From positions 1-30,008 of IMG/VR virus record IMGVR_UViG_3300044648_000192: a stretch of DNA of 30,008 nucleotides. One strand, 5' to 3'. The stretch is from a virus. The position numbers and the translations under genes are program-made. A model generated the notes under the pieces. The model did not search any database. It saw only the letters and a list, made by a program, of their open reading frames with translations, and was not told where the DNA came from. Each line of letters opens with the position of its first letter. Position 1 is the stretch's first letter. Shown piece by piece: positions 1 through 30,008 of the stretch.

Positions 1-909
1 CCCGGCACGACCGAGGGCGACAAGTGGCTAGAGCAGGCTACGCAAGGCTACCCAGGCGGGACACGCAGCCCGCGCTGGATGAAGGAAATGGAAATAGACT
101 TTGGCGCACTGGGCGGGACCAAGCTCATCCCTGGTTGGGACGAACTGAAGACCAATCAGCGCATTATCATCCCCCCCATTTCACCGATCGGATTCAAGCT
201 CTATGGAAGTTATGACCACGGCTGGAGACACCGAGCCGCTTACCTTGTTCACGGCATTAATTCAGACGGTAAGAAGTTTACCCTATGGGAGTTCTGGGCC
301 GCGCACGTCCCATACCAGTATATTGCTCAAATCATTAAAGGACAAACGACCCGCGTGCCTGCCCAGGGCTGCGCGTGCCATCCAGAAATAAGAACTTTCC
401 CCGGCAACCCATATGCCGGCCAGGAAACCTACAAAATAGCGGACCGTGCCTTGTGGGCCGATGACCAAGCTGCAGGCGACGGCACCATGAAAAGCATGGC
501 CAAGCTCTTTGCGCGTGAAGGCGTGCATTTTATCGCAGCGGAAGCAGGCGGCGACACGACCTTTGCCGAGTGGCTCATGGGCTATTACTGGCGCGACCCG
601 TTCAATCCCCTGTACTCGATTACCACGGCCTGTCCTGGCCTCATCTGGGAAATAGGCCAGCAACGGCACAAAGATGTCAGCGACAAGGTAGCCCTGAACA
701 AGCACAAGCCCGAGGAGTTGGTTGATAAGGACAATGACGCATGGGATGCGTGCAAATACTGGCATCTGCGCTTTCCGCCTAGGCCGATGGAGGCTGAGCT
801 GGCGCAGAAGCCGAACACCTTCAACTGGTGGCGTGAACAGTCCAAGCGAGCGGCCAACGGGGAAGCTCCGCAAACCTACACTATGCAGCGGGAGATGATT
901 GGTGGCTAA
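1..909 (+). CDS. Terminase large subunit, C-terminal (nuclease) part, 5'-partial
   Basis: The reading frame is open from base 1, so the gene begins upstream and the ATG at 79 is internal. About 302 codons are present. They correspond to the end of the ATPase region and the RNase H-like nuclease of large terminases, which cut concatemeric DNA and power packaging through the portal. Visible marks are an Asp in SYDHGW (about residue 72 of the fragment), fitting the first metal-binding Asp, and a late acidic DKDNDAWDA segment (about 243-250), fitting the last metal-binding position. The downstream small gene and portal agree with the usual terminase-portal order. The stop overlaps the next start. 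The ATPase Walker motifs are outside the window and cannot be checked. Confidence 0.88.
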   Translation, partial: PGTTEGDKWLEQATQGYPGGTRSPRWMKEMEIDFGALGGTKLIPGWDELKTNQRIIIPPISPIGFKLYGSYDHGWRHRAAYLVHGINSDGKKFTLWEFWAAHVPYQYIAQIIKGQTTRVPAQGCACHPEIRTFPGNPYAGQETYKIADRALWADDQAAGDGTMKSMAKLFAREGVHFIAAEAGGDTTFAEWLMGYYWRDPFNPLYSITTACPGLIWEIGQQRHKDVSDKVALNKHKPEELVDKDNDAWDACKYWHLRFPPRPMEAELAQKPNTFNWWREQSKRAANGEAPQTYTMQREMIGG

Positions 910-1105
910 ACATAGACTCCTCGTTTTTCATGACGGACAGGACATTAGCGATAGCCTGGAACTGAAGAACGGTAAGGGCAATCCGTTCGGTTGGTCGCAA
1001 CACGAATTGCACTATCAGGGGCATCGCATCGGATGGCTAGAGTCAGGATACCCGGAGAGCTTTGAAGGCGGATATACCTGGAAGATTGAGGATATCAGTG
1101 GCTAA
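902..1105 (+). CDS. Small hypothetical protein between terminase and portal
   Basis: This 67-aa protein has no recognised family. I place the start at the GTG at 902, preceded by GGGAG about 8 bases upstream; a TTG at 899 is possible. It is a polar, probably beta-rich chain with several His, Trp and Gly residues and no membrane segment or Cys pairs. It overlaps the terminase end by 8 bases and the portal start by 8 bases, so it is wedged in a translationally coupled terminase-portal pair. That position is often taken by small head-completion or unknown proteins. No function is assigned. Confidence 0.7.
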   Translation: MAKHRLLVFHDGQDISDSLELKNGKGNPFGWSQHELHYQGHRIGWLESGYPESFEGGYTWKIEDISG

Positions 1106-3077
1106 AAAGAAAAAGAGTGCTGTGGAAGAGTCAGGCGAGCGCAATGACAGCCAGAAGCAGCTTGAGCGCTGGCAGACCCGCATAGCGACCGCCCGCCGGC
1201 TGCGTGAGGACTGGGAGCGCGACCAGAACGTGCTGGAGGCCGAGCAGTATTTCTATGGCGAGCAGAACGCCAGGAGCCGCGGCAGAAACCGCAGTTTCAA
1301 CCATTTCCGCGCTACAGTCCGCACTCAGAAACCAAACCTGTTTTATAACAATCCAAAATTCTTTGTGCGTCCGATTCAGGGCATGGAAGCGACTGCCGTG
1401 TCTCAGAAGGCTGCACAAGGCGAAGCTATCCTGGAGCGTATAGGGTCACAGGACGACAATTTCAAAAACGCTGCGTCTCTCGCCCTGCTCCAGGCCTTTT
1501 TCCGTATCGGGGTCATTAAGACCTGTTACGACCCTACGCTAGAGCCGAACCCGCGGGCGGGCGAGCCCATCATGGTCATGCAGGAGGGCATGCTGGCCAA
1601 GGATGATATGGGCAATCCCATCCCCATGAAAAACCCACTGACCGGCGAAGCTGTTACCGAGCCTGACATGGTGATGCAAGACGAGGCCTATCGGTATGAG
1701 TACGTGGACGCCCGCACCATGCTCTTGCCGGATGCTGGACCAGACCAGAAGAAATGGCCCTGGATCGCTGAGGAAGTGACCGTTTCCCTGGATGACGCCA
1801 AGGAAGATGAGCGCTTCCCTAAGGAACGGCGCACGCTCCTCAAATCCAACGCCACATCCAAGACCACGGACAGCGGCAAGAAACGCAAGACCGAGCCGGA
1901 AGGCGACGAGCTGTTTAAGTATATCGAGATTTACGACCTTCGCAAAAAAGAACAGATTATCTATGCGGACGGCCAGGACTTTGACGATTTCCTAGTGAAG
2001 CAACCCCTGCCCCGCGGCATCGAGGATCACCCCTACAGCATCCTGAACTTGGGAGACCCCATCCTTTCGCCCGATCCTTCGCCATGGCCCTGCCCGAAGA
2101 CGAAAAGCTGGGTACCCCTCCAGGATTCTTACAACCTGCTCAGGAAGATGATTGACGAGGGCGCGAAACGCTCAGCCCGCAAAATCATGTATTCAGAAGA
2201 CACCTTTGCCGGCGCAGAGGAAATGGCCAAGTTCGGGAGCTCCGACGATATGACCGGCGTAAAGCTGAATGACGTAGCCCGCCCGCCAGTGCCATGGATG
2301 GATCCACCCCTAGCGCCTGACCTGTACAAGGCCTGCCAGCTCCTGCAAATGGACTGGCGCATCGTCACTGGCACCTCTGGGGCCAGGGCCGGCAGCGAGG
2401 AAGGCGCAAGCGCAACCGAAAGCAGCTTCGTGGAACGGGCGGCCAACCTGCGCGACAAAGACGAGCAGGGCAGCGTGAATGATTGGCTGTCAGAGGCTGG
2501 ACAGAAGATGTTTCAGCTGGTCAAGGACACGCTCACACTCGATATGTGGATCAAGCTTAGGGACTTCAAAGCGCCCGAGATTATTCCAGCTGTGGCGCAG
2601 GTCCTGGGCATGGACCCGGCCCAGCTCGGCGTCATGCTGGAGCTCATGCCAGAGGTGAAAAAGCAACTTGAAGAACAGTACGGCAAGGAACGATGGGACC
2701 GCGTGACCCGCGAGGATTTGACCTTTGAGGCGGATGTGACCGTGGTGCCTGGCTCCAGCCGTCCTGTGAACCTGGACGCGGAAAAGTCGTCGGCCATGGA
2801 ATTCATGACCACGATTGGGACCGCGCCCCAGCTTCTACTCTCGCCAGAATTGTTGACCTGGATAGGCGAGAAGTTTGACCCAGCCATACCGAAAAACGTG
2901 CTCATGAGCCTGAACCAACTGGCCATGGCCATGATGGGGGCGACCCAGGCCCAGGCCGGCCATGCGCCTGGCAGTGACAAGGGCGGGCCAAACCCAGGAG
3001 CTGGCACAGGCAAAACCGCGGGCAATCCTGCCAAGGGACCGCAACTACAGGGGGTGATTGGTGGCCTTACCCGTTAA
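1098..3077 (+). CDS. Portal protein (podovirus-type, 659 aa)
   Basis: The product would be the dodecameric portal at the capsid vertex through which DNA is packaged and ejected. Evidence is the position after the terminase, a length of 659 aa (typical for podovirus portals), a Lys-rich N terminus, an early segment with FNHFRATVRTQKPNLFYNNP typical of these portals, a central stretch of aromatic/Pro-rich sequence, and a long helical C-terminal third (TGTSGARAGSEEGASATESS followed by a charged helix). The tail is Gly/Pro/Gln-rich. The GTG at 1098 is chosen because it gives M-A-K-K-K-K and overlaps the previous stop by 8 bases; an in-frame TTG at 1062 would lie deep in the previous gene. The next gene overlaps its last 17 bases. 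Confidence 0.88.
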   Translation: MAKKKKSAVEESGERNDSQKQLERWQTRIATARRLREDWERDQNVLEAEQYFYGEQNARSRGRNRSFNHFRATVRTQKPNLFYNNPKFFVRPIQGMEATAVSQKAAQGEAILERIGSQDDNFKNAASLALLQAFFRIGVIKTCYDPTLEPNPRAGEPIMVMQEGMLAKDDMGNPIPMKNPLTGEAVTEPDMVMQDEAYRYEYVDARTMLLPDAGPDQKKWPWIAEEVTVSLDDAKEDERFPKERRTLLKSNATSKTTDSGKKRKTEPEGDELFKYIEIYDLRKKEQIIYADGQDFDDFLVKQPLPRGIEDHPYSILNLGDPILSPDPSPWPCPKTKSWVPLQDSYNLLRKMIDEGAKRSARKIMYSEDTFAGAEEMAKFGSSDDMTGVKLNDVARPPVPWMDPPLAPDLYKACQLLQMDWRIVTGTSGARAGSEEGASATESSFVERAANLRDKDEQGSVNDWLSEAGQKMFQLVKDTLTLDMWIKLRDFKAPEIIPAVAQVLGMDPAQLGVMLELMPEVKKQLEEQYGKERWDRVTREDLTFEADVTVVPGSSRPVNLDAEKSSAMEFMTTIGTAPQLLLSPELLTWIGEKFDPAIPKNVLMSLNQLAMAMMGATQAQAGHAPGSDKGGPNPGAGTGKTAGNPAKGPQLQGVIGGLTR

Positions 3078-3339
3078 TCCGATTGAATTGACAGACGGCC
3101 AGAGTTTTACCAGCAACTGCCGCGTGATGGCCCTGGTCTGGACCGGCTCCACCACGGCAGGGGATACCTGCCTGGTCCAAAAGCTTGGCGGGTCAACGCC
3201 CACGGTCTGGCGCGCGCGTACTGATAGCACAAACACGTACTTGGGCCTGGCCCCCACGCATTATGGCATCCATTGCCCGGACGGATTCAGCGTCACGGTC
3301 TCAGCCGGAACCGTCCTAGTCTACCTGAGGGAAGAATAG
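3061..3339 (+). CDS. Small beta-rich protein, possible virion decoration
   Basis: This is a 92-aa protein of unknown family. The GTG at 3061 lies inside the portal gene and is my preferred start; a TTG at 3058 also fits. The chain is rich in Thr, Ser, Val and Gly, with alternating hydrophobic residues suggesting a small beta sandwich, and it ends FSVTVSAGTVLVYLREE. There is no signal peptide or membrane segment. It is the first of a run of beta-rich genes after the portal. A capsid or tail accessory role is inferred from position and composition only. Confidence 0.65.
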   Translation: MALPVNPIELTDGQSFTSNCRVMALVWTGSTTAGDTCLVQKLGGSTPTVWRARTDSTNTYLGLAPTHYGIHCPDGFSVTVSAGTVLVYLREE

Positions 3340-3773
3340 TGGGGCACGACGCTAACTATATTGAAGAGCGCGTACTCCAGCCATTGCAGCGGGCCGTGGC
3401 GGTCATGCGCGAGGCGGAAGGGCTAGAGATCACGATTAAGCAGCGGCAGGCGACGGTCCAGGACTTAATCAGGGGAGAGGAAGGGCTGAAGCGGAAAGCG
3501 GCAGAGTGGCAGGCCGTGATTAAGACCGCACAGGTGCAGGCCACTGAGCAGCGCCAGGAACTACAGGGGCAGTTACGGGCCGATCGGCAGTTACGGGAGG
3601 CCGAACGTAAGCAATTTCAGCAGGAGCGCGAGCAGCTCCAGGAACAGCAACGAACCGAACAGGCCAGGCTGGCCGATGTGCAGCGCGAGCGGCATGCGGC
3701 GGAAGAGGAACTGGCCTCCATCAAGCGCGACATTGCCGGGCGCTTACAAGCACTGAAAGGGGTGGCAAGCTAA
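3339..3773 (+). CDS. Long coiled-coil protein, unknown role
   Basis: This 144-aa protein starts at a GTG that shares a base with the previous TAG stop (TAGTG). From about residue 10 to 140 it is an almost unbroken, highly charged helix with many Glu, Arg, Gln and Lys (for example EREQLQEQQRTEQARLADVQ), predicted to form a coiled coil. It carries no enzyme motif. It could be an assembly chaperone, a second scaffold-like factor or a trimerising stalk; a separate scaffold candidate exists at 7551. It is coupled to the next gene through TAATG. Confidence 0.72.
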   Translation: MGHDANYIEERVLQPLQRAVAVMREAEGLEITIKQRQATVQDLIRGEEGLKRKAAEWQAVIKTAQVQATEQRQELQGQLRADRQLREAERKQFQQEREQLQEQQRTEQARLADVQRERHAAEEELASIKRDIAGRLQALKGVAS

Positions 3774-4135
3774 TGGCCGGGTTTAATTCCACAATCGCGA
3801 ACAATGTCAATTTTCAACTTGGTACGCATGAGTTCGGCCCATTCCTCATCGATAACGATGTGAAAACGATCAAGATTGCGTTCACTCGCGATCAGTGGAC
3901 GAACACAAATGCCCGCCTGGATGTGGTGGTCGAGGTGTCTTACGAGAATGAACCGTTCCGCGAAATGATGGGATTTACAGCTTTTGGTGGGCCGCCGTTT
4001 CCAGCACCCAAACCGAACGTGGTATCTCAAAGCGTAACATTCACGGAAGGCCGTACACAGCGCAGGGTGCAGGGACGGTATTCAGTCTCAGGAGCGCGGT
4101 TCCGTTCAACCGTTACGATTGCAGCCGTGGTGTAA
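3773..4135 (+). CDS. Hypothetical beta-rich structural protein
   Basis: This 120-aa protein has no recognised family. The ATG at 3773 overlaps the upstream TAA by one base. It looks like a single beta-sandwich domain: alternating strands such as VKTIKIAFTRDQW and LDVVVEVSYENEP, and a final strand RFRSTVTIAAVV. No Cys and no membrane segment are present. Its place after the coiled-coil protein and before another beta-rich protein suggests a virion accessory or fibre component, which is inference. Confidence 0.65.
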   Translation: MAGFNSTIANNVNFQLGTHEFGPFLIDNDVKTIKIAFTRDQWTNTNARLDVVVEVSYENEPFREMMGFTAFGGPPFPAPKPNVVSQSVTFTEGRTQRRVQGRYSVSGARFRSTVTIAAVV

Positions 4136-4870
4136 ATGGCCTTTTCTGAAGTTGCCAGCCGGAAAGCTACCGCAGAGTTCTCGGGGACCTCAACCGGGTC
4201 TGTCGCCTTTGCCGGGAACGTCACAGCTGGCAATTTGTTGGTTTGTGTGGGGAACGTCTGGAATGACCCGCAGTCTACATCCATTGGTGTAGCGGGGAGT
4301 CTCCATACAACCGGGTGGACGGTTTATACCGTCAATATCGGGACGCCTGCGACGGCCTGGGTCGCGTGGAAAGTGGCGACTTCTAGCGGGGCCGAAACCG
4401 TCACGGTTGATCCAAGCGGGTCGCAGGCTTGGGGGTCGATCTCAGTAGATGAGTTTACGTCTGGCGGTACGATTTCACTGGATACCGACCACGGTTCGCA
4501 GACAGGGAGCCCAACATCGACCCCGACGAAAAACTTCACCACGACCTCCGCGACGGGTTTAATCGTTGGTGTCGTGGGTACAGATGGCGCGGACTACCCG
4601 AATCCAGTCGCGCATTCGGTTGGCACCGGCATGACCCAATTCGGGGAAGTCGAAGCGACAGACAACGCCACGCATAACGGGGCGTATCAAGTCACGAGCG
4701 CAGCGACAAACTATAGCTGGGTATGGACGTTAGGCTCTTCGCAAGTGTACGGCATTTATATTGCCTCGTTTAAGGAAACGGCAGGCGGCAGCGATCCTGA
4801 AGGGTTGTTATTCGGCGGCGGCAAACTGATCGGCGGCGGGTTCCTGCGGAGAGGAGTCTTAATCGGATGA
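4136..4870 (+). CDS. Beta-sandwich structural protein (244 aa)
   Basis: The ATG follows the previous TAA directly. The protein is very rich in Gly, Thr, Ser and Val and resembles the beta-sandwich proteins found in phage structural clusters (segments FAGNVTAGNLLVCVGNVWND and TTSATGLIVGVVGTDGADYP). The C terminus becomes a Gly-rich basic tail (LLFGGGKLIGGGFLRRGVLIG). Such Gly-rich endings are common on virion-associated proteins that lie next to a partner subunit. It overlaps the next gene by ATGA. An exact role (head fibre, tail accessory) cannot be read from the sequence. Confidence 0.65.
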   Translation: MAFSEVASRKATAEFSGTSTGSVAFAGNVTAGNLLVCVGNVWNDPQSTSIGVAGSLHTTGWTVYTVNIGTPATAWVAWKVATSSGAETVTVDPSGSQAWGSISVDEFTSGGTISLDTDHGSQTGSPTSTPTKNFTTTSATGLIVGVVGTDGADYPNPVAHSVGTGMTQFGEVEATDNATHNGAYQVTSAATNYSWVWTLGSSQVYGIYIASFKETAGGSDPEGLLFGGGKLIGGGFLRRGVLIG

Positions 4871-5226
4871 GTCACCCTATCTACTACGTACCGGCTGGCG
4901 ATGTCCTGCCCATTTTCTTTTCCACGTATGACGGCGGCACAGGGGCATCCCTGACCATGAGCGGCTTGGCCGTGACGGACGTTGAAATTTACAAGGACGG
5001 CAGTACCACGCAGCGGGCCAGCGATGCAGGCTTTACGCTCCTGGACACGGACGGTATCGACTTTGACGGCGTGACCGGAATTCACGGCTTTTCGATCGAT
5101 ACCGGAGACAATACAGACGCGAGCTTTTACACGGTAGGGGCCTGGTTCACGGTCGTGGTGTCATCCGTCACGGTGGACGCGCAGACTGTCAATTTTATCG
5201 CGGCCCAGTTTCGGATTATGCCGGCC
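4867..5226 (+). other. N-terminal beta domain of the repeat protein
   Basis: The first 120 codons encode a single beta-rich domain without repeats. It resembles anchor domains that attach a fibre to the virion and precedes the helical repeat stalk. The boundary is approximate. Confidence 0.4.
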
Positions 5227-6444
5227 GAGAGTTCGGCGGGTGTGCCAAAGGTGGATCTCTCGCACGTCGGAGGCGCCACGACGAACGTGTCCGCGTTGGC
5301 GACCAACGTCGACGCGATTCTGACCGACACCGGAACGACCCTCGATACCAAGATCAACACGATCGATGACTTTCTCGACACCGAAATCGCGGCGATCAAG
5401 GCGAAGACCGACAACCTCCCGGCCGCCCCGGCCGCGACAGGCGACATTCCCACGGCGGCCGCAATCGCCGACGCGGTATGGGACGAAGCGACCGCGGGGC
5501 ATACGACGGCGGGGAGTACCGGAAAGGCCCTCACGGATGCGGGTTCAGCGGGCGACCCCTGGAGTACGGCGCTCCCTGGCGCGTATGGGGCCGGGACGGC
5601 GGGGAAAATCGTCGGCGACAACATCAACGCGACGATTAGCAGCCGCGCCTCACAAACCTCAGTGGATACAGTGGATGATTTTCTCGACACCGAAATCGCG
5701 GCGATCAAAGCCAAAACGGACAACCTTCCCGCAGCGCCCGCGGCAACCGGAGATATTCCGACCGCCGCCGCGATTGCTGACGCGGTGTGGGATGAGGCCA
5801 CGCTAGGGCATACGACCAGCGGCACATTCGGGGAGCAGCTAAAGACGGACGTGGACGCCATTCTGGTGGATACCGATGTCATCGGCGCGACGGGCGGCGG
5901 GCTCACGTCTCTTGCGACTCAAGCCAGCGTGAATACCATAGATGATTTGCTCGATACTGAAGTGGCTGCAATCAAGACCGTTGTAGACTCCATCCTGGTA
6001 GATACGGCAGAAATCGGCGCAGCCGGGGCTGGATTGACCGCCGTTCCATGGAATGCAGCCTGGGATGCTGAAGTGCAGTCAGAGGCAACGGACGCGCTCA
6101 ACGCCTATGACCCGCCGACGAACGCAGAGCTAGCCACAGAAATCAACAGCGTGCAAGCCGATATTGCGGCCCTGAACAATCTGTCTGCGGCCCAGGTCAA
6201 TGCGGAAGTAGTGGACGCTCTAGCCACAGACACCTATGCCGAACCAGGGCAGGGCGCACCAGCAGCGACGGCTGCACTCTCCACCAAGCTCAACTATCTG
6301 TACAAGTCCTGGCGGAACAAAAAGGACAATGACGGCACGACCACGAACCTGTACGCGGACGATGCCACGACCGTGGATCAGAAGCAGTCTACGTCAGAAT
6401 CTGGCGGAACTGTCACTAAGGGCGAATGGATCACAGGGGCCTAA
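4867..6444 (+). CDS. Repeat-containing fibre-like structural protein (525 aa)
   Basis: Residues 1-120 form a beta-rich domain with segments such as GIHGFSIDTGDNTDASFYTV, a pattern I recall from fibre or baseplate-type phage proteins. From about 150 onward comes a series of repeats built on DDFLDTEIAAIKAKTDNLP plus TGDIPTAAAIADAVWDEA, with two perfect protein copies (near 169-211 and 272-314) and degenerate ones further on (DDLLDTEVAAIKTVVDSILV). The repeats look helical and would suit a trimeric stalk. The two perfect copies differ at nearly all synonymous sites. Codon choice in 5240-5900 is visibly richer in GCG, ACG and GAC than in the neighbours, suggesting acquisition or special selection. 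The start ATG overlaps the previous stop (ATGA). Confidence 0.72.
   Translation: MSHPIYYVPAGDVLPIFFSTYDGGTGASLTMSGLAVTDVEIYKDGSTTQRASDAGFTLLDTDGIDFDGVTGIHGFSIDTGDNTDASFYTVGAWFTVVVSSVTVDAQTVNFIAAQFRIMPAESSAGVPKVDLSHVGGATTNVSALATNVDAILTDTGTTLDTKINTIDDFLDTEIAAIKAKTDNLPAAPAATGDIPTAAAIADAVWDEATAGHTTAGSTGKALTDAGSAGDPWSTALPGAYGAGTAGKIVGDNINATISSRASQTSVDTVDDFLDTEIAAIKAKTDNLPAAPAATGDIPTAAAIADAVWDEATLGHTTSGTFGEQLKTDVDAILVDTDVIGATGGGLTSLATQASVNTIDDLLDTEVAAIKTVVDSILVDTAEIGAAGAGLTAVPWNAAWDAEVQSEATDALNAYDPPTNAELATEINSVQADIAALNNLSAAQVNAEVVDALATDTYAEPGQGAPAATAALSTKLNYLYKSWRNKKDNDGTTTNLYADDATTVDQKQSTSESGGTVTKGEWITGA
5371..5802 (+). repeat. Tandem protein repeat with diverged DNA (two main copies)
   Basis: Copies lie at 5371-5493 and 5680-5802. 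The first 29 bases are identical (5371-5399 against 5680-5708). The following 32 codons (5398-5493 against 5707-5802) encode exactly the same amino acids, yet 25 of the 32 codons differ, always synonymously. A third, degenerate unit follows from about 5938. Confidence 0.9.
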
Positions 6445-6651
6445 ATGGCGATCACGACAATCAACCAAAAGCTGGCGGTCATGGAGTGGGAGGACTACGC
6501 AGAGCCTGCGTTACCGCTCAGTCCTGGCGCACTCGGGCAAGACGATCAACAGCAACTGCTCTGGGGCTATCCTGGCGTGCTGTGGGCTGAGCCTGTAGTG
6601 GGCACGGCGACAGCCAGCCGGCTTCTCACTGTACTAGGGGTAGGTGGCTAA
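6445..6651 (+). CDS. Small hypothetical protein (68 aa)
   Basis: The ATG follows the upstream TAA directly and the stop overlaps the next ATG (TAATG). The protein is short, Leu/Pro/Gly-rich, with MEWEDYAEPALPLSPG near the middle and a hydrophobic end. No Cys, signal peptide or clear membrane span is seen. It closes the beta-rich module after the portal. No family is recognised. Confidence 0.6.
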   Translation: MAITTINQKLAVMEWEDYAEPALPLSPGALGQDDQQQLLWGYPGVLWAEPVVGTATASRLLTVLGVGG

Positions 6652-6947
6652 TGCCGATGTATGAATTTCGATGTCTAAACGGTCATAGCACAGACCTGTA
6701 CTGTGCCCATTCAGACGACAAGGGCTGCAGGACTGCCTTCTGCGAGACGTGCATGGAAACTATGGGGCCTGTCCTTGCTTTTGGGCAGGGCTTGTGCTTC
6801 TACGAAGAAGGGCGCGGCCAGTGGATTGATAACCTTGCCGACAAGCCAGTGTATGTGACCTCCCATGAGCAGCACAAGCGGCTCATGCGGGAACATAAAG
6901 TGGAATGGGCCACCAAGGGCCGCGGCATGCCAGGACAATGGAGCTAA
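6651..6947 (+). CDS. FmdB-like zinc-ribbon protein (98 aa)
   Basis: The N terminus MPMYEFRCLNGH is characteristic of FmdB-type regulatory zinc ribbons, small proteins often encoded by phages. Seven Cys are present, including C-x2-C in FCETCME. The first pair is imperfect (RCLNGH), so metal binding may use Cys and His. The C-terminal half is polar (HEQHKRLMREHKVEWATKG) and may be helical. It is the first of three consecutive Cys-rich small genes ahead of the scaffold. DNA, RNA or protein binding are all possible. Confidence 0.7.
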   Translation: MPMYEFRCLNGHSTDLYCAHSDDKGCRTAFCETCMETMGPVLAFGQGLCFYEEGRGQWIDNLADKPVYVTSHEQHKRLMREHKVEWATKGRGMPGQWS

Positions 6948-6948
6948 C

Positions 6949-7203
6949 ATGAAAACGACCGAGACGCTTAGCTGTGTGAGTTGCCCAGGAACCAGATTCT
7001 TTACCTTGCTGAACCTGAAAGCGCACCCCAACGGCGGAACCAGCCCGGTAGCGAACGGCTATCGCTGCGCTGATTGCGGGGCCGACGTGGACCTTGGCAA
7101 GCTCATGCAAAAGGCTGAGACTGAGCGAAAACGCAAGGAATATGAGACGTTGCGCGACGAACTGGAGCCTGTACCCGTTGCAAGCACAAAAACTTCCAAG
7201 TGA
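6949..7203 (+). CDS. Small zinc-ribbon protein with basic helix (84 aa)
   Basis: I choose the ATG at 6949, just after the previous stop at 6947; a longer in-frame ORF would overlap the FmdB-like gene. Two C-x2-C pairs (CVSC near residue 9 and CADC near 45) make a plausible zinc ribbon. A charged helix follows (MQKAETERKRKEYETLRDEL). The family is not recognised. Length and context suggest a small nucleic-acid or protein-binding factor. Confidence 0.65.
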   Translation: MKTTETLSCVSCPGTRFFTLLNLKAHPNGGTSPVANGYRCADCGADVDLGKLMQKAETERKRKEYETLRDELEPVPVASTKTSK

Positions 7204-7215
7204 AGCACAAAACGC

Positions 7216-7244
7216 TTGCATAACGCAAGTGGAAAGTGTATTAT
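7216..7244 (+). promoter_or_regulatory. Candidate sigma70-type promoter
   Basis: TTGCAT at 7216-7221 and TATTAT at 7239-7244 are separated by exactly 17 bases. The -10 matches consensus at 5 of 6 positions, the -35 only 3 of 6. It would start transcripts near 7251 leading to the scaffold and capsid genes, but it would start downstream of the proposed Com-like GTG. Confidence 0.35.
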
Positions 7245-7351
7245 CTCGTCCAGATTTTCGCTGCCCCTGCTGTAGGGCCTTGTTATTCAAGGGCAGATTG
7301 ATCGGTGAAATAAAATGCCGCAAGTGCGGCAAGTTGATTGACACCGCATGA
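7229..7351 (+). CDS. Com-like zinc-finger protein (40 aa)
   Basis: The segment RCPCCRALLFKGRLIGEIKC followed by RKCGKLI closely matches the pattern of phage Mu Com (RC-x2-C-x2-LLFK ... IxC-x2-C-x3-I). Com is a small zinc protein that binds mRNA and activates translation of the adjacent mom gene. This version lacks the roughly 25 C-terminal residues of Mu Com. The start is uncertain: GTG at 7229 is the nearest in-frame candidate, and no strong ribosome site is visible. Its stop overlaps the next ATG (ATGA). No mom-like gene is adjacent. Confidence 0.68.
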   Translation: MESVLSRPDFRCPCCRALLFKGRLIGEIKCRKCGKLIDTA

Positions 7352-7488
7352 TTAAAAAAGCGAATCCGGCGTTGCTGGCCAAGTTGGCCGCAATTACTAA
7401 ACGCATTAAGGCTGTCAATCGCGAGACAGCCAAACGAAAAGCGGCTCTGCATCGCGAGTTTTGCAAAGTATTGAGATCATCCGTTTAA
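7348..7488 (+). CDS. Tiny basic helical protein (46 aa)
   Basis: This short ORF begins with ATG sharing ATGA with the Com-like stop, a typical coupled junction and the main reason to accept it. The protein is strongly basic and helical (MIKKANPALLAKLAAITKRI and then many Lys/Arg), with a single Cys near the end. It resembles nucleic-acid-binding or assembly peptides, but no family is recognised. Confidence 0.55.
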   Translation: MIKKANPALLAKLAAITKRIKAVNRETAKRKAALHREFCKVLRSSV

Positions 7489-7529
7489 GTAGCCCACCTA
7501 GAGGCACATTCCCCACATTGAGCCCTTGA

Positions 7530-7549
7530 GGCCATTCGCAAGGATGGCC
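7530..7549 (+). promoter_or_regulatory. Hairpin at the scaffold ribosome site
   Basis: GGCCAT (7530-7535) and ATGGCC (7544-7549) form a perfect 6-bp stem with an 8-base loop. The loop contains the end of an AAGG Shine-Dalgarno-like element, and the stem ends one base before the scaffold ATG at 7551. It could limit translation initiation. A Com-like mRNA-binding candidate is encoded about 200 bases upstream. Confidence 0.45.
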
Positions 7550-7550
7550 C

Positions 7551-8456
7551 ATGGACGAACTAGAAACGGGAACGGCGACTGAAGCCGCCCCGCAAGGTCT
7601 GGACTCCCCAGAACCTACGGGCGAAGCCACAGCCAGCGCGACCCCAGCCGCTGAGACTCCGGCTGCTCCGCATGAAGAGAGTTTCATTGACCCCTCCCAG
7701 CTTCCCGACGAGCTCAAGGCTCACTGGAAACGGATGCATGGGGCCTATACGAAAACCCGCGAAGAATTGAAGCGCGGGCGTGAGGCCTACTCCGAAGTCC
7801 AGAAGTTCTATTCCGACCCCGACTATCAAGACAGAATTCTTCGGCAGGTGGCTACGCAGCGTGGTTATCAGATAGTCGATCCGCGGCAGCAGGCGCAGGC
7901 CTCTTCCTCGGCTCCTACTAGCTCGCAACCCGCTGGGCAAGCACCGCAAGAGTTCGTCCAAAAAATCGAGGCGCGGCTAGCTCCAGAGCTGAAATGGATG
8001 GCTAAAAGCCTGGCCGATGCGCAATGGGAAGGGATTCAACCACTCATCCAGGAGCGTCACCAGGAAACGCAATCCAAGCATGCCCAGGACTACGAGGCGG
8101 CAGCGTCAGAACTCGGGAATAAGTTCCCTGGCTGGGAAGCAGAAGAAGACAACATGAGCGAATTGCTGGGCTTTTTGCAGGGTAAGTCTATGCGTCATCC
8201 CAAATTCGGGAACCGCCTGGAAGTGCTCTACAAGGCTTCGCAGCTGCTAGCTGGCCATCAAGGCCATGTCGTGCAGGAGTATGGCAAGCGCACGGCAGAG
8301 GCGGCACGAAGCCGCACAGTAAGCAGCAATGCGGCCAGGCCCAGCTTAGAAAACTACTCAGAACAAATACGCAAAGCCCCCAAGTCTAGCGATGCCTGGG
8401 AAATTGCCCAGAAAGTGGCAATAGAAGAGGCACGCAAGATGGGAGTGAACCTGTGA
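7551..8456 (+). CDS. Capsid scaffolding protein (301 aa)
   Basis: Identified by position directly before the major capsid protein and by composition: an acidic, Ala/Pro/Thr-rich disordered N terminus (residues 1-45), then mostly helical, charged sequence (HWKRMHGAYTKTREELKRGR), a Gln/Ser-rich linker around 120-145, and a helical C-terminal half ending AIEEARKMGVNL, the part that often touches the coat protein. Scaffolds organise procapsid assembly and leave before or during packaging. The ATG at 7551 has AAGG about 7 bases upstream. No protease motif is visible, so it is probably a pure scaffold. Confidence 0.82.
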   Translation: MDELETGTATEAAPQGLDSPEPTGEATASATPAAETPAAPHEESFIDPSQLPDELKAHWKRMHGAYTKTREELKRGREAYSEVQKFYSDPDYQDRILRQVATQRGYQIVDPRQQAQASSSAPTSSQPAGQAPQEFVQKIEARLAPELKWMAKSLADAQWEGIQPLIQERHQETQSKHAQDYEAAASELGNKFPGWEAEEDNMSELLGFLQGKSMRHPKFGNRLEVLYKASQLLAGHQGHVVQEYGKRTAEAARSRTVSSNAARPSLENYSEQIRKAPKSSDAWEIAQKVAIEEARKMGVNL

Positions 8457-8466
8457 AAGGGTAATT

Positions 8467-9558
8467 ATGGCACAACCGTCCAGTCTCAATGACGAATACG
8501 GGTTACTGCTTAGCTCGACCCTTCGAGCCTATCAGTCCCGTATTCGTGACAACATCGGCAAGGGCAACAAGTTTCTCGGCTGGCTCGACAGCAAAGGCAT
8601 GTGGAAAAAGCAGGACGGCGGCGAGCGCGTGTCCGTGCCCCTCATGTACGAGCACAATACTACGGCGGATATCTACTCTGGCTACGGCCAGTTGGATGTG
8701 CAGCCGCAGGACGGCCATACGACCGCGTTTTATGAGTGGTCGCAAGCGTCCGTGTCCATTTCAATTTCCCGCAAAGAGGAACGGCAGAACAGCGGCAAGA
8801 GCAAGATTTTCAGCATGCTTGAGTCCAAGACCAAGCAAGCGGAAAACTCGCTAAAGGAATTGCTGAATAACTGCATCGTGGCAGGCCGGATCACGGCGTC
8901 TGCCGATCTCGGACAGTTCACCGCCCGTCGTGGCAGCTTGGACAGCGGGGCGCAAGGCCCCTTGCCCCTGGCCGCTTTGGTGGACGCAAACCCGACCCGC
9001 TCCGCAGCGATCGGGAACATCAACCCGAACACCTACAGCTGGTGGGCGAATCAAATCAAGTCCAGCTCAGCGTCCAGCTTTGCCGGCCTCAAGTCGGAGC
9101 TGAACCACATCTACAACGACTGTTCCAAGGGTGTGGGCGGCGTGCCTGACCTCATGCTGAGCGATCAGATTGGCTGGGAAACCTACTGGCTCTCCCTCCA
9201 ATCGCAAGAGCGCTATGTCATCACTGACAGCCGCACGGTCGATATCCTGGGCGGCAGCGATGCGTTGAAGTTCCGCAAAGCGGCGTGGATCTGGGATGAA
9301 GTCGTGCCGGACGTGAAGACGAACGCCAACCCGATCGACGGGATCGGCTCAGCGTCCAAGTCCACAGTCTGGATGCTGAACACGGACTTTATCGAATTCT
9401 ACAGCGATGCCCAGACCGATTTTATCACGACCCCCTTTGTGCGTCCTGAGAACCAGGATGCGCGAGTGGCGCAAATCCTCTGGATGGGCGCATTGGGCGT
9501 GAGCAATCGGCGGAAGCATGGTGTGGCCTTCAATATCGCCCAGAACATCGCATCCTAA
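8467..9558 (+). CDS. Major capsid protein (363 aa)
   Basis: Length, position after the scaffold, and composition fit a podovirus HK97-fold coat protein. Features include an N-terminal arm (1-50), YEWSQASVSISISRKEERQN around 95-115 (E-loop/spine-helix transition), a long helix (SKTKQAENSLKELLNNCIVA), an A-domain-like region with PDLMLSDQIGWETYW, and a C-terminal beta region ending in VSNRRKHGVAF. A ribosome site (AAAGGG) lies upstream of the ATG. It assembles the icosahedral shell on the scaffold and contacts the small protein encoded next. No N-terminal prohead protease site is evident. Confidence 0.88.
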   Translation: MAQPSSLNDEYGLLLSSTLRAYQSRIRDNIGKGNKFLGWLDSKGMWKKQDGGERVSVPLMYEHNTTADIYSGYGQLDVQPQDGHTTAFYEWSQASVSISISRKEERQNSGKSKIFSMLESKTKQAENSLKELLNNCIVAGRITASADLGQFTARRGSLDSGAQGPLPLAALVDANPTRSAAIGNINPNTYSWWANQIKSSSASSFAGLKSELNHIYNDCSKGVGGVPDLMLSDQIGWETYWLSLQSQERYVITDSRTVDILGGSDALKFRKAAWIWDEVVPDVKTNANPIDGIGSASKSTVWMLNTDFIEFYSDAQTDFITTPFVRPENQDARVAQILWMGALGVSNRRKHGVAFNIAQNIAS

Positions 9559-9581
9559 TCACTGACCAAGGAGATTGACCC

Positions 9582-10031
9582 ATGGCAATGTTTCAACGAG
9601 TCAACAGAAGTGACCCTGAGCGGGCCTTCATTGCAGTTTTGTCTAACGAAACCCTCGCGGCAGACGATGCCTGCATCTGGGAAACCGCTTCCGCCTCTAT
9701 CGATGGCGTGAAAGTGCGTCAGCCGGATACTGGCTTGCTGCATGCGTTCGTTGGCGTGGCGGACGGGGCCATTACTTCTGGCCAATATGGATTGGTCCAG
9801 GTCTATGGCTATCGCTCAACCAGCCGCGTGTTTCAGACCAATACCTCGCAGGATACCGGCGCCGTGTTAGTGCCGACCGCGGGCGCGGCCTATATGGCCA
9901 CGGTTGCAAGCTCTACCACGTCCTCGGCGGATGTGGTCTTGCGGCCTGTGTTTGCAGTGCTGGCTGAGACCATTGCGTCCAGCTCAGCGTCTGCAACAAT
10001 AAGTGCAAAGTTATTCCTCAGAGCAATGTAG
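9582..10031 (+). CDS. Capsid decoration/head-fibre-like protein (149 aa)
   Basis: It is preceded by a strong AAGGAG site and follows the coat gene by 23 bases. It is an Ala/Ser/Thr/Val-rich beta protein (ITSGQYGLVQVYGYRSTSRV) without Cys in pairs or membrane segments. This size and place, immediately after the coat protein, are typical of decoration or cement proteins that stabilise capsids. That role is inferred from context. Its stop overlaps a GTG at 10031, but a better start for the next gene lies past a hairpin. Confidence 0.7.
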   Translation: MAMFQRVNRSDPERAFIAVLSNETLAADDACIWETASASIDGVKVRQPDTGLLHAFVGVADGAITSGQYGLVQVYGYRSTSRVFQTNTSQDTGAVLVPTAGAAYMATVASSTTSSADVVLRPVFAVLAETIASSSASATISAKLFLRAM

Positions 10032-10038
10032 TGAACCG

Positions 10039-10064
10039 GGGGGAGGGCTTCGCGGCTCTCCCCC
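10039..10064 (+). terminator. GC-rich hairpin after the capsid genes
   Basis: GGGGGAGGGC (10039-10048) pairs with GCTCTCCCCC (10055-10064) over 10 bp, with one G-U pair and a TTCGCG loop. It lies just after the stop at 10031 and before the AGGAGG site at 10076. There is no clear T tract, so it may be an attenuator, an mRNA-stabilising end for abundant capsid messages, or a weak terminator. Confidence 0.6.
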
Positions 10065-10084
10065 TCCACTTTCCGAGGAGGTCC

Positions 10085-10336
10085 ATGGAATACGCGCCGA
10101 TCTTCCAACCTGAGAATGTCTTTGAACGTCTGGCCCATCGCTGGTTTACCTACTGGCATGGAGAAGGCGCGCCCCATCAGTACCGCTATCATCGGTGCAA
10201 GGGCTGTCACAAGCTCTTGACCTGGAATGTGATCCGCAAAGGCGGATGTGACTGCAATATTGATAAGCACATTATCCCGGCCAAGTTGACGATGTGTGAG
10301 AAGTTCAGAATCTTGGTGATGCCTTGGACCCTGTAA
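10085..10336 (+). CDS. Small Cys/His-rich protein (83 aa)
   Basis: The ATG at 10085 is chosen because of the strong GAGGAGGT just upstream; a GTG at 10031 would extend it through the hairpin. The middle contains CKGCHK followed by CDCNIDKH, a plausible Cys/His metal site. The remainder is aromatic and basic (ERLAHRWFTYWHGEG). It is the first gene of the sugar/methyl-transfer module and overlaps the glycosyltransferase start by 13 bases. No family is recognised. Confidence 0.65.
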   Translation: MEYAPIFQPENVFERLAHRWFTYWHGEGAPHQYRYHRCKGCHKLLTWNVIRKGGCDCNIDKHIIPAKLTMCEKFRILVMPWTL

Positions 10337-11097
10337 GAATCGCGTTTACGTCCACGAACTATGGGCCGCTCTGGAAGCCTGTTGTAGAGGGGTGGATTGC
10401 CTGCGTGGGGTATACCGCGCGGCATTTTGCGATTGAGACTCCAGGGACCAGGGAAATTGCGGGCAATGCGATCACCGACCGGATGTACACGCACAGCGCA
10501 GAAAACGCCATTGTCGAAAACTTCCTGAACGCCTACCCGAGGCTCACGCATCTGTTCATGACCGAATGCGACATGATCCTCCCGCACGATGCGATTGTGA
10601 AGCTGCTAGAAGTGGATCAGCCAGTGGTAAGCGGCGTTTATTTCCTCCGCAAGGGCCGTGGGCAACCCTGCCTGTATGTGAAAACCCACACGACGAAAGA
10701 TAACCCCTACGTCCATTCGCCAGTCAGTCTGTTTCCTACAGACCGGCCCTTTGCCCTGGACCCGAACGGGCACGGTGGATGCCCTGGGCTTGGCTGCGTG
10801 CTCATCAAGCGCGAGGTCTTGGAAGCGGTTCCCAAGCCATGGTTTGACCTTAAAGAAAACTACTACGGGTCTGACATGTATTTCTGGACAAAGGTGCGTG
10901 ACGCTGGGTTTAACGTCTGGATCAATCCCGCCGTGCAATGCGGACAGATCGACTACGAAGTGACCAGCATGAAGGATTATGAGCGACGGATAGGGGAGGA
11001 TAAAGACTTTGCCGCAAGCGGATACATTGTCGGAACCAATGGTTGGTCCGGTGCCCATCGGAGGATTCAACCTGAACTTGGGCGCGGGGAAAAGTAG
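10324..11097 (+). CDS. GT-A-like glycosyltransferase (257 aa)
   Basis: The fold pattern is that of a GT-A (family 2-like) enzyme, which moves a sugar from a nucleotide-sugar donor. Visible parts are an early strand (RIAFTS) and helix, LTHLFMTECDMILPHDAI (about 74-91) with E-x-D in place of the usual D-x-D metal site, a GVYFLRKG acceptor-side strand, and YYGSDMYFWTKVRDAGFNVW (180-199), similar to the late ED-x-x-[FY] element. The His that commonly follows is replaced (QCGQID). The start is TTG at 10324, overlapping the previous stop by 13 bases. It overlaps the downstream methyltransferase by up to 59 bases. The acceptor is unknown. Confidence 0.78.
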   Translation: MDPVRIAFTSTNYGPLWKPVVEGWIACVGYTARHFAIETPGTREIAGNAITDRMYTHSAENAIVENFLNAYPRLTHLFMTECDMILPHDAIVKLLEVDQPVVSGVYFLRKGRGQPCLYVKTHTTKDNPYVHSPVSLFPTDRPFALDPNGHGGCPGLGCVLIKREVLEAVPKPWFDLKENYYGSDMYFWTKVRDAGFNVWINPAVQCGQIDYEVTSMKDYERRIGEDKDFAASGYIVGTNGWSGAHRRIQPELGRGEK

Positions 11098-11776
11098 CAA
11101 GCAGCCGGGCCTGCTGAACTGCGATCTCTACCCAGGGCCGAACATTGACGTGGTCTTTGATCTGACCAAGCCCTGGCCATTTCCCGAACATTCGGTGGCT
11201 ACCATCTACCTGTGTCATGTGCTGGAGCACTTGACGGACCCGAAAGCCTTTTTCCGTGAAGCGCATCGGTGCTTACGCCCGAACGGCACCATTTTGATAC
11301 GGGTTCCCTATGGGGCGCATCGTGCCGCCTGGTGGGACCTTGAGCACGTCCGGCCCTGGTTTGCGGAAAACTTCGCCATGCTACAGCCCGGCTATGCCGT
11401 GGCCGTTGGCAACCCACAGCATGATTCGTGGAAGTATCCCTTCGGTATCTCGATTGTGCAGCTGCGCATTTCGTACCGTCTCGCCCGCTGGCTGAGGCGC
11501 TGGTGGTGGAAGTGGCTCTTCGCCAAGTTCCCGCACTTGTTTGACCCAGAAATTGAAGAGCTGTGGGCGCACCTGTATGCACTCAAGACCGATGACGCGA
11601 TTCAATATTATCGCAAGGATCATGACCCTATCGTAGTCGGCACCACGTATTCCGCCTATCAGCATCACCTGACCGACAAGGCCCCAGAGGCTGGCGTGTG
11701 TGTACTGACAGACCTGATCGGCGGCATCACCATGAACGGTTATATCGGGCGCGTGTTTGGACTGGAAAAGGCCTAG
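11039..11776 (+). CDS. SAM-dependent methyltransferase, class I (245 aa)
   Basis: Class I (Rossmann) motif I is seen as LNLGAGKSSKQPG (about 12-24), an acidic residue ends the next strand (LNCDLYPG, D29), and post-I/II elements appear as YLCHVLEHLTDPKAFFREAH (57-76) and RPNGTILIRVPYG. This is the type 11/sugar-methyltransferase pattern. A basic Trp-rich stretch (RLARWLRRWWWKWLF) in the second half may contact membrane or substrate. The start could be ATG at 11039 or TTG at 11009; I prefer ATG. It lies in a tight set with a glycosyltransferase, so a glycan or lipid-linked sugar is a likely substrate, which is inference. Confidence 0.82.
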   Translation: MVGPVPIGGFNLNLGAGKSSKQPGLLNCDLYPGPNIDVVFDLTKPWPFPEHSVATIYLCHVLEHLTDPKAFFREAHRCLRPNGTILIRVPYGAHRAAWWDLEHVRPWFAENFAMLQPGYAVAVGNPQHDSWKYPFGISIVQLRISYRLARWLRRWWWKWLFAKFPHLFDPEIEELWAHLYALKTDDAIQYYRKDHDPIVVGTTYSAYQHHLTDKAPEAGVCVLTDLIGGITMNGYIGRVFGLEKA

Positions 11777-12288
11777 TGGATAACACGGTCATGCAATGGC
11801 TCATGGACTTTAACGAGGCGAAGGGCCCGTTCAAGCGCGTGCTGGAGCTTGGCTCCCTGAACGTGAACGGGACAGCCAGGACAGCCTTCTGGAATGCGGC
11901 AGAGTACGTAGGGATTGATAGCAGGCCAGGGCCGTGCGTGGATCATGTGATTGAAGCATCATGGATAGCCGAGCACTTCCACGGGCATGACAAGTTTGAT
12001 TGCGTAGTGGCCACATCGTTTTTCGAGCATGACCGCAATTTTGTACAAACCTTACAAAACCTACGTTTTGTGCTCAATCGGGGCGGCTACTTCGTCCTGA
12101 CAGTCCCAACCCCTGACTTTCCCTACCATGCCGAGCCTAAAGACTACTGGCGCTTTCAGGAGGATGCGCTGCGTGACGTGTTCTTCGACGGTTTCTCAGA
12201 GGTAACAATTTTTAATCCACTCTGGACACCGCCGACTGGTCAAGAGCACCTACGCTGCCAGCACATGGGCGGATGGGGGAAGCTCTAA
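11776..12288 (+). CDS. SAM-dependent methyltransferase, class I, second copy type (170 aa)
   Basis: Motif I is LELGSLNVNGTAR (23-35), the acidic end of beta 2 is D48 in GIDSRPGPCVD, and the post-I region is VVATSFFEHDRNFVQTL (78-94), followed by FVLNRGGYFVLTVPTP. It is distinct from the upstream methyltransferase and shorter. A YWRFQEDALRD segment near 125-135 resembles the C terminus of sugar or lipid methyltransferases. GTG at 11776 shares a base with the upstream TAG, and a GTG start of the next gene follows its TAA directly, so four genes in a row are translationally linked. Confidence 0.82.
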   Translation: MDNTVMQWLMDFNEAKGPFKRVLELGSLNVNGTARTAFWNAAEYVGIDSRPGPCVDHVIEASWIAEHFHGHDKFDCVVATSFFEHDRNFVQTLQNLRFVLNRGGYFVLTVPTPDFPYHAEPKDYWRFQEDALRDVFFDGFSEVTIFNPLWTPPTGQEHLRCQHMGGWGKL

Positions 12289-14667
12289 GTGGCCACGACC
12301 TACACCAACCAACCGGCAGGGGCAACCATCTTCTACGACTGTTCGCTGGCCGGCACGATTTGCGGCATGCGCAATGTGTATAACACGCAAGACTACGCCA
12401 CCATGCTCAGGTCAGATGGCACGACCGGGCAAGTGTTTGATTCCTACCTAGGCGAGTACATCCGATACGGTAACGGGCAATGGGAATTGTACCCGCCCCG
12501 CCCGAGAGAGATTTACCTCGGCGTGCAGTGGAATACGAACGCAGACTTTCAAGGCATTGCCAACAATGGCAATAAGATGTTTTTTATCAAGGCCCCAAGC
12601 TCTGGCGATAATAGCTTTCTGATTTGGCAGGGCCTGCCCTATACCGCTCGCACATTAAAATGGGACTTCCAGGCGATCTACAGTAACGCACATATCAACG
12701 GCTGGCAAGGGGACGCAAGCGGGCTCTCTGGCTGGTTAGAGCCGAACGTGAATGGAAGCGCGGCCACGGTAGCAGCCGGCGCGGGCTGGCGCTTTATCGA
12801 GATTTACCTGAAGGCGAGCACGACCGGCACGTCTCGGGATGGGGTCGTGCGCTGGTGGGTTCAGCGAACCCTCTGCGGGAACTATACCAACGTCAACATC
12901 TCCCCTGGCGGATTTGAGGAGTTTGTACTGACCCATACATGGGACAATGGCACGATCTTTGAGCCGCCTTCCCGTGACTGGTCCAAGGCCTGGCACCATT
13001 ATTTTGCTGACTTGCGTATCACGACGGGCGGGACTGTGGGAGGAGGAGAGCCACCCCCACAGGTTGTTCTGGAGTCACTCACCCCGGCCAATACCAGCAC
13101 GACCGTAGGCGGAACCAGGCAATTTACCATCAGCATGAGCGGGGCCATGCCATCGGCCACCTCGCTCTTTACCACCTCCAGCAATCCAGCTGTGGCCACA
13201 GTGCCGGCCTCGGTCACGATCTCGCAAGGCTCCTCTACGTCCGTGTTCAGCGCCACAGGGGTAGCGGTAGGATCGACCACGATCAGCACGAGTTATAACG
13301 GCGTGAACAAGGCCGGGACCTTACAGGTTGCGGCAGCGCCCACGACCGGAACGGACACGACCTACACGTACTCCACCGACTTTTCAGGGACGCAAGGGCC
13401 GTACTGGTACTACATGGAAGAGGACGGCACGGAGATGACCTATGATAGCGGCGGCTCCGTTTGGCTAGGCGCAGATGCGGCTGAAGTTCAAACGATCTGG
13501 GGGAACGGGTTTCACCCTGGGCGCTTTGAAGGCTCCATGGTCCGCTTCGTGGTGCCCACCTCTAGCAGCGCTCGCATCACCGGGGCCTACTACGATGCTG
13601 ACGCGACTGGCGGAACTGGCGTTGTTGCCAGGGTCAACCATAACGGTGTAACGCTGTTTACCCGCACGATTGCCAACGGCGAGACCACAGGCGGGGCCTA
13701 CGATGTCACGGAAACGGTAGCCGCTGGCGATTTCATCGACTTTCTGGTGACGAACCAGACCAGTGATTACACGTACAATTCCACGAACCTGAACCCCGTC
13801 ATTGTTCTGACCGAGACCACCTCCAATCCTGGCGGCGGGACGCCTCCCGACCCGCCTGCCACAGTGGTGGACCTGTTCACGGCCAGCACGACCATCATTA
13901 AGGACGTGCCCTTTACCTTGACCGTGCGGCTGTCCAAGATTGTGACGGTCGATACCGCGGTCGAAATCAGGGTAGGGAGCACCAGCCTGATTACTGCCGC
14001 TACCTCTGTCACGGTCGCATCGGGAACCAACGAAAAGTCCTTTACCGTGACGCCCATTCAGGTGGGCAACGTGGCTATTGACGCGATTCTGACCACCACG
14101 GCCAGGTACAACGCCTCCATTCAGCCGAACCCGAACGATAACCCGCCAGTGGAGGAGCCAGAGATACCGCCGATCACGCCAGAAAACCCCTTGATTGTGA
14201 AGAGCCTGGCCGTGTCGCCAGATGGGGCCGTGGTCCTCCTGAACAGGCCGGCCAGCTCCCTAGCCTTCCGGTACGATGCGCAGCCTGAGTGGCGGGTGCT
14301 CTCTACCTTCATTCCAGGCGGCGAGACGTTCACGCATGCCTTTACCTGGCCATCAGGGACCACGCTCATTAGCTACCGGGCGCAGGACGGCGCGGGCACC
14401 TGGGGGCCGCATGCTAGCGCAGCCTTTGTGCCTCCACAGCCTCCTCCCATTCCGCCCCCTGTCACGCTGGCGGTGACTGACAAGGACGGCATCCGCTGGC
14501 AACTGACCGGCAAGATATCGCCCATGATCCTGAAGCGGAACGGCTCGACCATGAATAATACGTATGGCACGACCTTGCGCAGGACCGGGGACGGCTACAT
14601 GGAAATGCTGCAAACGAACGGGGCATGGATTCGCAGGAACGGCAGCGCCTGGGAGTTTGTCGCATGA
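12289..14667 (+). CDS. Large multidomain Ig-like virion/surface protein (792 aa)
   Basis: GTG directly follows the previous TAA. Approximate domains: 1-250 a beta-rich lectin or lyase-like domain with many Trp and Tyr; 258-345 a BIG2-like Ig domain (QFTISMSGAMPSATS and later strands); 350-515 a carbohydrate-binding-like jelly roll (ARVNHNGVTLFTRTIANGET); 520-612 another Ig-like domain; a Pro-rich linker (NPNDNPPVEEPEIPPITP); 636-715 an FN3-like domain; a PPQPPPIPPP hinge; and a 60-residue Trp-containing C-terminal domain (NGAWIRRNGSAWEF). There is no signal peptide or membrane anchor, so it is probably a virion fibre or head decoration rather than a host-exported protein. Glycosylation by neighbours is possible but unproven. 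Confidence 0.75.
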   Translation: MATTYTNQPAGATIFYDCSLAGTICGMRNVYNTQDYATMLRSDGTTGQVFDSYLGEYIRYGNGQWELYPPRPREIYLGVQWNTNADFQGIANNGNKMFFIKAPSSGDNSFLIWQGLPYTARTLKWDFQAIYSNAHINGWQGDASGLSGWLEPNVNGSAATVAAGAGWRFIEIYLKASTTGTSRDGVVRWWVQRTLCGNYTNVNISPGGFEEFVLTHTWDNGTIFEPPSRDWSKAWHHYFADLRITTGGTVGGGEPPPQVVLESLTPANTSTTVGGTRQFTISMSGAMPSATSLFTTSSNPAVATVPASVTISQGSSTSVFSATGVAVGSTTISTSYNGVNKAGTLQVAAAPTTGTDTTYTYSTDFSGTQGPYWYYMEEDGTEMTYDSGGSVWLGADAAEVQTIWGNGFHPGRFEGSMVRFVVPTSSSARITGAYYDADATGGTGVVARVNHNGVTLFTRTIANGETTGGAYDVTETVAAGDFIDFLVTNQTSDYTYNSTNLNPVIVLTETTSNPGGGTPPDPPATVVDLFTASTTIIKDVPFTLTVRLSKIVTVDTAVEIRVGSTSLITAATSVTVASGTNEKSFTVTPIQVGNVAIDAILTTTARYNASIQPNPNDNPPVEEPEIPPITPENPLIVKSLAVSPDGAVVLLNRPASSLAFRYDAQPEWRVLSTFIPGGETFTHAFTWPSGTTLISYRAQDGAGTWGPHASAAFVPPQPPPIPPPVTLAVTDKDGIRWQLTGKISPMILKRNGSTMNNTYGTTLRRTGDGYMEMLQTNGAWIRRNGSAWEFVA

Positions 14668-15560
14668 TCTTCGTTCATCACGCGGGCAAAATGGGGGACC
14701 TCCTCTATGCACTGCCAGTACTGCGGGCGTTGGCAAGGGTCCACCAAACGAAAATCCACCTCACCACCTCAGGATTGTGCTGGCAGCTTGTGCCCCTCTT
14801 GTGGGAACAGCCTTATATCGGGGACGTGGCCCTGGATGACACCAGAGCCTATGAGCTTCCCTTTGGCGTCGGCATTACCAACCACTGGGACCACTACAAA
14901 CCAGGCGAAGGTATCAACCTTAGCCTCCAGCCCAAGCACTATGCCAACGACTGCCCCATCAACTGGACCCAGGCATATGCTTGGATCGCTGGGGTTACGC
15001 TACAGCCGGAAGACTACATAGGGCTGCCGTCCCTGGTGAATCATCGGCGCTGGTTCCAGACCGTGGACTGCCGACTGGATGGCAAGAAGCAGGACGTGAC
15101 CAAGACCATCATTGTGGCTCCTGAAGTCGAAACGCTGGAGCCTGCCCCGCCCGAGACCTGGACGAAGATCATAGACGCGCTCTTGGATCACTACAACGTG
15201 GTCCTGGTGGGGCAGAAGGATGCCCCAAACTACCGGCACAAGCTCATGGCCTGGGCCGGCAGCCACAATTCCCCGCGGCTTCGTGACTTGCGGGGATGCA
15301 CGACGGTACCGACCTTGGCCAGGCTCATTGCTGAATCCGCTGCCTTTATCGGCGCGCATTCCATGCCCTGGCACTTGGCACGACTGTCCGGCGTCCCTGC
15401 CTTCTGCTTCCAGAAATGGCGCGAGGGCTTACGGCGCTGTATCCCGGTTGATACCGACCCGAATCTCTGCCCATGGCCGGAAGAAATCGAAGACTGGCAC
15501 GCGGCAGTCGAATGGATTGAATCGAAAACAGGAGGACCAGCCCATGCCGTATCGCAATGA
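14664..15560 (+). CDS. GT9-like (heptosyltransferase-fold) protein (298 aa)
   Basis: The N-terminal MIFVHHAGKMGDLLYALPVL and the C-terminal VVLVGQKD (179-186), LIAESAAFIGAHSMPWHLAR (221-240) and SGVPAF are the typical signature of GT-B enzymes of family GT9, best known from ADP-heptose:LPS heptosyltransferases. The ATG at 14664 overlaps the previous stop (ATGA). The usual D-S-G-x-x-H element reads H-S-M-P-W-H, keeping the His but not the Asp, so the exact activity may differ. In phages such genes may alter host lipopolysaccharide or decorate virion proteins. Its neighbours favour a shared sugar pathway. Confidence 0.78.
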   Translation: MIFVHHAGKMGDLLYALPVLRALARVHQTKIHLTTSGLCWQLVPLLWEQPYIGDVALDDTRAYELPFGVGITNHWDHYKPGEGINLSLQPKHYANDCPINWTQAYAWIAGVTLQPEDYIGLPSLVNHRRWFQTVDCRLDGKKQDVTKTIIVAPEVETLEPAPPETWTKIIDALLDHYNVVLVGQKDAPNYRHKLMAWAGSHNSPRLRDLRGCTTVPTLARLIAESAAFIGAHSMPWHLARLSGVPAFCFQKWREGLRRCIPVDTDPNLCPWPEEIEDWHAAVEWIESKTGGPAHAVSQ

Positions 15561-15837
15561 TGAATTCTTACGCAAAGCCCGCGTGACACTCTACTACGAC
15601 AAGGACGCGCAAAAGCTCTTGGCTTATTGCAAAATCGAGCCGTTTGATTCCACGTCAGAATATGATGCGAATAGCGAATATTACGTGCCCTTTCGCCTCA
15701 GTGCAGGGATTTTCGATAAGGGCGAAATGCCCTTTCGCGTGGTGATTGAAAATAAAAAGGACGGTGCCTTTCCCTCGAATGCGCACAAGGGCCAGGCCGT
15801 GGGTACGATTGAGATTCACCAATACGGGGACCTGTGA
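15544..15837 (+). CDS. Hypothetical protein, likely small head/tail component (97 aa)
   Basis: A good AGGAGG site precedes the ATG at 15544, which lies inside the GT9-like gene by 17 bases. The protein is acidic and basic in blocks, with KARVTLYYDKDAQKLLAYC and a beta-rich middle (YYVPFRLSAGIF). No family is recognised. The stop overlaps the adaptor start as GTGA. Because it returns to structural genes, a minor virion role is plausible. Confidence 0.62.
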   Translation: MPYRNDEFLRKARVTLYYDKDAQKLLAYCKIEPFDSTSEYDANSEYYVPFRLSAGIFDKGEMPFRVVIENKKDGAFPSNAHKGQAVGTIEIHQYGDL

Positions 15838-16514
15838 ACCGAGGCCAAATCATTGACCGCGTGCTGACATCCCTGAACGAGTCCACGATTGCGCCTGTGT
15901 TTTGGACCAGGGCTGAACTGGCCGATATTCTGCAGGATGGCATGGAAGTCATGGCCGAGGAGGTCATGGCGCTGAAGCGATCAGCCTTTGTCGGCCTGGG
16001 CCCTGGCAAGCTCTATTACAGGACCAGGGGCATTGCCAAGGACTTCCGCGTACCCTATCGCCTCTGGCTGTCCAGCAATAACCGGAAGCTCATTCCTGTG
16101 ACGGTTGAGCAGCTTGACGGCTTTCATCAGCAATGGAGCACAGTCACTGGCGATCCTGAGTACTGGGCCCCCATGGGGTATGACTGGTTCACGATCTTTC
16201 CCCATCCTTCTACGGGCGGGGGCGTGCTTCGGATTGATTACTTAGCCTGGCCGCGGGTGTTAGGCGGCGACGACGACAAGCCGGAATTCTCAGAATCAGA
16301 CCACGACACCCTCATGACCTATGGCATTTATGATGGCCTGCTCAAGCGCTGGGCCGCGCCCGAGGCCATGGCCATCTTTGCGCAGTTCCTTGAAAAGCTG
16401 GGCATGGCCGTGCCTAAGAGCGGCGTCAATCAGCTCAATGGCCGGACCTGGCAGAAGGAAAGCGCTGCCGCGAGTGGGTTCAGGAATGGGATCGGGTGGA
16501 GGGATGGACGGTAA
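15834..16514 (+). CDS. Head-tail adaptor protein (226 aa)
   Basis: The helical N terminus (IDRVLTSLNESTIAPVFW then ELADILQDGMEVMAEEVMAL) followed by a beta domain (IFPHPSTGGGVLRIDYLAWP) and a helical C-terminal part (LMTYGIYDGLLKRWAAPEAM) matches the pattern of phage adaptor or gp6/gp11-like connector proteins that ring the portal. It starts at GTG (GTGA overlap) and sits right before a second, larger protein with a similar helical beginning. The C-terminal tail is Gly-rich (GFRNGIGWRDGR). Confidence 0.78.
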   Translation: MNRGQIIDRVLTSLNESTIAPVFWTRAELADILQDGMEVMAEEVMALKRSAFVGLGPGKLYYRTRGIAKDFRVPYRLWLSSNNRKLIPVTVEQLDGFHQQWSTVTGDPEYWAPMGYDWFTIFPHPSTGGGVLRIDYLAWPRVLGGDDDKPEFSESDHDTLMTYGIYDGLLKRWAAPEAMAIFAQFLEKLGMAVPKSGVNQLNGRTWQKESAAASGFRNGIGWRDGR

Positions 16515-16564
16515 TGCGAGCCATCCAACAATTGGCGGGTTATGAGGAACCAGGGGCTTCCTGA
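16514..16564 (+). CDS. Possible 16-codon leader peptide
   Basis: An ATG overlapping the adaptor stop (TAATG) opens 16 codons that end at TGA, 33 bases before the next ATG. It may be a coupling peptide or a chance ORF. Little else lies in the 83-base gap. Confidence 0.2.
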   Translation: MRAIQQLAGYEEPGAS

Positions 16565-16597
16565 TCATGTCGGCCCTTCGCTCGCGCATAGGAGTAT

Positions 16598-17932
16598 ATG
16601 TCAACCGTTGCTGAAAGTCTAGTCAAGGTCCGTGACAAGCTGCATGATGCCGTCGGTATTCTCTGGACCGATGCTGAGCTGCTCGATTGGTTCAATGATG
16701 GCTACGTGGAATTCCTTGAGAAGACCCGTTGTGTCACTGAACTGTACCAGATGGACCTTCCGCCACGGTACGCTTACACGTACTGTCACGAATGGGAAGA
16801 CGCATTCTGTAGTGACGGCCCAGGCCGCATGATGATGCTGCCGGCGCTCAACGGGGTCTATCGCTGTACCTCAGCCTGGGAAGTGGAATTTTTGGAAGGT
16901 GTGACCACGACCATCAGCGAAAGCGGCATTACCCAAATGTGGGAACGGTCGTTCATGTCCACCGACCGGCATTATCAAGTCACGCTGCCGCAAAATCACG
17001 AAATCATCCAGCGCGTAGCCTTTGACAATAAGGTGCTCTACCCATCGACCGTGCGTGAACTTGACGAGTTACGGTCCAAGTGGTACATGCAAGGAACACA
17101 GCCACATTGGTGGACCAATGGCACAGGGCGCGTCAACACGGTCGAAGTCTACGAAATCCAAACGGAGTACCAGCAAAGCTACGCCCCGCTGGACTACGAA
17201 GACTCGGGATTTGCTCGCTCTTTCTCGGGCAGTCGAAGCTATACTGTGGAAGCATCCACAGATACTTCGTATGCTTACGCAAGCTCGGGGGACGGACAAG
17301 CCCTTGACCTTGCCCATTCATCCCTACTTAATGGTCTGGGATGGCTTTTCACTCGCGCTGCAAGCGATTCCGACCAAACCTTCTGCACCCACATCTGGGA
17401 AGAAGAGCTAGTCGAAGGCTCCACCACGTTCTCGACCTCTCCCGGCTATGCCTGCACCTATAGCTGGGAATACCTCATGCTAGGGCTCACGCCTCCATCC
17501 TTTGGCGTGGGCACCATCCGCAGTATCGAGTCAGAAGACCGCCAATATTGGGCACAGAACGCGAGCAACAGCGCAGCCTTTTACGGCGGTATTCGCCAAT
17601 TTCAAAGCTCAGACGATGCGCTGGAAATCTGGCATACGGTGGTCCCGCGTGTGGACCTGACCGCCTACGATACCCCTGACCTTTTGCCATCCCAGGCCCA
17701 TAAGTATCTGCGGTATTTTGTCCTGCACAAGGCCTTTGGCCGGCAAGGTCCAGCCATGAACTTGCAACTCTCCGGCCTGTACAAGGCCCAGTTTGACCGC
17801 GGCGTGACAGCCTGGAAGCGGCTGACGAACCTGGCCAAGGAAGATCAGATTATAGGGCGGGAAATGGCCGAGGATAGCCGCGGGGCGAGACTGCCGCTGG
17901 TGCGTTTACCAGCGAATTTTGAGGCCTACTAG
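16598..17932 (+). CDS. Second adaptor-like/neck protein with large insertion (444 aa)
   Basis: The beginning (MSTVAESLVKVRDKLHDAVG then WTDAELLDWFNDGYVEFLEK) and the end (KYLRYFVLHKAFGRQGPAMN, LYKAQFDRGVTAWKRLTNLA) form the helical parts of an adaptor protein. Between them, from about 55 to 345, is a beta-rich insertion with repeated C-T-x-x-W-E motifs at residues 90, 263 and 286 and a related C-H-E-W-E at 63. GGAG is present just upstream of the ATG at 16598. It probably sits between portal and tail nozzle, the insert projecting outward. That placement is inferred from gene order. Confidence 0.72.
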   Translation: MSTVAESLVKVRDKLHDAVGILWTDAELLDWFNDGYVEFLEKTRCVTELYQMDLPPRYAYTYCHEWEDAFCSDGPGRMMMLPALNGVYRCTSAWEVEFLEGVTTTISESGITQMWERSFMSTDRHYQVTLPQNHEIIQRVAFDNKVLYPSTVRELDELRSKWYMQGTQPHWWTNGTGRVNTVEVYEIQTEYQQSYAPLDYEDSGFARSFSGSRSYTVEASTDTSYAYASSGDGQALDLAHSSLLNGLGWLFTRAASDSDQTFCTHIWEEELVEGSTTFSTSPGYACTYSWEYLMLGLTPPSFGVGTIRSIESEDRQYWAQNASNSAAFYGGIRQFQSSDDALEIWHTVVPRVDLTAYDTPDLLPSQAHKYLRYFVLHKAFGRQGPAMNLQLSGLYKAQFDRGVTAWKRLTNLAKEDQIIGREMAEDSRGARLPLVRLPANFEAY

Positions 17933-19672
17933 ATGATACCTAGCACGCTCAAAGGCCATGACACAGGCGGCTTCCTGGGTGTGAACCTGCGCCAGGACCG
18001 GCTCAGGCTCGCAGATGGAGACGTGGCCAGGGCCATTAATGCCGATCTGCACACACAGCCTGGCACGATCATGCTGAGGCTAGGCCGCGCGCGGCAGTTT
18101 GACACGGCCTTTGCCGATCTCACGATTAGACAGCTGGTTCGTTACTACGGGGGCGCTCGGTATAGGGCTGCCGGGAATTCCCTGTACCGTAATGAGACGG
18201 CCATCTACAGCGGCCTGTCTGGTGAGCTTGTGACGACCATGGTGCCATTCAGGCCATTGAACGATACGACCACCTATATGTTCATTGCCGATCAGTCGCG
18301 CATGCAAAAGGACAGTGGCACGGCCTTGTCAGATTGGGGCGTAGCTGCTCCCTCGACTAAGCCCACTGTCGCGACCGGGGCCTCGACCGGCCTGACCGGG
18401 GCATACAGCTTTCGCTATACCTACATCCGCAAGGTGGGCGGCGTGACGGTCTACGAGTCCAATCCATCCCCTGTGAGTGATACGGTCAACCCTGTTACTC
18501 AAGACATTGCGATTAGCGGCCTGATCGATTCCACGGACAGCACGATCACGCACAAGCGTATTTACCGAACAACAGGCGATGCGACCACGTACTTGTTTGA
18601 CCAGGACATTGCGACTGGCACCACGACCGGCACCAGTAGCCAGGGGGATACCGCGCTTGGCGGCGAAGTCGAGACCGATAACGACCAGCCCCCAGAGGCG
18701 TCGTGGTGCTTCAGCTACCTAGAGCATATGTTTCTCTTGCGAGATGAAGATAACCCGCATTTCCTCTGGTGGAGCAAGCGCTATCAGCCAGAATCCGTTC
18801 CGGCTGAGAACTTTATCGAAATCGGCCATCCGCAGGACCCACTGCAATGCGGCGTGTCCTATGGTGGTCTGGCTGGCGTCTTCAGCCGCCTGACTAAATA
18901 CCGGATCTTGGGCAATACCACTAGCGGCTTTGTCCATCAGGAGGCCATGTCCAAACGTGGCACGCCCGCCTTTAAGGCTGTCGTGGCCAGTGAGCATGGC
19001 ATTATCTTCCCGGCCCTAGACGGTATCTTTGTCACGCAGCTGGTAAGCCCTGACACGGAAGTCACCAACGAAATTGAGCCGCTCTTTTTTGGCGAGACCG
19101 TCAACGGCTTTTACCCCATCAACTGGGGCGCGGCCTCGCAATTCACTGCGGCTGTGTTTAAGGGCCGCTACTACCTGAGCTATGCCGACACACGCAGCCA
19201 GACCCCGAACATGCTCATGGTCTATAGCTTTGACACCAAGCGCTGGTACTTCTACGACCATCCCTTGAGCAGCTTTTTCGTAGAAGAGGACCGCAACGTA
19301 CTCACGGCGGGCACCCAGACCGGCTTTGTCATCCACATGGAAACGGGCAGCGATGACGAGGGCGAAGATATCGCCATGGAAGTGGAGACCCGCGACTATG
19401 CCGGCGAAGAGGGTAGCAACATTTTGAAGTTGTATCAGTTCATGCGCGTGGACGCGGACACCCTGGGCGAGTCCGTGAATGTGGACCTGTATCTGGACGA
19501 TACCAGGCGGGCTACGCTTTACATTTCGCACAATGGACGGTCCAGCAAGCTCTACAGCCTGCCGCCTAGCCTACTTGGCTACAAGTGGCGGGCCAAGGCC
19601 CGGTACACCGGCACAGCCAGAGTCAGAATCTACAGCGCAGGGACCATGTATGTCCCGCTGAGTGCAGCATGA
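17933..19672 (+). CDS. Tail nozzle/tubular tail protein (579 aa)
   Basis: The opening (GGFLGVNLRQDRLRLADGDV, then AINADLHTQPGTIMLRLGR) is the pattern of podovirus tail nozzle proteins of the T7 gp12/P22 gp10 type: a beta-propeller-like body made from strands such as TYMFIADQSRMQKDSGTAL and SEHGIIFPALDGIFVTQLVS. Length fits (gp12 and relatives are several hundred residues). The nozzle extends the adaptor ring and closes the DNA channel. It follows directly after the neck protein. The stop overlaps the next ATG as ATGA. No enzyme motif is visible. Confidence 0.8.
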   Translation: MIPSTLKGHDTGGFLGVNLRQDRLRLADGDVARAINADLHTQPGTIMLRLGRARQFDTAFADLTIRQLVRYYGGARYRAAGNSLYRNETAIYSGLSGELVTTMVPFRPLNDTTTYMFIADQSRMQKDSGTALSDWGVAAPSTKPTVATGASTGLTGAYSFRYTYIRKVGGVTVYESNPSPVSDTVNPVTQDIAISGLIDSTDSTITHKRIYRTTGDATTYLFDQDIATGTTTGTSSQGDTALGGEVETDNDQPPEASWCFSYLEHMFLLRDEDNPHFLWWSKRYQPESVPAENFIEIGHPQDPLQCGVSYGGLAGVFSRLTKYRILGNTTSGFVHQEAMSKRGTPAFKAVVASEHGIIFPALDGIFVTQLVSPDTEVTNEIEPLFFGETVNGFYPINWGAASQFTAAVFKGRYYLSYADTRSQTPNMLMVYSFDTKRWYFYDHPLSSFFVEEDRNVLTAGTQTGFVIHMETGSDDEGEDIAMEVETRDYAGEEGSNILKLYQFMRVDADTLGESVNVDLYLDDTRRATLYISHNGRSSKLYSLPPSLLGYKWRAKARYTGTARVRIYSAGTMYVPLSAA

Positions 19673-20229
19673 GCAACCGGCAATCTGAAGGCCCAATCCA
19701 GGTCTTTACCAATGACGTGCGCGAGATCAATGACGCGCTGGTCCAAATCACGAACCGGCTGGACCATCTCAAGGGCCTGCGCGGGCGAACGGAGCTATGG
19801 GACCGGGTACGGGCCAGCGACCCGACAGCAGATCAGGACGTTATCACGCGAGGGAGCGTCCAAACCATTGCCCAGGTCGTGTTTTGGGCCTCTCCTGTTG
19901 AGGCCTTCTTTCACCATGTAGGCACGAGTTACGTAGAATATGGCACGTCATTGCGGAGACGGTACAACTTTACAGGCGGGCAGGCACGATCAGCACGGCT
20001 ATGCATATACGGTTGGGGCACCGAAAGTGGCACGAAGAGCCTGCGTGTCACGACAGGCGGAACAACGCTCTGCACCTTGAGCTGGAGCGGAGCCACGGAA
20101 GATTTTCGGACGAGTGAGATTGTGCCGATCGATATTGATACAGATGACCCGCTTATTTTACTTATGGCCCTCAGTTCTCCAACCGAATCTTTAGCGCTCC
20201 GATGGGTGATGCTTGAGCTTGGCGGCTAA
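19669..20229 (+). CDS. Hypothetical tail-associated protein (186 aa)
   Basis: The ATG overlaps the nozzle stop (ATGA). The N-terminal third is helical (VREINDALVQITNRLDHLKG), followed by a beta-sandwich body (SARLCIYGWGTESGTKSLRV, TTLCTLSWSGATEDF), ending RWVMLELGG. The helix-plus-jelly-roll layout resembles small fibre or tail appendage proteins. The C-terminal codons are shared with the start of the GNAT-like gene. The family is not recognised. Confidence 0.65.
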   Translation: MSNRQSEGPIQVFTNDVREINDALVQITNRLDHLKGLRGRTELWDRVRASDPTADQDVITRGSVQTIAQVVFWASPVEAFFHHVGTSYVEYGTSLRRRYNFTGGQARSARLCIYGWGTESGTKSLRVTTGGTTLCTLSWSGATEDFRTSEIVPIDIDTDDPLILLMALSSPTESLALRWVMLELGG

Positions 20230-20749
20230 CATACAAATCTGGCCCTATCTGCGCGGTGAATACCCGCGTGACACCCTGTACAAGGTCTGGCGCATGGTCG
20301 AAGACGCCAAGGCCTCTGCGCATCTCTTCTGGGGCTCACAGGAGCCTGACACGATCAAGGGCGACCTCAGCGCCGTGGTCAAGTTTTTCGATGACCCAAA
20401 CCGGGCACTGATCCTGCTGGCGACGGAAGACAATAGCGACCTGATTGGGTTCTTGTGGTTCGATGATTTTATCCCCGGCCTGCGCTGTTTCGGATCCGTG
20501 TTTATCAAGCCGCAATACCGCGGCAAGGTCGGAAACGCGGGCATTGTCAAGGCCTGCCAGTACGTATTCGATGTCCTGAACGTGAAAACTATCTGGGGCA
20601 TTACACCCTGGAGGGAGGCACGATCGGCGGTGATGGCCTGCGGGTTTCAGACAGTGACGGTCCTGAAAGAGTTTGTGAAGGTGGGGGGCGAGGTGCTTGA
20701 CGCCCATGTAGTCAAGAAAGAGAGGCCAAGCGATGGGCAGCATCTTTAG
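20213..20749 (+). CDS. GNAT-fold (acetyltransferase-like) protein in the tail cluster (178 aa)
   Basis: The central region shows GNAT motif A: GSVFIKPQYRGKVGNAGIVK (94-113), with the R-G-x-x-G-N form of the acetyl-CoA pyrophosphate loop, preceded by beta 4 (SDLIGFLWFDD) and followed by VKTIWGITPW and MACGFQTVTV. Podophages often carry a GNAT-fold protein at this spot, before the internal virion proteins. From memory, T7 gp13-like proteins have such a fold, and several lack proven catalysis. The start is TTG at 20213, inside the previous gene. The substrate is unknown. Confidence 0.7.
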   Translation: MSLAANIQIWPYLRGEYPRDTLYKVWRMVEDAKASAHLFWGSQEPDTIKGDLSAVVKFFDDPNRALILLATEDNSDLIGFLWFDDFIPGLRCFGSVFIKPQYRGKVGNAGIVKACQYVFDVLNVKTIWGITPWREARSAVMACGFQTVTVLKEFVKVGGEVLDAHVVKKERPSDGQHL

Positions 20750-21491
20750 GAAGGGCAGTGAGCAGAGCGGGCAGAGCGGGGCATTGTCTGGAGAACAGGC
20801 ATGGATGGCCAAGGATCTTTTTAACGGTACGGCTGGGCTCCGTGCAGCCGGCATTGACCGGATGCGCAACTTCCAGGAAACCGGCAATCTGCCGCAGCAG
20901 CTGCGGAGCACGGTTGGCCTGGGCATTCCCATCGCTCAGCAAGAAGCCGAACTGGCCAACGCGAAGCGCGGTATTCTGGACACCATGCCAAGGGGCGGCC
21001 TGCAGCAACGGGCGCTCATGGAATTGCCACTGCAACGGCTCTTGCAGCGTGACATGTTCTCTGCCAATCGAGCACAGATTGACGATGCGACAAAGCAGAA
21101 CTTGTTTAGCACGGCGCTCAATACCGGATTTGGTCAGGGGAGCGCGGCTATGGGCCAGCTTGGCTCAGCTGCCGGCAACCTGAACAGCCTGGGCCAGCAA
21201 CGGATTCAGCAAAATCAGACAGGCCTCCAGGGGGCTGGCCAGACGATTGGGAAGGGCCTTATGGCGGCCAGTAAAATGTGTTGGATTGCTGAACGCCTCT
21301 ATGGTGTGGATGACGCCCGCACGCATATCTTGCGTGCCTGGTTCCTGTCTCGGCCTGATTGGTGGGTGACGCAGATGTATCAGCGGCATGGGCAGTGGAT
21401 CAGTCGGCAGTGGTGGTGTGGCGCGTTACGCCCGCTGTTCACGTACTGGCTAGGGAGGGCTACCACATGGGCGCATTCGGCAACGGTCTAG
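20733..21491 (+). CDS. Internal virion protein (252 aa) with CW-type C terminus
   Basis: The ATG at 20733 lies within the end of the GNAT-like gene. The N-terminal 175 residues are helical, Gln/Ala/Leu-rich (LPQQLRSTVGLGIPIAQQEA), typical for ejection proteins packaged in the head. From about 181 comes a distinct Trp-rich domain (CWIAERLYGVDDARTHILRA then WWVTQMYQRHGQWISRQWWC), a type I recall at the C terminus of many phage internal or tail proteins, of unknown function. It starts a run of three ejection-type genes. Confidence 0.7.
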   Translation: MGSIFRKGSEQSGQSGALSGEQAWMAKDLFNGTAGLRAAGIDRMRNFQETGNLPQQLRSTVGLGIPIAQQEAELANAKRGILDTMPRGGLQQRALMELPLQRLLQRDMFSANRAQIDDATKQNLFSTALNTGFGQGSAAMGQLGSAAGNLNSLGQQRIQQNQTGLQGAGQTIGKGLMAASKMCWIAERLYGVDDARTHILRAWFLSRPDWWVTQMYQRHGQWISRQWWCGALRPLFTYWLGRATTWAHSATV

Positions 21492-21706
21492 TTGGCGGCA
21501 TGAACCAGATGGGCGGACTGCAGCTCCAGCAGCAGCTGGCGAAGCAGATGCAAGGCCAGAACCAGGAAGCGCTCGGGAAGCAAATCGTGGCCGGGTCTCA
21601 GCAGGCCCCAGGCTTTGAGATGCCACAGAACATGATGCCACAGCTTCAGATGCAGGACCTTCGCTCCAGAATTCTTTCCAGCATGTTACAGGGAGGGCGC
21701 TTCTAA
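21467..21706 (+). CDS. Small Gln/Met-rich virion protein (79 aa)
   Basis: The ATG at 21467 has AGGGAGG about 10 bases upstream and overlaps the previous gene by 25 bases. The protein starts MGAFGNGLVGG, the same opening as the next gene (MGAFGSGLVQG), and continues as a Gln/Met/Leu-rich low-complexity helix (LQLQQQLAKQMQGQNQEALG). It is probably a partner of the next ejection protein. Stop and next start overlap (TAATG). Confidence 0.65.
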   Translation: MGAFGNGLVGGMNQMGGLQLQQQLAKQMQGQNQEALGKQIVAGSQQAPGFEMPQNMMPQLQMQDLRSRILSSMLQGGRF

Positions 21707-23436
21707 TGGGTGCCTTTGGCTCAGGATTAGTGCAGGGCTCGGTGCAGGGCCAGCAGATGGCCTTTGACCTGGAGCAGCGCAAGCAACAGGCTGAATTGTT
21801 CAAGCTCAAGTCGAAACAGCTCAAGCTCGAAACGGACATGACCGAAAGGCAGCTGGCCGCACAGGCTGCGCTCCCGCAAGCCCTGTTCAAAGGGCCGGAC
21901 ATGCAGCAAGTGGAAAGCCAAGGCCCAGGCGCACCTGTGCGCTTGCCGCAAGAGCTGAGCGACAACCCGCAGGGTACACGGACTGATCCACGGTGGGATC
22001 TTGAAGTAACCGAGCGCGGCCCTGGGGCCTTCGAGGAAGGCCCACGGCCAGCGCCAGGAATGCAGCCGATCCCTGGTACAGAAGGGGTCTGGGCCAATCT
22101 CTCGCCACAGTACAAGGACATTGCCGGAAAGGTTCTAGCTAGTCAGGGCTATGACGTGAACAAGACTATGGATGTGCTGGGCAGACTGACGCCTGGCATC
22201 TTCCCGAAACAGCCGATGATGCAGAAGTTAGGCAAGGACGAGTCCCTGGTACAGATTGATCCAAACACAAATAAAAGCACGCTGATAGCGCAGGGACTAG
22301 GCGGCGACGATGGAGCTGTAGCAGTTGGGCCTGGGCATCAACTGAAGAACAAGAAGACCGGCGCAAATATAGGCGAACCAGTACCGGCACTAGACAAGCC
22401 AGGCAATCCCAAAGATGACATTATCGAAATGGGAGGGATCGGCTACCAAGTGTCTATGGGCGAAGGTGGCAAGAAAGTTCTCACACCATTAGCTGGACAG
22501 CAAGAGAAGGAAGCCAAGAGCCCAGCCAATCCTGTTGACCAGTACATCTTTGCGCAGTCTGGTGGCAAGTACCACAACATGGCAGAGGCGGCGGCTGGTG
22601 GGGAAACCGCATTGATTCAGCAAGCCGAAAAGGTGGTGCGCGAGCAGCGCCCCATGGATCGGGCCATTGCTGTGGGGCAGGCCATGACCCCAGAGCTGGC
22701 AAAGCGCGAACAGCAGGCGCAGGACATTAAGCAGGCCCAGCCACTAGCACAAAAGGAACGGACCGGACTCCTTGACCGTAAGTCCTTGCTGGCCGGCAAG
22801 TATGTACGTCCAGCTCCAGGCACATCCATAGGAGAGGCCAACCGCGGCGACTACATCGAAGTAAGTGACAAGCAAATGGAGCAACTACGGACGCTAGACA
22901 AGGCCTCGGCAGACATGGATTCCATGTTCGATCTGGTTGCTCCGCTCATTAAGGCTAATGGCTGGTGGGACAGTGTCAAGCAGGCCGGGAAGCTGCATGG
23001 CGGGGCCGCAACTGGGCTCATTCCAGATGCTGCCACTTACCAAAAGAACAAGGCCGCAGCCTCTACGACATTAGCAAAGGGATTCGGCGGCGAAACTGGC
23101 GTGATGACCGACACAGACATTACACGCTGGACCAATACCATGATCGAGTTTGGCGATACAGTTGCCGTGATGAAGTCAAAGCGTAAACTCTCCATGGAGA
23201 TCAGGGACCATGCCGTACAAGCCCAGCGCAGGGCCTTGGCCGGGGATGACCTGGACTCAGTACGGACTGATTTACAGCAAAAGATTCAGCCATTATTCCA
23301 GAAAGCTGAAAGGCTTCTGGCCACGCAACAGGCCCCGCCAGTTCCTGAGAAATTCAAGCATCTACCCAAGGAAGATCAAGACCGCTGGCAACAGGCCTAC
23401 ATGGAGCGCATGCAGGAAATGGGGGCCGGACAATGA
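21706..23436 (+). CDS. Internal virion/DNA-ejection protein (576 aa)
   Basis: It begins MGAFGSGLVQGSVQ, then a charged helix (FDLEQRKQQAELFKLKSKQL, residues 19-50). The centre is polar with Pro/Gly-rich linkers, and the last 250 residues are helical with Met/Gln/Lys-rich stretches. This layout fits proteins packaged in the capsid and extruded into the cell envelope at infection. No lytic transglycosylase motif is visible. It lies between a small relative and another ejection-type protein. The ATGA overlap couples it to the next gene. Function is inferred from position and composition. Confidence 0.65.
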   Translation: MGAFGSGLVQGSVQGQQMAFDLEQRKQQAELFKLKSKQLKLETDMTERQLAAQAALPQALFKGPDMQQVESQGPGAPVRLPQELSDNPQGTRTDPRWDLEVTERGPGAFEEGPRPAPGMQPIPGTEGVWANLSPQYKDIAGKVLASQGYDVNKTMDVLGRLTPGIFPKQPMMQKLGKDESLVQIDPNTNKSTLIAQGLGGDDGAVAVGPGHQLKNKKTGANIGEPVPALDKPGNPKDDIIEMGGIGYQVSMGEGGKKVLTPLAGQQEKEAKSPANPVDQYIFAQSGGKYHNMAEAAAGGETALIQQAEKVVREQRPMDRAIAVGQAMTPELAKREQQAQDIKQAQPLAQKERTGLLDRKSLLAGKYVRPAPGTSIGEANRGDYIEVSDKQMEQLRTLDKASADMDSMFDLVAPLIKANGWWDSVKQAGKLHGGAATGLIPDAATYQKNKAAASTTLAKGFGGETGVMTDTDITRWTNTMIEFGDTVAVMKSKRKLSMEIRDHAVQAQRRALAGDDLDSVRTDLQQKIQPLFQKAERLLATQQAPPVPEKFKHLPKEDQDRWQQAYMERMQEMGAGQ

Positions 23437-24947
23437 AGCAGGAAGAGATTCTAGCAGAGGCACGCAGGCAGGCCACAGAAGACTTTCTGAAGCGTACACC
23501 AGATGGCCAGCGCATGACCAATCTAGCCGCGGGCACGCCATGGAAGCCCACGGCCTTTGACATGGAAGCGCAGCAGCACCAGACCACGCTCGCGCCCGGC
23601 GCAGAGGAACCGGAAGACGGCGGGATGATGCAATCCCTTGGGCAAATGGCCAAGCAAGGCGCACTGCCAGCCATAGGCGCAACGATAGGTGCGCTCTCGC
23701 CTGTCCCTGGCGGGGCTGCGATGGGGGGCGGGCTTGGCGAAATGGTCAACCAGGCTGTCGGCATTACTGAGCCAAGCGGAATGGCCATTCTCATGAACGG
23801 CATTGCTCCAGCGGGCGGGAATATAGCAGGACGAGCGATGAGGAACCTTCCGCGGGCCATCCCTGGTGCAGGCGCAGCGGTGAATGAATTGGCTGCGCAG
23901 CAGGGCGCGCAAATCCCGCAAAAGATTGGGCCAGAACGGACGCTTGAAGGCATTATGAAGCTGGTAAGCCTCAAAAATCCGAAGGCTGACACTGGCGCAG
24001 TGCAACAGGCTTTAATGGGGCAGATGGACCAGCTGCTAAAGAATCCAGAAAAGAAAGTCTCCCAGGTCTTGTATGAGGTAGCAGACGACTTGGCGAAGCA
24101 GGCGGGCGGGCCGATCCGCGTAGACTCCATGACGATCAGGGAGGCCACTGCCAAGCTCCTCAACAAAGAGGCGAAGATGGGCAGCGCGACGGCCTCACCT
24201 GAAATCAAGGCCCTAGCGGAAGAGTTTAACGACCTCACCAAGGGCGGAACAGGCGTACCATTCGACGTACTCTATGCGCGATTGCAACGGCTGAACGGCC
24301 AAGTCGGCGGGGCCAAGGGTGAAGACCAGGGCGCATACAAGTTACTGATTGGCGCGATCGAGGATGATATAGAGCACGCAGTAAAAAGCTCAGCCGATAA
24401 CATGCCGGCTGCACAAGCATTCAGGACCGCGCAAGCCGCCTGGCAAAAAGAGAAGGGTCAAAAAACCGTACTCGACATTATTAACAGGGCGACAACTGAG
24501 CGCGCCAGCGATGGAATGGTGCAGTTCAATCGTGGGACGGTGCAGAAGGCGCTGAAGGACGAGCGGTTGCAGAAATTGCTAGGGCCAGAGGCCGTGAAGT
24601 TCATCAAGGAAGACCTGTCCAATATGGGCATCATTACAAAGCTGCCGCCAGGCCCAGGCGAACACTTCGGATCAGGCCGCAACATTATCGGGGCCAGTGC
24701 GGGGGCCTTGTATGGGGCGTATGGTGGAGGGCCAAGCGGGGCAATGCAACTTGGCGCGGCTGTCCCTGTGGCCATGGAATTGATTAGCAAGGCAGCCATG
24801 ACATCAACAGGGCGCACCATGATTAAAGCCTTTGTCAAGGCAGGACAAGGCAAACTCACCCCAGCAGCCATGTCAATACTGGCAGCCTATGTAGAAGGCG
24901 GGACGCACATCTTAGATGGGGCCGCAGAAATGGCGGTGGGCGAGTGA
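23433..24947 (+). CDS. Internal virion protein with Gly/Ala-rich hydrophobic region (504 aa)
   Basis: Residues 1-65 are charged and polar. Residues about 70-150 form long Gly/Ala/Met-rich hydrophobic stretches (LPAIGATIGALSPVPGGAAM) that could insert into a membrane. A helical middle follows (KVSQVLYEVADDLAKQAGGP), and a second Gly/Ala-rich hydrophobic region lies around 405-450 (IIGASAGALYGAYGGGPSGA). This pattern suits an ejection protein forming a channel across the host envelope. It ends in the GTGA overlap with the first tail fibre gene. No catalytic motif is recognised. Confidence 0.65.
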   Translation: MKQEEILAEARRQATEDFLKRTPDGQRMTNLAAGTPWKPTAFDMEAQQHQTTLAPGAEEPEDGGMMQSLGQMAKQGALPAIGATIGALSPVPGGAAMGGGLGEMVNQAVGITEPSGMAILMNGIAPAGGNIAGRAMRNLPRAIPGAGAAVNELAAQQGAQIPQKIGPERTLEGIMKLVSLKNPKADTGAVQQALMGQMDQLLKNPEKKVSQVLYEVADDLAKQAGGPIRVDSMTIREATAKLLNKEAKMGSATASPEIKALAEEFNDLTKGGTGVPFDVLYARLQRLNGQVGGAKGEDQGAYKLLIGAIEDDIEHAVKSSADNMPAAQAFRTAQAAWQKEKGQKTVLDIINRATTERASDGMVQFNRGTVQKALKDERLQKLLGPEAVKFIKEDLSNMGIITKLPPGPGEHFGSGRNIIGASAGALYGAYGGGPSGAMQLGAAVPVAMELISKAAMTSTGRTMIKAFVKAGQGKLTPAAMSILAAYVEGGTHILDGAAEMAVGE

Positions 24948-26212
24948 CAGAGACCATCAGATACAGCCGCATCGCCCTGCAGGACCTAGACCTAGGCTCA
25001 GGCTCAACACAAGTCACCTTAGCGGATGGCCGCGTCGTGGTCATGGATCAAGTGAGCTTGGCCGGGATTGCCCAGGATGCGGGCGTGCTCAGTTTCGATC
25101 AAGTCGCTGTCCAGTCCGTCAAGCACGCCTCTCTCGCTGCGGCAATTGCTACGCTTGGCAGTACCGAGGCCACGATTGTGATAGCCAACCTCCAGACGAT
25201 CGATAGCAATACCACGGTGCCTAGCAACATCACGCTTCAGTTTCTGGACCAGGGCCAAGTCAGTGTCGCTAGCGGCGTGACATTCCTGGTCAATGGCCGG
25301 GTGGTGGCGGCCAATCGGCAAATCTTCTCAGGCTCTGGCACGACCACGCTGGATAGTAGCGTGAATCCGCTGGAATATGGCTACTGGAATGGCGGGGGTG
25401 GGCTCCCGTACCTGACCGGCTTCAGGGGCGGGCAAAGCACCACGACCACGCCCTTTTCCTTGCAAGACGCAGCCGGCACGACTGGCCGTAGGCTGTCCCT
25501 GGAGGCCTCTAGTGCAGGCGGGGCCGAATTCCAAATGAAGCCAGGGTCTAGCGCCACGCCTGCCAGCCAAGTGACGAATGACCTGATTATGCAGCACAAG
25601 ACCGGGACGGACCTGGAACAGTTCAGGATTCGCACGGCCAGCAACGTCTATACCATCGACAGCACCTATAGCAATGTGGGCACGCCCAGGCCCATTGCCT
25701 TTACCATGGGCGCACGTATCGAACCCTCGGCAGTCGCTGGCGTGACAGCCCTGACCTTGTATGCGGACGCATCTGTTGATATACATAGCTCCAGCTACAC
25801 GGCAAACGGCAAAGTGTGGGGGGCTACGTATGCACGATTCACTGATCCAGGAGACAACGGAACTACTAAAGTCATCCTTGACACTCGCTCAACAACTCCA
25901 GCATCAAATACAGCCGATGCTTGCTTCCATGAGTACCGCAGAGGTGGCACGGCTAAGTGGAGTATTGGACTTAATGTTACAGCAACAGCAGTTGACTCTC
26001 TGGACATATACTCGTCTGGCGGACGCTTTGTCAGGTTCCTTGACCTCAACTCAGGGCCGGTTATCGAACTCTCAGCTGAATGCTCTGCAGACCCAGACGC
26101 CCCAGCCGCCAACCGGGCCAGGCTCTATTTGATCGACAGCGGGGCAGGGAAAACGATTCTCAAGGTACGGTTCTCAAGCGGGGCCGTTCAAACGATTGCG
26201 ACCCAGCCATGA
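24944..26212 (+). CDS. Tail fibre/spike protein 1 (422 aa)
   Basis: Residues 1-36 (MTETIRYSRIALQDLDLGSG and on) match the start of the larger spike at 26500, so they are probably the virion-binding anchor. Residues 68-130 resemble the short beta-helix head of phage spikes (NITLQFLDQGQVSVASGVTF, RQIFSGSGTTTL). The rest is Gly/Ser/Thr-rich beta sequence ending AGKTILKVRFSSGAVQTIA. From about 25830 codon choice shifts towards A/T-ending codons, and a 100-codon ORF is open in another frame there. It starts at GTG overlapping the previous stop. Receptor binding or depolymerase activity is inferred. Confidence 0.72.
   Translation: MTETIRYSRIALQDLDLGSGSTQVTLADGRVVVMDQVSLAGIAQDAGVLSFDQVAVQSVKHASLAAAIATLGSTEATIVIANLQTIDSNTTVPSNITLQFLDQGQVSVASGVTFLVNGRVVAANRQIFSGSGTTTLDSSVNPLEYGYWNGGGGLPYLTGFRGGQSTTTTPFSLQDAAGTTGRRLSLEASSAGGAEFQMKPGSSATPASQVTNDLIMQHKTGTDLEQFRIRTASNVYTIDSTYSNVGTPRPIAFTMGARIEPSAVAGVTALTLYADASVDIHSSSYTANGKVWGATYARFTDPGDNGTTKVILDTRSTTPASNTADACFHEYRRGGTAKWSIGLNVTATAVDSLDIYSSGGRFVRFLDLNSGPVIELSAECSADPDAPAANRARLYLIDSGAGKTILKVRFSSGAVQTIATQP
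25830..26132 (+). CDS. Possible overlapping gene inside fibre 1 (100 aa)
   Basis: In an alternative frame within the fibre gene, an ATG opens 100 codons for a well-formed helical protein (SLIQETTELLKSSLTLAQQL, then QPMLASMSTAEVARLSGVLD) with a Pro/Gln/Thr tail. The amino-acid pattern is far more protein-like than other shadow frames here. Only a weak G-rich stretch precedes it. It may be a real nested gene or chance. Confidence 0.3.
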   Translation: MHDSLIQETTELLKSSLTLAQQLQHQIQPMLASMSTAEVARLSGVLDLMLQQQQLTLWTYTRLADALSGSLTSTQGRLSNSQLNALQTQTPQPPTGPGSI

Positions 26213-26376
26213 AAGATATAACCTGCCAGGCATGCTTTCAGGACTGGAGTTTCACGGAAAGCGAATGGGTAGAGCTTTGCGCATTATTCGATGCGACAGA
26301 AGATGAAGAGATAGCCGAGCTGGATGGTTGCCCGAAGTGCATTGAAGGGCCTGGATTGCTAGCGGGGCACGCATGA
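26209..26376 (+). CDS. Tiny zinc-ribbon-like protein (55 aa)
   Basis: The ATG overlaps the fibre 1 stop (ATGA). The sequence has C-x2-C near the start (CQAC) and CPKC towards the end, spaced about 30 residues apart, enclosing an acidic stretch (FDATEDEEIAELDG). It therefore looks like a small treble-clef or ribbon protein. It lies between two spike genes, a common position for accessory genes. No family is assigned. Confidence 0.6.
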   Translation: MKDITCQACFQDWSFTESEWVELCALFDATEDEEIAELDGCPKCIEGPGLLAGHA

Positions 26377-26522
26377 CCGAGAAAGATTACTGCATCATTA
26401 TCGGGGCGAAAGAGGCGCACATTTACGAACTGACGCAGCAAAACCATCACTTAACGAAGGACCTAGAGGCTGCACGAGCCCAACTTAAGGAGTTGGCTCG
26501 TGACAGAAACAGTCCGGTATAG
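26373..26522 (+). CDS. Tiny helical protein between spike genes (49 aa)
   Basis: The ATG shares ATGA with the upstream stop. It encodes a helical, probably coiled-coil peptide (MTEKDYCIIIGAKEAHIYEL then HHLTKDLEAARAQLKELARD). Its last 23 bases overlap the start of the big spike gene, whose AAGGAG ribosome site lies inside it. A regulatory or chaperone role is possible. No family is recognised. Confidence 0.55.
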   Translation: MTEKDYCIIIGAKEAHIYELTQQNHHLTKDLEAARAQLKELARDRNSPV

Positions 26523-28500
26523 TCGCATCTACCTGCCCGACCTCTCCGTAGGCACTGGCACTGGCCAAGTCGTCTTAGCCGATGGCCGTGTGGTGTCCAT
26601 GGATGAGGTCAACCTAGACCTCCTTGCGCACCAACTCTCTGGCCGTTCCGGCCTGCTGCCGATCAAGGTCCTGGATACCAAGTGGTATGCCATGGCCGGC
26701 TATAACACCCTCTCCGATGCTGTCCTGGCGATCGGCTCAGCGACACGCGTGCTACTCATCACCACGACCATTTCCGTAGACGCCTCGACTACCATTCCCT
26801 CTAACGTGACAATCTGGCTGGCCGGCGAAGGGTCTTTTTCTGTCAGTGCTGGCATCACCTTGACCTTGCCCAGTCCCGCGGCCATTCATGCGCCTGGCTC
26901 CAGGCAAATCTTTAGCGGCTCAGGAACCGTGAGCTTCACGATAGGCGGCACGGCATCTCCTGGCTGGTTTGGCCTGGCGACATCGGCCTCAGCCGCGACC
27001 AATGCGGCGGCCATTGAAGATTGTATGAACGCCTTGCCCACGGCCAACTGCGGAAGCCTCATCTTTCCTGGTGACTCCTACAGCTCTGGCAATGTCCAAA
27101 TAAGCAACCGCAATAACCTCACGCTCAATGGTAACGGGTCAACCATCAACTGGAGCGGAACCGCAGCGGCCAGCAACTTCATCGGCTTTCAGCTCCTGAA
27201 TACCTGCAGTCAGATTACTGTCCAGAACTTCCACTTAGTGGGGGATGGCACAGCCGCTAGCGGCCATGCCGGGCTTTGGAACGCATCAGGCCAAACGATT
27301 TCACAGACGACCGTGCAATCTAACCACATTGAGGACTGCACGGTTGGCATTAGCTATAACGCAGCCTCAAGCGGAACCCATGCGGGCGGCGTCATCTCGC
27401 AGAACTACATCACGAACGTGGTAGGGACCTCAAGCGGCCAGGGCTATGGTATCCACCTGTCCAGCGCGACCAATATTCGAGTCTTTGAAAACTGGATCAA
27501 CCTTGCCCAGCGCCATAGCATTTACCACGCCAGCGGGGATTCCGGCTGTGTCATCCACGACAATATCATCACGAATCATCGCTCGGGCGTCTCTAATGAC
27601 ACCTACACCTGCGCGATCTCTGTCAGTCGCTCATCTAACGTAACCGTCTCCCATAACATCGTCAGGGACCACTACGACGGCGGCATAGAGGTCTCGCATA
27701 CCACGGTGGATGCGCTGAACTGCAGCAATATCATCGTGAACGGCAATCAGTTCATCGACCGGCAGAACGCGGTTGAGGACATGCTCATCGGGGAGCAGGG
27801 GGTTCCGACCAGCTACGAGACCTATAACGTCCACGTCAGCAACAATCTCTTCACCAACGCCTACGCCGACAAAAGCACGTCAGCCAATATCATTGTGATG
27901 AATGGCCGGCAGCTGCACATTTCCGGCAATACGTTCAAAACCACTGGCATCACTGGCACGGCGCGGTTTATCACCATCGGCCACAACTCGCACATCAGTA
28001 GCGATTCCCACTGCACAGAAACGCACCTGCTGAACAATGTCATTGTGGTGGAAGGGAACACCCTTACGGACGTGCGCTGCCTGGAATACTGCACGGACAT
28101 CCTCACGAATACCTCGCGCCATGTGTCTAAGGGCTCATCTGTGCCAACCGGGGCCTTGCGCTGGTACGACGGCACGACCAGGACCAACCCCAACATCAGG
28201 ACCGATAGCAGTACCGGCCACTTCATGGGCCTGTATACCGCTGCCGATACGACCCCGAGCGTGTATCAAGTCACCTGCATGTATATCGCCAATGCCGGGG
28301 GCGTGACGATCACGCAGTTTGACGACGGGGAAGAGGGGCAAGTGCTGACCCTGATCTTTGCCGACACCAATACGACCGTTTCAGATGGGGCGAACATTCA
28401 GCTGGCCAGCAGCACTAACTTTACCTCAGCCGGGAACGCAACCCTCGTGCTGGTCAAGCGCAGCACCCAATGGTTCCAGATTGGCGGGAGTACCAACTAA
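26500..28500 (+). CDS. Tailspike with right-handed beta-helix (666 aa)
   Basis: The start GTG at 26500 has AAGGAG at 26485-26490. Residues 1-36 repeat the anchor of fibre 1 (MTETVRYSRIYLPDLSVGTG). About 85-155 forms a head with the motif RQIFSGSGTVSF, then G-W-F-G, common in phage pectate-lyase-like spikes. From 180 to 530 is a parallel beta-helix with many N-N/N-x-I-x turns (HIEDCTVGISYN, NLFTNAYADK and similar). The C-terminal 100 residues are a beta domain (GVTITQFDDGEEGQVLTLIF) resembling trimerising caps. Such proteins bind and often cleave surface polysaccharide. Catalytic residues cannot be assigned by eye. Confidence 0.82.
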   Translation: MTETVRYSRIYLPDLSVGTGTGQVVLADGRVVSMDEVNLDLLAHQLSGRSGLLPIKVLDTKWYAMAGYNTLSDAVLAIGSATRVLLITTTISVDASTTIPSNVTIWLAGEGSFSVSAGITLTLPSPAAIHAPGSRQIFSGSGTVSFTIGGTASPGWFGLATSASAATNAAAIEDCMNALPTANCGSLIFPGDSYSSGNVQISNRNNLTLNGNGSTINWSGTAAASNFIGFQLLNTCSQITVQNFHLVGDGTAASGHAGLWNASGQTISQTTVQSNHIEDCTVGISYNAASSGTHAGGVISQNYITNVVGTSSGQGYGIHLSSATNIRVFENWINLAQRHSIYHASGDSGCVIHDNIITNHRSGVSNDTYTCAISVSRSSNVTVSHNIVRDHYDGGIEVSHTTVDALNCSNIIVNGNQFIDRQNAVEDMLIGEQGVPTSYETYNVHVSNNLFTNAYADKSTSANIIVMNGRQLHISGNTFKTTGITGTARFITIGHNSHISSDSHCTETHLLNNVIVVEGNTLTDVRCLEYCTDILTNTSRHVSKGSSVPTGALRWYDGTTRTNPNIRTDSSTGHFMGLYTAADTTPSVYQVTCMYIANAGGVTITQFDDGEEGQVLTLIFADTNTTVSDGANIQLASSTNFTSAGNATLVLVKRSTQWFQIGGSTN

Positions 28501-28904
28501 TGACCTTACGCGAACTCCTCATCAAGCACGAAGGCATCAAGGGCAAGGTGTATGCCGACACAGAAGGCATCCTCACTGTGGGCGTAGGCCGGAACCTGGA
28601 AGACGTAGGAGTCTCTTACGATGAGGCCATGCTCATGCTGGATAACGATATCAAGCGCGTGCTCTACGCTTGCTGGCATGAGTTTCCCTGGTTCGCTGAC
28701 CTGACCGAGGACCGTCAGAACGTGGTTGCGAACATGGTCTTTAACCTGGGCCTGGAAGGTTTCAAGAAGTTCAAGAAGATGATCGCGGCCATCGAAAAGG
28801 ATGACTATATCGAGGCCGCGTGCCAGATGATCGATAGTAAGTGGGCGGCCCAGGTCAAGGGCCGGGCTGTGGAATTGGCCGTCATGATGAAGGGGGAGGG
28901 GTAG
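28500..28904 (+). CDS. T4-type lysozyme (endolysin, GH24, 134 aa)
   Basis: ATG overlaps the spike stop (TAATG). Residues E11, D20 and T26 fall at exactly the T4 lysozyme catalytic positions: HEGIKGKVYADTEGILTVGV shows E in HEG, D in YAD and T in LTVG. The rest matches the helical C-terminal lobe, including RQNVVANMVFNLGLEGFKKF and SKWAAQVKGRAVELAVMM. It hydrolyses the MurNAc-GlcNAc bond of peptidoglycan. No signal peptide is present, so it needs the adjacent holin for release. At 134 aa it is shorter than T4 lysozyme (164). Confidence 0.9.
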   Translation: MTLRELLIKHEGIKGKVYADTEGILTVGVGRNLEDVGVSYDEAMLMLDNDIKRVLYACWHEFPWFADLTEDRQNVVANMVFNLGLEGFKKFKKMIAAIEKDDYIEAACQMIDSKWAAQVKGRAVELAVMMKGEG

Positions 28905-28908
28905 GGCC

Positions 28909-29331
28909 ATGTGGGAAAAGGTTGTCAGTATCCTGGGTGGCAACGTGTTCGATGGGGTCAAAGATATTATCCGCACGTTTAAGCTCCCGCCAGAACAACA
29001 GCTTGAATTCGACAGCAAAATGGCTGAATTGCAGACCACTGCCGAATTGAAGCTGGCCGAGCTGGAAGCCGGGGACCGCAACAGCGCGAGGCAGCGTGAG
29101 GCCACGGTGAAGGATCGGACCCCGGCCATTCTTGCCTACAGCATCACAGCTGGGTTTTTTGGCGTGCTCTTTTTCATGATGAACTACGAGATTCCACTGG
29201 CCGAAAAAGAAGTGCTCTTTGTCATGCTAGGCAGCCTGGGCACGGCCTGGACTGGGGTGATTGCCTACTATTTCGGCTCCAGCGCAGGGTCTGCGGCGAA
29301 ACATTCGATGATTGAGAGATTGACAAAATGA
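28909..29331 (+). CDS. Holin-like membrane protein (140 aa)
   Basis: Two strong membrane segments lie at about 72-92 and 101-122, after a charged helical region with a KLAELEAGDRNSARQREATV stretch. The end (YYFGSSAGSAAKHSMIERLT) has the Phe-Gly-Ser-Ser ... Lys signature of the 3TM holin/gene-transfer-agent holin family. The N terminus (KVVSILGGNVFDGVKDII) may form a third, amphipathic membrane element. Placed right after the lysozyme, it would open the inner membrane for lysozyme release. Confidence 0.78.
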   Translation: MWEKVVSILGGNVFDGVKDIIRTFKLPPEQQLEFDSKMAELQTTAELKLAELEAGDRNSARQREATVKDRTPAILAYSITAGFFGVLFFMMNYEIPLAEKEVLFVMLGSLGTAWTGVIAYYFGSSAGSAAKHSMIERLTK

Positions 29332-29591
29332 CACTCCCAACCATTCCTGACGTTACCAACATGACAGCTGACAAGCTCGTGATGTGGATTGCCGCGGCCC
29401 TGCTGGTGTTCGTGCTCTGGGGCGTGAATAGCAAGTTAGAAGCCATGATGGGCGAGCATATCGGCCTACTGAGAGTGGCGATTATCCAGTGCTACAACCA
29501 CGCAGAAAATAACCCTGACCCGGCCATGCGCATGAACCAGCAACGGCGCTGCCTGACGTTCCAACTCAATACGAGCATCCCCAAGGAATAA
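29328..29591 (+). CDS. Small membrane protein in the lysis cassette (87 aa)
   Basis: ATG overlaps the holin stop (ATGA). One membrane segment lies at about 15-33 (DKLVMWIAAALLVFVLWGV), followed by a polar tail with two Cys and a helical stretch (SKLEAMMGEHIGLLRVAIIQ). This single-span form could be an inner-membrane spanin subunit, an antiholin or another lysis modulator. The sequence is too short for a classic Rz coiled coil, so the call stays open. Confidence 0.55.
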   Translation: MTLPTIPDVTNMTADKLVMWIAAALLVFVLWGVNSKLEAMMGEHIGLLRVAIIQCYNHAENNPDPAMRMNQQRRCLTFQLNTSIPKE

Positions 29592-29914
29592 TGGACCTTA
29601 TCACGATCATGGCCGCGCTCTTCCTGAACCTGTCCATGGGCTGCGATGCCATGCCGGCTGAAGCGCAGCGCGTGAACGGGCAGGACTACCTGGTCCAGTC
29701 CTGGGCCTGCCGTGACAAGCACCATGAGCTGCATGTGTGGCGCACCTGGCAGCGTGAATGTGTGGCGCAGAACGGGGCCACGTTCTGGGGCAGGCCATAC
29801 TTCCTGGAAGACCCGCTGAACCACATGGCCTTCTACATCAATCGCTTTGGCGAACTCCAGGGCGGCTTCGGGGCATCAATAGAAAATGCCTACGTCAGTC
29901 TCTGCGGCTCTTAG
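29591..29914 (+). CDS. Small exported protein at the end of the lysis cassette (107 aa)
   Basis: ATG overlaps the previous stop (TAATG). The N terminus (MDLITIMAALFLNLSMGCDA) looks like a signal peptide lacking positive charge, with a weak lipobox around Cys18 (SMGC). The mature part has three more Cys (including WACRD and REC), so disulfides in the periplasm are possible. It could be an outer-membrane spanin-like or other secreted lysis factor. No family is recognised. Two stops in a row (TAGTAG) end it. Confidence 0.55.
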   Translation: MDLITIMAALFLNLSMGCDAMPAEAQRVNGQDYLVQSWACRDKHHELHVWRTWQRECVAQNGATFWGRPYFLEDPLNHMAFYINRFGELQGGFGASIENAYVSLCGS

Positions 29915-29917
29915 TAG

Positions 29918-29946
29918 TTGACACCCTCGAAATCACTTACTACACA
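29918..29946 (+). promoter_or_regulatory. Candidate sigma70-type promoter
   Basis: A perfect TTGACA (29918-29923) is followed 17 bases later by TACACA (29941-29946), which matches the -10 at 3 of 6 positions. It lies in the only non-coding stretch at the right end and would read into the next gene. Confidence 0.4.
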
Positions 29947-29997
29947 AGACCTAGCACGACTGTTCACCCACTTGTGAGGCCTTCCATTTCGGAGCGC

Positions 29998-30008
29998 ATG
30001 GGGAAGCT
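29998..30008 (+). CDS. Start of next gene (3'-partial)
   Basis: A GGAG element at 29991-29994 sits 3 bases before ATG at 29998, which reads M-G-K before the window ends. This supports a downstream gene after an 83-base gap, but no product can be read. Confidence 0.35.

What the first reader, a model, noticed from the sequence alone, without database searches (positions are those of the whole stretch)
10085..15560. Glycosyl- and methyl-transfer module with a large Ig-like protein inside the head genes
A GT-A-like glycosyltransferase, two different class I methyltransferases and a GT9-fold protein surround a 792-aa protein with Ig-like and carbohydrate-binding-like domains. All are packed without gaps between the capsid genes and the head-tail adaptors, where podophages usually have nothing of this kind. 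The coupling (TAGTG, direct TAA/GTG, ATGA) argues they act together. A possible system is glycosylation and O-methylation of a virion-surface Ig protein, or of host surface sugar. The GT-A lacks the usual late His and the GT9 has lost the Asp of its D-S-G-x-x-H element, hinting at changed chemistry.
Basis: partly seen in the sequence, partly recalled or inferred. Interest (0 to 1): 0.72.

Follow-up and report, generated by a model that had tools for sequence, protein, structure and literature searches.

The report
Sugar-and-methyl enzyme island beside capsid genes
In a family of environmental podophages, one fixed spot just behind the capsid genes always holds a sugar-transferring enzyme together with a methylating enzyme, often with changing sugar-tailoring genes, which suggests these phages build methylated sugar coats, most likely on their own particles.

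Summary
The block is real. Between the capsid genes and the head-tail adaptor lie a GT-A glycosyltransferase (AF2 model; best match STIV A197, Z 17.8), two class I methyltransferases, a 792-aa beta-rich protein and a GT9-like protein. Searching by capsid protein, all 19 contigs with MCP at least 57% identical carry the GT-A right after the minor head gene. In all 17 where sequence continues, a methyltransferase adjoins it or is fused to it. Forty more distant relatives lack GT-A. GT9 is common, MT2 rarer, and the Ig-like protein occurs only in the window and two contigs of one metagenome. The slot also holds, by phage, a GDP-mannose-dehydratase-like enzyme, sulfotransferases, PhyH dioxygenase, radical SAM, MptE-like and other GTs and MTs. 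GT-A lost the canonical DDD/GTD/His set (now ExD/GSD/Gln) as a clade-wide, purified change; GT9 has His for Asp in all seven aligned members. Best reading: a phage glycan-decoration island making methylated sugars, most likely on the virion; the Ig-like protein is a late, domain-swapping adhesin-like insert. The substrate is inferred, not shown.

The parts
8467..9558 (+). major capsid protein (left border of the slot)
   Evidence: phrog_9953 major head protein E 5e-41
9582..10031 (+). 149-aa minor head / decoration-like protein, conserved next to MCP; candidate glycan acceptor (inferred)
   Evidence: homologs directly after MCP in the clade and, weakly, in many relatives without GT-A
10031..10336 (+). 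small Cys-rich zinc-ribbon-like protein (RCxGC...GGCxC), conserved upstream of GT-A
   Evidence: alignments and synteny; motif read from sequence
10324..11097 (+). GT-A glycosyltransferase, ExD/GSD/Gln subfamily (core)
   Evidence: PHROG E 2e-9; AF2 pLDDT 74, pTM 0.79; STIV A197 Z 17.8, 170 residues, 2.5 A; 19 of 19 close relatives
11039..11776 (+). class I SAM methyltransferase MT1 (core partner)
   Evidence: Methyltransf_11 E 3e-10; adjoining GT-A in relatives or replaced by an MT fused to GT-A
11776..12288 (+). class I SAM methyltransferase MT2 (accessory)
   Evidence: Methyltransf_23 E 2e-9; only in window, L001, L002, L020/L052, L051
12289..14667 (+). 792-aa beta-rich multidomain adhesin-like protein: variable N-terminal jelly-roll-like part (about 1-254), Ig-like (about 255-354), carbohydrate-binding-like region (about 355-514), second Ig-like repeat (about 520-614), C-terminal module (about 630-792)
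   Evidence: Big_5/Big_2 sub-threshold; Polysacc_lyase E 1e-5 in the L002 homolog; domain limits by eye; N-term 30% vs C-term 65% identity to L002; AF2 model unusable
14664..15560 (+). GT9-like (heptosyltransferase-like) protein, AHSxPWH in place of D-S-G-x-x-H (accessory, frequent)
   Evidence: Glyco_transf_9 sub-cutoff in 6 of 6; TIGR02201 E 9e-6; seven-member alignment
15544..15837 (+). 97-aa conserved head-region protein
   Evidence: homologs at the same place in L001 and L002; 98-aa ORF at the same place in L012-L014
15834..16514 (+). head-tail adaptor (right border of the slot)
   Evidence: SU10_adaptor E 3e-14

Best explanation
The slot between the minor head gene and the adaptor is a glycan-tailoring island of a podophage clade. 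The GT-A moves a sugar from a host-made nucleotide sugar onto an acceptor; MT1 methylates the product; GT9 (and in other members further GTs, a nucleotide-sugar dehydratase, sulfotransferases or a dioxygenase) and MT2 extend or cap the glycan. Because the genes lie inside the late head operon, no recognisable membrane or lipid-carrier enzyme accompanies them, and the closest known fold is a virus glycosyltransferase proposed to glycosylate a coat protein, the most likely acceptor is the phage head (MCP or the 149-aa protein), giving a methylated glycan coat that varies between phages. The Ig-like protein is a lineage-specific adhesin-like addition to the head region that may also be decorated. 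Shown: presence, synteny, coupling, GT-A fold. Inferred: activity, donor, acceptor, purpose (shielding or adhesion).
For: MCP-anchored search: GT-A in 19/19 close contigs, MT adjoining or fused in all 17 that extend past it, GT-A absent within 8 kb of MCP from 40 more distant contigs with at least 3 kb after MCP. GT-A-MT fusions in L058, L059, L060, L063, L073, L074, L078 and GT2-MT fusions in L075, L089, L090. Rotating sugar-tailoring genes in the same slot: GDP_Man_Dehyd E 3e-52 (L061), Sulfotransfer_3 E 3e-13 (L073), Sulfotransfer_4 (L074), PhyH E 2e-16 (L078), Glyco_trans_1_2 E 1e-29 (L089), Radical SAM and MptE-like (L026). Fold: STIV A197, whose role in coat glycosylation is proposed in PMC4187194. 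Precedent: glycans on mycobacteriophage capsid and tail tube (PMC12619734) and GT plus MT read as virion glycosylation in PMC13313380. A separate MT + true GT9 pair among head genes of unrelated podophages L034/L037 and a GT/MT cluster in ctKR88 before the phage stabilization protein.
Against: No acceptor, donor or glycan is shown. The 149-aa protein is also found in relatives without GT-A, so no structural protein tracks the enzymes exclusively. Gene position among head genes does not prove a head substrate. GT9 is below Pfam cut-off. The relatives are metagenome contigs without an isolate.
Confidence: 0.58

Rival explanations
1. The enzymes act on the host surface: late in infection they glycosylate or methylate LPS or capsule sugars to block superinfection or to prevent progeny from sticking to debris.
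For: GT9-like protein is nearest to LPS heptosyltransferases (TIGR02201 E 9e-6); soluble GTs could act on cytoplasmic lipid-linked precursors; the Ig-like protein resembles an adhesin for surface sugars.
Against: No flippase, GtrA/GtrC-like membrane protein or lipid-carrier GT was recognised in the block; genes sit inside the head operon, not in an early or lysogenic region; L020 GT9 also scores against a protein O-heptosyltransferase.
Confidence: 0.17
2. One reading: the five genes are one system whose purpose is to glycosylate and methylate the 792-aa Ig-like protein.
For: Tight gene coupling in the window; Ser/Thr-rich Ig-like repeats read from sequence; MT2 and the Ig gene are neighbours in all three records that hold the latter.
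Against: Ig gene only in window, L001 and L002, whereas GT-A + MT are in all close relatives that extend far enough and GT9 in several without it; L020 and L051 keep MT2 and GT9 with only a 124-aa ORF without similarity to the Ig protein between them.
Confidence: 0.1
3. DNA hypermodification: the GT-A and MTs add sugars to modified bases to protect against restriction.
For: Two distant GT-A members have weak sub-cutoff similarity to TET-associated glycosyltransferases.
Against: No thymidylate synthase/hydroxymethylase family hit in 10 records, most of them partial (positive controls rang); no Tet_JBP hit in 15 (but no positive control rang, so inconclusive); location inside the head genes; GT9 is of LPS/protein-glycan type.
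Confidence: 0.07
4. The slot is merely a permissive insertion site collecting unrelated morons, with GT-A and MT1 retained by chance.
For: HNH endonucleases and beta-rich ORFs also sit there; cultured relative BUCT555 has holin/endolysin at this place.
Against: GT-A in 19/19 and a coupled MT in 17/17, repeated fusions, and most of the recognised extras point to glycan tailoring; dN/dS 0.01-0.30.
Confidence: 0.08

Closest known systems
Virion glycosylation of mycobacteriophages (Freeman et al. 2023, as cited in PMC11256854, PMC12619734, PMC13313380)
   Same: Phage-encoded GTs, in some actinobacteriophages with a methyltransferase, linked to glycans on capsid and tail tube.
   Different: Different phages (podophages, host unknown); enzymes sit in a fixed slot between minor head gene and adaptor and are often fused; no glycan shown here. 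The original paper was not readable in the library.
STIV A197 GT-A glycosyltransferase (PDB 2c0n; PMC4187194)
   Same: Best fold match (Z 17.8, 21% identity); Asp in G-S-D aligns with the A197 G-E-D motif; virus with a glycosylated coat protein.
   Different: Archaeal virus; window subfamily has ExD and Gln where canonical members have DXD and His; no MT partner was examined for A197.
GT9 heptosyltransferases (PF01075, TIGR02201, TibC/Aah protein O-heptosyltransferases)
   Same: N-terminal G-x-x-GD motif and C-terminal donor-site region align.
   Different: Below curated cut-offs; His replaces Asp and Met/Phe/Leu replaces Gly in the D-S-G-x-x-H element in all seven aligned members.
Ig-domain decoration proteins and head fibers (T4 Hoc, N4 gp17, phi29 gp8.5; review PMC7602432)
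   Same: Multidomain Ig-like protein encoded among head genes, possible surface adhesion role.
   Different: 792 aa with jelly-roll-like and carbohydrate-binding-like parts; no sequence relation found; presence in virions untested.
Mx8-like podophages (Mx8, BUCT555, ppBjS10J-1)
   Same: Homologous MCP (26-30% identity) and similar head gene order.
   Different: No annotated GT or MT in the MCP-adaptor slot.

Membership tests
GT-A glycosyltransferase | GT-A fold | tested here: met
   AF2 pLDDT 74 / pTM 0.79; STIV A197 Z 17.8 and many GT-A enzymes Z 12-17. The fold is shared by nucleotidyltransferases, but relatives in the same slot hit Glyco_tranf_2_3 E 4e-9 and Anp1 above cut-off.
GT-A glycosyltransferase | DXD metal motif | tested here: not met
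   ECD/EMD in the window subfamily; DDD in the fused and most distant members. Exact motif not met; ExD variant conserved.
GT-A glycosyltransferase | catalytic-base Asp (xED / G-x-D) | tested here: met
   GSD in the subfamily; aligns with the GED of A197, whose Asp151 is called the catalytic base in PMC4187194.
GT-A glycosyltransferase | late metal-binding His | tested here: not met
   Gln in nearly all subfamily members, His kept in L027/L067 (one contig) and in the distant members.
GT9 (Glyco_transf_9) | family HMM above curated cut-off | tested here: not met
   17.6 of 22 bits; sub-cutoff in every member.
GT9 (Glyco_transf_9) | D-S/T-G-x-x-H donor element | tested here: not met
   H-S-M/F/L-P-W-H.
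GT9 (Glyco_transf_9) | N-terminal G-x-x-GD with catalytic Asp | tested here: met
   GKMGD invariant in seven members; catalytic role of the Asp from general knowledge of WaaC.
class I SAM methyltransferase | Pfam model above cut-off | tested here: met
   MT1 Methyltransf_11 41 bits, MT2 Methyltransf_23 38 bits.
virion-glycosylating phage system | glycan on a structural protein | not testable with these tools
   needs virions and mass spectrometry
virion-glycosylating phage system | phage-encoded GT conserved with structural genes | tested here: met
Ig-like decoration protein | Ig-like domains by curated model | tested here: inconclusive
   Big_5 15.8 of 23.6 bits, Big_2 14.6 of 22.8 bits; structure model failed

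The most novel reading that the evidence does not exclude
A podophage clade has made a two-enzyme core (GT-A plus methyltransferase, repeatedly fused) a fixed part of its head operon, with a subfamily of GT-A that replaced its metal-binding set (DDD/GTD/His to ExD/GSD/Gln), and uses the slot as an exchange site for glycan-capping enzymes (methyl, sulfo, hydroxyl, extra sugars), producing strain-specific, methylated or sulfated glycan coats on capsids as a variable surface in the contest between phage and environment.
Probability: 0.4. Interest if true: 0.72.

Novelty: new variant of a known kind. Interest (0 to 1): 0.57.

Why it matters
Phage virion glycosylation is shown in few systems. A clade in which a GT-methyltransferase pair is fixed next to the capsid gene and surrounded by swappable glycan-capping enzymes would give a gene-level marker for sugar-coated phages, predict methylated or sulfated coats, and make the question of why phages glycosylate themselves testable by comparing members with different accessory sets. 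The coordinated change of metal ligands in GT-A is a concrete enzymology question.

Tried and rejected
Megablast and tblastn of the block against cultured phages: no relatives of GT9 or the Ig protein, only a 24% partial match for GT-A. Structure of the 792-aa protein: pLDDT 35, not used for fold search. PDB sequence searches for its parts: chance-level. hhalign of window GT9 against the L034 GT9: weak (probability 2.8%). DNA hypermodification markers: Thymidylat_synt absent (controls rang), Tet_JBP inconclusive (no control rang). PF01370 epimerase not found in ten contigs, though L061 has one. Promoter and terminator scans are at shuffle level in the block. Literature search found no paper holding the terms phage-encoded, heptosyltransferase, glycosyltransferase and virion together. 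Diversifying selection: dN/dS at most 0.30 everywhere (crude counting method, dS near saturation against L002), so the Ig N-terminal divergence looks like replacement or old divergence rather than ongoing positive selection.

Full report
Observation. The window is a podophage fragment (virus record of 30008 bases). MCP is at 8467-9558, the SU10-type adaptor at 15834-16514. Between them are, in order: a 149-aa head protein, a Cys-rich small protein, GT-A, MT1, MT2, a 792-aa protein, GT9-like, and a 97-aa protein.

Identity of the enzymes. MT1 and MT2 are class I SAM methyltransferases. The GT-A is not called by Pfam but by PHROG glycosyltransferases (E 2e-9); an AF2 model from 11 phage homologs (pLDDT 74) matches STIV A197 best (Z 17.8, 170 residues, 2.5 A), with LH3 close behind (Z 17.4, 185 residues, 3.1 A) and Mimivirus R699 and other GT-A enzymes below. 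A profile of the family also finds A197 by sequence (E 0.0024). The GT9-like protein is sub-cutoff for Glyco_transf_9 in each of six members scanned, nearest to heptosyltransferase III, RfaQ and TibC-type models. No fold was predicted for it.

Relatives found by the enzymes. Contigs 3300042904_000223 (L001) and _000265 (L002) hold the same block. Contigs at about 50-60% GT-A identity (L012, L013, L014, L020, L024, L025, L026, L027, MAG contig L039) hold GT-A and MT1 in the same slot but not the Ig protein. GT9 is in L012, L013, L014, L020 and L051; among these MT2 is only in L020 and L051. Other members have a Methyltransf_24 protein (L012, L014, L039), an extra MT and a weakly GT2_4-like protein (L027), or MptE-like plus radical SAM proteins (L026).

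Test not conditioned on the enzymes. Using an MCP alignment, 79 viral contigs were fetched. All 19 with MCP at least 57% identical have GT-A directly after the 149-aa head gene and its small neighbours; two are cut by the contig end, and all 17 others have an MT adjoining or fused. Seven more distant contigs also have GT-A. Forty distant contigs with 3 kb or more after MCP have no GT-A within the 8 kb searched. So the pair looks like a derived, stably kept trait of a subclade (no tree was built).

Coupling by fusion. In L058, L059, L060, L063, L073, L074 and L078 a single ORF of 441-494 aa carries GT-A and an MT (Pfam shown for L059 and L074: MT E about 1e-14, GT2-type E 4e-9 in L074; the others by BLAST to these). 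In L075, L089 and L090 a second GT2 is fused to an MT1-like domain next to GT-A (Pfam for L075 and L089). This argues that sugar and methyl transfer are steps of one job.

Slot cargo. L061 has a GDP-mannose-dehydratase/epimerase family protein (E 3e-52) with GT9; L073 and L074 sulfotransferases; L078 a PhyH dioxygenase; L089 and L075 a Glyco_trans_1_2 enzyme. Beta-rich-looking ORFs of unknown role lie there in L059, L061 and L063, and HNH endonucleases next to the Cys-rich gene in L001 and L002.

The missing residues. In the distant and fused members GT-A has DDD (DND in L075), G-T/E-D and a late G-H. In the window subfamily these are E-x-D, G-S-D (G-Q-D in L061) and Gln, with His kept only in L027/L067 (the same contig). 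The Asp aligned with catalytic-base Asp151 of A197 is kept. The change is lineage-wide and under purifying selection (dN/dS 0.06-0.09), so altered metal or donor handling is likelier than loss of function. GT9 has His for Asp in all seven aligned members while the N-terminal GKMGD is invariant.

The 792-aa protein. It is found only in window, L001 and L002. Its first 254 residues are 30% identical between window and L002, the rest 65% (neighbouring enzymes 76-85%). The L002 N-terminal part resembles Polysacc_lyase (E 1e-5), the next part Ig-like domains below threshold. No signal peptide is evident on reading. I read it as an adhesin-like head or fiber protein with an exchangeable tip; the AF2 model failed.

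Mechanism. Shown: conserved GT-A + MT, fusions, variable tailoring genes, position. Inferred: host nucleotide sugar as donor (ten contigs searched show no epimerase), acceptor on the virion head, methylated glycan, role in shielding or adhesion. Rivals are host-surface modification, DNA modification, the strict Ig-protein system, and chance moron accumulation; reasons are given in their sections. The host is not known; the only cellular lead is a contig in a Betaproteobacteria groundwater MAG (L039), which may be a binned phage.

Novelty. Phage virion glycosylation is known, and GT plus MT has been read that way in actinobacteriophages (PMC13313380, PMC12619734). The fixed slot, the fusions, the swapping caps and the ExD/GSD/Gln GT-A subfamily are what I could not find described, hence new variant of a known kind.

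Noticed in passing
L001:2010-2507; L002:11901-12299; L013:2062-2535 and 4891-5418: HNH endonuclease genes inserted beside the Cys-rich gene (absent from the window at the same place) and elsewhere before MCP; the region attracts homing endonucleases.
   Followed up: partly
L034:3270-5066 and L037:5995-7791: Unrelated podophage contigs (identical 345-aa GT9) carry an MT1-like methyltransferase, a short ORF and a true GT9 (E 1.6e-11) right after a 547-aa portal-like gene: possible parallel case.
   Followed up: partly
L040 (MW202524.1, ctKR88): Podophage record with annotated beta-glucosyltransferase, other GTs, HAS-like and two methyltransferases before the phage stabilization protein.
   Followed up: partly
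window 15067-15966: Window and L001 are about 95% identical through the MCP but fall to 77-84% in GT9 and the next gene, a mosaic pattern.
   Followed up: partly
window 24944-26212 and 26500-28500: Two tail-end proteins share a 40% identical N-terminal stretch of about 146 residues: likely alternative fibers on one attachment domain.
   Followed up: no
L012:7973-8368, L013:11018-11563, L014:11167-11550: DUF192 protein (E 4e-11 in L014) between the 98-aa protein and the adaptor in these relatives.
   Followed up: no
MCP of the clade: MCPs with GT-A are mostly 360-390 aa, those without mostly about 310-330 aa; GT-A-bearing L075 and L089 are short, so the link is imperfect.
   Followed up: no
L067:20107-20919: Second, distant GT-A-like ORF far downstream of the slot in the L027 phage contig.
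   Followed up: no
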